The position numbers and the translations under genes are program-made. Positions 1 to 59,892 of a DNA stretch of 59,892 bases are shown here, one piece after another (positions within the stretch are counted from its first letter, which is position 1; the number at the start of each line of letters is the position of its first letter). This DNA comes from Candidatus Tectomicrobia bacterium (GTDB lineage Bacteria > UBA8248): NCBI GenBank assembly GCA_016192135.1, contig JACPUR010000015.1, forward strand, positions 1 to 59,892, read 5' to 3'. Below the pieces are notes generated by a model. It did no database searches. It was not told where the DNA came from and saw only the letters and a list, made by a program, of their open reading frames with translations.

Positions 1-138
1 AATGTTGGTGACGAAGCGGTGGGGGAGGCCGCGCGCCTCCAGGGCGCCGAGGAGCTCCCGCGCGCCGGGCAGCACCTCCTCCCCGGCGTAGAGCACGCCC
101 TCGAGGTCCATGACCACGGCTTTCAGGTCGCGGAACAT
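1..138 (-). CDS. HAD-superfamily (IIA/LHPP-like) hydrolase, N-terminal fragment
   Basis: The first 46 codons of a minus-strand gene run off the left edge. The start is the ATG at 138. The peptide opens with MFRDLKAVVMDLEGVLY and later has LPGARELLGAL and RFVTN. The D-L-x-G-V-L-Y block followed by a TN motif about 35 residues later is the layout of HAD class IIA phosphatases (NagD/LHPP type). The second acidic position, normally Asp, is Glu here, as is tolerated in some LHPP-like proteins. The fold call is reasonable, but the substrate cannot be inferred from 46 residues. Confidence 0.6.
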   Translation of the reverse strand, partial: MFRDLKAVVMDLEGVLYAGEEVLPGARELLGALEARGLPHRFVTNI

Positions 139-146
139 GGCGTTCA

Positions 147-187
147 CCCCCCCAAGCCCCCCCTTGCCAAGGGGGGGCTTGGGGGGG
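147..187. repeat. Perfect 19-bp C/G-rich hairpin between two genes
   Basis: Arms of 19 bp (147-165 and 169-187), built of C7-AAG-C7-TT and its exact complement, are separated by a 3-nt loop. It sits 8 bp upstream of the HAD-like start codon and downstream of the flavoprotein stop. There is no U tract on either side, so it looks like a dispersed palindrome rather than a canonical terminator, although it could slow or end transcription from the right. The rest of 188-343 holds nothing recognisable. Confidence 0.7.
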
Positions 188-343
188 TGCAGGCGCGGAC
201 ATTCCCGAGACGCTCGATCATCCGCCACCCCGCAAGGCTAGACCCCCCGCGCGACTTGAGCCGGGCGATCTCGCCGGGCCCCCTCGCGGAGGACCGTTTC
301 GGCGGGCTCGCCCGCCCGAGGGGCAGGGCGCCCCCCTCCCCGC

Positions 344-1852
344 TCATCCGGCCCGGAGCTTGGCCGCGCGCCGGGCCGCCGACGCCCCGGCCAGCCGGCC
401 GTAGACCGCCCCAAGGGTGAGGCCCGCCCCGCCCGGGTAGTTGAAGTAGTAGACGCCCCCCACCAGCTCGCCCGCCGCGAAGAGGCCCGGGATGACCGCG
501 TTCTCGGTGTTCAGCACCTCGGCCTTGGTGTTCACGCGCACGCCGCCGAAGGTGAAGGTGATCCCGGTCGTGACGCCGTAGGCGACGTAAGGGGGCGCGT
601 CGAGGGGCAGCGCCCAGTTCGACTTCGGGGGGTCGATGCCCACGGTGCACTTGCCGTCCTTGATCGTCGGGTCGTACTCGACGTCCTTCCGGATCGAGGC
701 GTTGTACTCCTTCACCGTCTTGACGAAGCCCCCGACGTCGATCTCCATCCCCTCGGCGAGCTTCTCCAGGGTGCCCGCCTCGACCTTCGTCACCTCGCGG
801 ATGCGGTACTCGGCGCGGAGCATGTGGACGACCTTCTGGTCGAACACCTGCCAGGCCGTGCGCCGCGGCTGCTTGAGGACGACGTGCCCGTACTTCGCGT
901 AGGTGTAGTTGCGGAAGTCGGCCCCCTCGTCCAGGAAGCGCCTGCCCTCGACGTTCACCAGGATGCCGAAGGGGTAGGAGTGCTTCTGGTAGGACTCGCC
1001 CACGGTCAGGCTCCCGTACGGGGGCGAGTTGAGGTCCCACTGGACGGCGTGGCAGCCGCTCCAGTGGCCGTAGGACTGCGCGCCGATCTCGAGCGCCATG
1101 CGGATGCCGTCGCCCGTGTTGTAGGGCGTGCCCCGGACCCGGGCCAGCTCCCAGCCGGGGCCGAGGTAGCGGCAGCGCATCTCGGCGTTCGCCTCGAAGC
1201 CGCCCGAGGCCAGCACCACCGAGGGGGCGTGGACCTCGTAGGGCCCCTCCGGGCCCCGCGCCTCGGCGCCCGTGACGGCGCCGCTCTGGTGGTCGGTGAG
1301 CAGCCTCGCCGCCTTCGTCTCGAAGCGGATCTCGATGTCTGTCTTCTTCACGGCGTCGAGGAGCGAGTCGATGAGGCCCCGGCCCCCGCCCACGATCTCG
1401 AGGACCAGGCCGCCCCAGAAGCGCAGCTTGCCGCCGACCTTGAAGGCCTGCCGCCCGGCGGCGGGGACGAGCCGGAGGCCCTTCGTCCGCATCCACTTCA
1501 GGGTCGGGAGGGATTCGCCGATGAGGGTCGAGGCCAGGTCGCCGTCGGTCTCGTACTCGGTCAGGCGGGCCAGGTCGTCGAAAAACTGCTCGCTCGTGTA
1601 GGCCGGGATCTCGTACGTGGCCTTCTCCTCGTCGGAGAGATCCGGCACGAGTTCATAGATGTCCTCGACGCCCTTGAAGGCGAAGCGGAAGAGCCCGCCC
1701 GAGAACGCCGAGTTCCCGCCCCGCCACGCCTCGGGCGCCTTCTCCAGCACCAGCACCCTGGCGCCCCCGTCGTGGGCCGAGAGCGCCGCGCACAGCGCCG
1801 CGTTCCCGCAGCCGACCACCACCACGTCGAACCGCTCGCTTGCCTTGGCCAT
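344..1852 (-). CDS. FAD-dependent dehydrogenase, TcuA/fumarate-reductase flavoprotein family
   Basis: A 502-residue flavoprotein. The N-terminal Rossmann motif (VVVGCGNAALCAALSA, about residues 10-25) and the EKAPEAWRGGNS segment are characteristic of tricarballylate dehydrogenase TcuA and related FAD_binding_2 enzymes. A second FAD-contacting region, VIPGLFAAGELVGG, lies near the C-terminus with a glycine-rich YPGGAGLTLGAVYG tail. The ATG at 1852 is chosen because AAGGGGG precedes it; an upstream in-frame ATG at 1927 has no such site. The family oxidises or reduces C-C bonds next to carboxylates. No TcuB partner is adjacent, so tricarballylate as substrate is only a family default. Confidence 0.8.
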   Translation of the reverse strand: MAKASERFDVVVVGCGNAALCAALSAHDGGARVLVLEKAPEAWRGGNSAFSGGLFRFAFKGVEDIYELVPDLSDEEKATYEIPAYTSEQFFDDLARLTEYETDGDLASTLIGESLPTLKWMRTKGLRLVPAAGRQAFKVGGKLRFWGGLVLEIVGGGRGLIDSLLDAVKKTDIEIRFETKAARLLTDHQSGAVTGAEARGPEGPYEVHAPSVVLASGGFEANAEMRCRYLGPGWELARVRGTPYNTGDGIRMALEIGAQSYGHWSGCHAVQWDLNSPPYGSLTVGESYQKHSYPFGILVNVEGRRFLDEGADFRNYTYAKYGHVVLKQPRRTAWQVFDQKVVHMLRAEYRIREVTKVEAGTLEKLAEGMEIDVGGFVKTVKEYNASIRKDVEYDPTIKDGKCTVGIDPPKSNWALPLDAPPYVAYGVTTGITFTFGGVRVNTKAEVLNTENAVIPGLFAAGELVGGVYYFNYPGGAGLTLGAVYGRLAGASAARRAAKLRAG

Positions 1853-1966
1853 GCCTCGAGACCCCCTTGCTCCCGTGAAACCGGCCTCCTGTCCGTCCAC
1901 GAACGGTGATCCGGCCCATCGTAGCACGATTCATTTTCCCGGCCCCGCGGCCCTCCGCCTCCCGGC

Positions 1967-3079
1967 TCACCGGTCCACTTCCGCCTGCACCTCCTGGAGG
2001 AGGTACATGGAGAGGACGATGCTGGCCACCACCCCCATCAGGATGACGGAGTAGAGCTTCTGGTCGAGGAAGCCCTCCTGCAGGCCCACGCTCGCGGCGA
2101 TGATCCCGAAGGTGAGCTGGTAGTTCAGCAGGACGCCCGCGAAGTGGCCGTTCAGGCTCGTGAGCAGCCGGGTGGCCACCCGGGCGGCCAGGTATTTCAG
2201 CCCGTACACCACCGCGAACAGAAGGGCGGCGACCCCCGCCACTTTAAGATCGATGACGCGGAGGTTCATCTGCGCGCCCGCGTGGAGGAAGAAGATCGGC
2301 GCCAGCAGGCTGAAGACGATTCCGCGGAGCTTCACCTCGAGCTCCTCGTGGTCCACGGCCAGCTCGCCCAGCACCAGCCCCACCGTGAAGGCGACGATGG
2401 CGGGATGGATGCCGGCGTGCCCCGACAGGAACCCGAGGCCCAGGAGGACCATCAGGAGGAAGCGCATCTCGAACTCGACCGCGTTCCCCCGGTAGCGCCG
2501 CAGGACCCACCGGCTCAGGCGGGGAAGCCCGATGAGGGTCGGGATGACGAACGCCAGGAAGACGGCCGTCCCCCACCCCACGTTCCCCAGGGTGGCCGCG
2601 AGGAGGACCATGCTCAGCACGTCCACCACCGAGGCCGCCCCCATCAAGGTGGCGCCGCTCTGCTGGCCGAGAAGGTTCCGGTCCTTGAGGGACTGGTAGG
2701 TCAAGGCCAGCGAAGTCGTGGAGAGCCCCACCCCCATGAGCAGCGAAACCTTGGGGGGCAGGGAGAGCAGATAGTGGCAGACCGCGAAGAGCCCGGCGAC
2801 GGGGACCAGGAGGGAGGCCATGCCGATGCCCACGCTCGCCTTCCAGGTGGCGCGGATTCGGTTGACGTCCACCTCGAAGCCCGCCATGAACATCAGCGCG
2901 AGGATGCCGAAATGCGCCAGGAAGTTGAACCATTCGACGGCGATCAGCCCCTGGACGAAGAAGCCGAGCAGCATCCCCGCGAAGATCTCGGTCACGGCGC
3001 CGGAGATGCGGAACTCCAGCGCCAGCACCCCCGCCGCGATGAGGACAACGGCCACCGAGAGCGACGGATCCAGGCTCAA
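1967..3079 (-). CDS. Cation:proton antiporter, CPA2 membrane domain
   Basis: About 370 residues, almost entirely hydrophobic, with roughly 11-12 predicted membrane spans. It resembles the Kef/NapA-type Na+/H+ exchanger domain: an N-terminal half with FMAGFEVDVNRIR, a conserved acidic loop, and a later GLFVGLVLGELAVD-like region. There is no C-terminal TrkA-N/RCK domain, so it is the membrane core only. The start appears to be TTG at 3079 (TTG-AGC-CTG) behind AAGG; no ATG fits before the first membrane segment. The upstream neighbour on the other strand is an SDR gene, so 3080-3525 is a divergent intergenic region. Substrate ion is not determinable. Confidence 0.8.
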   Translation of the reverse strand: MSLDPSLSVAVVLIAAGVLALEFRISGAVTEIFAGMLLGFFVQGLIAVEWFNFLAHFGILALMFMAGFEVDVNRIRATWKASVGIGMASLLVPVAGLFAVCHYLLSLPPKVSLLMGVGLSTTSLALTYQSLKDRNLLGQQSGATLMGAASVVDVLSMVLLAATLGNVGWGTAVFLAFVIPTLIGLPRLSRWVLRRYRGNAVEFEMRFLLMVLLGLGFLSGHAGIHPAIVAFTVGLVLGELAVDHEELEVKLRGIVFSLLAPIFFLHAGAQMNLRVIDLKVAGVAALLFAVVYGLKYLAARVATRLLTSLNGHFAGVLLNYQLTFGIIAASVGLQEGFLDQKLYSVILMGVVASIVLSMYLLQEVQAEVDR

Positions 3080-3194
3080 TGGGAGCGCCTTCTCGTCGGG
3101 ACAATGAAGCCGGCCCGGGACGGATGAGCCGGATTGGCAAACGGTCGTTCATCCTAGCATTTTCGCGCCGCCCCCGCCCCCGGGGCTCCGCGTT

Positions 3195-3331
3195 GGTGGT
3201 GTCCTGATTCGGCCGTACTCTTGTCATTCCGAGCGCAGCGAGGAATCTGCTTTTGCTGGAGAAGCAGATTCCTCGGTCGCTCCGCTCCCTCGGAATGACA
3301 AGGCAGGCCCGCTGCAAAGTAGGACACCACC
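3195..3331. repeat. Nested inverted repeat around a 79-bp TGTCATTCC palindrome (copy 1)
   Basis: The 79-bp core (3222-3300) begins TGTCATTCC and ends GGAATGACA, with an inner hairpin AGGAATCTGCTT / AAGCAGATTCCT. It is flanked by another inverted pair, GGTGGTGTCCT (3195-3205) and AGGACACCACC (3321-3331). A diverged second copy lies at 9124-9205. It occupies most of the divergent gap between the antiporter and the SDR gene. No ORF of its own is credible; it behaves like a non-autonomous palindromic element. Confidence 0.75.
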
Positions 3332-3381
3332 TCCGCGTCGGGTGGTGGCCTGTCTGCTGTTGTCATTCCGAACCCGGCATT

Positions 3382-3415
3382 CCCTCTCCCTCTGGGAGAG
3401 GGCCGGGGTGAGGGG
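3382..3415. repeat. CCCTCTCCC...GGGAGAGGG dispersed palindrome, copy 1
   Basis: A short palindrome CCCTCTCCC-TCT-GGGAGAGGG is followed by CCGGGGTGAGGG. The same unit with one or two changes recurs at 12924-12954, inverted at 12974-13006, and in partial form near 55647-55672, always between genes. A single TGTCATTCCG half-end of the 79-bp element starts just upstream at about 3360. Confidence 0.6.
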
Positions 3416-3525
3416 ATATTGGCGGCGGAGGCCTCTCACGCAAACTGGTTCAGTATCCCGCGTTGACCCGCCCCCGGCCGGGGGGGAGAATCCCCCCGCG
3501 TCTTTCCCCAGCGAGGAGGCATCCC

Positions 3526-4305
3526 ATGCCGCATCCCCTGTTCGACCTCTCCGGCCGCAAGGCGCTCGTCACCGGCGCGGGGCGGGGCATCGGGCGCACC
3601 CTGGCGGTGGGCCTCGCCCAGGCCGGGGCGGACGTGGCCCTGGCCGACATCGACCTCTCCCAGGCCGGGGAGGCCAAGGCCCAGATCGAGGCCCTCGGCC
3701 GCCGCTGCGCCCTCATCCGGGCGGACGTGACCGACATGGCCTCGGCCGAGCGCATGGTGGCCGAGGCGGCGGACGCCCTGGGCGGGCTGACCATCCTGGT
3801 GAACAACGCGGGCACGAACGTGCGCAAGACGCTGGACGAGGTGACCGAGGCCGACTGGGACAAGGTCCTCGACCTCAACCTCAAGAGCTACTTCTTCATC
3901 ACCCGGCGGGCGGGGCAGGAGATGCGGAAGGCGGGGGGCGGAAAGGTGATCAACCTCGCCTCGCTCATGGGCTGGAGCGTCTTCCGCAGCCCGCGCGGCC
4001 AGACCTACGGGCCCTACGCCTCGAGCAAGGGGGGGGTCATCTCCCTCACCCGCTCCTTCGCGGTCGAGTGGGGGAAGGCCAACATCCAGGTGAACGCCAT
4101 CTGCCCCACCTTCATCGAGACCCCCCTGACCCAGGTGCTGAAGGAGGACAAGGCCGTCTACGACGCCATCTGCCTGCGCACCCCGATGGGCCGCTTCGGC
4201 CGGATGGAGGAGCTGGTGGGGCCGTGCATCTTCCTGGCCTCGGCCGCGAGCGACCTGGTGACGGGGATTTCTCTGCTCGTGGACGGGGGCTGGCACGCGG
4301 GGTAG
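3526..4305 (+). CDS. Short-chain dehydrogenase/reductase (classical SDR)
   Basis: A 259-residue NAD(P)-dependent oxidoreductase. It has the cofactor motif TGAGRGIG near residue 17, NNAG at about residue 90, an INLASLMG serine and the catalytic YASSK (Y-x3-K), then DGGWHAG at the C-terminus. It is closest in style to the 3-oxoacyl-ACP reductase/glucose dehydrogenase group. ATG 3526 is preceded by GAGGAGG at good spacing; the longer in-frame opening from 3463 lacks such a site. It converges with a small exported protein gene 10 bp downstream. Substrate unknown. Confidence 0.9.
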   Translation: MPHPLFDLSGRKALVTGAGRGIGRTLAVGLAQAGADVALADIDLSQAGEAKAQIEALGRRCALIRADVTDMASAERMVAEAADALGGLTILVNNAGTNVRKTLDEVTEADWDKVLDLNLKSYFFITRRAGQEMRKAGGGKVINLASLMGWSVFRSPRGQTYGPYASSKGGVISLTRSFAVEWGKANIQVNAICPTFIETPLTQVLKEDKAVYDAICLRTPMGRFGRMEELVGPCIFLASAASDLVTGISLLVDGGWHAG

Positions 4306-4315
4306 GCCCCGCCGC

Positions 4316-4597
4316 TCACCTCCCCGGCCGCGCCTCGGGGTTGGGGTTCCCGACGGTGCCGGGCAGGCAGCTCAGCTGGACGTAGCCCCCGGCCGGGCTG
4401 AGAAAGGTGTAGGGGAGGGTGGTGGGGCTGTAGCCGCGCTCCTGGGCGTAGCGGCCGCGCGACTCGCGGCACTCCTGCAGGGACTCGAAGCCGTCCACCA
4501 CGCTCCAGCGGAGCTCGATCCCCGCCCCCGAGCTCTCCCACAGCACCCACGCGAAGGCGACGGCGGCGGCCGCGCGGACCCTTCTCCTGCCGGACAT
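4316..4597 (-). CDS. Small exported protein of unknown function
   Basis: A 93-residue protein starting at ATG 4597 behind GGGAGGAGGGAG. The first 25 residues (MSGRRRVRAAAAVAFAWVLW) look like a signal peptide or a single N-terminal anchor. The rest is small and polar with two cysteines (LQECRES and LSCLPG) that could form a disulfide. I do not recognise the family. It lies tail to tail with the SDR gene and head to head with the ATP-grasp gene. Confidence 0.55.
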   Translation of the reverse strand: MSGRRRVRAAAAVAFAWVLWESSGAGIELRWSVVDGFESLQECRESRGRYAQERGYSPTTLPYTFLSPAGGYVQLSCLPGTVGNPNPEARPGR

Positions 4598-4709
4598 GGC
4601 TCCCTCCTCCTCCCGCCCCCCCGCTCGCGGCGGCATGCCCATGCAGGATCATCCCCCCGGGATTAAAATGGAATGAGGTGCTGCCCTGAGCCGGACCGCG
4701 GGTGAATCC

Positions 4710-5972
4710 ATGAAGCGCGCGCTTCTCCTGATGACGACGGCCACCTACCGGGCCAAGGCCTTCCTGGAGGCGGCCCGGGCGGCCGGGGTGCGGGTGGCGG
4801 TCGGCACCGACCGCCCCGACGTGCTGGGGGACCTCAACCCGGGGGGCTCGCTCACCCTGGACTTCCTGAAGCCGGAGCGGGAGGCGGGGGCCATCGCGGC
4901 CTTCGCGGAGCGCTACCCCCTCGACGCCATCGTGCCCGTCGACGAGGACACCACCATCCTGGGCGCCCTGGCGGCGGAGCGGCTCGGGCTCCCCTATCAC
5001 CCGCCCGGGGCCGCCCGCGCCGCCCGGAGCAAGTACCAGCTCCGCCAGGTGCTCTCGGAGGAGGGCATCCCGGCGCCGGGCTTCCGCCTCCTGGCCGCCG
5101 AGGAGGACCCGGCCAGGCTCGCCCGGACGGTCCGCTACCCCTGCGTCTTGAAGCCCACCTTCCTCTCGGCGAGCCGGGGGGTGATCCGCGCCAATGACGA
5201 AAGAGAGTTCGAGGCGGCCTTCCGGCGGGTCGCGGCCATCCTGCGGGAGCCGGGCACGGCCGGGCGCGGGGGGGCGGAGGCGGGGATGATCCTGGCCGAG
5301 GACTACATCCCCGGGATCGAGGTGGCGCTCGAGGGCCTGATGATCCGGGGCGAGCTCCACGCCCTCGCCCTCTTCGACAAGCCCGACCCGATGGAGGGGC
5401 CCTTCTTCGAGGAGACGATCTACGTCACGCCCTCGCGCCTGCCGCGCGCCAAGCAGGAGGAGATCGCCCGCCAGGCCGGGCGGGCCGCGCGGGCGCTGGG
5501 CCTCCGCGAGGGGCCGGTGCACGCCGAGTTCCGGCTGAACGAGGGCGGCGTCTGGCCGCTCGACATCGCCGGGCGCTCCATCGGGGGGAGGTGCTCGGAG
5601 GCCCTGAGCTTCGGGGACGGGCTCCCGCTCGAGACGCTCATCCTCTGCCAGGCGCTGGGCGTGGCGCCGCCCTCCCTGGAGCGGGAGGGGGAGGCCTCGG
5701 GCGTCATGATGATCCCCATCCCGGCGGCGGGGGTGCTGCGGGGGGTGGAGGGGAAGGAGGAGGCCCTGGCGGTGCCGGGGGTGCGGGGGGTGGAGATCGC
5801 CATCCACGCGGGCGGGCGGGTGGTGCCCCTCCCCGAGGGGGAGAAGTACCTGGGCTTCATCTTCGCCAAGGGGAAGACGCCCGAGGAGGCCGAGGCGGCC
5901 CTGCGCCGGGCCCACGCCCGGCTGAAATTCCGGATCGACCCAGAGGATAAGGAACCCGAGGCAGAAACGTAG
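4710..5972 (+). CDS. ATP-grasp superfamily ligase
   Basis: A 420-residue ATP-grasp protein. It has an N-terminal preATP-grasp Rossmann-like domain (about 1-95) and then ATP-binding segments: YPCVLKPTFLSASRGV around residue 145, ILAEDYIPGIEVALEG around 195, and the Mg-binding EFRLNEGGVWPLDIAGRSIGG around 275. The C-terminal 100 residues resemble the accessory domain of phosphoribosylglycinamide or carboxylate-amine ligases. It would activate a carboxylate as acyl-phosphate and join it to an amine or thiol. No adjacent gene gives the pathway. It starts at ATG 4710 after a weak GGGTGA site and is followed by three palindromes. Confidence 0.75.
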   Translation: MKRALLLMTTATYRAKAFLEAARAAGVRVAVGTDRPDVLGDLNPGGSLTLDFLKPEREAGAIAAFAERYPLDAIVPVDEDTTILGALAAERLGLPYHPPGAARAARSKYQLRQVLSEEGIPAPGFRLLAAEEDPARLARTVRYPCVLKPTFLSASRGVIRANDEREFEAAFRRVAAILREPGTAGRGGAEAGMILAEDYIPGIEVALEGLMIRGELHALALFDKPDPMEGPFFEETIYVTPSRLPRAKQEEIARQAGRAARALGLREGPVHAEFRLNEGGVWPLDIAGRSIGGRCSEALSFGDGLPLETLILCQALGVAPPSLEREGEASGVMMIPIPAAGVLRGVEGKEEALAVPGVRGVEIAIHAGGRVVPLPEGEKYLGFIFAKGKTPEEAEAALRRAHARLKFRIDPEDKEPEAET

Positions 5973-5996
5973 GGGCGTTCGATGGAACGCCCCTCC
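5969..5996. repeat. GTAGGGGCG palindrome, copy A
   Basis: Outer stem GTAGGGGCG/CGCCCCTCC with core TTC-GATG-GAA. It begins just before the ATP-grasp stop codon, so it overlaps the coding end. It is one of seven copies in the window and one of three packed into about 200 bp here between two convergent genes. Confidence 0.7.
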
Positions 5997-6062
5997 TCAT
6001 GTATGCCCCGGCGAGGAGCATCCAGGAACAATCACGAGGACTCCGGGAATGCCCGCCCGCAT

Positions 6063-6090
6063 GTAGGGGCGGTTCGCGAACCGCCCCTAC
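6063..6090. repeat. GTAGGGGCG palindrome, copy B
   Basis: A perfect 28-bp palindrome: GTAGGGGCG outer arm, core GTTCGCGAAC, and the complementary outer arm. It is the middle of the three-copy cluster at 5969-6174. Confidence 0.8.
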
Positions 6091-6146
6091 ACCGCAAATG
6101 ACGCCGCGGCCTCGCCCCCGGACCACATCCGAAGCCGCCCCAAAAT

Positions 6147-6174
6147 GTAGGGGCGTCCCATGGAACGCCCCTAC
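6147..6174. repeat. GTAGGGGCG palindrome, copy C
   Basis: A 28-bp near-perfect palindrome with core TCCCATGGAA and one G-T wobble. It is 23 bp from the nfuA stop codon. The cluster may act as a bidirectional transcription stop between the convergent ATP-grasp and nfuA genes. Confidence 0.8.
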
Positions 6175-6197
6175 GGAGATTCGGTGCCGCGACCGCG

Positions 6198-6746
6198 CTA
6201 TTTCTTGCTGGGCGCGTAGTAGGGATTGGCGCCCGAGGCGTGGTCGGTGGTGTCCACCACCTCGATGTCGGGGTCGAGCTGCTGGAGCCGGGCCTGGACG
6301 CCCGACTTGAGCGTCACGTCCGCCATGCCGCAGCCCGCGCAGCCCCCGCCCATCTGGACGAAGACCTTCTTGTCCTCCACGTCGAGCACGGTGATGTGGC
6401 CGCCGTGCATGGCCACCGCGGGGTTGATCTCGGTGTCGATGATCTCCTGGATCTGGGTGGCGAGGAGGTTGTCCCCCTCCTTGCGCTCCCGGGTGACCTT
6501 GAAGCCGCTGGAAGGGCCTTCCTCGATGTAATCGATGAGGGCGGCCTCGGCCCGGGCCAGGTGCTCGGGGGTGGAATAGACGCCCACGAGCGGGGAGTCG
6601 ATCCTGGCGAAGTTGGCCGCGTCCTCTTCCTTCACGAGATCGAGCTTGTAGCCCCCCTCGAAGGTGACGAGGATCCCCGCGAAGCCGCTCCCGTGGGCTT
6701 CCATGATCTCCTTGACCTTGCTCGCGGCCTTTTCCGTGATTTTCAT
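6198..6746 (-). CDS. nfuA: Iron-sulfur scaffold/carrier, NfuA-type (NifU C-terminal domain)
   Basis: A 182-residue protein. The N-terminal 100 residues (MKITEKAASKVKEIM...) match a degenerate A-type (HesB/IscA-like) domain lacking its cysteines. The C-terminal NifU domain has the diagnostic MHGGHITVLDVE and GGGCAGCGMAD with the CxxC that holds a 4Fe-4S cluster, plus the VQARL helix. This two-domain order and length are those of NfuA, which delivers Fe-S clusters to apoproteins. ATG 6746 lies behind AAGGAG; an in-frame opening from 6806 is less likely. It is convergent with the ATP-grasp gene. Confidence 0.88.
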   Translation of the reverse strand: MKITEKAASKVKEIMEAHGSGFAGILVTFEGGYKLDLVKEEDAANFARIDSPLVGVYSTPEHLARAEAALIDYIEEGPSSGFKVTRERKEGDNLLATQIQEIIDTEINPAVAMHGGHITVLDVEDKKVFVQMGGGCAGCGMADVTLKSGVQARLQQLDPDIEVVDTTDHASGANPYYAPSKK

Positions 6747-6851
6747 CGCATGACTCCTTGCGCCGGCGCCCGGCGGGAAACTCGGACCGAATTGCTCATC
6801 TACCATACCACGCCGGGCCCGCCGGCAAAAGGGCCTGGGGCAGGGGCCTCT

Positions 6852-7682
6852 TTACCGCCCGCGCCCCCGCCCGGCGCCCCGGGCGCCCCCGGCCTCCCGG
6901 CCGAAGGCGTTCCCCTGGCCGGGACCCGCGGGAGTGCCCTCCCCCGTCACGATGCCGGCGCCCTCGCCCGGGCGCCCGGAGCCGCCGACGATGCCCTCGT
7001 TCTTCTTCCCGTGCTCCCGGCCGGCGCCCGGCGCGCCGCCCTGGCCGCCCGCGTTGACGACCCCCTTCCCCTCCACGGAGGGGGGGGCGGCCCCGGCCGG
7101 GGCCGTCGCCATCCCGTGGTTGGCGGCCTTCATGCCGCTGACCACGGATCCGAGATTGGCCCCCGTGGCGCGCGCGATCTGCCCCCATCCCATCCCCTGG
7201 CTCCGCATGGCGAGCACGCCCTGCATCTGGGTCGTGGCGCCCTGGCTGTTCGTGACGCTCCCGCCGGTCAAGGCCGCCTGAAGCTGGGACGGGGTGGGCT
7301 GGGTGACGCCCGCCTGGGCGAGCTGGTTCTTGGCGAGGGCGAGCGAGATGAACACGTTCCCGTAGCCCATCTTGCCCGTGGTGGGGGCGATCGTGACCGC
7401 CTTCGCCGCGGGCGGCTGGCCCGGCACCGTCTCGGTCAGGGTGACGGGCGTCCCATTGCGCAGGGAGGCCACGACGGCGCCCGAGTCCTTGCCCAGGAAG
7501 GGCTCGAAGTCCCCCGAGAGCTTCTGGAAGACGCGGCCCTCCCCCTTGGACGCCGCGAGGGAGTCCATGCGTGAAGCCTCCCCGCCCAGGGCCGGATTCT
7601 CCTGCCCCCGCGCCTGCGGAGCCCCGAGGAGCGAAGCCGCGAGCATCAGGCACAGCGCACCGGAAACCGTTTTCCCTTTCAT
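6852..7682 (-). CDS. Exported Gly/Ala-rich protein of unknown function
   Basis: A 276-residue protein with a clear signal peptide (MKGKTVSGALCLMLAASLLG, likely cut after ARG). The middle region contains MRSQGMGWGQIARATGANLGSV, a motif I have seen in uncharacterised exported proteobacterial proteins. The last 90 residues are low complexity, Gly/Ala/Arg-rich and probably disordered. Its ATG overlaps the stop of the DUF3568-like lipoprotein gene (ATGA at 7679-7682), so the two are translationally coupled and probably act together in the envelope. Function unknown. Confidence 0.7.
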   Translation of the reverse strand: MKGKTVSGALCLMLAASLLGAPQARGQENPALGGEASRMDSLAASKGEGRVFQKLSGDFEPFLGKDSGAVVASLRNGTPVTLTETVPGQPPAAKAVTIAPTTGKMGYGNVFISLALAKNQLAQAGVTQPTPSQLQAALTGGSVTNSQGATTQMQGVLAMRSQGMGWGQIARATGANLGSVVSGMKAANHGMATAPAGAAPPSVEGKGVVNAGGQGGAPGAGREHGKKNEGIVGGSGRPGEGAGIVTGEGTPAGPGQGNAFGREAGGARGAGRGRGR

Positions 7683-8131
7683 GAGTTGTTCCTCTTTGCG
7701 GCGGCGTTCGAAATCAGCTTCTCCGTCTGGATGATGATTTCAGTCGCGGTCGCCCGGTCCTTGAAGAAGAACCCGCCCTCGGTCACCACGACCCGGATGC
7801 GCGTCGTGGAAGAGGTCACGCGCTCCAGCTGGATGTCGATCTCCCGATCGCTCCCCGAGGCGACGATCTGCCGCCCGCTGTCGATGGGCTTCTGCTCCTT
7901 GACCTCGAAACCCATCTGCGCGAGCGTCGAGAGGGCCGCCCGCTCCACCCGCGGCAGAGGGACGGCGAAGGTCCGGTAGGCGATGCCGTTCATGCTGTAG
8001 GAAACCGCCGTCCCCGTGGTCACGCCGGCGCCGACCCCCAGGAGGGTGAGGCCCACGCCCCCGTCGCACCCCCCCAGCACGGAAAGGCCGAGCACCCCCG
8101 CGAGCCCCACGAGCATCCCCTTGGTGCGCAT
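7679..8131 (-). CDS. DUF3568-like lipoprotein
   Basis: A 150-residue protein with a lipoprotein signal (lipobox LGGC at about residues 19-22), so the mature protein would be lipid-anchored. The body has AVSYSMNGIAYRTF, GFEVKEQKPIDSGRQIVA and a C-terminal EGGFFFKDRATATEIIIQTEK helix, which is the layout of small DUF3568 lipoproteins. It is the upstream partner of the exported protein at 6852-7682. A Gly-rich stretch after the lipobox may be partly membrane-inserted. No enzymatic motif is seen. Confidence 0.75.
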   Translation of the reverse strand: MRTKGMLVGLAGVLGLSVLGGCDGGVGLTLLGVGAGVTTGTAVSYSMNGIAYRTFAVPLPRVERAALSTLAQMGFEVKEQKPIDSGRQIVASGSDREIDIQLERVTSSTTRIRVVVTEGGFFFKDRATATEIIIQTEKLISNAAAKRNNS

Positions 8132-8595
8132 GACCCCCCACCTTTCCCGGATGGATTGCCCAACGCGGATTGGAGGACAACCCGTCCATTGAAAGAAGGC
8201 GGCGGCTTCGGGCTTGCCTGAATCGGCGGCGTTAGATGAGCTTGGCGGGCCGTCCCCCGGCGCTCCGCGAACGCAAGGGAGCCGGCTGTCATAATGATCT
8301 CATGTTTCCGGCCGAACCGGCAGTAACAGATTTCACTTGCCTTTCCATTGCCTAAGAAAAATCTCAACGTGCGACGCACGGAGGTCCCAAACTTTCGTGA
8401 GTAATTTCACACTTGGGGGGCCTTTAGGGGGATTTCCCTATTTCGTCAGGGAATCGCCTTCCATATAGTAACCTTAGGTGTCACAAACGTTTCAGAGCAA
8501 GGCATCCAGCCTCCGCCCGGAGCGCGATTGCCATGCTGAACACGCAGCTTCGCCGCGAGCATCCCGCCTTCGCCCAGCCGCCAGGGGAGCCCCGC
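8132..8595. other. 464-bp divergent intergenic region, AT-richer
   Basis: No credible ORF. The region separates the lipoprotein gene (minus) from the cyclic-nucleotide-binding gene (plus), so it should hold both promoters. The right half is distinctly AT-richer. A short inverted pair TAGGG (8425-8429) / CCCTA (8436-8440) stands out, and CATATAGTAACC near 8462-8473 could contain a -10. I cannot place a promoter with confidence. Confidence 0.4.
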
Positions 8596-9090
8596 ATGAC
8601 ATCGACGCCGACCCAGGCCGGGGCGGGCGCCTCCCTGACCCGGGAGGGGAATCTCTCGGCGGAGGATCTCCTCTGGAAGCTCAAGAAGGGCTATCCCTTC
8701 TTCGCCGATCTCTCGCACGACGAGATCGTCCATCTGCTGCGCTACTGCGAGCGGCGCCTGTGCCCGGCCGGCAGCGTGATCTTCCGCCGGGGCAGCCCCG
8801 GCGAGGACTTCTTCCTCATCCTGTCGGGAGAGGTGACCATCCAGGCCGGGGACTACGAGTACGCGCGCCTCGGGGTGGGGGAGTGCTTCGGCGAGATGGG
8901 CGTGGTGGAGGAAGCTCCGCGCAGCGCCACCGCCCGGGCCGCCACCCGCACGCTCGTGCTGCGCATCGACCCGCGCGTCCTCGCGGGGCAGGAGCCCATC
9001 CTCAGCTACAAGCTCCTGGCCAAGGTGGCGCGGCTTCTCTCGGCGCGGCTGCGCCGCGCCAACGAGAAGATCTGGCGGACCCTGCCGTAG
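8596..9090 (+). CDS. Cyclic-nucleotide-binding (CRP-like sensor) domain protein
   Basis: A 164-residue protein that is almost only a cNMP-binding domain: FFADLSHDEIVHLL, AGSVIFRRGSPGEDFFLILSG, the phosphate-binding-cassette-like GECFGEMGVVEEAPRSATARA and a closing helix. There is no helix-turn-helix after it, so it is not a complete CRP/FNR regulator; it may gate a partner protein. ATG 8596 sits behind AGGGGAG with 6-nt spacing; the longer start at 8533 has no visible site. It converges with the PIN-domain gene, separated by the second 82-bp palindrome. Confidence 0.8.
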   Translation: MTSTPTQAGAGASLTREGNLSAEDLLWKLKKGYPFFADLSHDEIVHLLRYCERRLCPAGSVIFRRGSPGEDFFLILSGEVTIQAGDYEYARLGVGECFGEMGVVEEAPRSATARAATRTLVLRIDPRVLAGQEPILSYKLLAKVARLLSARLRRANEKIWRTLP

Positions 9091-9123
9091 GGGATCTCTC
9101 TCCAGATTCTTCACGGCCAAGGT

Positions 9124-9205
9124 TGTCATTCCGAGCGCCAGCGAGGAATCTGCTTCTGCACCTGAAAAGCAGATTCCTCAGTCGCTGCGCTCCTTCGGAA
9201 TGACA
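9124..9205. repeat. 82-bp TGTCATTCC palindromic element (copy 2)
   Basis: The same architecture as 3222-3300: TGTCATTCC outer end, inner AGGAATCTGCTT / AAGCAGATTCCT, GGAATGACA outer end, with several substitutions. It fills the gap between two convergent genes, where a folded transcript could serve as a bidirectional stop. Confidence 0.75.
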
Positions 9206-9224
9206 GAGCGATTCTCCTCTCTCC

Positions 9225-9809
9225 CTACCCCTCCAGCCTCTCCCCGGCCCAGGCCGCGAACTCGGCCGGGGTCATGGCCCGCACCCCGCGCGCGGCGAGC
9301 CGCTCCCGGCGGCCCTTCTGGATGAAGTGGCGGGTGTCCAGGGTGAGGAAGACGTCGTTCCCGAGGGAGCGGTGCAGCGCCAGGATGCGCGCGTCCCGCC
9401 GCTGGCCGGGCGTCAGCTCCCCGGGGCGGGTGTGCGGGAAGAGGACGGCCGCCATCTCTTCCTCCAGCCCGGCCGGCGCCCCGGCCGCCTCGCCCCCGCC
9501 GTGCAGCGACCGGGCCTTCCCCGCGTACATCGCCCGGCCCTTGCCGCCCAGGTGGGCCTCCGCCTCCGCCGTCACCTCGGGCGGCACGTAGAGCACGACC
9601 TTCCCCTCCTCGGCCCAGCGCTCGACCCGGTTCATCGCGGGGATGGAGCCCCGCGCGTTCAGGGCGCTCGTGTCGAGGGTCAGGCGGGGCGGGCGGCCCT
9701 CGGGCCAATCCCCGGGAGGTGCGCCCCGCCCGAACACGCTCGCCTCGTTGTGGGAGGGCGCGGCGCCCCCGGCTCTCTCCCCGCGCGCGCCGGAGGCTCC
9801 GGAAGTCAT
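9225..9809 (-). CDS. PIN-domain protein
   Basis: About 194 residues. After a 40-residue variable leader comes LTLDTSALNARG, a PIN first-acid motif, then VVLYVPPEVTAEAEAHL, GQRRDARILALHRSLGNDVFLTLDTRHF with two further aspartates, and a final RGVRAMTPAEFAAW. The Asp pattern is that of a Mg-dependent PIN ribonuclease fold. No small antitoxin gene precedes it; instead it follows the dehydrogenase gene by 11 bp and is probably co-transcribed with it. Whether it is a toxin or an RNA-processing protein is unclear. Confidence 0.65.
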   Translation of the reverse strand: MTSGASGARGERAGGAAPSHNEASVFGRGAPPGDWPEGRPPRLTLDTSALNARGSIPAMNRVERWAEEGKVVLYVPPEVTAEAEAHLGGKGRAMYAGKARSLHGGGEAAGAPAGLEEEMAAVLFPHTRPGELTPGQRRDARILALHRSLGNDVFLTLDTRHFIQKGRRERLAARGVRAMTPAEFAAWAGERLEG

Positions 9810-9820
9810 GGCGCGGCCCC

Positions 9821-10879
9821 TCAGGGCTCGACGACCACCTTGAGGGCGCCGCCCGAGCGGTCCTGGAAGGTGGCAAGGGCCGTCTGGAAATCGCTCAGCG
9901 GGAAGCGGTGGGTCACGAGCTCCCGGAGCCGGAGCGCCCCCGCCTGGACGAGGGCCAGCACCTCGGGCAGGCAGTTGGGGGCGGCGCGCGAGCCCACCAC
10001 CTCGATCTCGTCCAGCACGAAGCGCTTGAGGGGGAGGGGGACGTCCTCGGCCGGGAGGCCTCCGATGACCACCCGCCCGCCCTTCTTCACCATCTCGACC
10101 GCCTGGCGGACGGCCCGGGCCGTGCCCGCGCACTCGAGCACCACGTCGGGCCCCACGCCCCCCGTCGCCTCCTTCACATAGGCCAGGGGATCCGCCTTCT
10201 CGTAATCCACCGTCTCGAAGCCCAGCTCCCGGGCCTTCGCCAGCCTGTGCCCGCGCCCCACCACGATCACCCGCCCCGCCCCCAGCGCCCGGGCGCACTG
10301 GCAGGCGATGGAGCCCACCGCCCCCGGGCCGATGACCACGGCGGTGTCCCCGGCCCCGACGCCCCCACGCTTGGCGATGTGGAGGGCGATGCCCGCCGTG
10401 TCCATCAGGGAGGCCTCGCCCAGGTCGAAGTCCGGCGGGAGCTTCACCAGGGAGCGGGCGTGGGCGCGGATGTACTGGGCGTAGGCCCCGTGCACGGTGA
10501 AGCCGTACTGGCGGTGGCCGGCCGCCGTGTTCCCGTAGTTCAGGCAGAGGTTGTAGCGCCCCCGCATGCAGTTGCGGCAGTGGCCGCAGCCCACGGCGGA
10601 GCTCCCGGCCACCTTGTCCCCGGGGGAGAAGCCCGCGCCGGGGCCAACTTCCTCCACCACCCCGGCCCACTCGTGGCCGATGATGAAGGGCCACCGGGGG
10701 GGCCACATCGGGAAGAACTTGCCCGAGATGATCCCGATGTCGGTGCCGCAGATGGCCACCGCCCCCACCCGGCAGAGGGCCTCCTGGGGGCCCGCCTCCG
10801 GCACGGGCACCCCCGCCTCGAAGGAATAGCGGTTCGGCTCGTGGAGGACGACGGCCTGCATGGTGCGGGGGGTGGTCAT
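9821..10879 (-). CDS. Zinc-dependent medium-chain alcohol/polyol dehydrogenase
   Basis: A 352-residue MDR enzyme. Catalytic zinc ligands are visible in AICGTDIG and IIGHEWAG, and the structural zinc loop is CGHCRNCMRGRYNLC. The NAD-binding AVVIGPGAVGSIACQCARALG segment follows, with a C-terminal VVEP. It resembles threonine/sorbitol-type dehydrogenases. Its start codon overlaps the preceding gene stop (ATGA at 10876-10879). It is a distant paralogue of the dehydrogenase at 14811-15839 in the same gene run. Substrate unknown. Confidence 0.85.
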   Translation of the reverse strand: MTTPRTMQAVVLHEPNRYSFEAGVPVPEAGPQEALCRVGAVAICGTDIGIISGKFFPMWPPRWPFIIGHEWAGVVEEVGPGAGFSPGDKVAGSSAVGCGHCRNCMRGRYNLCLNYGNTAAGHRQYGFTVHGAYAQYIRAHARSLVKLPPDFDLGEASLMDTAGIALHIAKRGGVGAGDTAVVIGPGAVGSIACQCARALGAGRVIVVGRGHRLAKARELGFETVDYEKADPLAYVKEATGGVGPDVVLECAGTARAVRQAVEMVKKGGRVVIGGLPAEDVPLPLKRFVLDEIEVVGSRAAPNCLPEVLALVQAGALRLRELVTHRFPLSDFQTALATFQDRSGGALKVVVEP

Positions 10880-12000
10880 CTCATCCCCATCTCCGCCATC
10901 ACTCTCGCGATTTCCGCCAAGGTCCGGGCGCGGAAGCCGTCCTCCTTGATCCTCCGGGCGTTGGCGAGGGCCTCGCCCAAGACGGCCTCCGCTGTCTTCC
11001 GGTCCCCGGCCTCCGCCCGGGCTTCCGCGACTGCGATCAAGGCATCTCCGCGCATCCAGTCAGTCTCAATCTCCCGGGCAGTTTTGAGGGCTTCACTCAT
11101 TCTTCCGTCTCTCGCCTGGACCCCTGCGATGGCGGCCATATGACGCACAGGCCGCGCCCAAGCGCGCGAGAAGTCTTCCTTAATCTCCTGGACGGCCTTG
11201 ATGGCTTGGGCCAAAGCGGCCTCCGCCCCCTCCCGGTCGCCGGCTTTCGCGAGGCCTTCCGCGATACTGCCGAGGATCATGGCGCGCAGGCTATCACGCT
11301 TGGCCCCCCGAGCGGTTTCATAGGCCTCGCGCAAAACGGCTTCCGCGCCCGTTCGATCCCCCGCTTTTGATCGAGCAACCGAAATTCGAGCCAGGACACG
11401 GGCGCGGGTGGTTTCGGTTTTAATTTCCCGAGCGCTCGCAAGGGCCTTGCTCAAAACGCCCTCCGCCGCCTTGCGATCCCCGCTCTTTGCCTGGATTTCA
11501 GCGATTGCAGCCAGGGTCACGGGTTGATAGGAGGAACCCTTGATTTCCCGAACGGTCTCGAGAGCTTCGCTCATTCTCCCGGCCAAAGCCTGGGCTTCCG
11601 CGATTCGGCTCAGGGCCATATATCGGTGACCCTCACTCGTGATGCCCCGCGCGGTGCCGAGAGCCTCGCTCATTCTGCCGGCTTTCGCCTGGGCTCCGGC
11701 GACGGAGAACAAGACATAGGCGCGCCAGCCCTCATCCTTGATTCTCCGGAGGGTCTCAAGGGCCTCGCCCATTTTTCCCACCCTTGCCTGGGTCCCCCCA
11801 ATATTGCCCAGGGCATGGTCGCGCGAATTATCCTCCTTGATTCCCCCGGCAATCTGGAGGGCTTCCCCCAGCAGGACCTCTGCGGTGGGAAGAGGGGCCG
11901 CCTGGGCCGGGGGCGCATGCCATAGCCATCCGGCCGCGAAGACCAAACCCCACATCAACGGTGAAATCGCCAAGACGTTCCGCCGCCGGAATCCGCGCAT
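10876..12000 (-). CDS. Exported TPR-like helical-repeat protein
   Basis: A 374-residue protein with an N-terminal signal peptide (MRGFRRRNVLAISPLMWGLV, cut near AQA). It is followed by about eight or nine helical hairpin repeats of 33-45 residues carrying the unit A-x-I-A-x-A-x-A-x-A-G-D/R-x(2)-A-x(5)-A. Such solenoids are protein-binding scaffolds. A strong GGAGGGGAGGGAG site precedes the ATG at 12000. It lies inside the minus-strand run between a bicupin and a dehydrogenase, so it may organise a periplasmic partner. The partner is unknown. Confidence 0.75.
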   Translation of the reverse strand: MRGFRRRNVLAISPLMWGLVFAAGWLWHAPPAQAAPLPTAEVLLGEALQIAGGIKEDNSRDHALGNIGGTQARVGKMGEALETLRRIKDEGWRAYVLFSVAGAQAKAGRMSEALGTARGITSEGHRYMALSRIAEAQALAGRMSEALETVREIKGSSYQPVTLAAIAEIQAKSGDRKAAEGVLSKALASAREIKTETTRARVLARISVARSKAGDRTGAEAVLREAYETARGAKRDSLRAMILGSIAEGLAKAGDREGAEAALAQAIKAVQEIKEDFSRAWARPVRHMAAIAGVQARDGRMSEALKTAREIETDWMRGDALIAVAEARAEAGDRKTAEAVLGEALANARRIKEDGFRARTLAEIARVMAEMGMR

Positions 12001-12036
12001 CTCCCTCCCCTCCTTGGGGCCGGAGGACGGCGCCCC

Positions 12037-12894
12037 CTACGCCGTTCTCGCCTTGATATCCGCCTCGGTCACCTCGCCCGTGTAGACGTAGCCCGTGGCC
12101 TCGACGCTCCCCGCGCCGATGTAGATGCCGATGGCCTCGATGGGCTCGGTCCGGCTCAGGTTGTGCATGAAGTGCTCGACGCCCTTGGGGATGTAGTGGA
12201 AGTGGCCGCCCCGCACCTCGGCGCGGTCCGGCCCCGCGCCGGCCAGGCCGTGGCCGCGGATGACGTAGTAGATCTCCTCGCAGTTGTCGTGGCGGTGCTT
12301 CTTGTGGACGGCGCCCGGCATGAACTTGGCCCAGAAGAGGGTGGTGGGGCTGCCGTTGTGGCTCCCGATGGGGAGGCGGAAGTCGGTGATGGACCAGCCG
12401 TCCTTCGCGTTCATCTGGGCGGGCTTCACGTCGTCGTGGTGGACGAGGATGCCCTGGCTGAACTTCGCCTTGCGGGGCATCTTGAGGTCGGCCTCGGTCA
12501 CGCCGCCCCGGAACTGGTAGCCCGTGTCCTCGACGCTCTTCGCCCCGTCGTAGAAGCCGATGACGAGGGCCTCCTTGTCCTTGGTCTCGTTGTAGAAGAA
12601 GTGCTCCGAGCCCTTGGGCATCAGGCGGCAGTGGCCCGCCCGCACCTCGCAGCGCTCGCTCCCCTGCCCCACCACCCCGTGGCCCGAGAGGTAGACGGCG
12701 ATCTCGTTGCAGCGGGTGTGGAGGTGCTTGGCGTGGGTGGAGCCGGGCCGGAAGATGGAGTGGAAGACGGTGGTGGAGCTGCCGTTCTTCCCCGAAATCG
12801 GCAGGCGGAACTCGGAGATGGCCCAGCCCTCCTTCTCCTCCATCTTCTCGGGCCGGACGTCGTCGACGTGAATCAAGGGGTACTTCAGGGCCAT
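12037..12894 (-). CDS. Bicupin protein 1
   Basis: A 285-residue protein made of two cupin domains. Domain 1 has HAKHLHTRCNEIAVYLSGHG and later KGSEHFF. Domain 2 has HKKHRHDNCEEIYYVIRGHG and KGVEHFMHN. Both keep the His-x-His, Glu and His metal-ligand pattern, so both sites could bind Fe or Mn. Each domain is followed by a TGYxFxGxVTEADLK-type tail, so the gene is an internal duplication. ATG 12894 is preferred over the upstream extension, which reads into a dispersed repeat. It could be a dioxygenase, an isomerase or a ligand-binding protein; the reaction is not known. Confidence 0.8.
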   Translation of the reverse strand: MALKYPLIHVDDVRPEKMEEKEGWAISEFRLPISGKNGSSTTVFHSIFRPGSTHAKHLHTRCNEIAVYLSGHGVVGQGSERCEVRAGHCRLMPKGSEHFFYNETKDKEALVIGFYDGAKSVEDTGYQFRGGVTEADLKMPRKAKFSQGILVHHDDVKPAQMNAKDGWSITDFRLPIGSHNGSPTTLFWAKFMPGAVHKKHRHDNCEEIYYVIRGHGLAGAGPDRAEVRGGHFHYIPKGVEHFMHNLSRTEPIEAIGIYIGAGSVEATGYVYTGEVTEADIKARTA

Positions 12895-12923
12895 GGGGGA
12901 TACCTCGGATGAAAAGGGGAACC

Positions 12924-13006
12924 TCCCTCTCCCTATGGGAGAGGGCCGGGGTGAGAGACACGCGGCCGGCCTTCCCCTCACCCTACCCTCTCCCAAGGGG
13001 AGAGGG
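12924..13006. repeat. Facing pair of CCCTCTCCC palindromes between bicupin genes
   Basis: The first unit (12924-12954) reads CCCTCTCCC-TAT-GGGAGAGGG plus CCGGGGTGAG. The second (12974-13006) is the same unit inverted, CCCTCACCCTA then CCCTCTCCC-AA-GGGGAGAGGG. Together they can form a larger cruciform between bicupin genes 1 and 2 and could reduce transcript passage between them. Confidence 0.65.
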
Positions 13007-13014
13007 GAAAACAT

Positions 13015-13875
13015 CTAGGCCGTTCTTTGCTTCAAATCCTCCTCCGTCACCGGGGCGATGTACTCGAAGCCGCTCTCGTCGAGGCCCCCCACCCCGATGT
13101 AGAAGCCCGGCGCGATGAGGACCCCGGTCTTGCTCAGGTTGGCGAGCCAGTGCTCCTCGCCCGGCCGGATGTAGTGGAAGTGGCCCGCGTGGAGCTCCAC
13201 CCGGTGCCGGCCCACCCCCGCCAGACCATGACCCTGGAGGATGTAGCAGACCTCCTCGCAGTTGTGGTGCTTGTGCTTCATGTGGACGGTCTTGGGCCCG
13301 AAGTAGCCCTGCATCCAGGTGGTGGTGGCGCCGTGCTCCCGGCTGATGGGCTGGTTGAAGTAGTCCTGGGTCCAGCCCTGCTCGCGCGAGGTCTTGTAGA
13401 CGGGCACGAGATCGTCGTGGATGAGGTGGTACTTGCGGTCCCCGGGGGCGGTGCGCGGGGCCTTCAGGTCCTCCCCGGTCACGTCCCCGGTGTAGACGTA
13501 GCCCGTGGCCTCGAGGCTCGGCGCCCGGTCGTAGATGCCGTAGACCTCGATGGGCTCGGTCCGGCTGAGGTTCACCAGCCAGTGCTCCACCCCCCGGGGG
13601 ATGTAGTGGTAGTGGCCCGGGAAGACCTCCACCCGGTCCGGCCCCGCACCCGCGAGCCCGTGGCCCCGGAGGACGCAGTACATCTCGTCGCAGTTCTCGT
13701 GGCGGTGCTTCTTGTGGACGGCGCCGGGCATGAAGAGGCCGCGGAAGAGGGTGGAGGAGCACCCGATGCGGCCGTCCATGATGACGCGGAAGTCCGAGAT
13801 CTCCCAGCCCTGCCGGGGGTCCATCCGCAGGGGCTCTACGTCGTCCACGTGCACGAAGGGAAAATCGGGGCGCAT
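13015..13875 (-). CDS. Bicupin protein 2
   Basis: A 286-residue two-cupin protein clearly related to its downstream neighbour. Domain 1 has HKKHRHENCDEMYCVLRGHG and RGVEHWLVN. Domain 2 has HMKHKHHNCEEVCYILQGHG and PGEEHWLAN. All metal-ligand positions are kept in both domains. The opening FPFVHVDDVEPLRM parallels the YPLIHVDDV opening of bicupin 1, so the genes arose by tandem duplication. ATG 13875 is the start shared by alignment with the paralogues. It is probably co-transcribed with the dehydrogenase and acyl-CoA dehydrogenases upstream. Confidence 0.8.
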   Translation of the reverse strand: MRPDFPFVHVDDVEPLRMDPRQGWEISDFRVIMDGRIGCSSTLFRGLFMPGAVHKKHRHENCDEMYCVLRGHGLAGAGPDRVEVFPGHYHYIPRGVEHWLVNLSRTEPIEVYGIYDRAPSLEATGYVYTGDVTGEDLKAPRTAPGDRKYHLIHDDLVPVYKTSREQGWTQDYFNQPISREHGATTTWMQGYFGPKTVHMKHKHHNCEEVCYILQGHGLAGVGRHRVELHAGHFHYIRPGEEHWLANLSKTGVLIAPGFYIGVGGLDESGFEYIAPVTEEDLKQRTA

Positions 13876-13965
13876 GGGGCTCCTCGGCCGCGAGAGGGAA
13901 GAGGGAATTCCGCTTTCCCGGGGGATCATGCGATCAGCTGGGCCGGCGGGCAAGCGCGCCGCGGG

Positions 13966-14766
13966 CTACCGCGCTTGCTCAACCGGCCATTCCGCCGCCT
14001 CCGGCGTCCCGGCGCCGAACACCACCCCCGCGCATTCGAGGGCCCCCTCCGCGCCGGGGTTCGAGAGCCCGAACTCCGTCCCGCGCGGGACGTACTGGTA
14101 GTGCCCCGCCCGGGCCTGGGCCTTCTCCCCCGCGGCGTGCACCTCCCCGGCGCCCCGGGTGAGGGTGCAGATGAGCTCGCCCCCCAGGCGGAGGCCCTCC
14201 GGCAGGGCCGCCCCCGGCGGGAGCGCCAGGTGGAACAGGAGGCTCCGCGCCCCGCACCAGCTCCCCAGCAGGGGGCGGAGGAGGCCGCCTCCCCGGATCG
14301 GCAGGGGCGCCACCTCGTCCAGGTGGACGGTGGGGTAGACCCGCGCCCCCTCCTCGGGGGGCATGGAGCGGAAGTCCTCCTCCGACGCGGCCCCGAGCGT
14401 GACCGTGCCCGTCTCCCCCATCGAGGGGGCGCCGTCGAAGAAGGCGGTCAGCACCACGGGCTCGTCCGGGCTCGCGTTCCGGAGCCAGTGGACCCCGCCC
14501 CGGGGGATGCGGCGGGCGTGGCCGCCCCGCACCTCGCGGCCGTCCGGGCCGAAGCGCCCCCGGCCGCTCACGAAGAAGACGAGCTCGTCGCAGTTCTCGT
14601 GGCGGTGCATGGGGCGGGTGAGGCCGGGGAAGTAGCGCGCGAAGAAGCAGGCGTGGGGCGAGCCCTGGCGGCCGCTGATGGGCACGCGCACGCCGGAGGG
14701 CGCCGGAACGCCCCGGGACTCGAAGGGGAGGTCGTCCACGTGGACCAGCGCGGGCCGCTGCGCCAT
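13966..14766 (-). CDS. Bicupin protein 3, C-terminal domain degenerate
   Basis: A 266-residue third member of the tandem family. It starts at ATG 14766 with MAQRPALVHVDDLPF. Domain 1 keeps MHRHENCDELVFFVSGRG and PRGGVHWLRN. Domain 2 has lost the ligand histidines (LPEGLRLGGELICTLTRGAG and PRGTEFGLSN), so it probably has no metal site and serves a structural or binding role. This uneven decay suggests a division of labour among the three paralogues, or assembly into mixed oligomers. Confidence 0.78.
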   Translation of the reverse strand: MAQRPALVHVDDLPFESRGVPAPSGVRVPISGRQGSPHACFFARYFPGLTRPMHRHENCDELVFFVSGRGRFGPDGREVRGGHARRIPRGGVHWLRNASPDEPVVLTAFFDGAPSMGETGTVTLGAASEEDFRSMPPEEGARVYPTVHLDEVAPLPIRGGGLLRPLLGSWCGARSLLFHLALPPGAALPEGLRLGGELICTLTRGAGEVHAAGEKAQARAGHYQYVPRGTEFGLSNPGAEGALECAGVVFGAGTPEAAEWPVEQAR

Positions 14767-14810
14767 CGAATTCTCCAGAATTCCTTCGGGCGGGCGCGGG
14801 GGGCCCGGCC

Positions 14811-15839
14811 CTACTTCCCCACCTCGATCACGGCGCGGAGCGTGCCGCCGTCCCCGCCCTTCTCGATGAACTCGAAGCCCCGCTGGATGTCCCGGAGGGG
14901 GAAGCGGTGGGTGACGAGGGGTTCCAGGTCGATGCGGCCCGAGGCCACGAGGCGGACGGCGCGCTCGAAGTCCTCGGCCAGGCCGGCGCGCGAGCCGATG
15001 ACGGTGATGTCCTTGAAGTAGTAGTCCTGGCCCGGGATGCCGTCCACGGCCTTGGGCCCGATGCCGAACTGGAGGATGACGCCTCCCGGCCGCACCATGC
15101 CGTAGGCCTGGCGCATGGTCTCGGCGGCCCCGGCGGTCTCGATGACCACCTCGGCGCCCAGGCCGTCGGTCAGGTCCTTCACCGCCTGGACGGGGTCTCC
15201 CGCCCCGGCCCGCACGAGGTGGTCCGCCCCCAGCTTCTTCGCCATGTCGAGCTTCCACTGGCTGCGGGTGACGGCGATGATGGAGCCCGCCCCCGCGGCC
15301 CGGGCGAGCTGGATGTGGAGGAGGCCCGTGCTCCCGGCGCCCAGGACGGCCACCCGCCCGCCCGGGATGTAGGGGGCCTTCCGCTGGCTGTAGACCACGG
15401 TGTAGAGCCCGACGAAGTTGGTGGCCGCCGCGAAGCTCACCTTGTCGGGGAAGGGGAAGGCGTCGGTCTCCTTGACCGAGACGTACTCGGCGAAGGTGCC
15501 GGCCACCTCGCGCCCCCGGAGCCCGCCCCGGAGGCAGAGGTTGGTGAAGCCCCGCACGCAGTAGTGGCAGCTCCCGCAGGTGGTGACGGGGTTGATCACC
15601 ACCCGGTCGCCCCGCTTCAGGCGGGTGACGGCCTTCCCCAGCTCCTCGACCGTGCCGGTGCACTCGTGGCCGGGGATGAGGGGGAGCCGGGCCGCCATCT
15701 TGCCCTGCCAGATGGAGATGTCGGTGCCGCAGATGGCCGTGGTGGCCACCCGCACGAGGACGTGATCGGGGGGGAGGCCGGGGTCCTCCTTGGGGACCAC
15801 CGTCATCTTCTTCGGCGACTCGAGCCAGGCGGCCTGCAT
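14811..15839 (-). CDS. Zinc-dependent alcohol dehydrogenase (MDR family)
   Basis: A 342-residue enzyme with AICGTDISIW and PGHECTGT catalytic-zinc segments, a structural zinc loop CGSCHYCVRGFTNLC, and the Rossmann VAVLGAGSTGLLHIQLARAAG. It is typical of the Tdh/sorbitol dehydrogenase group. Gene order (regulator, two acyl-CoA dehydrogenases, this enzyme, bicupins) suggests one catabolic pathway in which it oxidises a secondary alcohol. Start ATG 15839. Confidence 0.85.
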   Translation of the reverse strand: MQAAWLESPKKMTVVPKEDPGLPPDHVLVRVATTAICGTDISIWQGKMAARLPLIPGHECTGTVEELGKAVTRLKRGDRVVINPVTTCGSCHYCVRGFTNLCLRGGLRGREVAGTFAEYVSVKETDAFPFPDKVSFAAATNFVGLYTVVYSQRKAPYIPGGRVAVLGAGSTGLLHIQLARAAGAGSIIAVTRSQWKLDMAKKLGADHLVRAGAGDPVQAVKDLTDGLGAEVVIETAGAAETMRQAYGMVRPGGVILQFGIGPKAVDGIPGQDYYFKDITVIGSRAGLAEDFERAVRLVASGRIDLEPLVTHRFPLRDIQRGFEFIEKGGDGGTLRAVIEVGK

Positions 15840-15980
15840 GCGTGCGCTCCGCGGGGATGAGAGGGAAAAAGCCGGGAGGCGCCCAGGCGCCTCCCCGGCA
15901 GGCCGATAATAACCTCGAATGGTCCGAAACCCAAGGCGGGGAGGCCGGTTTCGGAGCCGGCCGCTCCGCCCCGGAAACGG

Positions 15981-17159
15981 CTACAAATACGGCATCGAGC
16001 GGATGTGCTGCGCCTCGTTGGTGCCGGCCGAGTGCAGGAAGCTCGTCACGTCGCGCAGGTACTTCTCCATCGGGGACTCGGTCATGTAGCCCATCCCGCC
16101 CCACACCTCCATGCAGCGCTTGGCGATGCGGAAGCAGGCCTCCGAGGCGTGGACCTTGGCCATGTAGCCCAGCTTGGGGTCGTAACCCTCGTCCCTCATG
16201 GCCTCCCAGGCGGCGTAGTGGAGGGTCTGCCGCGCGGAGACGTAGTCGATGTAGCAGTCGGCCAGGGCGAAGCCGATCGCCTGGTGCTGGATGATGGGCT
16301 TGCCGCACTGGACGCGGTTCTTGGCGTACTCGACGGCGTCCTCGTAGGCCGCCCGGGCGGGGCCCAGGGCGGTCGCCGCGGACTCGATGACCGAGCCCCG
16401 GGCGAAGGAGCCGGCGCGGGCCTTGGCCCCGCCGCCCACTTCGGTGACGCGGTCCCCGTCCGGGACGCGGCAGTTCTCGAAGATCAATTCCGCGTTCTGG
16501 GAGAGCCGCTGGCCCATCTTGTCGTGGACCTGGCCGATGCTGAACCCCGGCGTGCCGGGGGTGACCATGAAGTAGGTCATGCCCTTCTGGGCGGAGACCT
16601 TGGCGTCCGTCCGCGTCACGAGCACGTAGAGCTTGGCGACGCCTCCGTTGCTGATGAAGTGCTTCATCCCGTTGAGCACCCAGCCGCCGCCGTCCCGGGC
16701 CGCCCGCAGCCGGACCCCGTGCTCCGCCTCGGCGGAGGGGATGAAGTTCTCCGAGCCCGTGCCGGGCTCGGTCATGCCCACCGCCATGTGGAAGCGGTGG
16801 TCCTCGAGGAAGGCGGGGAGGAAGCGGGCGCGCTGCTCCTCGTTCCACACCCGGTCCAGGAAATGGCTGATCTTCCACGTCTGGTCGAAGGTGACCGCCA
16901 CGCCCAGGTCGCCCCAGGCGATCTCCTCGCCCACGATGCACAGGTCCAGGATGCTGGCCCCGGCGCCCCCGCTCTTCTCGGGGAGGGCGAGGGTTCGCAG
17001 CCCGAGCTTGCTGCCCTTCTCCAGGATGTCCCAGGGGAAGCGCTTGTGGGGGTCCTGGATCCGCTCCCGCTCCCTGGCGACGGGGCGGATCTCCCTCTCG
17101 GCGAACTCGTGCGCGAGCTGCCGGAGCGAAAGCTGCGTTTCCGTCAGGCTGAAATCCAT
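15981..17159 (-). CDS. Acyl-CoA dehydrogenase family protein 1
   Basis: A 392-residue flavoprotein of the acyl-CoA dehydrogenase fold: an N-terminal helical domain, the FAD-contacting VGMTEPGTGSEN segment, the beta domain and a C-terminal helical domain with VWGGMGYMTESPMEKYLRD. The usual catalytic glutamate in the (Y)EGTxxxQ motif is replaced (HSAGTNEAQ), so the base must come from elsewhere or the reaction differs. It is paired with a paralogue upstream (43-bp gap) under the GntR regulator. Both could act as a heteromer. Confidence 0.85.
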   Translation of the reverse strand: MDFSLTETQLSLRQLAHEFAEREIRPVARERERIQDPHKRFPWDILEKGSKLGLRTLALPEKSGGAGASILDLCIVGEEIAWGDLGVAVTFDQTWKISHFLDRVWNEEQRARFLPAFLEDHRFHMAVGMTEPGTGSENFIPSAEAEHGVRLRAARDGGGWVLNGMKHFISNGGVAKLYVLVTRTDAKVSAQKGMTYFMVTPGTPGFSIGQVHDKMGQRLSQNAELIFENCRVPDGDRVTEVGGGAKARAGSFARGSVIESAATALGPARAAYEDAVEYAKNRVQCGKPIIQHQAIGFALADCYIDYVSARQTLHYAAWEAMRDEGYDPKLGYMAKVHASEACFRIAKRCMEVWGGMGYMTESPMEKYLRDVTSFLHSAGTNEAQHIRSMPYL

Positions 17160-17202
17160 CGTCTCTCCTCTTCCGGCCGGTCCGGCCCCGGGGGGCGGCC
17201 GC

Positions 17203-18435
17203 CTACTGGTACATCTCCGCCGGGAGGTCGTACAGGAGCCGCGCCGCCCGGAGCAGCAGCACGTCGTTCACCCCGTCCGAGTGCAGGAAGCTCGCCGCGT
17301 CCCGGAAGTACTTCTCCATCGGGGCGTCCTTCATGTAGCCGTAGGCGCCGAAGATCTCCAGCGCCTCCTTGGCCACGTCGAAGGCCATCTCGGCGGCGAA
17401 GACCTTGGCCATGGGGGGCATGGAGAAATCGGTCTCCTCCTCGGGGTCGTCGATGTTCAGGGCGGCCCGGTAGAGGTAGGCCCGGGCGGCGTCCAGGCGC
17501 ATCTTCATCGAGGCGAGCTTGTGGTGGGTGAGCTGGTGGTGGATCATGAGCTTCCCGCCGATGAAGCGCTGCTTGGCGTGCTCGACGGCCGCCTCGTAGG
17601 CCGCCCGCGCGGTGCCGAGCACCGTCGCGCCCGCCTGGATGTTGCTCCCCTCCTCGGCCAGGAACTTGAGGACGCCGGGCATCCCGTCGCCGCGCTTCCC
17701 CACCAGGTTGCTCGCCGGGATGGTGCAGTCGTCGAAGTTCACCGTGCTGTTCCACACCAGCCGCTGGCCCATCTTGTTCTCCGTCTTGCCGATGGAGAAG
17801 CCGGGGGAGCTGCTCGGCACGAGGAAGACGCTGAAGCGGTGGTAGAAGTCGGCCTCGGGGTCCGTCATGGCGAACACAAGGTAGAGCTTGGAGAGGCCGG
17901 CGTTCGAGATGAACACCTTCGAGCCGTTGAGCAGCCAGTTGCCGTTCTCGAAGCGCGCGCGGGTCTGGATGGTCTCCTTGCGCTCCATGGGGAGCATGTA
18001 GTTCGACCCGCCCGAGGGCTCGGTGATGCAGATGGAGAGGACGCACTCGGGGTCGTCGCGGAACATGGGGATGAACCGCTTCTTCTGCTCCTCGTTGCAG
18101 AGCTTCACGATGGCGCCCGAGATCTTCCAGATCTGGTCGAGGCAGACGGCGAAGCCGAGGTCCCCCGTCGCCATCTCCTCGCCCATCACGCACCGGGTGA
18201 TGATGTCGGCCTCGACGCCGCCGTCCTCCTCGCCCAGCGCCAGGGTGCGCAGGCCAAGCTTGTCGGCCTTGCGGAGGAGCTCCCAGGAGAAGCCCTTCTT
18301 CGGGTCGGGCTCGCGGTCGAGCTCCGCCCGGACCGGGACGATCTCCTCCTTCACGAACTTGCGGACGGTGTCGCGGAGCATGATCTGCTGCTCGGTGAGC
18401 CGGAAGTGCTGGACCAGACCGTTGTGTGTGCTCAT
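17203..18435 (-). CDS. Acyl-CoA dehydrogenase family protein 2
   Basis: A 410-residue paralogue of the downstream gene. FAD-binding features include CITEPSGGSN and LSKLYLVFAMTD. The C-terminal domain has EIFGAYGYMKDAPMEKYFRD followed by HSDGVNDVLLLR where most family members have EGTNxIQ. The catalytic Glu is therefore also absent at the usual place. ATG 18435 opens the gene 75 bp after the regulator gene. The pair probably oxidises one unusual acyl-CoA; the substrate cannot be read from sequence. Confidence 0.85.
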   Translation of the reverse strand: MSTHNGLVQHFRLTEQQIMLRDTVRKFVKEEIVPVRAELDREPDPKKGFSWELLRKADKLGLRTLALGEEDGGVEADIITRCVMGEEMATGDLGFAVCLDQIWKISGAIVKLCNEEQKKRFIPMFRDDPECVLSICITEPSGGSNYMLPMERKETIQTRARFENGNWLLNGSKVFISNAGLSKLYLVFAMTDPEADFYHRFSVFLVPSSSPGFSIGKTENKMGQRLVWNSTVNFDDCTIPASNLVGKRGDGMPGVLKFLAEEGSNIQAGATVLGTARAAYEAAVEHAKQRFIGGKLMIHHQLTHHKLASMKMRLDAARAYLYRAALNIDDPEEETDFSMPPMAKVFAAEMAFDVAKEALEIFGAYGYMKDAPMEKYFRDAASFLHSDGVNDVLLLRAARLLYDLPAEMYQ

Positions 18436-18510
18436 GAGTGCGGCCTTTCATCCGATGGGCGCTCGCCCGATGGACCCACGCGCGGAGGGCTTCCCCCCCC
18501 GCGCCTCATT

Positions 18511-19299
18511 TCATCGATTTCCGGCCATGCATCCCCCGGGCCGGGGGGCGGTTCCATCCGCCTTTCCGCCCGCTCCGCCGCGGATCGAGGCCGCGATGAC
18601 ATCCTTCCGGCGCCGCATGAGGCGGCCGAGCGCCTCGCGCACCCGCCCCGCCTCCCCTCCCTCCGCGGCCTCCAGGAGGAGGGCGTTCTCCGCGAGAAAG
18701 GAATCCATCTCGCCCTTGTAGTCCCGCAGCGCCAGCCGCAGGCGCATGAGCCGGGGGTTCAGCGCGTCGTAGGCCGCGAGGAGGATGGTGTTGCCCGACG
18801 CCTCGGCCAGGAGGCGGTGGAAGGCCATGTCCCGGTCCGAGAACGCCCAGACGTCCCGGGCCCGGCGGGCGGCGCGCATCTCCTCCATCAGCTTTCTCAT
18901 GCGGGGGACGAGCCACTCCCGGCGCTCCACCGCCCGCTCCACGGCGTGGGAGGCGAGCAGCAGCCGCACCTCGTAGAGCTCCTCCGCCTCCGAGGCGGCG
19001 ATCCCGGCCACGAACGCCCCCCGCCGGGGCAGGATCTCCACCAGGCCCTCGGCCTGGAGGATGCGGTAGGCCTCCCGGAGGGGCGTCTTGCTCACCCCGA
19101 AGGCGGCGGCGAGGCGGTCCTCGACCAGCCGGACGCCCGCGGTCAGCTCCCCCTGGGCGATGCCCTGCCGCAGGGCCCTGGCCACCTGCTCGGCCAGGCC
19201 GTGGGAGGCGCCCAGGCGCGCGACGGCGCTCGCCGGGGCGGCGGAGGCCGGGGCGGACCCTCTGTGTTCATCCGTCCTGGCCGGCCGGGGCGGTTTCAT
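18511..19299 (-). CDS. GntR-family (FCD subfamily) transcriptional regulator
   Basis: A 262-residue regulator. The winged helix-turn-helix (about residues 35-100) has GELTAGVRLVEDRLAAAFGVSKTPLREAYRILQAEGLV, then the all-helical FCD ligand domain with YEVRLLLASHAVERA, DRDMAFHRLLAEASGN and LMRLRLA, whose Asp/His residues normally bind a metal and a carboxylate effector. It heads the minus-strand run of catabolic genes and is probably autoregulated through the operator at 19344-19353. Start ATG 19299 behind AAGGAAG. Confidence 0.9.
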   Translation of the reverse strand: MKPPRPARTDEHRGSAPASAAPASAVARLGASHGLAEQVARALRQGIAQGELTAGVRLVEDRLAAAFGVSKTPLREAYRILQAEGLVEILPRRGAFVAGIAASEAEELYEVRLLLASHAVERAVERREWLVPRMRKLMEEMRAARRARDVWAFSDRDMAFHRLLAEASGNTILLAAYDALNPRLMRLRLALRDYKGEMDSFLAENALLLEAAEGGEAGRVREALGRLMRRRKDVIAASIRGGAGGKADGTAPRPGGCMAGNR

Positions 19300-19342
19300 G
19301 CGGAGGCTTCCTTGAGATGAATTGCCTGTCTCTTGCCGCGAT

Positions 19343-19372
19343 ATAGTCGACTAAATTTTGCGCCCCTGTCAA
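19343..19372 (-). promoter_or_regulatory. Sigma-70-like promoter with embedded operator for the GntR gene
   Basis: On the minus strand a perfect TTGACA (19372-19367) is followed after 18 nt by GACTAT (19348-19343). A perfect 10-bp palindrome TAGTCGACTA (19344-19353) overlaps the -10, which is where a repressing FCD regulator would bind; such operators are typically short palindromes with a central TCGA- or TNNA-like step. It is 45-70 bp upstream of the regulator start codon, so autoregulation is inferred. Confidence 0.55.
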
Positions 19373-19501
19373 CCCCGGGGGGGCAAATTGCCCCTTCGAA
19401 TTCAAGAATTTGCGGATGCTGTCTTAAAATACCTGATTTTCTTATATCTAGCCGAAAAGAAAGATTCGTGAGCGCCGTGGGATCCGAGATAGCAAGCGCG
19501 C

Positions 19502-19533
19502 CAAAAAGCGGGAGCGCCCCAGGGGGCGCTCCC
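19502..19533 (-). terminator. Intrinsic terminator of the M24/HMGL operon
   Basis: An 11-bp perfect stem (19510-19520 with 19523-19533) and 2-nt loop, GGGAGCGCCCC/GGGGCGCTCCC, is followed on the minus strand by GCTTTTTGG. It lies 65 bp past the aldolase stop and should end transcription coming from 22244. Confidence 0.7.
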
Positions 19534-19556
19534 GCGAATACCTTGCCCGTCTTTCT

Positions 19557-19585
19557 GTAGGGGCGGGTCCCAGACCCGCCCCTAG
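19557..19585. repeat. GTAGGGGCG palindrome, copy D
   Basis: A 29-bp palindrome with core GGTCCCAGACC; one outer base pair is lost (CTAG instead of CTAC). It lies between the aldolase stop codon and the intrinsic terminator. Confidence 0.75.
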
Positions 19586-19597
19586 AGACGAAATCCG

Positions 19598-20821
19598 CTA
19601 CTTCTTCACCCCCGCCAGCTCCTTGAACTCGTCGAGCGAGAGGAGGCGCTTCTCCTTGAGGGACTTCTCCTTCACGTCCATCAGGAGGGCCATCTTCTCC
19701 TCCTCGGTCGCCTTGATGCCCAGCCTGTCGAGGAACCAGTTGACGGAGTCGATGCCGCTCCCCTTGCCGATGACCGGGTTGGGCTCCCTCTGGCCCACGA
19801 GGCCCGCGCGGAAGGGCACGAGCTCCGTGGGGAACTGCTTCTCGCAGTTGCGGAGCCAGCTCACGATGATGCCGCTCTCGATGTCGTAGAGGTTCTCCCC
19901 CACCACGCAGCGGTTGGGCGCCATCTGGATCTTCGCGAGCTTCTGGACGAGCCGGGAGACCTCGGTGAACTTCTGCGTCTTGAGGCCCATGTCCACGCCG
20001 TACATGGTCTTCATGGCGAGGACGCGCTCCTCGTAGGCGCAGTTGCCGGCCCGCTCGCCGATGCCGCTCACCGAGGTGTGGGCCACCTGGCAGCCCGCCG
20101 CCATGGCCATGAGGGTGTTGGCCACGCCCATGCCGTAGTCGTCGTGGAAGTGGGGCTCGAAGGGCTCGGTGGGGAAGGCCTCCCGCATCTTGCGGATGAG
20201 GAAGGGCACGGTGTGCGGGGCGAGGACGCCGAAGGTGTCCACGATGGCGAGGGCGTCCATGTGGCCCTCGGTCGCGACCTTCTTGAGGAGGCCGAGCACC
20301 CAGTCGAGCGGCGCCCGGGAGAAGTCGATGGGGAAGAAGACGGTGTAGAGGCCGTTCTCCTTCGCCACCAGGGTCGCCTTGACCGAGGTGTCGATGGCCT
20401 TGGCGAGCTCCCACTTGTAGGCGCGCTCGATCATGTGGGTGGAGCTCGGCACCTCCATGACCACGCCCTTCACGCCCGTGTCGGCCGAGCGCTTCACGTC
20501 GTCCGCCATGCAGCGGGCGAAGCTGAAGACCTGGGTCTTCGAGCCCTCGAGCCGCTTCACGATCTCGCGGATGGCCTGCTCGTCGGACTTCGAGACGACG
20601 GGCATGCCGGCCTCGATGCGGTGCACGCCCACCTCGGCCAGCGCCTCGGCGATGCGGATCTTGTCGTCCTTGTTGAAGACGATGCCCGCCTGCTGCTCCC
20701 CGTCCCGGAGGCTCACGTCGTGCAGCTTGGGCGAGGAGTCGAACTTGATGCCGGCCCGGACCTCCTTCTCGAAGTTCCAGGGGCTGGTGAACCACATGTC
20801 TGTGTTCCAGGGCTCTGCCAT
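19598..20821 (-). CDS. HMGL-like DRE-TIM aldolase (isopropylmalate/homocitrate synthase superfamily)
   Basis: A 407-residue TIM-barrel enzyme. The opening motif LHDVSLRDGEQQAGI carries the Arg-Asp pair for acyl-CoA or carbonyl activation and metal binding. HFHDDYGMGVANT supplies the two metal histidines, and GIGERAGNCAYEE follows. The family condenses or cleaves acyl-CoA with a 2-oxoacid. It lacks the C-terminal LeuA regulatory domain. It follows the M24 enzyme gene by 79 bp and belongs to the second GntR-linked operon. The substrate is not identifiable; a lyase or a synthase are both possible. Confidence 0.82.
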   Translation of the reverse strand: MAEPWNTDMWFTSPWNFEKEVRAGIKFDSSPKLHDVSLRDGEQQAGIVFNKDDKIRIAEALAEVGVHRIEAGMPVVSKSDEQAIREIVKRLEGSKTQVFSFARCMADDVKRSADTGVKGVVMEVPSSTHMIERAYKWELAKAIDTSVKATLVAKENGLYTVFFPIDFSRAPLDWVLGLLKKVATEGHMDALAIVDTFGVLAPHTVPFLIRKMREAFPTEPFEPHFHDDYGMGVANTLMAMAAGCQVAHTSVSGIGERAGNCAYEERVLAMKTMYGVDMGLKTQKFTEVSRLVQKLAKIQMAPNRCVVGENLYDIESGIIVSWLRNCEKQFPTELVPFRAGLVGQREPNPVIGKGSGIDSVNWFLDRLGIKATEEEKMALLMDVKEKSLKEKRLLSLDEFKELAGVKK

Positions 20822-20900
20822 GATCCTTGCTCCTTTGCCGATCGGGGAAGAGCTGCCCCCCGGCGGGGCTAGGCGGCGTGCCCCGCCGGGGGCGAAACAT

Positions 20901-22244
20901 CTAGCCGTTGCGGGCCTCGCCGCGCGACTTGTTCGAGAAGTCGTAGTAGGGCGAGTCCTTGATGCACTCGTCGTAGTGCTCCATGCCGGTGAAGATGATC
21001 GGGCCGTCGGGGCCGACGAGGACGTTCTCCTCCAGGCGCACCGTCTGCGGCAGGCCCGGGTGCCCGGCGAAGGTCTCGATGGCGAAGTACATGTTCTCCT
21101 TGATCTCGACCGGGTAGTCCAGGCTGTAGGCGCGGCTGATCCACATGCCCTCGTAGAGGTCGAGGCCGATCGAGTGGGCGAACTGCTGGAGCGTCACGGT
21201 GCCGTACTTGTCGTCGGCGTACACGGGGAACTTGGACGCCACGTCCTTCGTGGTCTTGCCGGGCTTGAGCTCGGCGAGGCCCGCGTACATCGAGTCGTAC
21301 ACCTCGCGGTAGAGCTCCCGCTCGCGCTTCGTCCAGTCGCCCGCGCACTTGAAGCAGCGCACGTAGTCCACGAAGTAGCCGCCGGGCCCGATGGCGTTGA
21401 TGTCCACGATCATGAGGTCCCCGGCGCGGACCATCTTATCGGTGTGCCAGCGGCGGTAGGGGCTGGTGTTGCCGCCCGAGGCCACGATGATGTCGTACAC
21501 GAAGTCGAAGCCCTCGCGGTAGAGCAGATCGTTCACCGCCGCGGTGATGTCGCATTCGCGCACGCCGGGCTTCAGCCACTCGTTCTTGATCATCCACATG
21601 CAGGTGTCGCCGATGGTCGAGCTGATCTTGAGGCACTCGATCTCCTCGGGCGTCTTGATGACGCGGGCCTCGCTCATGGCGCCCCAGGCGTTCACCAGGT
21701 TCACGCCCTTCTCGGTGAAGGCGTTGAAGGCCTGGATGTCCATGATGTCGATGCCGATGCGGCCCTTCTGGTAGTCGACCTTGTGCTCCTTGAGCACGTC
21801 GATGACGGAGTCCGCCATGCGGTTCACCATCATCTGCTCGGCCGTCTCGGACCACTTCCAGGTGATGGCGGGGCGGATGTTGCCCTCGAGCCAGGGGGCG
21901 TCGATGCGGGCGCACTCGAGGTCCGAGCCGGCCGTCTCGAAGAGCACCGGGGTCTTGGCGCCGCGGCAGAGCACCGCGTAGCGGATGAAGATGTTGTTCT
22001 TCCAGTTGCCCTGGAAGACCGAGCAGGTGTAGCGGACGTTCTCGCCCTTGAACATGATGATCGCGTCGAGGTTGTGCTTCTCCATCATCGCCTTCGCGCG
22101 GTCGAGCCGGTCCCTGCGCATCTTGTCGAAGTCCACGCGCCGCTGCCAGTCGCTGCCCGTCTGGCTGTACACGCGGCGGGGCGACTGGTAATGCTCCTTC
22201 TGCAAGAAATCGAGCGGCATTCCCTGCTTGCTGAGCTGCGCCAT
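20901..22244 (-). CDS. M24-fold metalloenzyme (Xaa-Pro peptidase/creatinase/DddP-like)
   Basis: A 447-residue protein with an N-terminal creatinase-like domain (DRLDRAKAMMEKHNLDAIIMF...NVRYTCSVFQGNW) and a pita-bread catalytic domain. Metal ligands are seen as IVDINAIGPGGYFVDY (two Asp), QQFAHSIGL (His), YFAIETFAG (Glu) and LEENVLV (Glu). The family includes prolidases, creatinase and the DMSP lyase DddP; the NIRYxxxxxxxxLWNxHNPFR-like N-terminal region is reminiscent of DddP, but this is not decisive. Its pairing with an aldolase and an FCD regulator argues for small-molecule catabolism rather than peptide hydrolysis. Confidence 0.8.
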   Translation of the reverse strand: MAQLSKQGMPLDFLQKEHYQSPRRVYSQTGSDWQRRVDFDKMRRDRLDRAKAMMEKHNLDAIIMFKGENVRYTCSVFQGNWKNNIFIRYAVLCRGAKTPVLFETAGSDLECARIDAPWLEGNIRPAITWKWSETAEQMMVNRMADSVIDVLKEHKVDYQKGRIGIDIMDIQAFNAFTEKGVNLVNAWGAMSEARVIKTPEEIECLKISSTIGDTCMWMIKNEWLKPGVRECDITAAVNDLLYREGFDFVYDIIVASGGNTSPYRRWHTDKMVRAGDLMIVDINAIGPGGYFVDYVRCFKCAGDWTKRERELYREVYDSMYAGLAELKPGKTTKDVASKFPVYADDKYGTVTLQQFAHSIGLDLYEGMWISRAYSLDYPVEIKENMYFAIETFAGHPGLPQTVRLEENVLVGPDGPIIFTGMEHYDECIKDSPYYDFSNKSRGEARNG

Positions 22245-22325
22245 CGCGAGATTCCTCCTGGTTGAATGGATCCCCCGCCCCGGCTTCCCTCCCGCGGGAG
22301 GCGGCCGGCGCGGAACGTTTTTGCG

Positions 22326-23186
22326 TCACACCGCCTTCGCCGCCTTCTTGAGCGCGCCCTCCCTTTTCGCCTTGCCGTTGCGGCCGCCGCGCCCGGGCCC
22401 TTCCGGGCGGGCGGAGGCCAGCGCCCCGCGCAGGTGCGCCTCCTCGGCCTCCATGTGCTCGCGCATCGCTCGCCGCGCCCCCTCGGCGTCCCCGGCCTCC
22501 ACGGCCGCGAGGAGCGCCTCGTGCTTCGCGAAGGCCTCCCGCGGCTGGCCCGGCACCCCGATGATGCGACGCTGGCTCTTCTCGATGAGGCCCGCGATGG
22601 CCTCCCACACCGTGAGGAGGACGGCGTTGCCCGCCGCCTCGCACAGCGCGCGGTGGAAGGCCATGCCCGAGCGCACCACCTCCTCGGGCGCCCCCAGGCC
22701 GCGCTCCATCTCCCCGGTGAGCCCCCGGAGGCGCTCCAGGTCCAGTGCGCTCCGGCGGCGGGCGGCGAGGCGGGCCATCTGCTCCTCGAGCCCCTGGCGC
22801 ACCTCCCACAGCTCGAGCAGGGTCTCCTCCCGCACGTCGAGCAGGAAGGCCAGGCTGTCGCGGATGGAGGCGAGGTAAGGGTCGAGGCTCAGGTTGCGGA
22901 GGAAGGCGCCCTGGCCGCTGCGGACCTCGATGAGCCCCATGCTGTCCAGGGTGCGGAGCGCCTCGCGCACCGAGGGGCGCCCGATGCCCAGCGCGACGGC
23001 CAGCTCGCGCTCGGAGGGGAGCTTGTCGCCCGGGGAGAGCTTCTTCGTGCGGACGAGTTTCTGGATCTGGGCGACGACGTCCTCGTAGAGGCGGGTCTTC
23101 TTGACCGGGCGGAGCAAACCGAGGGTCTCCCTGCGCGGCGGGGCGCGGTCGCGGACGTCGGTGCCGGATGGAAGGCCGAGGCCCAC
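22326..23186 (-). CDS. FadR/GntR (FCD) transcriptional regulator
   Basis: A 286-residue regulator. The winged HTH reads KLSPGDKLPSERELAVALGIGRPSVREALRTLDSMGLIEVRSGQG, which is very close to the FadR/LldR type. The FCD domain follows (LLELWEVRQGLEEQMARLAARR, GMAFHRALCEAAGN) and the C-terminal tail is basic. The start is taken as GTG 23186 behind AGAGG. It heads the operon with the M24 and aldolase genes and is divergent from the molybdoenzyme gene, so it may control both. Confidence 0.88.
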   Translation of the reverse strand: MGLGLPSGTDVRDRAPPRRETLGLLRPVKKTRLYEDVVAQIQKLVRTKKLSPGDKLPSERELAVALGIGRPSVREALRTLDSMGLIEVRSGQGAFLRNLSLDPYLASIRDSLAFLLDVREETLLELWEVRQGLEEQMARLAARRRSALDLERLRGLTGEMERGLGAPEEVVRSGMAFHRALCEAAGNAVLLTVWEAIAGLIEKSQRRIIGVPGQPREAFAKHEALLAAVEAGDAEGARRAMREHMEAEEAHLRGALASARPEGPGRGGRNGKAKREGALKKAAKAV

Positions 23187-23189
23187 CTC

Positions 23190-23209
23190 TGGTCAGGTGG
23201 TCGGACCGA
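23190..23209. promoter_or_regulatory. Candidate FadR-type operator
   Basis: TGGTC occurs as a direct repeat (23190-23194 and 23198-23202), and the second copy forms the palindrome GGTC-G-GACC (23199-23207). FadR/LldR-type FCD regulators bind TGGTnnnACCA-like sites. The position directly before the regulator start codon and within the divergent gap to the molybdoenzyme gene suggests autoregulation. This is inferred from pattern only. Confidence 0.4.
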
Positions 23210-23404
23210 TACTAGAAAGAGCCCTCCCGCCTGTCAAACCCGAAACCTGAATTTCGGAGGGCGCATTCTAAAACCTCATAAATGAGGGACTTCCAGCCCC
23301 GCGCGGGGCGCGGGGGTGGGAGGGAGGCCCGCCGCGGCGCTTCTGCTATAATCCCGGCCTCGCCGAAGCCGCGATTTCGTTGCCTTTTTTGCGTGGAGCC
23401 CCGG

Positions 23405-25720
23405 ATGACCCACGACGAGAAGCTCCTCCCCCACTCCTCCCACTGGGGCGCCTTCCGCGCCCGGGTGCTGGGCGGCCGGCTGATCGGCGTCGAGCCCTTC
23501 GAGAAGGACAAGAACCCCTCGCCGCTGCTCGGCTCCATCCCCGGGGCCCTCTACCACGAGACCCGCATCCCCCAGCCCATGGTGCGGGCCGGCTGGCTCG
23601 AGCGCGGCCCCGAGAGCCGGGAGAGGCGCGGCGAGGAGGCCTTCGTCCCCGTCTCCTGGGAGGTGGCCCTCGACCTCGTGGCGGACGAGCTGAAGCGGGT
23701 GAAGGAGGCGCACGGCAACGCCTCCATCTTCGGAGGTTCCTACGGCTGGGGCAGCGCGGGCCGATTCCACCAGGCCAAGGTCCAGCTCCACCGCTTCCTG
23801 AACACCATCGGCGGCTTCACCGCCCAGGTGCACACCTATTCCATCGCCGCGGGCTACGCCATCCTCCCCTACGCCTTCGGCGACCACGCCGCCTGCCAGG
23901 GCCCCCTGACCTCCTGGGACTCCATCGCCCGGCACGCCCGGCTCGTGGTGATGTTCGGGGGGCTCCCCCTGAAGAACGTCCAGGTCTGCCACGGCGGGCC
24001 CGTCGAGCACGCCACCCTCCACTGGCTGGGCCGGGCCAGGGAGGCGGGGGTCGAGTTCGTGAACGTGAGCCCCCTGCGGGAGGACGCGCCGGACCTCCTC
24101 GGGGCCGAATGGATCGCCCCCCGGCCCAACACCGACACCGCCCTCATGCTGGGGCTCGCCCACACCCTCCGGGCCGAGGGGCTGCACGACCGCGGGTTCC
24201 TCGCCCGCTGCTGCGCGGGCTACGAGAAGTTCGAGCGCTACCTCCTGGGCCTGGACGACGGCCGGCCCAAGGACGCCGGGTGGGCGGCCCGCATCTGCGA
24301 GGTGGAGGCCGAGGCCATCCGCCGCCTCGCCCGCCGCATGGCGGCCGGGCGCACCCTCGTCATGGTCACCTGGTCCCTCCAGCGGGCGGACCACGGGGAG
24401 CAGCCCTTCTGGGCGGCGGTCGCCCTCGCGGCCATGCTGGGGCAGATCGGCCTCCCCGGCGGGGGGCTCGGCTTCGGCTACGGCTCGATGGGCGGGATGG
24501 GCAACCCCAAGCTGGAGGTGGGCGGCCCCTCCATGAGCCCGGGGCGGAACCCCACGGGGAGCTTCATCCCCGTCGCCCGCATCGCCGACATGCTGCTCCA
24601 CCCGGGCGGGCGCTACACCTTCGACTGCGGGGAGCGGACCTACCCCGACATCCAGCTCGTCTACTGGTGCGGCGGGAACCCCTTCCACCACCACCAGGAC
24701 CTGAACCGCCTGGTGCAAGCCTGGAAGCGGCCCGGCACCGTCGTCGTCCACGAGCCCTGGTGGACCCCCGCCGCCCGCCACGCCGACATCGTGCTCCCCG
24801 CCACCACCACCCTGGAGCGCAACGACATCGGCGCCTGCGCGAACGACCGCTTCCTCATCGCCATGCACCAGGCGGTCGAGCCAGTGGGCGGGGCGCGGGA
24901 CGACTTCGGCATCCTCTCCGATCTCGCCGCGCGCCTGGGCACCCGGGAAGCCTTCACCGAGGGGCGGACCGAGATGGAGTGGGTGCGCCATCTCTACGAG
25001 GAGACGGGGAAGAAAGCCTCCGCGAAGGGCGTCTCCCTGCCGGACTTCGACGCCTTCTGGCGCGAGGGCTGGGCCGAGATCCCCGAGCCCGAGGAGCCGA
25101 ACATCCTCTACGGCAGGTTCCGCGAGGACCCGGAGGCGAACCCCCTCAAGACCCCCTCGGGCAGGATCGAGCTCTTCTCCGAGGCCATCGCGCGCGCGGG
25201 CCTCCCGGACTGCCCTCCGCATCCGGCCTGGATCGAGCCGGCCGAGTGGCTGGGGGGCGAGGCGGCGAGGCGCTATCCCCTCCACCTCGTCTCGAACCAA
25301 CCCAAGACCCGGCTCCACAGCCAGATGGACGACAGCGGGATCAGCCGCGAGGCCAAAGTGAATGGCCGCGAGCCGGCCTGGCTCCACCCGGCCGAGGCCG
25401 GGGCGCGGGGGCTCAGGGAGGGCGACATCATCCGCGTCTTCAACGGGCGCGGCGCCACCCTCGCCGGGCTGCGCCTGAGCGAGGGGGTGCGCCGGGGGGT
25501 GCTGCTCCTGCCGACTGGGGCCTGGTACGACCCCGCCGAGCCGGGCCGCCCCGGCGCCCTCGACAAGCACGGCAACCCCAACGTCTTGACCCTCGACAAG
25601 GGGAGCTCCGGCCTGGGCCAGGGCCCCATCTCCCACACGGCTTTGGTCGAGGTGGAGCGCTACGAGGGCGATCTCCCCCCCGTCACCGCCTTCCGCCCCC
25701 CGGCGGTGGTGGAGGGATGA
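23405..25720 (+). CDS. Molybdopterin oxidoreductase, BisC/TorA (DMSO reductase) type
   Basis: A 771-residue bis-MGD enzyme. Near residue 115 the segment GGSYGWGSAGRFHQAK matches the Mo-coordinating serine region of TMAO and biotin sulfoxide reductases. Further cofactor-binding segments include WCGGNPFHHHQDLNRL, VVHEPWWTPAARHADIVLPAT and the C-terminal NQPKTRLHSQMD and NGRGATLAGLRLSEGVRRGVLLLPTGAWYDP. There is no N-terminal 4Fe-4S CxxC motif and no Tat signal, so it is cytoplasmic and BisC-like. It would reduce an S- or N-oxide. ATG 23405 is chosen because conservation begins there. Confidence 0.87.
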   Translation: MTHDEKLLPHSSHWGAFRARVLGGRLIGVEPFEKDKNPSPLLGSIPGALYHETRIPQPMVRAGWLERGPESRERRGEEAFVPVSWEVALDLVADELKRVKEAHGNASIFGGSYGWGSAGRFHQAKVQLHRFLNTIGGFTAQVHTYSIAAGYAILPYAFGDHAACQGPLTSWDSIARHARLVVMFGGLPLKNVQVCHGGPVEHATLHWLGRAREAGVEFVNVSPLREDAPDLLGAEWIAPRPNTDTALMLGLAHTLRAEGLHDRGFLARCCAGYEKFERYLLGLDDGRPKDAGWAARICEVEAEAIRRLARRMAAGRTLVMVTWSLQRADHGEQPFWAAVALAAMLGQIGLPGGGLGFGYGSMGGMGNPKLEVGGPSMSPGRNPTGSFIPVARIADMLLHPGGRYTFDCGERTYPDIQLVYWCGGNPFHHHQDLNRLVQAWKRPGTVVVHEPWWTPAARHADIVLPATTTLERNDIGACANDRFLIAMHQAVEPVGGARDDFGILSDLAARLGTREAFTEGRTEMEWVRHLYEETGKKASAKGVSLPDFDAFWREGWAEIPEPEEPNILYGRFREDPEANPLKTPSGRIELFSEAIARAGLPDCPPHPAWIEPAEWLGGEAARRYPLHLVSNQPKTRLHSQMDDSGISREAKVNGREPAWLHPAEAGARGLREGDIIRVFNGRGATLAGLRLSEGVRRGVLLLPTGAWYDPAEPGRPGALDKHGNPNVLTLDKGSSGLGQGPISHTALVEVERYEGDLPPVTAFRPPAVVEG

Positions 25721-25734
25721 GGGCAGCAGGTCCT

Positions 25735-25764
25735 GTACTCTTGGGCTTCTTCCCGAACAACTGA
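25735..25764 (+). pseudogene. Remnant C-terminus homologous to the HNH gene at 59181
   Basis: The last ten codons read VLLGFFPNN-stop. The HNH-like gene at the other end of the window finishes VFLGFFLNN-stop. Over about 38 nt including the stop and a few bases beyond, the two DNAs differ at only about eight positions, all transitions and mostly third-codon positions. Nothing upstream (the molybdoenzyme gene) belongs to it, so this is the tail of a lost relative. Confidence 0.55.
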
Positions 25765-25809
25765 CAAGGTGGCTTTGATAAGATTCGTTAGACGGAAACT
25801 CACGGCTCC

Positions 25810-25846
25810 ATGAGAATCAAGCTGGACGAGAATTTGTCCCGGCGTC
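25810..25846 (+). pseudogene. Truncated DUF5615-like toxin start
   Basis: ATG 25810 opens MRIKLDENLSRR, the typical first dozen residues of DUF5615 PIN-like toxins (MKILLDENLPRRL). Similarity stops abruptly at the GTCCAAC heptamer (25844-25850), which is one core of the attC-like site. It is on the strand opposite to the intact toxin. It reads as an older toxin gene cut by insertion of the cassette array. Confidence 0.5.
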
Positions 25847-25903
25847 CAACGCCGTGGGTGAGAGGCGCGGTCCGTCGCGTCCTTCTCAACCCAATGGTTA
25901 GCC
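25844..25903 (-). other. attC-like recombination site 1 (60 bp)
   Basis: On the minus strand it runs from GGCTAAC to GTTGGAC (an exact GTTRRRY core). The arms pair as AAC/GTT, an unpaired spacer, TGGGT/ACCCA, GAGA/TCTC, GG/CC and CGCG/CGCG: 18 pairs interrupted by single extrahelical T, A and A, all on one arm. This box-spacer-box layout with one-sided bulges and a 60-bp length is that of integron attC sites. It begins 10 bp after the toxin stop codon. Confidence 0.65.
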
Positions 25904-25912
25904 ACCGACCCC

Positions 25913-26281
25913 CTACTGAACGAGAGGAAGAATCCGCGCCCGGAGACGAGACTCGTCGATAGTGATCAAGGCACCCCGCTCCAGGAGCTCTTGATGCTCG
26001 CGTAAAGCCGCCACGACAATGCCGCTAAGATGATCGGGCGTTACATCCTGCGTCCGCACCTGAATGACACTAGGGCCAGCCGCCCGGGCGGTAGCCAGAA
26101 TGATTCCGAAGTCTAGATCGTTGGTGAAGACAACGCAGCCGTTGTCACGCGCCCAGCCTAGGACTACCGGATCAAGCGCACTGCCCTCACCCACACCCGA
26201 CCAGTGAACGGCGGGAAAACCGCTACGCTCAAGGATAGGCACCCACGACGGGGAAAGGTTCATGTCTACAAGGATTTTCAC
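25913..26281 (-). CDS. DUF5615 PIN-like toxin
   Basis: A 122-residue protein opening MKILVDMNLSPSWVPIL, with VVFTNDLDFGIILA and a C-terminal GALITIDESRLRARILPL. These are the hallmarks of DUF5615 (Mut7-C/PIN-like) toxins: an early Asp, the TxDxDF acidic motif and a late ITIDxxxxR strand. Its start overlaps the antitoxin stop (ATGA, 26278-26281). It is presumed to be a ribonuclease neutralised by the DUF433 protein. It lies in the lower-GC cassette island. Confidence 0.82.
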   Translation of the reverse strand: MKILVDMNLSPSWVPILERSGFPAVHWSGVGEGSALDPVVLGWARDNGCVVFTNDLDFGIILATARAAGPSVIQVRTQDVTPDHLSGIVVAALREHQELLERGALITIDESRLRARILPLVQ

Positions 26282-26508
26282 GGGCGACCGAGCTGGACCT
26301 CGATCTCTTCTGCACGCCAGGCCGCGTAGGCGAGGGCCTCAGCGATGTCGGGTTCCTCAAGGTAGGGATAAAGCCTGAGGATCTCTTCCTTGGAATGGCC
26401 GGCAGCCATGAGGCCAACGATCGTTCCCACGGTAACCCGAAGGCCTCGGATGCAGGGTTTCCCCCCCATCACCTGTGGGTCGGCGGTGATCCTCGTAAGG
26501 TCCTTCAT
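26278..26508 (-). CDS. DUF433 antitoxin
   Basis: A 76-residue protein: LTRITADPQVMGGKPCIRGLRVTVGTIVGLMAAGHSKEEILRLYPYLEEPDIAEALAYAAWR. The GKPCIRGLRVTV and YPYLEEPDIAEAL motifs define DUF433, a small winged-helix-like antitoxin family normally paired with DUF5615. The antitoxin is first and overlaps the toxin by 4 bp, as usual in type II systems. A GAGGTGA-like site precedes the start. DUF433 proteins are expected to repress their own promoter. Confidence 0.85.
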   Translation of the reverse strand: MKDLTRITADPQVMGGKPCIRGLRVTVGTIVGLMAAGHSKEEILRLYPYLEEPDIAEALAYAAWRAEEIEVQLGRP

Positions 26509-26559
26509 CTCGTCACCTCCGGCGGAAACAGAAACATTATAGCCGGAAATGCCCTTGCC

Positions 26560-26683
26560 GGCTAACGCTGGCGATCAGCGGCGCCGAGCGAAGCGAGGGA
26601 ACTCGCGGCGGAGCTCGCACGCGAGAACGCGCTCGTGTTCAGCGGCAGCGCAAAGCGCCTTCCGGTGGATACGCTGGTTAGGC
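26560..26683 (-). other. attC-like recombination site 2 (124 bp)
   Basis: On the minus strand it starts GCCTAAC (exact RYYYAAC; contains the TAA stop of the HEPN-like gene) and ends GTTAGCC. CTAAC pairs with GTTAG, and after a short spacer GCG-ATC pairs with GATCGC with one extrahelical T. The 90-nt interior holds further hairpin-forming sequence. Length and box order fit larger attC sites; the terminal heptamer deviates from GTTRRRY by one base. Confidence 0.55.
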
Positions 26684-27607
26684 ACCCTCCACTCCTCTCA
26701 GAGGACCCGGCCCACCAACCAGGCGCTTCCCTCTCGCCGCCCCTCGACTGAGGCCGTCAGGCGTGGCCGCTGAAGTCCCTGCGTGATAGACATCGAAGAA
26801 TAGGTCGATGTTATGCTCACCACCATCACAGAGCAGCGACACGCGGTCGATGATGTGCTGATCAGGACCCGCTACGCCGAGGCTGCCTCGGCGCTTAAAG
26901 CTATAGGGATGGCCTTGGGGGCAACGCAGTTCTGCGCAGTATTGAATGTAGTCCCCTGGAATCGGATTCGTCGGATCGAAACCGAATGAACCTGCGGCGC
27001 CGGGAAGAGTATCCATTTGAGGCGCTGAACCGAGGCGTTCATGACCCGCAAAGAGTGACACAGTGCGGTTGACCACATCATGGAGGAGCTCGAGGGCCTT
27101 CAGCGCGTCCTCGCGAGGCTTCGCGCCCGAGCCATGCGCATAACGGTTCCTAAGCTCAGCCAGATCTAAGACCGCTTTGCGCGCCTCGGGAGTAAGAAGA
27201 CCGGCCTTCGTCAGGAAGCGCGCTATTGCGCTCAGCTCGAAGCGATCGATCTCAGGTATAGCCTCCTCGGGCAGATCGAGAGCCTCGTCGTCCTTCCGAA
27301 CAGCGAGACCCTCACCCAAGACGTCCTTGACAATCCGCTCCGACGCGATGCCGCACATCGCGACGCAGGAGTAGAAGTGTCCGTGACGATACAGCTCGCG
27401 AGCCTCAAGGAGTAGTGGTACATGAGGACCGGAAGTCGGCTCAAGGTCAGGCAACTCGCTCCATCGCCGCAGGGTCTCGTCGGGATCGAGAACAAGGTGC
27501 TTCGCCAGCTTCTCCTTGATGCCGTCGAGATCGCGACGTTTCGCGAGTAGCCTCCTGAGAACGCCTGGCAGGAGGTCTGCGAAGGCCCCCCCTTCGGCTT
27601 CTGTCAT
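26678..27607 (-). CDS. HEPN-like domain protein
   Basis: A 309-residue protein of unknown function. Residues 70-210 are helical with SCVAMCGIASERIVKDVLGEG and DLAELRNRYAHGSG; RNRYAH fits the Rx4-6H motif of HEPN ribonuclease-type domains and the layout resembles DUF4145-like proteins. The C-terminal part has possible zinc-binding cysteines (CAELRCPQGH, LLCDGGEH). The final 30 residues are low complexity and run into the attC-like site, whose first box supplies the stop. HEPN proteins of this kind are frequent in defence and toxin modules; the role here is inferred. Confidence 0.55.
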   Translation of the reverse strand: MTEAEGGAFADLLPGVLRRLLAKRRDLDGIKEKLAKHLVLDPDETLRRWSELPDLEPTSGPHVPLLLEARELYRHGHFYSCVAMCGIASERIVKDVLGEGLAVRKDDEALDLPEEAIPEIDRFELSAIARFLTKAGLLTPEARKAVLDLAELRNRYAHGSGAKPREDALKALELLHDVVNRTVSLFAGHERLGSAPQMDTLPGAAGSFGFDPTNPIPGDYIQYCAELRCPQGHPYSFKRRGSLGVAGPDQHIIDRVSLLCDGGEHNIDLFFDVYHAGTSAATPDGLSRGAARGKRLVGGPGPLRGVEGA

Positions 27608-27938
27608 CACGTGTCACCGATGATTGTGTGCATAACAACAATTAGCCGACCCGGAGTTCCGTTTCCCAGCGGTATCACACGCCGCGGGATTTCTTGCCGA
27701 AGGCGCGTTGACCCCTATGTATTCTATTGCTCGTTGCCTGTCCAACGGCATATCACGGCATCTCAATTCGACAGCCAGCCCGGGCTGAAAATTCCCGTGC
27801 CCGCACTTTGCCCCCGTCCTCCCCCTCCCGCGCGCTCCCCACCACGATGAGCCACAGCCCCCCCCGCGTTGCCCCTCCCTCTGGCCGGGCCTATAATCCC
27901 CGCTGGATCCTCGGCCCGGCTCCGGTGAAAGGCCCCGC
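27608..27938. other. 331-bp intergenic region, right flank of the cassette island
   Basis: No supported gene. It holds the GTTATGC heptamer (minus strand, 27636-27630) and an AT-rich stretch around 27705-27760 where the promoter of the following operon should lie. TTGACC at 27708-27713 could be a -35, but I see no good -10 at standard spacing. Confidence 0.35.
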
Positions 27939-28772
27939 TTGGACTCGACTTTCAGCCTCTCCGCCCATCTTTTCGCCTACGAGGCCCTCTCCGGGGACCA
28001 CCTGCGCGAGGCCGCCGGGGCGGGCTTCCGCCGGGTGGAGCTCTGGGCCATGACGCCCCACTTCGACGCGGGCGACCCGGCCGCGCTCGCGCGCCTGAAG
28101 GGCTGGCTCCGGGAGCTCTCCCTCGAGGCCGCGAGCTTCCACGCCCCTTTCTACGCCGATCTGTCCGAGGCCCGGGCCGGGCGCTTCCTCTCCCTGGCCC
28201 ACCCCGACCGGGCCGCGCGCGAGGACGCCCTCGCCCGCACCGAGCGGGCCATGCGCGCCCTCGCGGAGACGGGGGCGAGGGTGGCCGTCCTCCATCCCTC
28301 CGGCGCGGCCGGGGACGCGGAGGAGAACCTCCGGGCGAGCCTGGAGCGCCTCCTCCCCCTGGCCGAGACGCTGGGCCTCACCCTGGCGCTCGAGAACATC
28401 CCGGCCCCGCTGGGCCGGCCGGAGGCGCTGGCGGGCTTCCTCGGGCGGATGGATCACCCCCGGCTCAGGGCCTGCATCGACGCGGGCCACGCCCGCATCA
28501 CGGAGGGCGGGGGGGCGGCCGGCGCCTACGCGCGCCTCGCCCCCTGGTGCGCGGCCACTCACATCCACGACAACGACGGCCGGCGGGACGAGCATCTCGT
28601 CCCCGGCGAGGGCGCGGTGGACTGGGGCGCCTTCGCGGGGGCCCTCGAGGCGGCCGGGTACGGTGGAGCGCTCACCTTCGAGATCAAGCGCCGCGAGGAG
28701 CCCTACCGGGATACTCTTTCACGCCTGAAGGAGGCCGCCCGGCGGCTCGCGCCCCAGAGGGAGCCGCGATGA
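27939..28772 (+). CDS. Sugar phosphate isomerase/epimerase-like TIM-barrel protein
   Basis: A 277-residue AP-endonuclease-2/xylose-isomerase-like protein. Metal-site segments are visible: FRRVELWA (Glu), ASFHAPFYADL (His), VLHPSGA (His), LALENIPAP (Glu), ACIDAGHAR (Asp, His), THIHDNDGRRDEHL (His, Asp, His) and LTFEIKRRE (Glu). It would bind two or three divalent metals and isomerise or epimerise a sugar or polyol. The start is probably TTG 27939 behind GTGAAAGG, since no ATG precedes the first strand. It is the first gene of an operon; its stop overlaps the next start (ATGA). Confidence 0.78.
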   Translation: MDSTFSLSAHLFAYEALSGDHLREAAGAGFRRVELWAMTPHFDAGDPAALARLKGWLRELSLEAASFHAPFYADLSEARAGRFLSLAHPDRAAREDALARTERAMRALAETGARVAVLHPSGAAGDAEENLRASLERLLPLAETLGLTLALENIPAPLGRPEALAGFLGRMDHPRLRACIDAGHARITEGGGAAGAYARLAPWCAATHIHDNDGRRDEHLVPGEGAVDWGAFAGALEAAGYGGALTFEIKRREEPYRDTLSRLKEAARRLAPQREPR

Positions 28773-29821
28773 CCGCGCCCCCGGCCGCCACCCTGGAGGC
28801 GGACCGCGCCCTCGGCCGCCTCCGCGCGATGGCCCGGGAGCGCTTCGGGGCGGCGGCGGAGGCCGCCATGCTCGCCGGGGACGCCTCGGACCGGCGGTAC
28901 GCGCGCCTCCTCCACCCCGGCGCGGCGCCCGGGAGCTCGATCGGGATGATCCTCTCTTCCCCCTTCGAGCCGGACGAGCTGCCCTTCCTCGAGGCGCGGG
29001 CGCACTTCGCGGCCCTGGGCCAGCCCGTGCCCGAGCTCTACGCGATGGACCCGGCGGCGGGCCTCATCCTCCTCGAGGACGGGGGCGCCCGCTCCCTCGA
29101 GGACCTATGGAACGCCTCGGGTTGGGAGGCCGCCCGCCCCTTCTACGAGAGGGCGGTGGACCTGCTGATTTCGCTTCAAGAGGGGAAGCGCGAGGCCCCG
29201 GGGCCGGCGCTCGGGCGGGCCTTCGACCCGCCCTTCTTCTCGCGGGAGCTCCACCACACCCGCCGCTGGGCCTTCGAGGGGCTGCTGGGCGTGGAGGCGC
29301 CGGAGGAGGCCTTAGCCCCCCACTTCGACGCCCTCTCCGAGGCGCTCTGCCGCCAGCCCTTCCGCCTCGCCCACCGCGACTACCACAGCCGCAACCTCAT
29401 GGCCGGGGAGGACGGGCGGCTCATGGTGCTCGACTTCCAGGACGCCCGGCGGGGGCCCGCCCTCTACGACCTGGCCTCCCTCGTCTTCGACAGCTACGCC
29501 GGGCTTCCGGAGGCGGCGCGCGCCCATCTGGCGGCGCGCTTCCATGCGGGGGCCCCGGCCGCCCGGGAGATCGGGGGCGAGGGCGCCTTCCAGGCCGCGC
29601 TGGCCCGGGCCGGGCTCCAGCGGAACCTGAAGGCCATCGGCACCTTCGCCTTCCAGCGCGTCGAGCGCGGGAACGCCTTCTACCTCCCCTTCATCCCCCC
29701 CACCGTCCGCTCGGTGCGGCGGCACCTCTCGCTCCTGCCGGAGCGGGCGGCCTTGGGGCGCCTGCTCGCGCCCTTCCTGGACGCCCTGGAGCGCTCCTCC
29801 TCCGGGAGGGGCGGGACGTGA
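28769..29821 (+). CDS. AmgK-like amino-sugar (MurNAc/GlcNAc) kinase
   Basis: A 350-residue aminoglycoside-phosphotransferase-fold kinase. LAGDASDRRYARLLHPG near the N-terminus is a signature of AmgK, the anomeric MurNAc/GlcNAc 1-kinase of cell-wall recycling. The catalytic loop FRLAHRDYHSRNLM supplies Asp and Asn, and VLDFQDARRGPALYDLASL the metal Asp. The arrangement with NagZ downstream in the same operon supports a role in peptidoglycan recycling. Start ATG 28769 overlaps the upstream stop; its own stop overlaps the next start (GTGA). Confidence 0.78.
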   Translation: MTAPPAATLEADRALGRLRAMARERFGAAAEAAMLAGDASDRRYARLLHPGAAPGSSIGMILSSPFEPDELPFLEARAHFAALGQPVPELYAMDPAAGLILLEDGGARSLEDLWNASGWEAARPFYERAVDLLISLQEGKREAPGPALGRAFDPPFFSRELHHTRRWAFEGLLGVEAPEEALAPHFDALSEALCRQPFRLAHRDYHSRNLMAGEDGRLMVLDFQDARRGPALYDLASLVFDSYAGLPEAARAHLAARFHAGAPAAREIGGEGAFQAALARAGLQRNLKAIGTFAFQRVERGNAFYLPFIPPTVRSVRRHLSLLPERAALGRLLAPFLDALERSSSGRGGT

Positions 29822-30411
29822 ACGGCGCCCTCTCCGAGTTCTTCTACAAGCGGACAGAGCTCTGCCTGTACGACTTCCCCTATCCGGGGGAAATTCCCCC
29901 CTCGGAGGCGCGCATCGAGGTGGAGCACAAGGTGCTCGATATCTCCTCCCCCGACCGCGAGATCATCTGCGAGATCCAGGGGGCGGCCCTCCCGATGGAG
30001 CGCTACGCCCGGGGGGAGAAGTGCTTCGTGGCCCTGCACCGGGGGCGCCCGGTGAGCTACATCTGGGGCGCGGCGGGGCCGGTGGGGGTGGAGGAGATCG
30101 CGATGGCGGTGAAGCCGGCCCCGGGGGAGGCCTACCTGTACGACGCCTTCACCCTGGAGGGCTGGCGCGGGCGGAACCTGTATCCCTCGGTCCTCCGCCG
30201 CGCCCTCGAGGACGGGAAGGCGGAGGGCCTCAAGCGGATGATGATCTTCGTCGAGGCGGGCAACGCGGCCTCCCGGCGCGGGGTGGCGAAGGCGGGGTTC
30301 GTTTTGTTCCAGACGCTCGTCTGCCACCGGATGCTCCACCTGTTCCACTGGCCCACGCTCCTCCCGCCCGAGGCGGGACATGCGCCGGCGGCGTTCGTGA
30401 CGCGCATCTAA
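29818..30411 (+). CDS. GNAT-family N-acetyltransferase
   Basis: A 197-residue protein starting at GTG 29818 (overlapping the kinase stop). EAYLYDAFTLEGWRGRNLYPSVLRRALEDGKAEGLKRMMIFVEAGNAASRRGVAKAGF contains the acetyl-CoA-binding R-G-x-N/G-L region and the N-xx-S helix of GNAT enzymes. The N-terminal 60 residues are a variable beta-rich leader. It probably acetylates an amino group on a product of the same operon, such as an amino sugar. Exact acceptor unknown. Confidence 0.75.
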   Translation: MNGALSEFFYKRTELCLYDFPYPGEIPPSEARIEVEHKVLDISSPDREIICEIQGAALPMERYARGEKCFVALHRGRPVSYIWGAAGPVGVEEIAMAVKPAPGEAYLYDAFTLEGWRGRNLYPSVLRRALEDGKAEGLKRMMIFVEAGNAASRRGVAKAGFVLFQTLVCHRMLHLFHWPTLLPPEAGHAPAAFVTRI

Positions 30412-30488
30412 GCCGCCGCGTTGACCGGCCGCCGCCGGATTCCTACTATTTTCGCTCCCGCCGGAATGGCGGATGAGATGAGGTGACG

Positions 30489-31538
30489 ATGGCTTCCTGC
30501 TGCCCGACAGCTCCTCCCGGCGCCCGCCGGTCCGGCCCCGGCCGCCTCGAGGTCCGCGCCCACGCTTCACCGGAGGCCTTCACCCGGCTGACCGGGGAGT
30601 GGCGCGCCCTGCTCGCCGGGGGCCCGAGCCACCCCTTCTACGACCCCGCCTGGCACCTGTGCTGGTGGAAGCACCTCGGCTCGGGGACGCTCCACGTCTG
30701 CGAGGTGCGCCGCCCGGACGGGGGCCTCGCGGCGGCCGCGCCCTTCGTGGTGAACGGGGACGGGCTTTTGCGCCTCACGGGCGGCGAGGACCTCTCGGAC
30801 TACCTCGACATCGCGGCGGCCCCGGGCGCCCACGCCGAGGCGTGGGCCGCCCTGCTCGCCCACCTGCGCGGCCCGGAGGCGCCGGAGTGGAAGGAGCTCC
30901 TGGTGCGCGGGCTGCCCGCGGCCTCCCCCACCCTCAAGGCCCTGACCGCGCCGGACGCCCCGGGCCGGGGCCGCGCCGAACAGGAGGAGGTCTGCCCCGT
31001 CGTCCCCCTGCCGGGGAGCTGGGAGGACTACGTGGGCATGCTCGACGCCCGCGACGAGCGGGAGCTGCGCCGGAAGCTCCGCCGCGCCCACATGCAGCCC
31101 CTGGAGTTCCGCCGCACCCTCTCGGAGGACCAGCTCGAGGCGGACCTCGACGAGTTCATCCGCCTCCACGCCCTGAGCCACCCCGAGAAGAGCGGCTTCT
31201 GGAACGAGGCGCGGGGAGCCTTCTTCCGCGAGATGGCGCACGAGATGCTCCGCCTCGGGTGGCTCGACCTGAGCTTCCTCTCCGTGGAGGGCCATACGGC
31301 CGCCGCCAACTTCTCCCTCGACTACGACGACCGCATCTACCTCTACAACTCGGGCTACGACCCGAACGAGCGCCAGCTCAGCGCGGGCCTGGTGCTCCTC
31401 GCCCACAACATCGAGGAGGCCATCAACGCCGGGCGCGCGGCCTTCGACATGCTGCGCGGGGACGAGCCCTACAAGTACACCTTCGGCGCGCTGGATCAGC
31501 CCATCTTCCGCGTCCGCCTCTCCCGGGACGCCGGATGA
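30489..31538 (+). CDS. CelD/BcsL-type (FemAB-like) GNAT acyltransferase
   Basis: A 349-residue protein of the BcsL/CelD acyltransferase family: an N-terminal half with HPFYDPAWHLCWWKHLG, a middle DERELRRKLRRAHM helix, and a C-terminal GNAT-like half ending AFDMLRGDEPYKYTFGALDQPIFRVRL. These proteins occur in polysaccharide operons and may acylate or amino-acylate envelope glycans. ATG 30489 behind GAGGTG is preferred over GTG 30483. Its stop overlaps the next start (ATGA), so it is in the same operon. Confidence 0.8.
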   Translation: MASCCPTAPPGARRSGPGRLEVRAHASPEAFTRLTGEWRALLAGGPSHPFYDPAWHLCWWKHLGSGTLHVCEVRRPDGGLAAAAPFVVNGDGLLRLTGGEDLSDYLDIAAAPGAHAEAWAALLAHLRGPEAPEWKELLVRGLPAASPTLKALTAPDAPGRGRAEQEEVCPVVPLPGSWEDYVGMLDARDERELRRKLRRAHMQPLEFRRTLSEDQLEADLDEFIRLHALSHPEKSGFWNEARGAFFREMAHEMLRLGWLDLSFLSVEGHTAAANFSLDYDDRIYLYNSGYDPNERQLSAGLVLLAHNIEEAINAGRAAFDMLRGDEPYKYTFGALDQPIFRVRLSRDAG

Positions 31539-32938
31539 CGCGCCGCCCCCCGCTCCGCGCCGCCCTGCTCTCGATGCACACCGACCCCCTCGCCCCCCTG
31601 GGCGGCGACGTGACCGGGGGGATGAACGTCTACGTGCGCGAGATCGCCCGCGCGCTGCCCGCCCTCGGGGTGGAAGCCGACGTCTTCACCCGGGCGCAGG
31701 ACGCGGCGTCCCCCGCCGTGGAGGCGATCGCCCCGGGCGCCCGGCTCGTCCGCCTCCCCGCCGGCCCGCGCCGCCCCCTCCACAAGAACCTCCTGCTCCC
31801 CCACGCCCGGGCCTTCGCGGCGGCGGCCGCGGCCTTCGCCGGGAAGGAAGGCGGGGAATACGGCCTCCTCTCCTGCCACTACTGGCTCTCGGGAGCGGCG
31901 GGCGAATACCTGGCGCGCGAGTGGCGCGTTCCCCTCGCGCTGCGCTTCCACACCCTGGCCCGGCAGAAGAACGCCCGGCTCGCCGCCGGGGAGGAGAAGG
32001 AGACGCCCGCCCGCGCCCGCGCCGAAGCCAGGCTCGCCCGGCGGGCGGACCTGATCCTCGTCTCCTCGGGCGACGAGGCCCGCTTCCTCCAGGCGCGGCT
32101 CGGGGCGCCGGAGGAGCGCATCCGCATCGTCCCCTGCGGGGTGGACACGGCGCTCTTCTCCCCCGTCCCGCGCGCGCGGGCGAGGGCGCGCCTCGGGCTG
32201 CCGGACGGGACGCGGATCATCCTGAGCGTGGGGCGGGTCGAGCCCGTGAAGGGGCTGGACCGGCTGCCAGAAGCGCTGGCCCTCCTCCGCCGCGAGCGGC
32301 CCGATCTTCCCCTGCTCGCCCTCCACGTGGGCGGGGAGCTCAAGCCCGGCCGGAAAGGGCGGGGAGCGGCCGGGCTCCGCCCGGAGGACTTCGCCTCCTC
32401 CCGCCAGCGGGCCGAGGCTGGGCGCGTGCTCGCGCGCGCCCGGGCGCTCGGGGTGGAGGGGAGCCTGCGCTTCCTCGGGGCGAGGCCCCAGGCGGAGCTG
32501 CCGCTCTTCTATTCGGCGGCGGACGCCCTGGCCGTCCCCTCGCGGCTGGAGTCCTTCGGCCTGGTGGCCCTCGAGGCGGCGGCGTGCGGGCTCCCGGCGG
32601 CGGCCTTCCGGGCGGGGGGAATCCCCCAGGCCATCGCCCACCGGCGGACGGGCCTCCTCGTCCCGGAGGGAGATGCCGGGGCCTTCGCCCGGGCGCTTCT
32701 GCGGCTCCTGGAGGATGAGGCGCTCCGGGAGGGGATGGGGCGCGAGGCGCGGCGCCGGGCGCGGGGGTTCGGGTGGGAGGAGATCGCCCGGCGGGAGGCG
32801 CGGGCCTGGAGCGGGCTGCTCCGCCGCGCGGGGAATGGCGGAAAGGGGAGCGCGCGGGGGGAGCGGCGGCGGCCGCTCGCCGCCCGGCGCGCCCCATTGG
32901 CGAAACAGGGGGCGGAACAGGGGAAGGAGGGCACGTGA
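31535..32938 (+). CDS. GT4-family glycosyltransferase (MshA/sucrose-phosphate-synthase-like)
   Basis: A 467-residue GT-B glycosyltransferase. The opening LLSMHTDPLAPLGGDVTGGMNVYVREIARALP closely follows MshA-type enzymes. Acceptor and donor sites include IRIVPCGVDTALF, ILSVGRVEPVKGLDRLPEAL and the E-x7-E-like SRLESFGLVALEAAACGLP. The last 40 residues are a basic tail. It would transfer a sugar from a nucleotide donor. Being followed by a PIG-L deacetylase (overlap GTGA), it recalls the first two steps of mycothiol or bacillithiol synthesis, but no ligase is present. Confidence 0.85.
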   Translation: MTRRPPLRAALLSMHTDPLAPLGGDVTGGMNVYVREIARALPALGVEADVFTRAQDAASPAVEAIAPGARLVRLPAGPRRPLHKNLLLPHARAFAAAAAAFAGKEGGEYGLLSCHYWLSGAAGEYLAREWRVPLALRFHTLARQKNARLAAGEEKETPARARAEARLARRADLILVSSGDEARFLQARLGAPEERIRIVPCGVDTALFSPVPRARARARLGLPDGTRIILSVGRVEPVKGLDRLPEALALLRRERPDLPLLALHVGGELKPGRKGRGAAGLRPEDFASSRQRAEAGRVLARARALGVEGSLRFLGARPQAELPLFYSAADALAVPSRLESFGLVALEAAACGLPAAAFRAGGIPQAIAHRRTGLLVPEGDAGAFARALLRLLEDEALREGMGREARRRARGFGWEEIARREARAWSGLLRRAGNGGKGSARGERRRPLAARRAPLAKQGAEQGKEGT

Positions 32939-33621
32939 GCCGGTCGGAGTTCGAGAACGTCCTGGTGATCATCGCGCACCCGGACGACGCCGAGCTGGGG
33001 GCGGGCGGGAGCATCGCCCGCTGGGTGCGGGACGGCGCGGTGGCGCGCGTCATCGTATGCACGAACGGGGACAAGGGGACGAAGGAGGGCCTGAGCCCCC
33101 TCAAGCTGGCCCAGATCCGGGAGGCGGAGCAGCTCGCGGCGTCCCGGGCGCTCGGGGTGAAGGAGACGATCTTCCTGCGCCACCGGGACGGGGAGCTCGA
33201 GGACGACCGGGCCTTCCGCAACCAGATCGCGTTTCTCATCCGGCACTTCAAGCCGGACACCATCGTGACCCACGATCCCTGGCGGCCCCACTACCAGCAC
33301 CCGGACCACCAGGCGGTGGGCCACGCCGTCTTCAAGGGCGTCGTCTACGCGCGGGACGACAACTTCCTGCCCGAGCTGGGCCTGGCGGGCATCCGCGCCC
33401 ACCACACGAACGCCCTCCTCTACACCAACGCCTTCACCCCCAATTTCTTCGTGGACATCGAAGGGGTCTTCGAGCAGAAGATCAAGGCCATCGGCTGCCA
33501 CAGGTGCCAGATCCCGAACCTGCCCGCCACCGCGCGGCGCGTCCGCCAGCGGTGCGAGGAGACGGGCCGGCTGGCCGGGATGCGGCTGGCCGAGGCCTTC
33601 ACCATCACGCGGATGCGCTGA
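32935..33621 (+). CDS. PIG-L/LmbE-family N-acetylglucosaminyl deacetylase
   Basis: A 228-residue zinc hydrolase. It has the canonical HPDDAELGAGGSI motif, with VTHDPWRPHYQHPDHQAVG supplying the later His ligands. The family removes acetate from N-acetylglucosaminyl conjugates (MshB, BshB, PIG-L). It starts at GTG 32935 overlapping the glycosyltransferase stop, so both are probably translated together and act in series: glycosylation, then de-N-acetylation. The next gene, nagZ, begins 5 bp after its stop. Confidence 0.88.
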   Translation: MSRSEFENVLVIIAHPDDAELGAGGSIARWVRDGAVARVIVCTNGDKGTKEGLSPLKLAQIREAEQLAASRALGVKETIFLRHRDGELEDDRAFRNQIAFLIRHFKPDTIVTHDPWRPHYQHPDHQAVGHAVFKGVVYARDDNFLPELGLAGIRAHHTNALLYTNAFTPNFFVDIEGVFEQKIKAIGCHRCQIPNLPATARRVRQRCEETGRLAGMRLAEAFTITRMR

Positions 33622-33626
33622 CCGCC

Positions 33627-34751
33627 ATGCCGAACGCGACCTCCCGGGAGAGGGCCGGGCAGCACCTCATCGGCGGCTTCCCGGGGACGGCCCCACCGCC
33701 CCCGCTGCTGGAGCGGATCGCGGCGGGGCGGCTCGGCGGCGTCATCCTCTTCAAGCGGAACATCGAGAGCGCGGGCCAGCTCCTCGAGCTGACCCACGCC
33801 CTCCAGCGGGCGGCGGCGGGGGCGCCCCTGGGGCTCCCGCTCCTCGTGGCCATCGACCAGGAAGGGGGGCGGGTGAGCCGCCTCTCGGGAGACTTCACCC
33901 TCCTCCCCCCGGCGCGGAACCTCGGCCGGCTGGGCGACGCGGCCCTGGCGCGGGAGGCGGCGCGGGCCGTGGGGCGGGAGCTGCGGGCCGCGGGGGTGAA
34001 CCTGAATTTCGCGCCGGTGCTCGACCTCCTGACCAACCCCGGGTGCGCCGTCATCGGGGACCGCGCCTTCGGGGACGACCCCGAAACGGTCTCGGCGCTG
34101 GGCGCGGCCTTCATCGCGGGGCTGCAGGAAGCCGGGGTGGCGGCCTGCGCGAAGCATTTCCCCGGCATCGGGAGCATGGCGCCCGACCCGCACGAGACGC
34201 TGCCCTCCTCCCCCCTCGGCCTGGACGACCTGCGCGGGCGGGAGCTCATCCCCTTCCGGCGGGCTTTCGCGCCCGGGGCGGACGCGGCGTCCGCGATGGC
34301 GGCCCACGCCCTCTTCCCCCGGATCGACGCGGAGCGCCCGGCCAGCCTCTCCCCGCGCTTCCTGCGGGATCTTCTGCGGGGCGAGATGGGCTATGGGGGG
34401 CTCATCGTGACGGACGACCTGGAGATGGGGGCGATCCCGGATCCGGTCGCCGCCGCCTGGGAAAGCCTCCTCGCCGGGGCGGACCTGGCCCTCATCTGCC
34501 ACAACGAGGAGATGCAGGAACGCGCCTGGGGCCGGATCGAGGAGGGCCTCCGGAGGGAGGAGATCGCGCCGGAGGCGCAGCGGAGCTCCCTCCGCCGCAT
34601 CGAGGCGGCCAAGGCACGCTACGCGCCCCCGGCACGGGATTTCGTGCGGCCGGGCGACCTCGCCCGCCGCCACCGCGAGCGGGAGGCGGTGGTGGGCTGC
34701 GCCGCCCACCGCGCGGTCCGCGAAAAAGTGACCCAGATCACATTTGGCTGA
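33627..34751 (+). CDS. nagZ: Beta-N-acetylhexosaminidase (GH3)
   Basis: A 374-residue GH3 enzyme without signal peptide. It has AIDQEGGRVSRL, KHFPGIG followed by DPHETLP (the Asp-His general acid/base pair on the mobile loop of NagZ) and VTDDLEMGAI with the nucleophile Asp. NagZ removes GlcNAc from anhydro-muropeptides in the cytoplasm. Together with the AmgK-like kinase this makes a credible peptidoglycan recycling set. The final residues (VREKVTQITFG) overlap a CRP-like palindrome at DNA level. Confidence 0.88.
   Translation: MPNATSRERAGQHLIGGFPGTAPPPPLLERIAAGRLGGVILFKRNIESAGQLLELTHALQRAAAGAPLGLPLLVAIDQEGGRVSRLSGDFTLLPPARNLGRLGDAALAREAARAVGRELRAAGVNLNFAPVLDLLTNPGCAVIGDRAFGDDPETVSALGAAFIAGLQEAGVAACAKHFPGIGSMAPDPHETLPSSPLGLDDLRGRELIPFRRAFAPGADAASAMAAHALFPRIDAERPASLSPRFLRDLLRGEMGYGGLIVTDDLEMGAIPDPVAAAWESLLAGADLALICHNEEMQERAWGRIEEGLRREEIAPEAQRSSLRRIEAAKARYAPPARDFVRPGDLARRHREREAVVGCAAHRAVREKVTQITFG
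34724..34745. promoter_or_regulatory. CRP-like palindrome at the 3' end of nagZ
   Basis: AGTGA-CCCAGA-TCACA (34727-34742) with flanking A and T runs matches the TGTGA-N6-TCACA CRP half-sites at 9 of 10 positions. It lies inside the nagZ coding end and 235-250 bp before the response-regulator start, so it may be fortuitous. Downstream, 34752-34976 is AT-richer and holds a CGGCGAA-A-TTCGCCG inverted repeat (34793-34807) and a TAGAAT near 34849 that could be a -10. Confidence 0.35.
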
Positions 34752-34976
34752 GTCCGATTTTTCCCGAGGGATTTTTTTCGCCGCCCCCCGGTCGGCGAAA
34801 TTCGCCGAATTCGAAGGCGCCAACAATGTGAACAGACCGTCAAATGGTGTAGAATCCATGCGGATGGGCCGCGCCTGTGCCCCCGCGACTTCGACCTTCA
34901 ACGCTGAAAAAGTAAACGGGCCAGCCGATGTGGCCTGATTTTCAGACTCGGACCTCTTCTTCCCGGTAGCCCGGCC

Positions 34977-35363
34977 GTGGCCAAGATTCTCATCGCCGAC
35001 GACGACGCGACCCTGCGGGACATGCTCCGCACCGCCTTCGAGCGGACCGGCCACGAGGTTTCCTTCTCGGAGAGCGCGGACGAGACGATCGGCTTGGTCC
35101 GGGAGGGCTTGTTCGATCTCTTGGTCCTGGACATCTCGCTGCCGGGGAAGTCCGGGCCCGAGATTCTCTCCCAGCTCAAGCTGGAGAACGCCCTCATCCC
35201 CCCCACCATGATCCTGAGCTCGAAGGTATCGCACGATCTGGTGCACGAGTGCCTGGAGGCGGGGGCGAAGGACTTCGTCATCAAGCCCTTCAACATGCCC
35301 GTGCTGATCCAGCGGGCCGCCAGGCTCATCGAGAAGAACTGGAAGCCCCCCGTCCGGCGCTGA
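34977..35363 (+). CDS. Stand-alone response-regulator receiver protein
   Basis: A 128-residue CheY-like receiver: IADDDATLRD (acidic pocket), LLVLDISLPGKSG (phospho-acceptor Asp), MILSSK (switch Ser) and DFVIKPFNM (Lys-Pro). There is no output domain, so it acts by protein contact after phosphorylation by an unlinked kinase. Start GTG 34977. Its stop abuts the stop of the convergent ychF gene within a single TGATCA hexamer (35361-35366). Confidence 0.9.
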   Translation: MAKILIADDDATLRDMLRTAFERTGHEVSFSESADETIGLVREGLFDLLVLDISLPGKSGPEILSQLKLENALIPPTMILSSKVSHDLVHECLEAGAKDFVIKPFNMPVLIQRAARLIEKNWKPPVRR

Positions 35364-36431
35364 TCAGACGTTGAAGCGGATGTTGAGGATGTCGCCGTCC
35401 TTGACGGCGTAGTCCTTCCCCTCGAGGCGGAGCGCGCCCTTTTCGCGGGCCGCCGCGATCGAACCCGCCTTCATGAAGTCCTCGTAGGAGACGACCTCGG
35501 CCCGGATGAAGCCGCGCTCGAGATCGGAGTGGATGCTGCCCGCGGCCCTGAGAGCGGCGTCCCCGCGGCGGATGGGCCAGGAGCGCACCTCGTCCTCCCC
35601 CACGGTCAGGAAGCAGATGAGGCCCAGGAGCGCGAAGGAGGCCCTCACCACCCGGTCGCGCGCCGGGCGCTCGAGGCCGTAGCCCGAGAGGAAGTCCGCC
35701 TTCTCGGCCTCGGGGAGCTGGGCGAGCTCCTCCTCGAGCCGCGCGCACAGCACGACGGCGCCCTCCTCCGCCACCCCCAGCGCGGAGGCGGGCTTCGCGA
35801 TGTCCTCCTCTCCCGCGTTCACGGCCACGAGCAGGGGCTTGCCGGAGAGGAAGCCGAAGCCGCGCAGGCGGTGGGCCTCGTCCTCCGTGAGGTCCACCGA
35901 GGAGACGGGCCGTCCCTCGTCCAGGGCGGCCTGGACGCGCTTGAGCGCCGCCAGCTCGGCCGCCTCGGCGGGGTCCTTCTTGAGGGCCACGCTCCGCTCG
36001 AGGCGCTCGAGCCGCCGCTCCGCCACGGCCATGTCGCGCAGGACGAGGTCGAGCCGGACATCCGCCAGGTCCCGCGCCGGGTCCACGCTCCCCTTGGGGT
36101 GAGGGACGCCGGGATCGCCGAAGGCGCGCACCACGAGGAGCAGGGCGTCCGCGCCCTGCAGGGAGGCCGGGATGGCGTCCGCGCCGCGCTTGGCGCCCCC
36201 GCCCTCCTCGGAGCCCAGGCCGGGCACGTCGGCGAAGTCGACCGTGGCGTAGGTTTTCTTCTTGGGCTTGAAGATGGCGGCGAGGGCGTCCACCCGCGGG
36301 TCCGTCACCTGGGCCACGCCCACGTGAAGCTGCCCGCCGCCGTAGGCGCCGGTGCGGGCCGCTCCGCCGGTCAGCGCGTTGAAGAGGGTGGTCTTTCCGC
36401 TCGCGGGCAGGCCGATGATGCCGATTTTCAA
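35364..36431 (-). CDS. ychF: YchF-type ribosome-associated P-loop ATPase
   Basis: A 355-residue OBG-family P-loop ATPase: IIGLPASGKTTLFNALTG (Walker A), VDFADVPGL (Walker B/G3), a coiled-coil insert around residues 130-200 and a C-terminal TGS domain (GDAALRAAGSIHSDLERGFIRAEVVSYEDF, KDGDILNIRFNV). YchF uses ATP rather than GTP and is linked to ribosomes and redox stress. The start is TTG 36431 (TTG-AAA-ATC) behind GGAGGAGG. The standard G4 motif NKxD is altered (AVNAGEED), as expected for this subfamily. Confidence 0.92.
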   Translation of the reverse strand: MKIGIIGLPASGKTTLFNALTGGAARTGAYGGGQLHVGVAQVTDPRVDALAAIFKPKKKTYATVDFADVPGLGSEEGGGAKRGADAIPASLQGADALLLVVRAFGDPGVPHPKGSVDPARDLADVRLDLVLRDMAVAERRLERLERSVALKKDPAEAAELAALKRVQAALDEGRPVSSVDLTEDEAHRLRGFGFLSGKPLLVAVNAGEEDIAKPASALGVAEEGAVVLCARLEEELAQLPEAEKADFLSGYGLERPARDRVVRASFALLGLICFLTVGEDEVRSWPIRRGDAALRAAGSIHSDLERGFIRAEVVSYEDFMKAGSIAAAREKGALRLEGKDYAVKDGDILNIRFNV

Positions 36432-36531
36432 CGGAGGCGCCTCCTCCGGACCGGACCCATCGGGTCCGCCGGAAAGGCGCGAGTGTAGGAAGGCGGGGAA
36501 GCAGGGTCAAGCCGGCCGCGGCCGGCCGGCG

Positions 36532-37314
36532 CTAGAGGCTCTCGCTCTGGTACGCCCCGGCCTCGAGGGCGTAGTCCCTCGCCTCGTCCAGCAGGCGGGC
36601 GAAGAGGTGCTCGGCCGAGACGCTGTCCCCCAGGCCGTAGGCCGACATGGACTCCGGGTGCCATTGCACGCCCATCACGAAGCGGCACGAGGCGCACTCG
36701 ATGGCCTCGATGACGCCGTCCGCGCTGCGGGCCGTGACGCGCATCCCGGGGCCGACTTCCTTCACGCTCTGGTGGTGGTGGCTGTTCACCAGGTGCGGCC
36801 CCCCGCCCAGGGTCTCCTCCAGGAAGGAGGGGAGGATCTCGATCGGATGGAAGGTGTAGGTGGCCCCCCTCCCGGGCCGGTGCGGCAGCGCGCCCCGGAC
36901 CTCGGCGGAGATGTCCTGCACGAGGGTGCCGCCGGTGGCCACGTTGATCACCTGCATCCCGCCGCAGATGCCCAGGATGGGCATGTCGCAGCTGAGCGCC
37001 CCGCGGCAGACGGCCAGCTCGAACTCCTCGCGCTTGGGGTTGAGCGGGCCGCAGTGCGGCAGGCGCTTCTCGCCATAGGTTTCCGGGCGGATGTCGTGCC
37101 CGCCGCCCGAGATGATGAGCGCGTCGATGCCGTCGAGGAAGGCCAGGGCGTCGGCCTCCTCCGTCACCGCGGGAAGCAGCAGCGGAACTCCTCCCGACTT
37201 CAGCACCGCCTGGATGTAGGCATCCATCAGATAGTGCCGATCCCTCATGCGGGGCTCGTCGGGGAACTCGCGCTGGTTGATGTCGCAGGTGATGCCGATT
37301 CGGGGGCGGGACAT
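36532..37314 (-). CDS. Gamma-glutamyl-gamma-aminobutyrate hydrolase-like (peptidase C26)
   Basis: A 260-residue class I glutamine-amidotransferase-fold hydrolase. The nucleophile Cys is in PILGICGGMQVIN, and the His-Glu pair in GVQWHPES. NSHHHQSV is also typical of the PuuD-like C26 group. It would cleave a gamma-glutamyl bond. ATG 37314 sits behind a strong GGAGGTGGAT; the longer opening from 37356 is not needed. Neighbours do not form a putrescine pathway, so the substrate is unassigned. Confidence 0.88.
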   Translation of the reverse strand: MSRPRIGITCDINQREFPDEPRMRDRHYLMDAYIQAVLKSGGVPLLLPAVTEEADALAFLDGIDALIISGGGHDIRPETYGEKRLPHCGPLNPKREEFELAVCRGALSCDMPILGICGGMQVINVATGGTLVQDISAEVRGALPHRPGRGATYTFHPIEILPSFLEETLGGGPHLVNSHHHQSVKEVGPGMRVTARSADGVIEAIECASCRFVMGVQWHPESMSAYGLGDSVSAEHLFARLLDEARDYALEAGAYQSESL

Positions 37315-37490
37315 ATCCACCTCCCAAGGAGGGCGGAAAATGAAGCAAAGAATCACAAAGCCATACCGATAGTAGTCCCTAACCGGCCACGGCGCCAGTG
37401 GGGAATATCACTGCAATGTTTCAAGATCATCAACGGAGGCGCCTGGACCTGTCTTCACCGGAGCCGTATAGTTCCGGCGGAGGTGAATCC

Positions 37491-37778
37491 GTGAAACGCC
37501 TGGTGCTGACCCGCCTCGTCCTCCCCATCCTCCTGGTGTGCGCGGCCCTGGCCGCTCCCTTCGTTTGGCTGCCGGAGGTCCCCGCCCCGGCGTCTCAGAA
37601 TGCTCCGGCCGGGAATCCGCGCCGTCCGGGCGCTTTCCAGGGCGCGATGACCCTGGGCTTCGCCCTCATCCTCGTCTCGGTGACCGCGGGAGGCGCCATG
37701 CTCTACCGCATCACCCGCGACCAGACGGCGAGCTGGCGGCGGCGCTTCGCCCCCAGGCGGCGGGGCGCCAAGGCCTAG
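37491..37778 (+). CDS. Small two-helix membrane protein
   Basis: A 95-residue protein starting at GTG 37491 behind GGAGGTGA. It has one membrane segment at about residues 5-22 (LVLPILLVCAALAAPFVWL), a proline-rich external loop and a second segment at about 47-67 (AMTLGFALILVSVTAGGAML), then a strongly basic tail (RRRFAPRRRGAKA), which would be cytoplasmic. I do not recognise the family. Confidence 0.55.
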   Translation: MKRLVLTRLVLPILLVCAALAAPFVWLPEVPAPASQNAPAGNPRRPGAFQGAMTLGFALILVSVTAGGAMLYRITRDQTASWRRRFAPRRRGAKA

Positions 37779-37971
37779 CTCGGGCCCCGCTCCTTTCTCA
37801 CTCATCGGCCTCCGGATTTTTTTCTTTAGCGCCCGCGGGCGCCTGAGCCTCGCCCGCCCCGGGCCGGCCTCTTTCCCCAGCGCCCCCCTTTCGCGCAGGT
37901 GATTTCCCACCTTGCCGCGAATCCGCCCGGCGGCGATATTTGCGCCGGACATTTTAGCGGACATTCAAACC

Positions 37972-37987
37972 GGCTGTCCTGACAGCC
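37972..37987. repeat. Perfect 7-bp hairpin before a small ORF
   Basis: GGCTGTC-CT-GACAGCC, 25 bp before the small ORF at 38012. No U tract, so not an obvious terminator. The surrounding 37779-38011 shows no other gene. Confidence 0.5.
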
Positions 37988-38011
37988 TGTCCCATCAAGG
38001 GAGCAGGAATC

Positions 38012-38125
38012 ATGAAGCTCTTTTTGGGAATCAGTGGAATGGCATTCCTCGTTTATCTCGTGATGGCGACTCGGAACGAGATGACGAAAATTCTCCCCGG
38101 CTGGAACATACGAAGCTGGGACTGA
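38012..38125 (+). CDS. Possible 37-residue membrane miniprotein
   Basis: ATG 38012 is preceded by GGGAGCAGGAATC. The peptide MKLFLGISGMAFLVYLVMAT followed by RNEMTKILPGWNIRSWD has one hydrophobic segment and a short polar, Trp-containing tail, a layout common in small membrane proteins. The region is less GC-biased than its neighbours. Without a homologue the coding status is uncertain. Confidence 0.35.
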   Translation: MKLFLGISGMAFLVYLVMATRNEMTKILPGWNIRSWD

Positions 38126-38145
38126 AGGCAGGGCCCGCTGGGGCC

Positions 38146-38601
38146 TCACTCCTCCCGCACCCGCCCCCGGCCCCGCTTGACGGCCGAGCGTTCCTTCTTC
38201 CCGCGCAGGCGGCGCTCCTTGGAGGCGGCGGTCGCCCGGGTCTTCCTGCGGGGCTTGGGCGGCGCGGCGACCCTCCGGATCATCTCCGCGAGCTTCTCGA
38301 GGCAGTCCCGCGCGTTGCGCTCCCGGCTGCGGAAGCGCTGGGACTGGAGGACGAGGTCCCCCTCCTTCGTCACCCGCCCCCCGTAGCGCGCGAGAAAGCG
38401 CTCGCGCACCTCCCCCGGCAGGCTGGGCGACTCCGTCACCCGCCAGCGGAGCACAGCTTTCGTCTCCACCTTGTTCACGTTCTGGCCGCCCGGGCCCCCG
38501 CTCCGGGCGTAGGTGATCTCGAACTCCGAGAGGGGGATGGAGAGGCGGGGGGAGACGGAGAGGCGCTTGGCGTCGGTAAGGACTCGATCAGGAGTTGGCA
38601 T
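38146..38601 (-). CDS. arfB: Alternative ribosome-rescue peptidyl-tRNA hydrolase ArfB
   Basis: A 151-residue protein with the catalytic GGQ in YARSGGPGGQNVNKVETKAVLRW and a basic, disordered C-terminal tail (RKTRATAASKERRLRGKKERSAVKRGRGRVREE) that threads into the empty mRNA channel. This is the ArfB/YaeJ layout: rescue of stalled ribosomes rather than stop-codon recognition. ATG 38601 overlaps the end of the RAYT gene by 14 bp on the same strand. Confidence 0.92.
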   Translation of the reverse strand: MPTPDRVLTDAKRLSVSPRLSIPLSEFEITYARSGGPGGQNVNKVETKAVLRWRVTESPSLPGEVRERFLARYGGRVTKEGDLVLQSQRFRSRERNARDCLEKLAEMIRRVAAPPKPRRKTRATAASKERRLRGKKERSAVKRGRGRVREE

Positions 38602-39149
38602 CTGGAGAATTCAGGGCGAGGCGGGCGGGATGATTCTCATCCTGGAGCCATTGTACGGGATTATGGCGGACATATTCACGGGCGCGCGCCAACTCCCGTT
38701 CATCCCGGACAACTCTCTCGTAATAATTCCGCTGCCAGAGGGGAATACCAGGGGATTTTCGGAAGATATTGATTCGGCGAGTTGCGGAGGATTTGAACCC
38801 GGCGATGAATGAACCCAACGACTTGGGCGCCCGGTGGGGTGGATTTTGTAGGGGCGCACGGCCGTGCGCCCCTACAGGAGCAAGGCGCAGGATGACGATC
38901 CCGTGCAAATGATTCGGCATGACAATGAAAGGATCCAATTCCATCTCTTGGCGGATGAATGCTGAGCGCGTCCACTCTTCACCAACAATCCGGCCAATTT
39001 CGTTCAGCCGCATTTTCTTATTCGTGACCTCTCCGAAAATGCACTCCCTTCCCTGGGTGCACACTGTGACGAAACACCCCCGGTCCCGAATAATCGTACC
39101 CCTTCAGCCGGATTGAGCGGCGGCGATGACGGTCCGGATGAAAGGGCAT
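38588..39149 (-). pseudogene. Frameshifted REP-associated tyrosine transposase (RAYT)
   Basis: A Y1/HUH transposase. In one frame ATG 39149 gives a basic N-terminus and IRLKGYDYSGPG; at about 39077-39074 two nucleotides are missing, and the protein continues in another frame with FVTVCTQGRECIFGEV. It then has FIVMPNHLHGIVIL (HUH histidines), SLGSFIAGFKS, LWQRNYYERVVRDEREL and REYVRHNPVQW. The total length of 562 nt is not a multiple of three. The linker after the HUH motif encodes VGAHGRAPLQ, which is the dispersed GTAGGGGCG palindrome lying inside the gene (38848-38875). It is either decaying or mis-assembled at one point. Confidence 0.8.
38848..38875. repeat. GTAGGGGCG palindrome, copy E (inside the RAYT gene)
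   Basis: A perfect 28-bp palindrome with core CACGGCCGTG, in frame within the transposase linker. It is identical to copy F upstream of the gene. Confidence 0.85.
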
Positions 39150-39179
39150 GATCTCCCCACGGCGCAAGGGTTTGCCCTG

Positions 39180-39207
39180 GTAGGGGCGCACGGCCGTGCG
39201 CCCCTAC
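39180..39207. repeat. GTAGGGGCG palindrome, copy F (upstream of the RAYT gene)
   Basis: A perfect 28-bp palindrome identical to copy E, 31 bp before the inferred RAYT start codon. The rest of 39208-39419, up to the caiB-like stop, shows nothing else recognisable. Confidence 0.85.
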
Positions 39208-39419
39208 ATAGCGGCATCTTACGGCAAGGCGGCCAAATTTCGCGCGCTTCCACGAACCAGCGCGAAATTGGACGAAATTGCGGTAGCGGACTTTCTGCTC
39301 TCACGGCCCATATTGGGGGATCGCCGCCGGGATGGGCCCGGGGGCGGGAGAGGAGGGCTTGGTCCTGAACCGTAACGCTTAGTAACGGGAATTGAATGGA
39401 AAAAGCCGTTTTTTTTGGA

Positions 39420-40589
39420 TCAGACGGCCCCTTCCTCCCGCATCCGGGCGATCTCGGCGGGCGAGTAGCCCAGCAGGGCGAGGACCTCCTCCGTGTGCTC
39501 GCCCAGGCGGGGGGCGGGGCGGGAGAAGTCGGGCAGCTCACCCCCGAAGGCGAGGGGGGAGGCGGGCAGGAGCGCGGGCCCGGCCGCGGGGTGATGGACC
39601 TCGGCGAAGGCCTCCGGGAAGCGCTCCTTCGCCTGGGCTACGTCGTTGATGGCGTTGACGGGGACGCCGCGCGGGATGAGGAAGTCCTCCCACTCGGCGG
39701 TGGTGCGCGCGAGGAGGATGCCCTCGAGGATCTCGCGCAGGGCGGGGCCGTTCGCGGCGCGGTCCTTGTTCTCGCGGAAGCGGGGGTCGTCCGCGAGGTC
39801 CGCCCGGCCCAGGGCCTGGCAGAGGACGCGGAAGCGGTTGGTGTTCGAGATGGCGACGAAGATTAGGCCGTCCTTCGTCCGGTAGCCCGAGAAGGGGGAG
39901 ACGACGGGGTGGGAGAGGCCCTCGGGGCCGGGGACCTCGCCGGTGAAGCTGTGGCGGGCGATTGGATTTTCCATGAGGTTGACGGCGGCGCCCAGCATGG
40001 AGGCGTCCACCCGGCAGCCCTCCCCGGTGCGCTCGCGGCGCCAGAGCGCCCCGAGGACGCCCGAGAGGAGGAAGAGGCCCGTCGCGATGTCCACGGCCGA
40101 GACGCCCATCCGGACCGGGGGGCCTCCGGCCGGGCCGGTGACGCTGATGAGGCCCCCCGCCGCCTGGAGCAGGCTGTCGAAGGCGGGGCGCCGGGCGTGG
40201 GGGCCCGTCTGGCCGAAGCCCGAGACGGCGCCGTAGACGAGGCGGGGGTTCTCGGCGCGCAGGGCCTCCCAGCCCGCCCCGAGGCGGTCCATGACGCCGG
40301 GCGCCAGGTTCTCGATCACCACGTCGGCCCAGCGGGCGAGGCGCTTGAAGGCGGCGAGGCCGGAGGGGTGCTTGAGGTTCAGGGTGAGGGAGCGCTTGCC
40401 GCGGTTCAGGCTCATGAAGTAGCTGCTCTCGCCCGCGCGGAAGGGGCCGATGGCGCGGCTGTCCTCCCCGCCGGGGCGCTCGGCCTTGATCACGTCGGCG
40501 CCGAAGCCGGCGAGATAGAGCGAGACGATGGGGCCCGCGTTGAACTGGCTGGCGTCGACGACCTTAAGGCCTTCGAGGAGGCGGGCCAT
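39420..40589 (-). CDS. CaiB/BaiF-family (class III) CoA transferase
   Basis: A 389-residue class III CoA transferase: LLEGLKVVDASQFNAGPIVSLYLAGFGADVIKAERPGGEDSR at the N-terminus, SYFMSLNRGKRSLTLNLKHPSG, then DVVIENLAPGVMDRLGAGWEAL and YGAVSGFGQTGPHARRPAFDSLLQA. The catalytic Asp is expected in this last region (RPAFD). It moves CoA between carboxylic acids and often works with acyl-CoA dehydrogenases such as those at 16-18 kb. It follows the DUF35 gene by 24 bp and is probably co-transcribed. Confidence 0.9.
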   Translation of the reverse strand: MARLLEGLKVVDASQFNAGPIVSLYLAGFGADVIKAERPGGEDSRAIGPFRAGESSYFMSLNRGKRSLTLNLKHPSGLAAFKRLARWADVVIENLAPGVMDRLGAGWEALRAENPRLVYGAVSGFGQTGPHARRPAFDSLLQAAGGLISVTGPAGGPPVRMGVSAVDIATGLFLLSGVLGALWRRERTGEGCRVDASMLGAAVNLMENPIARHSFTGEVPGPEGLSHPVVSPFSGYRTKDGLIFVAISNTNRFRVLCQALGRADLADDPRFRENKDRAANGPALREILEGILLARTTAEWEDFLIPRGVPVNAINDVAQAKERFPEAFAEVHHPAAGPALLPASPLAFGGELPDFSRPAPRLGEHTEEVLALLGYSPAEIARMREEGAV

Positions 40590-40613
40590 CGGCGGTGCGG
40601 GGGGAGCCTGGGA

Positions 40614-41489
40614 TCAGCGGCGCTTGCGCGGGACGGAGCGGGCGGCCTTCTTGCGGACGAGGGCCTTGGGCTTCGGCCGGGCCGCCTTCTTGGCCGCTTT
40701 CCCCCTGGCCCCCCGCGGGGCGCTCTTGGCCTTGGCAGGCTTCCTGCGGAGAGGGGCTTTGGCCTTCGCCGGCTTGCGGGCCGCCTTCTTCGCGGCTTTC
40801 TTGGCGGCCTTCTTGGGAGCCGCTTTCTTCTTGGGCGCGGGCTTGGCGGAAGCCTTGGAGGACGCCGCCTTCCTGGGGGCCGCGGCCGGGACGGCGGGTT
40901 TTCCGTCCGCCGGCTTGGCGGCCGGGGCGGAGGGCTTCGCGGGGGCGAGGGCGGGCCGCGCCGCTCCCTTGCGCGCCGGGGGAGCGGGCGGGGGCGGGGG
41001 CGGCAGGAAGCGGGGCTTGCGCCGGCCGGTGACCATCCGGAAGCCGTAGCCGACGACCGTCTCGCCCGTCTCGCGCACTTCCATCTCCTGGAGGACCAGC
41101 TCGACGGGGGTGCCGGGGACGAGGAGGTCCCGGAAGCCGTCCCAGTCCACCAGGGCGGAGTTAATCTTGATGCCTTCCTCCAGCATGATGACGGCCGAGG
41201 CGCGCTCCTGCCCCTCGTGGGAGCGGGTAACGGTGGCCGAGAGGAGCTTGCCGCGCCCGCTCAGGAGCACCTCGCTCGTGCTGCGGGGGCAGAAGGGGTT
41301 GTCGCAGGTGGCCTTGGCCCCCGTCTTGGGAAAGAAGAACTCCTCGCACTCCTTGCACTGGGAGCCGATGAGCCGGGGCCTCTCCCGGGAGCTCGTCGGG
41401 ATGGTGAAAACGTCCCGCATGAAGGGCACGACGTTCGCCTTCGACCCCGGAACGAAGACATCCGACTTCTTCTGGAGTTCGGTCGTCAT
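40614..41489 (-). CDS. DUF35 OB-fold/zinc-ribbon protein with histone-H1-like tail
   Basis: 291 residues. The first 165 form a DUF35 protein: a rubredoxin-like zinc ribbon (GSQCKECEEFFFPKTGAKATCDNPFC) followed by an OB fold (GRGKLLSATVTRSHEG..., VELVLQEMEVRETGETVVGYGF). DUF35 proteins partner thiolases or hydratases on acyl-CoA substrates. From residue 165 on it is proline-rich and then about 110 residues of Lys/Ala/Pro (KPAPKKKAAPKKAAKKAAKK and similar), like a histone H1 or HU tail. Fusion to such a nucleic-acid-binding tail is unusual. It lies upstream of the CoA transferase gene. Confidence 0.82.
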   Translation of the reverse strand: MTTELQKKSDVFVPGSKANVVPFMRDVFTIPTSSRERPRLIGSQCKECEEFFFPKTGAKATCDNPFCPRSTSEVLLSGRGKLLSATVTRSHEGQERASAVIMLEEGIKINSALVDWDGFRDLLVPGTPVELVLQEMEVRETGETVVGYGFRMVTGRRKPRFLPPPPPPAPPARKGAARPALAPAKPSAPAAKPADGKPAVPAAAPRKAASSKASAKPAPKKKAAPKKAAKKAAKKAARKPAKAKAPLRRKPAKAKSAPRGARGKAAKKAARPKPKALVRKKAARSVPRKRR

Positions 41490-41683
41490 AGGTGGTCCCG
41501 GCGGCGGGAGGAAGATACCGTATAAGAAAAGCGAAAGGCATTGCCAATCAGACCGCGATATCCACCAATTCCTTCATTTTCCGGCGATTTCGATACTGGG
41601 GGCGAAACCTAGCAAGGGCGGGAGGAGGGTGTCAAGGAGGACTCGTCCGGCCCCTCCGGCGGAAAGCGGCCAAAAAGCGCCGC

Positions 41684-41866
41684 TCAGCGGTTCCCGAGCG
41701 AGTGGAGCCGGTCGCGCAGCATGTCCAGGCGCCGGCGGTTGGCGTCGCAGCGGAAGGAGACGCCCTCGAGCTTCCCCACCATCTGCTTGGTGGCCCGCAC
41801 GGTGGAGTCGCGCTCCTCGCGCAGGATGCGGTTCACTTCCTTGAGCAGGGCCAGCAGCTCTTTCAC
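41684..41866 (-). CDS. Small coiled-coil protein
   Basis: A 60-residue helical protein beginning at GTG 41866, which overlaps the stop of the upstream gene (GTGA). The sequence VKELLALLKEVNRILREERD followed by STVRATKQMVGKLEGVSF and RRRLDMLRDRLHSLG has a heptad-like pattern of Leu/Val. It is translationally coupled to the membrane-anchored protein at 41863 and probably binds it. No known family recognised. Confidence 0.55.
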   Translation of the reverse strand: MKELLALLKEVNRILREERDSTVRATKQMVGKLEGVSFRCDANRRRLDMLRDRLHSLGNR

Positions 41867-42510
41867 GGCGAAGCCTCCTCCGTCATGGAACCCCACAACT
41901 GTTCCCGCACGATGCCCGCGAAGATCTCGAGCCCCTTCCGCGTGCCCGGCTGGATGATCACCGCCAGCTCGTCCGCGCCGGGCGGGGACGCCGGCAAGAC
42001 GCCGTGCCGCTCGCCCAGGAAGGCGCGCACGTACTGCTCGAACTGCCCGCCCGAGAAGCGGGGATACGCCTTCTCCAGCTCGCGCAGCGGAAAGCTCGCG
42101 CGCAGGCGCCCATTCTCCAGCAAAACGCTCAGGCAGGCGAACTCGCGGCCCCAGCCCCGGCGGTGGACGTACTCGACGCGCCCCGCGTCCAGCACGCGCT
42201 CCTGCAGCTCCGGCACGGCGCCCCGGAGCGCCTCGCGGAGCTCGTCGAGCAGCCCCGCGCCCTCCCGGACCGGGCCTCCCGCCCGTTCCCCCGCCGGCGC
42301 GGCGGGGGGACCGCCGGGGACGTCCTCCAGGAGCGCCTGGAGGCGGTCCAACCCCTCGATGATCCGGTCCAGGCGCCGCCTCACCCCGTACAGGGCGAAG
42401 GGCAGCGCGAGCCAGGCCAGCGCCACGAAAATGCCCAAGGAGACGAGCAGGATGAAGACCGGGCTGGAGAGGATGCCCGCCAGGACCGCCTGCACGCTCT
42501 CCCATCCCAT
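41863..42510 (-). CDS. Membrane-anchored protein of unknown function
   Basis: A 215-residue protein from ATG 42510 behind GGAGGAGAGG. A single N-terminal membrane segment (SSPVFILLVSLGIFVALAWLALPFALYG, about 14-41) is followed by a short coiled coil (RLDRIIEGLDRLQALLE), a proline-rich linker and a globular domain from about residue 85 (LLDELREALRGAVPELQERVLDAG...). I do not recognise the domain. It is divergent from selA and coupled to the small coiled-coil gene. Confidence 0.6.
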   Translation of the reverse strand: MGWESVQAVLAGILSSPVFILLVSLGIFVALAWLALPFALYGVRRRLDRIIEGLDRLQALLEDVPGGPPAAPAGERAGGPVREGAGLLDELREALRGAVPELQERVLDAGRVEYVHRRGWGREFACLSVLLENGRLRASFPLRELEKAYPRFSGGQFEQYVRAFLGERHGVLPASPPGADELAVIIQPGTRKGLEIFAGIVREQLWGSMTEEASP

Positions 42511-42671
42511 CGTCCGCGCCTCTCCTCCGGTCCGCCCATCTATAGCAGAGGGCCGCGCCCCGGACAACGGTTCGCCCGCGGGGGCGCCCCTCCGGTGGGG
42601 CGCCCGGTTGACCGCCCCGAAGGGGGGCTCTTATAGTTTCAGCTTGTTCCGACCCGCGACCCGGAGCCCAG

Positions 42672-44111
<1,440 letters not shown>

Positions 44112-44167
44112 CCGGACGAAGCCCCAAGCCCTTCCCTTTCGCGAGCCATCGGCGAGGAGAGCGACAC

Positions 44168-44998
44168 ATGCCCGTTGTGCGGTCCGGCGGCGTGGACATC
44201 GACTACGAGGTCGTGAACCCCGGCGGCAAGGGGATCCCCGTCTTCCTCATCAGCGGGCTCGGCGGGGCGCGAGCGGCCTGGGCGGCCCAGGCCGCGGATT
44301 TCAGCCAGGGGCGCCCGCTCGTCCTCCACGACCACCGCGGCACCGGCAAGAGCGGAAAGCCCAAGGGGGCCTACAGCGTCCGCCTCATGGCGGAGGACGT
44401 GCTCGCCGTCATGGACGCGCTCCGGATCCCCAGGGCCCACCTCGTCGGCAGCTCGACCGGGGGCGCGATCAACCAGGCGCTCTGCATCGATCACCCGGAC
44501 CGGGTGCAGAGCGCGGCCATCGTGAGCTCCTGGCCCCGGAGCGACGCCTTCTTCAAGCGCCAGTTCGCGATGCGCAAGAAGGTGCTGCTCGAACTGGGCT
44601 GGGAGGCCTACACCAAGCTCTCGGCCGTCACCCTGAACAGCCCGAAGTTCCTCAACGACCACCTCGAGGAGTTCGAGAAGAAAGAGGCGGAGGCCATCCG
44701 CGCGGCGCCGCCCGCCGAGGTCATGGCCGAGCGGATCGACTGCATCATGGCCCACGACGAGTGGGACCGCCTGGGGCGGATCAAGGCGCCCGTGCTCGTC
44801 CTCGTGGCCCGGGACGACGCCACCACGCCGCTCTACTACTCGGAGCAGCTCGCCCGGCTCATCCCGGGGGCGGAGCTCCGCGTGTTCGAGGAGGGCGGGC
44901 ACCTCCTCTACGTCCCCAAGGCGCGGGAGTTCAACGCCTGCGTCCTCGACTTCATCCGGCGCCACGAGCCCAGGATGTCCGCCAGCGGCGGCTCATGA
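44168..44998 (+). CDS. Alpha/beta-hydrolase (PcaD/RutD-like)
   Basis: A 276-residue alpha/beta hydrolase: GGVDIDYEV opening, [12 protein letters not shown] oxyanion region, nucleophile elbow GSSTGG, Asp in VARDDATTP and His in EGGHLLYVP. It is typical of enol-lactonases and aminoacrylate hydrolases. It is wedged between selA and selB and its stop overlaps the selB start (ATGA, 44995-44998), so it is co-translated with selB. A direct role in selenium metabolism is not known; the position may be incidental. ATG 44168 behind GAGGAGA. Confidence 0.85.
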
Positions 44999-46899
44999 AG
45001 CACATCGTCATCGGCACGGCCGGCCACATCGACCACGGCAAGACCTCCCTGGTGCGGGCGCTGACCGGGATCGACACCGACCGGCTGAAGGAAGAGAAAG
45101 AACGCGGCATCACCATCGAGCTGGGCTTCGCCCACCTCGACCTCGAGGGCGAGCGCTTCGGCATCGTGGACGTGCCGGGCCACGAGCGCTTCGTCAAGAA
45201 CATGCTGGCCGGAGCCGCCGGGATCGACCTCGTCATGCTCATCGTGGCGGCGGACGAGGGGGTGATGCCCCAGACCCGGGAGCACTTGGCCATCTGCCGC
45301 CTCCTCGGCGTCAAGGCGGGCCTCATCGCCCTGACCAAGCGCGACCTCGTGGACCCGGAGTGGATCGAGCTGGTCGAGCAGGACCTGCGCGAGTTCGTGC
45401 GGGGCACCTTCCTGGAGGGCCAGCCCGTCGTCCCCGTCTCCTCCGCGACCGGCGAGGGGCTGGACGAGCTGCGGGCCGCCCTGCGGGAGGTCGCCGCCTC
45501 CGCCGCAGAGAAGAGCGGCCAGGGGCTCTTCCGGCTGCCCATCGACCGGGTCTTCACCATCCGGGGCTTCGGCGTGGTGGTGACGGGCACCCTCTTCAGC
45601 GGGACCGTCCGGGTCGGGGAGCGGGTGGAGGTCTTCCCCCGTGGCTTCGAGGCGCGGGTGCGGGGCCTCGAGGTCCACGGCGCCCAGGTCCAGGAGGCCT
45701 CGGCGGGGCTGCGCACGGCGGTGAACCTGCAGGGCGTGGAGCGCGCGCAGATTCTCCGGGGAGACGTGCTCGGCCGCCCGGGCGAGCTCAAGCCGACCTA
45801 CATGATCGACGTCCACCTCCAGCACCTGGCCGACGCCCCCCGGCCCCTCAAGACGCGGGGGCGGGTGCGCTTCCACGCGGGGACGGCCGAGGCGATGGGC
45901 CGCGTCGCCCTCATCGGGAAGGACGCCCTCGAGCCCGGCGAGAGCGGCTTCGCCCAGCTCCGCCTGGAGGAGCCGGTGGCGCTCCTCCCGAGGGACCGCT
46001 TCGTCATCCGCAGCTACTCCCCGGTCGTCACCATCGGGGGGGGCGAGGTGCTCGACGTCGCGCCCCGCAAGCACCGCCGCCTCCGGGCCTCCTCCCAGGA
46101 GCTGCTGGAGGGGCTCCGGGCGGGGGACGAGAGCGAGCGCCTGCGCATCCTCCTCGCCGAGGCGGGGGCGGCCGGGGCCGACGTGAAGGGACTGACCGGC
46201 CGCCTCACCCTGACGCCCCAGGAGATCCGCGAGGGCATCCGGGCCCAGGCCAAGGCGGGCCGGCTGCGCATCGTGGAGCCGGAGTCGGGGCTGGCCCTGA
46301 CGGCGGAGCACTTCCAGGGCGTCCAGGGGGCCGTGGAGGGCTTCCTGGCCGCCTACCACAAGGCGAACCCCCTGCGGCCGGGCGCCCCGCGCGAGGAGGT
46401 GCGGGGCAAGGCCGGGGGCGCCACCGAGCGGGTGTTCGACGCCGCCCTGGCGGCGCTGATCTCGGGCGGGAAAGTGAAGGAGGAAAACGCCCTCCTCCGC
46501 CTCGCCTCCCACAAGGTGCAGCTCGGGGAGGAGCTGGGGAAGCTCAAGGAGAAGATCGCCGGGGTCTTCCACGCGGCCGGCTTCCAGCCTCCCGCGCTGG
46601 AGGACGCCATGGCCGCCGCGGGCGCCCCGGCCGCGGCGGGCCGGCAGGCGCTCCAGGTGCTGGTGAACGAGGGGACGCTCGTGCGGATGAAGGACGCCGT
46701 CGTCTACCACCGGGCGCGGCTCGACGAGGCGCAGGCCCGGCTCGAGGAGCGCCTGCGCGAGAAGGGGGAGATCACGGCGGCCGAGTTCCGCGATCTCCTG
46801 GGCATCACGCGGAAGCACGCCATCCCGCTGCTCGAATACTTCGACACGGCGCGCGTCACCCTGCGGGTGGGCGACAAGCGGGTGCTGCGCCAGCGCTGA
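44995..46899 (+). CDS. selB: Selenocysteine-specific elongation factor
   Basis: A 634-residue translation GTPase. [13 protein letters not shown] (G1), GITIELG (G2), DVPGHERF (G3) and TKRD (G4) are all present, followed by EF-Tu-like domains 2 and 3 and a C-terminal part of repeated winged helices (SELB WH3 pattern near the end, [21 protein letters not shown]). SelB carries Sec-tRNA(Sec) to UGA codons followed by a SECIS element. Length and domain order are standard. Confidence 0.96.
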
Positions 46900-46923
46900 C
46901 CGCTGCATGAGGGCGAGGATCAC

Positions 46924-48114
46924 ATGAAGCTCACACCGGACGTGATTCGCAGGATGCGGGCCCAGATGCCCGCCCTGCGGCGGCAGATCTACGTCAACTG
47001 GGGCGGGAGCGGGCCCTCCCCGCTCCCGGTGCTCCGGGAGGTGGACCGCGTCCTCAAGCGGGAGGCGGCCCTGGGGCCCTTCCACCCCAAGGTGCGCGAG
47101 GAGGGGCGCGCCCTCTTCGCCGCGCTGCGGAAGGAGGTGGCCGAGCTCATGGCCGCCGGCGAGGACGAGATCGCCTTCGCCGACAACACCACCTCGGGGG
47201 TGAACCTTGCGGCGGCGGGGATCGAATGGCGGCTCGGGGACGAGGTCATCGTGAGCGACCTCGAGCACCCCGGCGGCTACCTGCCCTGGCTCGTCTGGCG
47301 CGACCGGCGGCGGGTGAAGGTGCGCCTCCTGCCCACGGGGGCGAGCGACAAGGAGCTGCTCGGGCGGCTGGACTCCCTGCTGCGGCCCCAGACGCGGGCG
47401 GTCTGCATGAGCCACGTCGCCTGGCTCACGGGCCGGCGGCTGCCCCTCAAGGAGATCGCCCTGCGCTGCCGCAAGGTGGGCGCCCTGCTGGTGGTGGACG
47501 GCGCCCAGTCGGTGGGCCAGATGCCGGTGGACGCGCCCGCCCTCGGGGCGGACGTCTACACGCTGTCGGGCCAGAAGTGGCTCATGGGGCCGCAGGGCAC
47601 GGGGGCGGTCTTCGTGAAGAAAGGCCTCCAGCGCCGCATCCGGGAAGCCGCGGCGGGCTACCGCTCGGCCAAGGAGAAGGCCCTCCCGACCCTCACCTAT
47701 CTCCCCCACGAGAGCGCCGCCCGCTTCGAGGTGGCCACGGTGAGTCCCGCTCTCTTCGCGGGGCTGCGCGCGGCCGTGGCCCGCTGCCTCCAGGCCGGCC
47801 CCGCCGCCATCGAAGCCCGCGTGGCCTCCCTCGCGGGGAGGCTGCTCGAGATCCTCCGCTCGGACGAGGGGGTGGAGGTGCTCTCCCCGGCCGGGCCGGC
47901 GCAGTCGGGCCTCGTGAGCTTCCGGGTGCGGGGGGTGAAGGCGGAGGAGGCGGTGAACGCCCTCCTCGGGCGGCACAAGGTGGTGCTCCGCTCGGTGGAC
48001 GCGGACCCTCCGGCCATCCGGGCCTCCATCCACTATCTCAACACCGAGGCGGAGGCCGAGCGCATCGGCGGGGCCGTTCTCAAGCTGGCGCGGAGGAGGA
48101 AGCGGAAGCGCTAG
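46924..48114 (+). CDS. Class V aminotransferase-fold PLP enzyme
   Basis: A 396-residue PLP enzyme with YVNWGGSGPSPLPVLREV, FADNTTSGVNLAAAGIEW, HVAWLTGRRLPLKEIA, VDGAQSVGQMPVD and the PLP lysine in LSGQKWLMGPQGTGAVF. This is the SufS/cysteine-desulfurase/isopenicillin-N-epimerase group. The C-terminal RASIHYLNTEAEAERI is present, but no catalytic-loop Cys (RxGxHC-type) is visible, so a Cys or Sec lyase role is doubtful despite the selA/selB neighbours. It starts 24 bp after selB. Confidence 0.85.
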   Translation: MKLTPDVIRRMRAQMPALRRQIYVNWGGSGPSPLPVLREVDRVLKREAALGPFHPKVREEGRALFAALRKEVAELMAAGEDEIAFADNTTSGVNLAAAGIEWRLGDEVIVSDLEHPGGYLPWLVWRDRRRVKVRLLPTGASDKELLGRLDSLLRPQTRAVCMSHVAWLTGRRLPLKEIALRCRKVGALLVVDGAQSVGQMPVDAPALGADVYTLSGQKWLMGPQGTGAVFVKKGLQRRIREAAAGYRSAKEKALPTLTYLPHESAARFEVATVSPALFAGLRAAVARCLQAGPAAIEARVASLAGRLLEILRSDEGVEVLSPAGPAQSGLVSFRVRGVKAEEAVNALLGRHKVVLRSVDADPPAIRASIHYLNTEAEAERIGGAVLKLARRRKRKR

Positions 48115-48139
48115 GCGGGGCCATCCAGACGATGCGGGG

Positions 48140-48175
48140 AAAAAAACCGGGCGGCGGAGGCAACCCGCCGCCCGG
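48140..48175 (-). terminator. Intrinsic terminator after the cupredoxin-like gene
   Basis: On the minus strand CCGGGCGGCGG (48175-48165), a 7-nt loop and CCGCCGCCCGG (48157-48147) are followed by seven T (48146-48140). This is a textbook 11-bp stem with a U tract, 22 bp past the stop codon at 48197. Confidence 0.85.
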
Positions 48176-48196
48176 CGCGTTCCGCGCGCGAAACGG

Positions 48197-48937
48197 TTAC
48201 TTGAGGCTGACGTTCACCGTGGTGGCGGCGCCGCCCTTGACCTCGACCTTCTGGGATTTCATGCCCAGCTTCTCGTGCCAGATCTCGAGGGTGTAGGTGC
48301 CGGCCGGGACGTTCTTGATCTCGAACTTGCCGCCGTCCTCGGTGATGTCCGCGTAGGGGTTCTCGGCCACGAAGGCGTAGCCCGTCATCCAGTCGTGCAC
48401 GTCGCAGCTGATTTTCACCACGCCGGGCTTCGCGAAGTGGCGCTTGGCGAGGGAGAGCTTCTTCCGGAACTTGGGCTGGGCGATGTTGGCCACCGGGTTG
48501 CCCGTCTTCTCGGGATAGGTGTGGATGTTGTGGAGGATGTTGTCGCTGTTGAGGACCGTCAGGTCGTCGTTCACCTTGGTCAGCACCACGCGGGGATGAT
48601 AGACGCAGCCCTTCTGGTCGACCTGGGCCTTCTTCATCTCGGCCCACTTCTTCCCGGTCTTCACGTCCTTCAGGGAAACCACGGCGTTCACCACGCCCCC
48701 GCCCTTCACGACCAGGCTCTCGTCCTTGATCGGGGCCTTGCCGCAGACCTCCTTGTCCTTGTTGACGCTGAGGGTCTTGCCCTCGGGCGCCGACCCCTCG
48801 AACTTGATGGCGCCCGTGATGCTGCCCCCGCTCTTCACGTCGCCTTCCTTGTACTCCGCCGCCCGGGCCGGGCCGGCGAGAGCGAGGGTCACGATCCCGG
48901 CGGCCATCAGATGAAGCGCTGCGTGCCTGCTCTGCAT
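48197..48937 (-). CDS. Exported cupredoxin-like protein with carboxypeptidase-regulatory-like repeat
   Basis: A 246-residue protein with a signal peptide (cut near ARA-AEY). Residues 30-110 are beta-rich. NSDNILHNIHTYP and later SCDVHDWMTGY give a His...Cys-x2-His-x3-Met pattern, the order of type 1 copper ligands in cupredoxins. The last 60 residues (AENPYADITEDGGKFEIKNVPAGTYTLEIWH) are a carboxypeptidase-regulatory-like beta sandwich. Such proteins occur as periplasmic electron carriers or adhesion-like modules. It has its own promoter and terminator. Confidence 0.72.
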   Translation of the reverse strand: MQSRHAALHLMAAGIVTLALAGPARAAEYKEGDVKSGGSITGAIKFEGSAPEGKTLSVNKDKEVCGKAPIKDESLVVKGGGVVNAVVSLKDVKTGKKWAEMKKAQVDQKGCVYHPRVVLTKVNDDLTVLNSDNILHNIHTYPEKTGNPVANIAQPKFRKKLSLAKRHFAKPGVVKISCDVHDWMTGYAFVAENPYADITEDGGKFEIKNVPAGTYTLEIWHEKLGMKSQKVEVKGGAATTVNVSLK

Positions 48938-49238
48938 GTTCGTCCTCTCCTGACCAGCAAGGGAAAAAGAAAAGATGGGACGCGCTGCGGCCTGCGTATC
49001 CGCTGAGGGGACTCCCTCCCGAGCCGATGGGGGCCCATGTCCCCCGTCCGGGTGGGGAAATGAAATGGAAGCGCCCCCTGGGAGCGCTTTCTTGCATAAT
49101 TAGAGCACCCTCCCGAGGGAAGTTCAAGCGCCGGGCGGGCCAAGGCGAAACGAGGGTGATATCCACGCCCGGGCACGCCCCGCCTGGCGCTCAGGGGCCG
49201 ATCCCTGGTAAGAAAAAAACCCGCCGCCGGAGGTGATT
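48938..49238. other. 301-bp divergent intergenic region
   Basis: No ORF. It separates the cupredoxin-like gene (minus) from the cytochrome-like gene (plus). It contains the promoter at 49099-49127 and, before the plus-strand gene, a GGAGGTGA ribosome-binding site (49229-49236). Confidence 0.5.
49099..49127 (-). promoter_or_regulatory. Promoter of the cupredoxin-like gene with operator-like palindrome
   Basis: On the minus strand TTGAAC (49127-49122), 17-nt spacer and TCTAAT (49104-49099) form a good sigma-70 promoter. The spacer contains CCCTC-NN-GAGGG, an inverted repeat exactly between the two hexamers, where a repressor or a MerR-type activator could bind. The transcript would have a leader of about 160 nt. 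Confidence 0.5.
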
Positions 49239-50114
49239 GTGAGGTTCCCCCGCATGCGAAGCGCCCTCCCCGTTTTCCTGCCCGCCCTGGGCCTGGGGTG
49301 CGTTCTGGCACTGGCGCCCGCCCGTCCCGCCCCGGCACACCACACCAACGTAATCCAGTACGTCTTCCAGCGGGTGGGCACGGCCCAGGCCGGCCCCTAC
49401 GAGGTCGTCCTCACCGCCAGCCGCCCCAAGGCCCCGGCCGGCACGGCGCTCACCCCGGAGGAAGAACACAAGCTCTTGGGGAAGGCCACCCACCGCTTCC
49501 AGGCCGAGGTCCTGTCGGCCTCGCCCGTCCCTCCTCTCCGGGTCCGCCTCGGGTTCGCCGGGGAGGAGTGGTCCCGGGAGTTCGCGCTGGAGCGCCAGCC
49601 GGGCGCCGACCCCGTCTTCGCCGCCAACGTGGCGCTGGGCCCGAAGGGGAAGTACGCCGTGGAGGCCGTCCTCGAGGAGGCGGCGTCCGCCGGCCGGAGC
49701 TACCGGGCCTCCTTCTCCTTCGACTTCAGCTACGAGGGCCTGAAGGAGGTCATGCGGGCCCTGCGGCAGAGCATGGACCGCCTGGGGCGCGAAACCCTGA
49801 CGCTGGGCCTGGACGGGGAGATCGTCCCCCCCGCCAAGCACGCCGAGATCCGGAAGCTGGCGGCGCGCTTCCGGGAGATGGCGCCCCTGGCCGTGGACTT
49901 CCGGCAGGGGGCCCGTCAGGAGCTTTACGCAGCCGAGGGCGGGAAGCTCGCGGCCGCCGCCCAGAAGGTCGAGGCCGCCGCCGCAAAGGGGGATTTCACC
50001 GCCCTCGCCGCCCGCCTCGCGGAGGCCCGGGCCGCCTGCGAGAGCTGCCACCGGATATTCCAGGAAGCCGACGCGGCCGGGAAGGCGCCTCAATCCCCCC
50101 CGAAGGGGCCCTGA
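49239..50114 (+). CDS. Exported protein with cytochrome c'-like C-terminal domain
   Basis: A 291-residue protein. The signal peptide (LPVFLPALGLGCVLALAPARPAPA) precedes a beta-rich region (about 40-160). The C-terminal 130 residues are helical and end with AACESCHRIFQ, a single CxxCH haem-c motif placed near the C-terminus as in cytochrome c' and b562-like bundles. The start is taken as GTG 49239 behind GGAGGTGA. It is followed by hemQ, so a haem-related grouping is possible. Confidence 0.7.
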   Translation: MRFPRMRSALPVFLPALGLGCVLALAPARPAPAHHTNVIQYVFQRVGTAQAGPYEVVLTASRPKAPAGTALTPEEEHKLLGKATHRFQAEVLSASPVPPLRVRLGFAGEEWSREFALERQPGADPVFAANVALGPKGKYAVEAVLEEAASAGRSYRASFSFDFSYEGLKEVMRALRQSMDRLGRETLTLGLDGEIVPPAKHAEIRKLAARFREMAPLAVDFRQGARQELYAAEGGKLAAAAQKVEAAAAKGDFTALAARLAEARAACESCHRIFQEADAAGKAPQSPPKGP

Positions 50115-50143
50115 GCGACTCTCTTCACGCCCCGAGCGCATCC

Positions 50144-50171
50144 GTAGGGGCGAGGCATGCCTCGCCCCTAC
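50144..50171. repeat. GTAGGGGCG palindrome, copy G
   Basis: A perfect 28-bp palindrome with core AGGCATGCCT, between the cytochrome-like gene and hemQ. It may attenuate readthrough between these same-strand genes. Confidence 0.85.
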
Positions 50172-50296
50172 AGGTGAAGGTGAGGACGCTCATCCCCCGC
50201 CGGGCCGCCGTTTGCCTCGGCGGCGGGCCTTGGGGTATTCCTCTGCATACCGGCTTCCGCCGCCCGAAAGCCTCCTCCCGGGGAGAAAGCGGCCAC

Positions 50297-51133
50297 GTGA
50301 GCGACCAAGACAGCGTCAAGGTGCCCGAGACCCTCGAGGGCTGGGCCGTCCTCCACCACATCTTCCGGGTGCGCTGGGCCGCCGTGAACCGGCTCCCGCC
50401 GGAGGAGCGCCACCTGGTGCTCTCCGAGGCGGCCGCCCACCTGGAGGGCATCGCCAGGCCCGCCGAGGGCGAGAGCGCCGCGTTCAGCCTCCTGGGCCAC
50501 AAGGGGGACCTCCTCGTCCTCCACTTCCGCCGCACCCTGGACGCGCTCAACGAGGCCGAGCTCGGCCTGCGCCGCCTCCGGCTCATGGAGTACCTCGAGG
50601 AGGCCACCTCCTATCTGTCGTTTCTCGAGCTCGGGCTCTACGAGATGACGGTGAAGCTCGACGCCGAGCTGCGGGGGGCGGGCCTGAAGCCCGACTCCAA
50701 GGAGTGGAAGGAGGCGTGGAAGGACCGGATGGACAAGGAGGCCCAGCGCATGCGCGAGCGGCTCTACATGCCCATCCCCAAGGACCGCTACCTCTGCTTC
50801 TACCCGATGAACAAGCACCGGGGCGAGCACAAGAACTGGTACGCCGTCCCCATGGAGGAGCGGCAGCGGATGATGCGCGACCACGGCCTCGTGGGGCGCA
50901 AGTACGCGGGCCGGGTGCAGCAGATCATCACCGGGAGCATCGGCTTCGACGACTGGGAGTGGGGCGTCTACCTCTTCGCGCGCGATCCCCTCGTGTTCAA
51001 GAAGCTCGTGTACGAGATGCGCTTCGACGAGGCGAGCGTCTGGTACGGCGAGTTCGGCCCCTTCTACGCCGGGATCCGCATCCACCCGCGGGAGATCCAC
51101 CAGCTCTTCGCGGGCCGCGTCCCGGCCCTCTAG
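50297..51133 (+). CDS. hemQ: Coproheme decarboxylase (chlorite-dismutase fold)
   Basis: A 278-residue protein of the HemQ clade. The C-terminal half has YPMNKHRGEHKNWYAVPMEERQRMMRDHG with the proximal haem His, GRVQQIITGSIGFDDWEWGVYLFARDPL and KKLVYEMRFDEASVWYGEFGPFYAG, a near-consensus HemQ block. It decarboxylates coproheme III to haem b in the coproporphyrin-dependent pathway. It starts at GTG 50297 behind GGGGAG. Canonical chlorite dismutases carry an active-site Arg, which is absent here as expected. Confidence 0.93.
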   Translation: MSDQDSVKVPETLEGWAVLHHIFRVRWAAVNRLPPEERHLVLSEAAAHLEGIARPAEGESAAFSLLGHKGDLLVLHFRRTLDALNEAELGLRRLRLMEYLEEATSYLSFLELGLYEMTVKLDAELRGAGLKPDSKEWKEAWKDRMDKEAQRMRERLYMPIPKDRYLCFYPMNKHRGEHKNWYAVPMEERQRMMRDHGLVGRKYAGRVQQIITGSIGFDDWEWGVYLFARDPLVFKKLVYEMRFDEASVWYGEFGPFYAGIRIHPREIHQLFAGRVPAL

Positions 51134-51139
51134 CCCCGG

Positions 51140-51979
51140 ATGGCGCGCGTCCTCATCGCCGGGTGCGGCTACACCGGGGCGGCGCTGGGCCTTCTCCTCT
51201 CGAAAGACGGCCACGAGGTCTGGGGCCTCTCCCGGAACCCGGCGAGGCTCCCCGCCCCCATCCGCCCCCTCGCGGCGGACCTGACCGACCCGCGCTCGCT
51301 CGGTTCCCTCCCCCCGGGCATCGGCGCCGTGGCCTACGCCGCCGGGGCGGACGGCCGGGAGGAGGAGGCCTACCGGGCGGCCTACGTGACGGGCCCCCGG
51401 AACTTGACCGGGGCGCTCCTCGCCCGGGGCCAGCGGCCCGGGCGCTTCCTCTTCACCTCGAGCACCGCCGTCTACGGGCAAAAGAACGGGGAGTGGGTGG
51501 ACGAGGACTCCCCCGTCTCGGAGGAGCCCTACACCCGCCGCCTGCTCCTGGAGGGGGAGCGCCTCGTGCGCGAGGCCGGGGGAGTGGTGCTGCGCCTGAC
51601 CGGCATCTACGGCCCGGGGCGCGAGGGCCTCATCCGCAGCCTGCGCGAGGGAAAGGCGGTGAGCCCCGAGGGTCCCGCCCGCTACACCAACCGCATCCAC
51701 CGCGACGACGCGGCCGGCGCGATGCGCCACCTGATGGCGCTCGAGCGCCCCGCGCCCCTCTACATCGGGGTGGACCACGAGCCCTCGGACCGGGGCGAGG
51801 TGCTGCGCTGGCTGGCGAAGGAGATGGGCCTGCCGCCCCCCTGGGTGGGGCCCGCGGTGGAGTACCGGAGCGACCCCGGCAACAAGCGCTGCTCCAACGC
51901 GCGCCTCCTCGCCTCGGGCTACCGCTTCCGCTACCCCACCTACCGGGAGGGCTACGCGGCCATCCTGAAGGGAGGGTGA
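51140..51979 (+). CDS. NAD-dependent epimerase/dehydratase-like protein (YeeZ type)
   Basis: A 279-residue extended-SDR protein: VLIAGCGYTGAALGLLLSKDGHEVWGLSR (Rossmann), FLFTSSTAVYGQKNGEWVDE (Ser and Tyr), then RLTGIYGPGREGLIRSL and RIHRDDAAGAMRHLM. The Y-x3-K lysine is not in the usual place, as in YeeZ-like members. It begins 6 bp after hemQ and is probably co-transcribed with it. Substrate unknown. Confidence 0.85.
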   Translation: MARVLIAGCGYTGAALGLLLSKDGHEVWGLSRNPARLPAPIRPLAADLTDPRSLGSLPPGIGAVAYAAGADGREEEAYRAAYVTGPRNLTGALLARGQRPGRFLFTSSTAVYGQKNGEWVDEDSPVSEEPYTRRLLLEGERLVREAGGVVLRLTGIYGPGREGLIRSLREGKAVSPEGPARYTNRIHRDDAAGAMRHLMALERPAPLYIGVDHEPSDRGEVLRWLAKEMGLPPPWVGPAVEYRSDPGNKRCSNARLLASGYRFRYPTYREGYAAILKGG

Positions 51980-51986
51980 GGGCGGC

Positions 51987-52679
51987 TCAGCGCCCCAGCA
52001 GGTTGCGGATGTCCCGCCGCAGCTTCTGGAGGGATTCCGGCTCCCCGCTCATGTAGTAGCCCCGGATGCGGCGGCCGCGGTCCACGAGCACGAAGCGGGA
52101 GCTGTGGCTGATCTCGGCGGGGTGCTTCTCGTCGTGGTGCGCGAAGGCGGCGCGCGGCGCGAGGGCCGCCCACGCCCGGTCCAGCCGGGCGCGCGGCGCC
52201 TCCCGCCGGGAACTACGGGTGGCGAAGGCCAGGCGGAAGCCCTCCCGCGCCAGGCGGGCGATCTCCTTCTCCTCCCCGGTCAGGAAATACCAGGTAGCGA
52301 GGTCCGCCTTGTGGCGCGCGGCGTACTGGGCGAGGACGGCGGGGGTGTCGTAGGCCGGGTCGGTGGTGATGGAGACGAAGCGCAGCTCCTTCTCCCCGGC
52401 GAACTCGGCCTGGAGGCGGGCCATCCCGGCCGTCTGGAGGGGGCAGGTGTCGGTGCAGCGGGTGAAGATGAGGTCCGCCACCCAGACCTTCCCGGCCAGG
52501 TCCTTGCTCCCGGCGGGGCGTCCCCGGGCGTCGGTCAGGCTGAACTCGGGCACCTCCCCGTAGGTGGGCAGCGAGGAGAGCTCCCGCTGCGCGAGCCACA
52601 GCAGGGCCGCGGCGAGCAGCGCCGCCAGCGAGATCGCGGCGGGCAGGATCAGCTTCCGCTGGGACGGAGCGGGGGGCAT
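51987..52679 (-). CDS. SCO1/SenC-family copper chaperone
   Basis: A 230-residue membrane-anchored thioredoxin-fold protein: N-terminal membrane helix (LILPAAISLAALLAAALLWL), the copper/thiol motif FTRCTDTCPLQT (CxxxC), SITTDPAYDTP and the conserved His in ISHSSRFVLVD. SCO proteins deliver copper to the CuA site of cytochrome c oxidase or reduce its cysteines. An insertion of about 25 residues (ATRSSRREAPRARLDRAWAA) precedes the His motif. It is convergent with the epimerase gene. Confidence 0.92.
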   Translation of the reverse strand: MPPAPSQRKLILPAAISLAALLAAALLWLAQRELSSLPTYGEVPEFSLTDARGRPAGSKDLAGKVWVADLIFTRCTDTCPLQTAGMARLQAEFAGEKELRFVSITTDPAYDTPAVLAQYAARHKADLATWYFLTGEEKEIARLAREGFRLAFATRSSRREAPRARLDRAWAALAPRAAFAHHDEKHPAEISHSSRFVLVDRGRRIRGYYMSGEPESLQKLRRDIRNLLGR

Positions 52680-52858
52680 GTCCTTCCTTCCGGCGGCCGA
52701 TCGGGAGGCGGAGCGACGCCCGGAGGATACGGCGGGGGGGCCTTCCCCGTCCAGCGCGGGGGCTTGAGAATGGGCGGTGAGGGGAATTTTTCGCCGGGTG
52801 CGGCCGTTTCCAACGGAGGTCCGGCCGGCCTATTGCGCGTGCAAGGAGGCGGCATGGC

Positions 52859-53845
52859 ATGGGAGCGGCAAGCATGAGCGCCTTGATCTTGGGCTTGCCG
52901 GTCGGTCTCCTCTTCGGCTTCTCCCTCCAGCGGGGCCGCTTCTGCATGTACACGGCCTTCCGCGATCTCATGTTCGTCCGCGACGCCACCCTCTTCCGCG
53001 CCTACGTCCTCGCGCTCCTGATTCAGACCGCCATCATCCACCTGCTGGCCGCGGGGGGGCTGCTGGAGATAGGTACGCTCGGCTTTCCCTGGCTGGCTGC
53101 TCTCCTCGGCGGGCTCATCTTCGGGGTGGGGATCAGCCTGGCAGGCGGCTGCTCCTCGGGCACTTGGTACCGGGTGGGGGAGGGAATGATGGGCTCCTGG
53201 CTGGCCGCCCTGGGCTACGGAATCAGCGTTGCCGCCGTCTTCTGGGGGCCGCTGCGGCCGTGGGTCGCGCTTCTGTCCGCCTACGAGGCCCCGCAGGGGT
53301 GGCGCAGTTTGCCCGGCCTGACGGGGCTCCCGCCGGGCATATTCCTCGCGCTCTTCGTGGCGGCGGGCTCGCTGTGGCTGTGGCGCTCGCCGCGCCCGCG
53401 CGTTTTCACCGGCTGGTCGTGGCCGCGCACGGGTTTCACCCTCGGCCTCATCGCAGCCCTGGCATGGGTGGCCTCCGCGGCTACCGGAAGAAAATATGGA
53501 CTGAGCATCACGGGGCCGACCGGCGCCTGGATGCGCTACATCACGGCGGGGGACGCTCCGAATGGGGATTGGGGGATGTGGATGCTTCTCGGCGTTCCCC
53601 TGGGAGCCTTCATCTCGGCCGGCTGGAGCGGGGAATTCAAATGGCGGGCTCCCGACCCCCGCAGGATGGCGATGCAGTTGCTGGGAGGCCTCCTGATGGG
53701 GGTGGGGGCCGCGGCGGCGGGAGGCTGCAACATCGGTCACGGGTTGACCGGCCTGGGCGCGCTGTCCACCGCGAGCCTCCTGGTGGTCCTTTCGATCATG
53801 GCAGGCATCTGGGCGGGCACCCGGGTGTTCTTCATGAGGAGATAA
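52859..53845 (+). CDS. tsuA: YeeE/YedE-family thiosulfate/sulfur transporter (TsuA-like)
   Basis: A 328-residue polytopic membrane protein with three conserved cysteine motifs: GRFCMYTAFRD near the N-terminus, SLAGGCSSGTWYRVGEG in the middle and AAGGCNIGHGLTGLGAL near the C-terminus. These line the sulfur-conducting path in TsuA-type thiosulfate channels. ATG 52859 has AAGGAGG 9 nt upstream; ATG 52874 is an alternative. Its stop shares one base with the next start (TAATG), so it is coupled to a TusA-like partner, as in tsuA-tsuB operons. Confidence 0.88.
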   Translation: MGAASMSALILGLPVGLLFGFSLQRGRFCMYTAFRDLMFVRDATLFRAYVLALLIQTAIIHLLAAGGLLEIGTLGFPWLAALLGGLIFGVGISLAGGCSSGTWYRVGEGMMGSWLAALGYGISVAAVFWGPLRPWVALLSAYEAPQGWRSLPGLTGLPPGIFLALFVAAGSLWLWRSPRPRVFTGWSWPRTGFTLGLIAALAWVASAATGRKYGLSITGPTGAWMRYITAGDAPNGDWGMWMLLGVPLGAFISAGWSGEFKWRAPDPRRMAMQLLGGLLMGVGAAAAGGCNIGHGLTGLGALSTASLLVVLSIMAGIWAGTRVFFMRR

Positions 53846-53847
53846 TG

Positions 53848-54072
53848 ATGCCCACGGAGAAAACGCTCGACCTCCGGGGGGATGTCTGCCCCGGTCCCCT
53901 CATCCAAGTGCAGGAGGCCGTCAGCCAGGCGGAGCGGGGAGATTCCTTTCTCGTCCTGGTAGACTATCCCCTCGCCGCCGAGAGCATCGCCCGCTGGGCC
54001 GAAGGGGAAGGCTATGCCGTCTCTATCGGCCAGCGCCGCGGGGAATGGGAGATCCGGTTCCGCCTTCCTTGA
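53848..54072 (+). CDS. TusA-like sulfurtransferase (TsuB/YeeD type)
   Basis: A 74-residue TusA-family protein: KTLDLRGDVCPGPLIQVQEAV with the CPxP motif whose Cys carries sulfur as persulfide, then the LVDYPLAAESIARWAEGEGY helix and a last strand. Being directly coupled to the YeeE transporter, it probably accepts sulfur from imported thiosulfate. ATG 53848 (6 nt after AGGAG) is favoured; ATG 53845 is possible. Confidence 0.88.
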   Translation: MPTEKTLDLRGDVCPGPLIQVQEAVSQAERGDSFLVLVDYPLAAESIARWAEGEGYAVSIGQRRGEWEIRFRLP

Positions 54073-54158
54073 AACCGCGGCGCGGCGGCGGAGTTGATCG
54101 AGGTCCTGGGCGCGGGTTTCGTGAGAAAGTGATTTAAAATTCCCTGGAGGACGGCGCC

Positions 54159-55598
54159 ATGGCCGCGAAGCCCGCCCCGCGCCCGCTCGACCGCCTGCTC
54201 GCGGGCGGCACCCTCGTCTCGGGCCACGGCCGCCAGGAGGCCTCGATCGGCTTCCGGGACGGCCGCGTCGCCTGGATCGGCCGGCCGGAGGAGGCCCCGC
54301 CCGCCGCCGAGGCCCTGGACGTGAGCGGCCGGCTCGTCCTCCCGGGGGCGGTGGACCCCCACGCCCACTTCCGGGCCTTCTCCTCCCACATCGACACCCT
54401 GGCCGACACCGCGCGGAGCGCCGCCCACGGAGGCGTCACGACGCTGTGTGGCTACGCCACGGGGGAAGAAGGCGAGTCCATGGCCGCCACCCTGGACCGC
54501 GTCCGGGAGGAGGGCGAGGGCGGCTGCCCCATCGACTTCACCCTCCACGCCTGGATCTTCGAGGACTTCGACTACATCCGGGGCATCCCCGAGGCCGTCG
54601 CCCGGGGCGTGACCTCCTTCAAGGTGATGATGGGCTACCGCAAGCGGGGCTGGGGCCGCTGCGTCCCGGACGACTACACCTACGCCGCGATGGAGACGGC
54701 CGGGCGCTGCGGGGGCATCGTCCTCGTCCACGCCGAGAACGGCCTGGTGGTGGACTACCTGGAGAACCGGGCCGTCGCCACGGGGGCGGACGGGGCGGAG
54801 TTCCTCCGGCGCGGCCGCCCGCCCCAGGTGGAGGCCGAGGCGGTGGCGCGCTCCATCCACCTCGCGGACCTGGCCGGCTGCCCCCTCTACATCGTGCACC
54901 TGACCTGCCGGGAGGCGCTGGCCGAGACGCGCCGCGCCCGGGCCGAAGGGAAGGACGTGGTGGTCGAGACCTGCCCCCAGTACCTCACCCTGACCGAGGG
55001 GATCGTGGACCGCCTGGGCAGCCTGGCCAAGGTGGCCCCGCCCCTGCGGACGGCGGAACACCTCGAGGTCCTCTGGGAGGGGATCCGGGACGGCTCCATC
55101 GACACGGTGGGGAGCGACCACGCCTCCTACACCGCCGCCCAGAAGTCGGAGAAGAGCTTCATCGAGTCCCCCTACGGGATGCCGGGCACCGAGCTCCTCC
55201 TGCCGCTCCTCTACAGCGAGGGCGCCGCCAAGGGCCGGACGAGCCTCGAGCGCGTCGTCCAGCTCGTCTGCGAGAACCCGGCGCGCGTCCTCGGCCTCTA
55301 CCCTCGGAAGGGGGCCCTTCTCGTCGGGTCGGACGCCGACGCCGTGGTCCTCGACCCCAAGGCCAGGACCGCCGTCCGCGCCGCCGGCCAGCACACGAAG
55401 TCCGACTACACCCCCTTCGAGGGCTGGGAGCTGAGCGGCCGAATCGAGATGTGCCTGGTGCGGGGGGAGGTGGTGATCCGGGACGGGAAGGAGGTCCGGC
55501 GGCCCTCCTGCGGGAAGTTCATCCCCCGGGAGCGCGCGGCGGGCCGGGCGGCCCTCCAGCCGGGGTTCGCGCGGAAGGGAAAGAACCGCCTCGGTTGA
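54159..55598 (+). CDS. Dihydropyrimidinase/dihydroorotase-type cyclic amidohydrolase
   Basis: A 479-residue amidohydrolase. Metal ligands are visible: VDPHAHFRAF (HxH), TSFKVMMGY (carboxylated Lys), IVLVHAEN and YIVHLTC (His) and VGSDHASYTA (Asp). The C-terminal strand region FEGWELSGRIEMCLVRGEVVIRDG is typical of hydantoinases and allantoinases. It would open a cyclic amide such as a hydantoin or dihydropyrimidine. ATG 54159 behind GGAGGACGG. It is convergent with the methyltransferase gene; the gap carries a CCCTCC/GGGAGG repeat near 55647-55672. Confidence 0.88.
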   Translation: MAAKPAPRPLDRLLAGGTLVSGHGRQEASIGFRDGRVAWIGRPEEAPPAAEALDVSGRLVLPGAVDPHAHFRAFSSHIDTLADTARSAAHGGVTTLCGYATGEEGESMAATLDRVREEGEGGCPIDFTLHAWIFEDFDYIRGIPEAVARGVTSFKVMMGYRKRGWGRCVPDDYTYAAMETAGRCGGIVLVHAENGLVVDYLENRAVATGADGAEFLRRGRPPQVEAEAVARSIHLADLAGCPLYIVHLTCREALAETRRARAEGKDVVVETCPQYLTLTEGIVDRLGSLAKVAPPLRTAEHLEVLWEGIRDGSIDTVGSDHASYTAAQKSEKSFIESPYGMPGTELLLPLLYSEGAAKGRTSLERVVQLVCENPARVLGLYPRKGALLVGSDADAVVLDPKARTAVRAAGQHTKSDYTPFEGWELSGRIEMCLVRGEVVIRDGKEVRRPSCGKFIPRERAAGRAALQPGFARKGKNRLG

Positions 55599-55707
55599 AG
55601 CAGGCCAAAATGTCTGCTGCGAGCAAAAGAGATGTCTTTGCACTGCTCCCCTCCCCCTCCGGGAGAGGGAGAAGAGCCGGCTCCCCGCCTCTGTCGTTCC
55701 CCTCCCC

Positions 55708-56436
55708 TCACGCCTTGACCGCCTCGATTCGCACCGCGGCGACCGGCGGGAAGGGCCGGTGGTGCGAGATGCGCACCCCGGCGAAGCCGGCTTGGGCCAG
55801 CCATGCCCGCCATTCGTCTTCTTCGGGCACGCCGCCCAATGAAGCGTTCCAGGCGGAGGAGTCCCGCTCGATCTCGGCCGGGAGCGGACCCGCCCGCACC
55901 ATCTCCCTCGCCACGAGCCTCCCGCCGGTTCGGAGGATGCGCGCCGCCTCGGCCAGGGCGGCCTCCTTGTCCACCGTCAGGTTGAGCGACGCGTTCGCGA
56001 TCACGAGGTCGGCTATCCCGTCCCTGAGCGGAAGACGTTCCATGTCCCCCACGGCGAGGGCCGCCCGCTCCGCCGCCGCGCGGGCGCGGCGGGCCACGGC
56101 GAGGGAGAAGTCCAAGGCCAGGACGCGCCCCCGCCCGCCCAGCCGCTCGGCCAGGAGGCGGGCGTCCAGGCCGGCGCCGCAGCCCAGGTCCACCGCCAGG
56201 CGCACCCCCGCGAGTTCCACCTCCTCGAGGGCGTATCCGCACCCGCAGTAGGCCTCCGCCACGGAATCCGGGAGAGCCTCCACCCAGGCGGCGGGGTAGC
56301 CCGCCTCGCGGGCGCGCGCCCGCCCGCCGGGCGGATAGGCCCGGGCCGCGCAGAGGTGAGCGTAGCGCTCGCGCACGAAGTCCTTGACCTGATCGCTCCA
56401 CGCCCGAGGCTCGCGGCCCCCGACCCGGACGCTCAT
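55708..56436 (-). CDS. Class I SAM-dependent methyltransferase
   Basis: A 242-residue methyltransferase. Motif I is LAVDLGCGAGLDARLLAERLG with VLALDFS (motif II) and LPLRDGIADLVIANASLNLTVDKEAAL (motif IV region of the UbiE/Methyltransf_11 type), then GGRLVAREMVRAGPLP. The region before motif I has a YCGCGYALEEV cysteine pair. The layout recalls arsenite- and ubiquinone-type methyltransferases, but the substrate is open. It starts 3 bp after the phosphoesterase stop. Confidence 0.85.
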   Translation of the reverse strand: MSVRVGGREPRAWSDQVKDFVRERYAHLCAARAYPPGGRARAREAGYPAAWVEALPDSVAEAYCGCGYALEEVELAGVRLAVDLGCGAGLDARLLAERLGGRGRVLALDFSLAVARRARAAAERAALAVGDMERLPLRDGIADLVIANASLNLTVDKEAALAEAARILRTGGRLVAREMVRAGPLPAEIERDSSAWNASLGGVPEEDEWRAWLAQAGFAGVRISHHRPFPPVAAVRIEAVKA

Positions 56437-56439
56437 GCG

Positions 56440-57180
56440 CTAGTGGGGCATGTGGGCGGGATTCCAGTAGTACCCGGTGCGGAGGGTCTTGGCCTGCTTG
56501 TCCCCGCCCGGGTCCCAGCTCCTCTCGTTCTTCTTGGCCTGGGCCTCGAAGTCGTAGGTGACGCGTTTGATCTCGATGTTCCACCGGCCCTTGCCGCCGT
56601 ACTCGGCGACGACATAGGCCGGCCGGTTGTCGCCGTCCCAGTTCACGGCGGCCGAGGCCGTGGCGATGAGGGTGACGCCGCCGATCTTGCGGACGTAGGG
56701 GCCGTGCACCTGGCCGAAGGCCATGACCTCCGCCCGGGCTCCCTTGAGGCGCTGCTTCACCTCCTCGTCCGTGAGGCGGAGGGGGAGCGCCCCCTCGTCG
56801 TCGTCCGGGGTGCCGTGGAAGACGAGGAGATCGTGCCCGAGCTCCGGGGTGAGGACGAGGGACCGGGGCAGCGCCTTGAGCCAGTCGAGGTGCTTCTTCG
56901 AGAGGTGCTCCCGCGTGAGGCGGCTGCTGTCGTTGCGGTTCGGGAAATCGTTCGGCCCCTGGTCCACTCCGTCCACCACCCAGCGGTCGAAGTTCCCCAT
57001 GAGGGGGAGGCACCGCGGCCGCTTCATCAGGGCGTCGAGCACCTCGGCCGGCTCGGGCCCTCCCATGACGAGATCGCCGGGGACGACCTCCCAATCCACC
57101 CGTTCCTTGTCCACGGCCTCCAGGACCGCCTGGAGGGGTGCGAGCTGCGCGTGGATGTCCGAATAGAAGGCGATCCGCAT
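56440..57180 (-). CDS. Calcineurin-like metallophosphoesterase
   Basis: A 246-residue binuclear metal phosphoesterase: FYSDIHAQL (D-x-H), VPGDLVMGGPEP (GD), MGNFDRW (GNxD, where the usual His is Phe), VFHGTPDDD (His) and FGQVHGPY (x-His). The substitution of the catalytic GNH histidine sets it apart from standard phosphodiesterases, as in YfcE/MJ0936 relatives. ATG 57180 fits the GAGGTG spacing better than GTG 57189. Substrate unknown. Confidence 0.83.
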   Translation of the reverse strand: MRIAFYSDIHAQLAPLQAVLEAVDKERVDWEVVPGDLVMGGPEPAEVLDALMKRPRCLPLMGNFDRWVVDGVDQGPNDFPNRNDSSRLTREHLSKKHLDWLKALPRSLVLTPELGHDLLVFHGTPDDDEGALPLRLTDEEVKQRLKGARAEVMAFGQVHGPYVRKIGGVTLIATASAAVNWDGDNRPAYVVAEYGGKGRWNIEIKRVTYDFEAQAKKNERSWDPGGDKQAKTLRTGYYWNPAHMPH

Positions 57181-57224
57181 GGCGCTCACCTCGGCGAGGG
57201 GAAAATGGGATGATTTAGTCCACC

Positions 57225-57252
57225 ATAATGAATCCTCCCCTCAAAAAGTCAA
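57225..57252 (-). promoter_or_regulatory. Candidate promoter of the phosphoesterase/methyltransferase pair
   Basis: On the minus strand TTGACT (57252-57247), 16 nt and CATTAT (57230-57225), 45 bp before the start codon. Five of six and four of six consensus bases respectively. Confidence 0.4.
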
Positions 57253-57391
57253 AGAGACGCCCCGGCAGCGCCTCCCCGGAGGAATTTTCCGGAATGCCGC
57301 CCCGCGCACCGGCCTGTACATTCCTTGAGGGTGCGTGACCCTCTTGTTTTCCCGGCATTCCGTGATGAGCCGCCGCGCGGGGGGAATCCAC

Positions 57392-57622
57392 ATGATCCCG
57401 TCCCAAACCGTCGTGACCTGCCCGGACTGCGGACGGCAGCTGTACAAGGTGAACCGCGACATCCTCGCCGGGGACGCGGTGACGGCCCTGGACCTGGACC
57501 CGCTGGCCCCGCCGCAGCCCATCCCCGACCCCGCCGTCTGCCCCTTCTGCGACGGGAGATGGCTCCACCTCCCCAACAAGGTCCACACGGCGCGGGGATG
57601 GGTGAAGGCGGCCGAGGAATAA
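57392..57622 (+). CDS. Small zinc-ribbon protein
   Basis: A 76-residue protein: VVTCPDCGRQLY and AVCPFCDGRWLHLP give two CxxC knuckles about 45 residues apart, enough for one zinc ribbon. The start ATG 57392 lies behind GGGGGGAA. It is otherwise featureless and its partner is unknown. It is convergent with the 6-phosphogluconate dehydrogenase gene. Confidence 0.65.
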   Translation: MIPSQTVVTCPDCGRQLYKVNRDILAGDAVTALDLDPLAPPQPIPDPAVCPFCDGRWLHLPNKVHTARGWVKAAEE

Positions 57623-57658
57623 TCCCCGCCCGCTGCCGGCCGTGTGGCGGGTCTCCGG

Positions 57659-58621
57659 CTACTCCTGCGGGAAGCTGCCCACCCGGCTCTCCGGCCGCTT
57701 CCGCGCGACCGACTCGTCCGGCCCGAAGGGATGGTTCCCGAACCCGTGGCGCATCACGGCGACGGCCCGGGCGGCGTCCTTGCTCCGGCCGCGCGACTGG
57801 AAAAGCTGCATCACCGACTGGGCGATGACCGGCACCGGCACCTCCATGCGCAGCGCGTCCTCGACGAGCCAGTTCACCTCGCCGGTGTCCTCCACGTAGG
57901 CCGGGACATCCTTCAGCCCGCCCCTCGCCCGGAAGCCTTCCTCCATCAGCTCGATGAGCCAGGAGCGAATCACCGACCCGTGGCGCCAGCAGCGCAGGAC
58001 CTCGGCCACCGGGAGAGGGTCCCGGTGGCGCTCCAGCAGCTCCATTCCCTCGCCGATGGCCTGGAGCATGCCGAACTCGATGCCGTTGTGGACCAGCTTC
58101 ACGTAGTGCCCGGCCCCGGGCGGGCCCGCGTGGACGTAGCCGCCCTCGGCGGCGAGCGCGAGGAGGATGGGCTCCACCCGGGCCACCGCCTCCCGCTCCC
58201 CTCCGGCCATGAAGCAGGCACCCCGCCTCGCGCCGGCAAGGCCCCCGCTCGTTCCGAGGTCGACGAAGCGCAGCCCCCGCTCCCTCAGGCGCCGCTGGCG
58301 CCGGATGGAATCCCCCCAGTAGGAGTTCCCCCCGTCGGCGATGACGTCCCCCTCGTCCAGGTGCGGCCCGAGATCCTGGAGGACGGCGTCCACGGCGGGC
58401 CCCGCCGGGATGTAGAGGAAGACGGCGCGCGGCCGGGCCAGCTTCTGGCGGAAATCCCCCAGCCCCGAAACCGGCTCCAGCCCCGCGTCCAGCAGAGGCT
58501 GCGGGGGCCGCTTCCGATCGAAACCCACCACGCGGATGCCCTTCTCCAGGGCCTGCGCGGCCAGATTGCCTCCGATGTTGCCCAGCCCGACGATCCCGAA
58601 CTCCATTTTCGTGTCCGCCAT
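57659..58621 (-). CDS. 6-phosphogluconate dehydrogenase, GndA/YqeC (NAD+) type
   Basis: A 320-residue enzyme: FGIVGLGNIGGNLAAQALEKG (NAD site), DVIADGGNSYWGDSIRR, FVDLGTSGGLAGARRGACFMAGG, and GAGHYVKLVHNGIEFGMLQAIGEG with the catalytic Lys-xx-His-Asn. At 320 residues it belongs to the short bacterial group rather than the 470-residue canonical Gnd. It would decarboxylate 6-phosphogluconate to ribulose 5-phosphate. It is the last ordinary chromosomal gene before the tRNA fragment. Confidence 0.92.
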   Translation of the reverse strand: MADTKMEFGIVGLGNIGGNLAAQALEKGIRVVGFDRKRPPQPLLDAGLEPVSGLGDFRQKLARPRAVFLYIPAGPAVDAVLQDLGPHLDEGDVIADGGNSYWGDSIRRQRRLRERGLRFVDLGTSGGLAGARRGACFMAGGEREAVARVEPILLALAAEGGYVHAGPPGAGHYVKLVHNGIEFGMLQAIGEGMELLERHRDPLPVAEVLRCWRHGSVIRSWLIELMEEGFRARGGLKDVPAYVEDTGEVNWLVEDALRMEVPVPVIAQSVMQLFQSRGRSKDAARAVAVMRHGFGNHPFGPDESVARKRPESRVGSFPQE

Positions 58622-58801
58622 GACGACCCTCCATCCCGCTCCAGGCGGGCCAATCGCACGAAGACGGTTCTTATCGCTGAAATTGCGGCGGGGCAGGCGG
58701 AATCCCTGCTCTTTTAAATGTGAGCGGCGGATGGGGGCCGGGCAACCTCATCCGCAAAAGAGCGAAAGGGGACGCTCGCGCATCCCCTTGATTCGACATG
58801 G

Positions 58802-58846
58802 TGGCACGGGACGGAGTTGAACCGCCGACACGGGGATTTTCAGTCC
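58802..58846 (-). other. 3' half of tRNA-Phe(GAA): candidate integration (att) site
   Basis: On the minus strand 45 nt match tRNA positions 32-76 exactly in layout: end of the anticodon stem plus loop CTGAAAA (anticodon GAA), stem TCCCC, a 5-nt variable loop, T stem GGCGG/CCGTC with loop TTCAACT, acceptor strand CCGTGCC, discriminator A and encoded CCA. On the 5' side the identity ends after GGA; the expected GGGGA stem, D arm and GGCACGG acceptor are missing. The gene is not functional; it is the displaced 3' end left when an element integrates into a tRNA. Confidence 0.75.
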
Positions 58847-58903
58847 GGACGGGTGGCTAAGAAACCTCGAAATCCAGTGGGTTTTTTCGTGGGAAGAATT
58901 TTG

Positions 58904-58926
58904 TGTGCGAGTTTTTGTGCGAGTTT
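58904..58926 (+). repeat. Direct repeat TGTGCGAGTTT x2 next to the att fragment
   Basis: Two exact 11-bp copies (58904-58914 and 58916-58926) with a 12-bp period, 58 bp from the tRNA fragment and just upstream of a -10-like TATAGT (58934). They could be arm-type integrase sites or promoter-binding sites. Confidence 0.5.
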
Positions 58927-58933
58927 GGTATCC

Positions 58934-59165
58934 TATAGTGAAAGGAGGGCTGGGTCATGACCTATATCATGACAAAAATAGTGCAGCCCCTCCGTAGCCG
59001 GGCCGCCGTGTAATTCGGCAGAGTGACCATAACCCGAGAGCGAAAGCCACGGGGAAATAGCCATAAGGCCTGGCCACCGACCGGAAAAAAATAGTCGGGC
59101 GCGGGTTCCGTGGCACCTGCGTAGGGGTCAAAAGCCCTCGGAAAACCTCCGAGGGCTCAATTTTT
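58934..59165 (+). ncRNA. Candidate structured RNA or leader upstream of the HNH gene
   Basis: About 230 nt from a TATAGT -10 to an intrinsic terminator. Complementary segments: GGAGGGCTG (58944-58952) with CAGCCCCTCC (58984-58993); inside it GTCATGA (58954-58960) with TCATGAC (58967-58973); GCCG/CGGC (59005-59019); CCGAC/GTCGG (59077-59098); GCGCGGGT/ACCTGCGT (about 59099-59122), whose loop CCGTGGC (59108-59114) is a perfect complement of GCCACGG (59046-59052), a possible pseudoknot. I cannot match it to RNase P, tmRNA, SRP or 6S. It may be a stand-alone RNA or a regulatory leader. Confidence 0.55.
59133..59165 (+). terminator. Intrinsic terminator/attenuator before the HNH gene
   Basis: AGCCCTCGG (59133-59141), 7-nt loop AAAACCT, CCGAGGGCT (59149-59157), then CAA and five T (59161-59165). 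A 9-bp perfect stem. It ends only 15 nt before the HNH start codon, which is unusual for a plain terminator and suggests attenuation or a hard border of the RNA unit. Confidence 0.8.
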
Positions 59166-59180
59166 GTCAGGAGTTTTTTG

Positions 59181-59786
59181 ATGGCACAGTTTCGGTGCAT
59201 CTATTGCCTCAAAGACGAGCAAGAAGCGACACCCTCCATTTCGCACATTTTCCCGACGAGCCTTGGCGGCACGCTTGAACTAAACGATGCGGTCTGCCAG
59301 TCCTGCAATTCTCTTATAAATCGGGAAACGGAAGAGCCGTTCAGGAGGGATTGGCCATTTCTCCTGAGCCTCCTGGGCATCCGGTCTCGAAGGGAAAAGG
59401 TCCCATTAGTCCCCGCCATCCTTCATTATGAAGGGGAACGCGTCAAGGTTTACTTGAACGCTGAGGGGGAACCCAGCCATGTCCCTCCTGTCATCGAAGC
59501 GACGCAAGTTAAAAAATTTGGCCCTGGTGAAGAGGTAGAGCAATTCAAGAAAGATTATGCGGAGAAACATCCCAACGTGGTCTGGACAGGAATGGACCTC
59601 GCGAAAACATCGCCTCCTGTAAGTGAATTTCAGCTTGATTTCAGCAAGTTGTGCATGCCATACGCCCGGCGATTTGCAGCGAAAGTCGCTTTTGAGCGGC
59701 TGTGCCAGCTTAGAGACCCACATGAAATGGCAAAGCAAGACCATAATACCATTAGTGTATTCCTAGGCTTCTTCCTGAACAACTGA
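59181..59786 (+). CDS. HNH-endonuclease-like protein
   Basis: A 201-residue protein from ATG 59181 behind AGGAG (59169-59173). FRCIYCLKDEQEATPSISHIFPTSLGGTLELNDAVCQSCNSLIN has the zinc CxxC...CxxC pairs and the S-H-I-F-P-x-S-L-G-G plus N of a treble-clef HNH nuclease. The remaining 140 residues form a variable region ending VFLGFFLNN. GC content is well below the window average. It sits just inside the putative element edge, after a structured RNA. Likely DNA target or defence role is not known. Confidence 0.75.
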   Translation: MAQFRCIYCLKDEQEATPSISHIFPTSLGGTLELNDAVCQSCNSLINRETEEPFRRDWPFLLSLLGIRSRREKVPLVPAILHYEGERVKVYLNAEGEPSHVPPVIEATQVKKFGPGEEVEQFKKDYAEKHPNVVWTGMDLAKTSPPVSEFQLDFSKLCMPYARRFAAKVAFERLCQLRDPHEMAKQDHNTISVFLGFFLNN

Positions 59787-59803
59787 TAGGGTGACGGGCA
59801 CAG

Positions 59804-59848
59804 CCAGGGGAACGGAGCGAGGGCGTAGCCCGAGCGGAGTTCCCCTGG
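59804..59848. repeat. 45-bp inverted repeat after the HNH gene
   Basis: CCAGGGGAAC (59804-59813) and GTTCCCCTGG (59839-59848) are exact complements, and the interior (CGGAGCGAGGGCG / CGAGCGGA) pairs further. No U tract follows on the plus strand. It separates the HNH gene from the next start codon and could be a dispersed repeat or a transcript-stabilising hairpin. Confidence 0.6.
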
Positions 59849-59877
59849 GGCACCCCACCCTGCGGGAGGGAAGGAGC

Positions 59878-59892
59878 ATGACGGTCGCCGAG
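59878..59892 (+). CDS. Possible start of a further gene (first five codons)
   Basis: ATG 59878 reads MTVAE to the window edge, with GGGAGGG (59864-59870) at 7-nt spacing. Nothing else can be said. Confidence 0.35.

Follow-up and report, generated by a model that had tools for sequence, protein, structure and literature searches.

What is the role of the structured RNA-like region at positions 58934-59165 of a Candidatus Tectomicrobia contig, directly upstream of a gene for an HNH protein? The window, meaning the whole stretch of 59,892 nt analysed here, is the entire contig and ends at 59892. An initial annotation had described the region as an RNA of no known class, framed by a promoter and an intrinsic terminator, denser in complementary segments than expected by chance and potentially linked to the HNH gene. 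We tentatively favour another interpretation, namely that this stretch is an attenuating 5' leader, or alternatively a terminated small RNA, of HNH_5, the first gene inside one end of an element that integrated at a tRNA-Phe gene.

The strongest element of the region is indeed the intrinsic terminator of the initial annotation (59133-59165, plus strand). It is made of a 10-bp stem (59133-59142/59148-59157), a 5-nt loop and the T run CAATTTTT, with a folding z of -5.2 and pair probabilities of 0.81-1.0. From the T run to the start of HNH there are only about 15 nt, which are occupied by a Shine-Dalgarno sequence and leave no room for a separate promoter, so transcription of the HNH gene must pass through the terminator by read-through. 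Such an order, in which the terminator immediately precedes the gene and no promoter intervenes, favours an attenuating leader. At the other end of the region, TATAGT is present on the plus strand (58934-58939), as direct reading confirms, but the promoter that had been built on it as a -10 box was not recovered: our promoter check found no -35 partner and no recognisable sigma-70-like promoter around it. A start 6-7 nt past TATAGT would moreover land inside a Shine-Dalgarno sequence.

This Shine-Dalgarno sequence, AAAGGAGG (58941-58948, plus strand), is perfect and sits 8 nt 5' of an ATG that opens an 18-codon ORF (58957-59013, plus strand; MTYIMTKIVQPLRSRAAV followed by a stop), a possible leader peptide that was absent from the initial annotation. 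In the predicted fold the site is mostly sequestered in the first hairpin, P1, where its GGAGG is paired with a probability of about 0.9 or more; translation of the short ORF could therefore be coupled to folding. On the minus strand, a 77-aa ORF spanning the region had no match among plasmids.

All pairings listed in the initial annotation are present in the sequence. More specifically, P1 (58944-58993, plus strand), supported by direct reading, stem enumeration and folding, consists of a 9-bp stem with one bulge, GGAGGGCUG (58944-58952) with CAGCCCCUCC (58984-58993), and an inner 7-bp hairpin, GUCAUGA (58954-58960) with UCAUGAC (58967-58973). The predicted fold of the plus strand continues with helix P2 (58997-59074, GCCGGGCC/GGCCUGGC), closing a multiloop that holds a small hairpin (59005-59019), and with hairpins P3 (59077-59098) and P4 (59099-59122, loop UCCGUGGC), which together cover 59077-59122. 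The stem of P4 is formed by GCGCGGGU (59099-59106) and ACCUGCGU (59115-59122), and CCGUGGC in its loop (59108-59114) is complementary to GCCACGG (59046-59052) over 7 nt. Enumeration revealed an extra helix, AACCCG (59031-59036) with CGGGUU (59102-59107), that crosses this pairing with adjoining 3' strands, the geometry of a possible H-type pseudoknot (59031-59114, plus strand). The likeness of GCCACGG/CCGTGGC to the tRNA-Phe acceptor stem of relatives was judged to be due to chance, as no T-arm precedes CCGTGGC and ARAGORN was negative. We also observed that AAATAG occurs three times in the RNA region within A-rich segments (58974-58982, 59055-59060 and 59086-59094), each time on the 3' side of a helix.

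The strength of this folding was compared with shuffled sequences. The minimum free energy gave a z of -3.2 with the terminator included and of -1.9 without it, 10 of 300 shuffles being equally good in the latter case, and this level was matched by 9% of 85 plus-strand windows sampled on the same contig. Perfect stems of at least 7 bp numbered 4 with the terminator (1.15 expected; 2.6% of shuffles) and 2 without it (0.77 expected; 18% of shuffles), and a pseudoknot of equal total length, combining the 7-nt pairing with a coaxial partner helix, arose in 3% of shuffles. Since the excess over chance is small once the terminator is set aside, the claim that the density of complementarity exceeds chance rests mainly on the terminator, and it was not upheld for the remainder. 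Folding gives no preference for the plus strand, since the minus strand does equally well or better (z of -2.9). The RNA-like region looks fairly ordinary, with a predicted structure beyond its terminator.

Searches for relatives of the RNA were performed at several levels. Consistent with the earlier statement that the RNA belongs to no known class, neither Rfam at gathering level nor cmscan of all Rfam models up to an E-value of 10 returned a match, which also led us to reject a group I intron or another catalytic RNA represented in Rfam. BLASTN against phages, plasmids, E. coli and 386 genomes retrieved only the sequence itself, as did a covariance model run on 146 relatives and on 385 genomes related to the Abyssobacteria genome considered below; with one sequence behind it, this model is weak. 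In viral contigs, searched with exact patterns only, no homologue was detected; two 17-nt matches lacked wider similarity, both lay within an apparent single phage coding gene, and they were rejected as unrelated.

The downstream gene is an HNH_5 ORF (PF14279, E 2.3e-13; 59178-59786, plus strand) starting at ATG 59181 or TTG 59178. Its sequence is native to about 59756. From 59757 to the contig end at 59892 the sequence recurs at the ends of two other contigs, which indicates that the gene is interrupted by a repeat present in several copies, probably an insertion sequence, and has lost its C-terminal end. This truncation was overlooked in the initial annotation, and a search of the rest of the assembly did not recover the lost part of the gene. 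As HNH_5 is now truncated, any control exerted on it may be defunct. The repeat, found at the ends of three contigs, starts GTATTCCTAGGCTTCTTCC and probably carries a gene beginning MTVAE; on another contig it also cuts an ORF (2512-3105) ending KAFVVMQF, a motif that we take to recall TIR-like or deoxyribosyltransferase-like proteins.

Homologues of the HNH_5 protein are 266-378 aa long. The best one, of 344 aa with its HNH at the N-terminus, belongs to Candidatus Abyssobacteria (37% identity); its upstream sequence, in which a RelE-type toxin-antitoxin pair can be named from sequence, has neither such an RNA nor a comparable leader. The RNA is absent as well from three distant plasmid homologues, whose genes neighbour DUF262-HNH, ImmA/IrrE or AAA ATPase genes, settings in which defence genes are commonly found. 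With none of these four homologues (one good, three distant) accompanied by the RNA, a specific link between RNA and HNH protein is not supported, and to judge from the few known relatives the RNA appears not to be a conserved companion of this HNH family.

The genomic context upstream brought in a feature missed by the initial annotation. The 3' half of a tRNA-Phe(GAA) gene, from the TGAAAA anticodon loop to CCA, lies at 58799-58846 (minus strand) with no adjoining 5' half, as a putative attachment-site remnant, and is 88-94% identical to the 3' half of intact tRNA-Phe genes in family members. Matching stretches occur in 15 family relatives, and all seven that were checked are intact tRNA-Phe(GAA) genes. 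In this contig and in one genome of the same genus, the similarity starts only at GGACTGAAAATCC, without the 5' half, and no intact tRNA-Phe was seen in either assembly. The gene neighbourhoods of these two half remnants differ. After each of them comes a similar AAGGGG(G)ATGCG hairpin, and in the same-genus genome the remnant (about position 3482, reverse complement) runs across the stop codon of a gene resembling alcohol dehydrogenases. Starting at the remnant, the GC content of our contig drops from about 0.70 to 0.48-0.54, and beside it lie 12-nt direct repeats (TTTGTGTGCGAG/TTTTTGTGCGAG, 58900-58927), which from their position may be arm-type integrase binding sites. The simplest reading is that a foreign element inserted at tRNA-Phe has one of its ends here and that the RNA region is the first feature within it; we infer this integration, since the integrase and the far end of the element are absent from this contig.

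Several known systems share part of this layout. Like the HEARO/omega RNA of IscB, the RNA-like region sits in mobile DNA and immediately precedes the gene for an HNH protein; unlike it, the region has no HEARO match even at an E-value of 10, and in place of a partner with RuvC and HNH, Pfam gives only HNH_5, with no IscB-like match. The initial annotation had rightly set this system aside. Type III toxin-antitoxin loci (ToxIN, CptIN, TenpIN) similarly have an RNA, a terminator and a protein gene reached by read-through, and the possible H-type pseudoknot and the A-rich AAAUAG segments add to the likeness. However, the tandem near-identical repeats before the terminator are absent here, the only repeat being the 12-nt one upstream of the RNA; the downstream protein is HNH_5 and not of ToxN/AbiQ type, with no PADLOC or Rfam match; and a homologous HNH gene occurs without the RNA. 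Attenuated 5' leaders of amino-acid operons and antibiotic-resistance genes also combine a short ORF and its Shine-Dalgarno sequence with a folded RNA and a terminator directly before the gene. They differ from our region in that its ORF has no regulatory codon run, no convincing antiterminator or homologue was found, and the gene downstream encodes a nuclease; the likeness is one of layout only.

Based on the terminator, the short ORF with its Shine-Dalgarno sequence, the lack of room for a promoter and the element-end context, we infer a possible course of transcription, attenuation and modulation. Transcripts from an upstream start would cross the folded RNA from P1 to P4, and most would stop at the terminator; the HNH_5 gene, with its Shine-Dalgarno sequence a few bases past the terminator, would be reached by read-through only. 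Attenuation would thus keep HNH_5 expression low, and translation of the 18-codon ORF, with its ribosome site in P1, may modulate this control. A candidate antiterminator is present, as GAGGGCU (58945-58951) is perfectly complementary over 7 bp to AGCCCUC (59133-59139) of the terminator. At equilibrium this pairing has a probability near zero and lies about 9 kcal/mol above the best fold, and the terminator persisted when the leader was blocked during folding, so that no switch is evident. The lack of a leader homologue, the HNH homologue without a comparable leader and the failure to recognise a promoter likewise speak against an attenuating leader.

Three other explanations are serious rivals. 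The region could encode an independent small RNA, about 200-225 nt long, that is transcribed from a promoter of its own and acts in trans for the element, while the HNH gene just happens to lie next to it. The terminator, the multi-helix fold with its possible pseudoknot and the fact that adjacency to HNH is not kept among the homologues would suit such an RNA, but with TATAGT as the only trace of a promoter, no homologue or Rfam match, and folding barely beyond chance outside the terminator, we regard it as rather unlikely. We give similarly limited credence to ordinary intergenic DNA of the element around one real terminator, in which the other pairings would have arisen by chance in a sequence of 58% GC. 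The modest values obtained without the terminator, the equal folding of the minus strand and the lack of detected conservation speak for this explanation, and it is weakened by the agreement of several marginal signals (z, pseudoknot and a Shine-Dalgarno sequence buried in P1), though these are not independent.

It seems less probable again that the RNA is the mRNA of a very short or decayed protein gene that starts at 58957 and has the terminator as its end. The spacing of AAAGGAGG to the ATG is in favour of this reading, as is a frame that, past one stop, stays open to about 59091; yet the ORF has only 18 codons, and its read-through version had no match in plasmids or phages. Most improbable of all, in our view, is a new structured RNA of mobile elements paired with HNH_5, either as an RNA partner or as an antitoxin produced from the terminated leader in a type III-like manner without repeats.

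An RNA partner for HNH_5 nucleases, if true, would matter far more than a leader or small RNA, but the identified homologues speak against such a link being conserved. If real, the region would be a further orphan, either a leader or a small RNA, located where an integrated element ends, and it would serve mainly as a seed for family searches.
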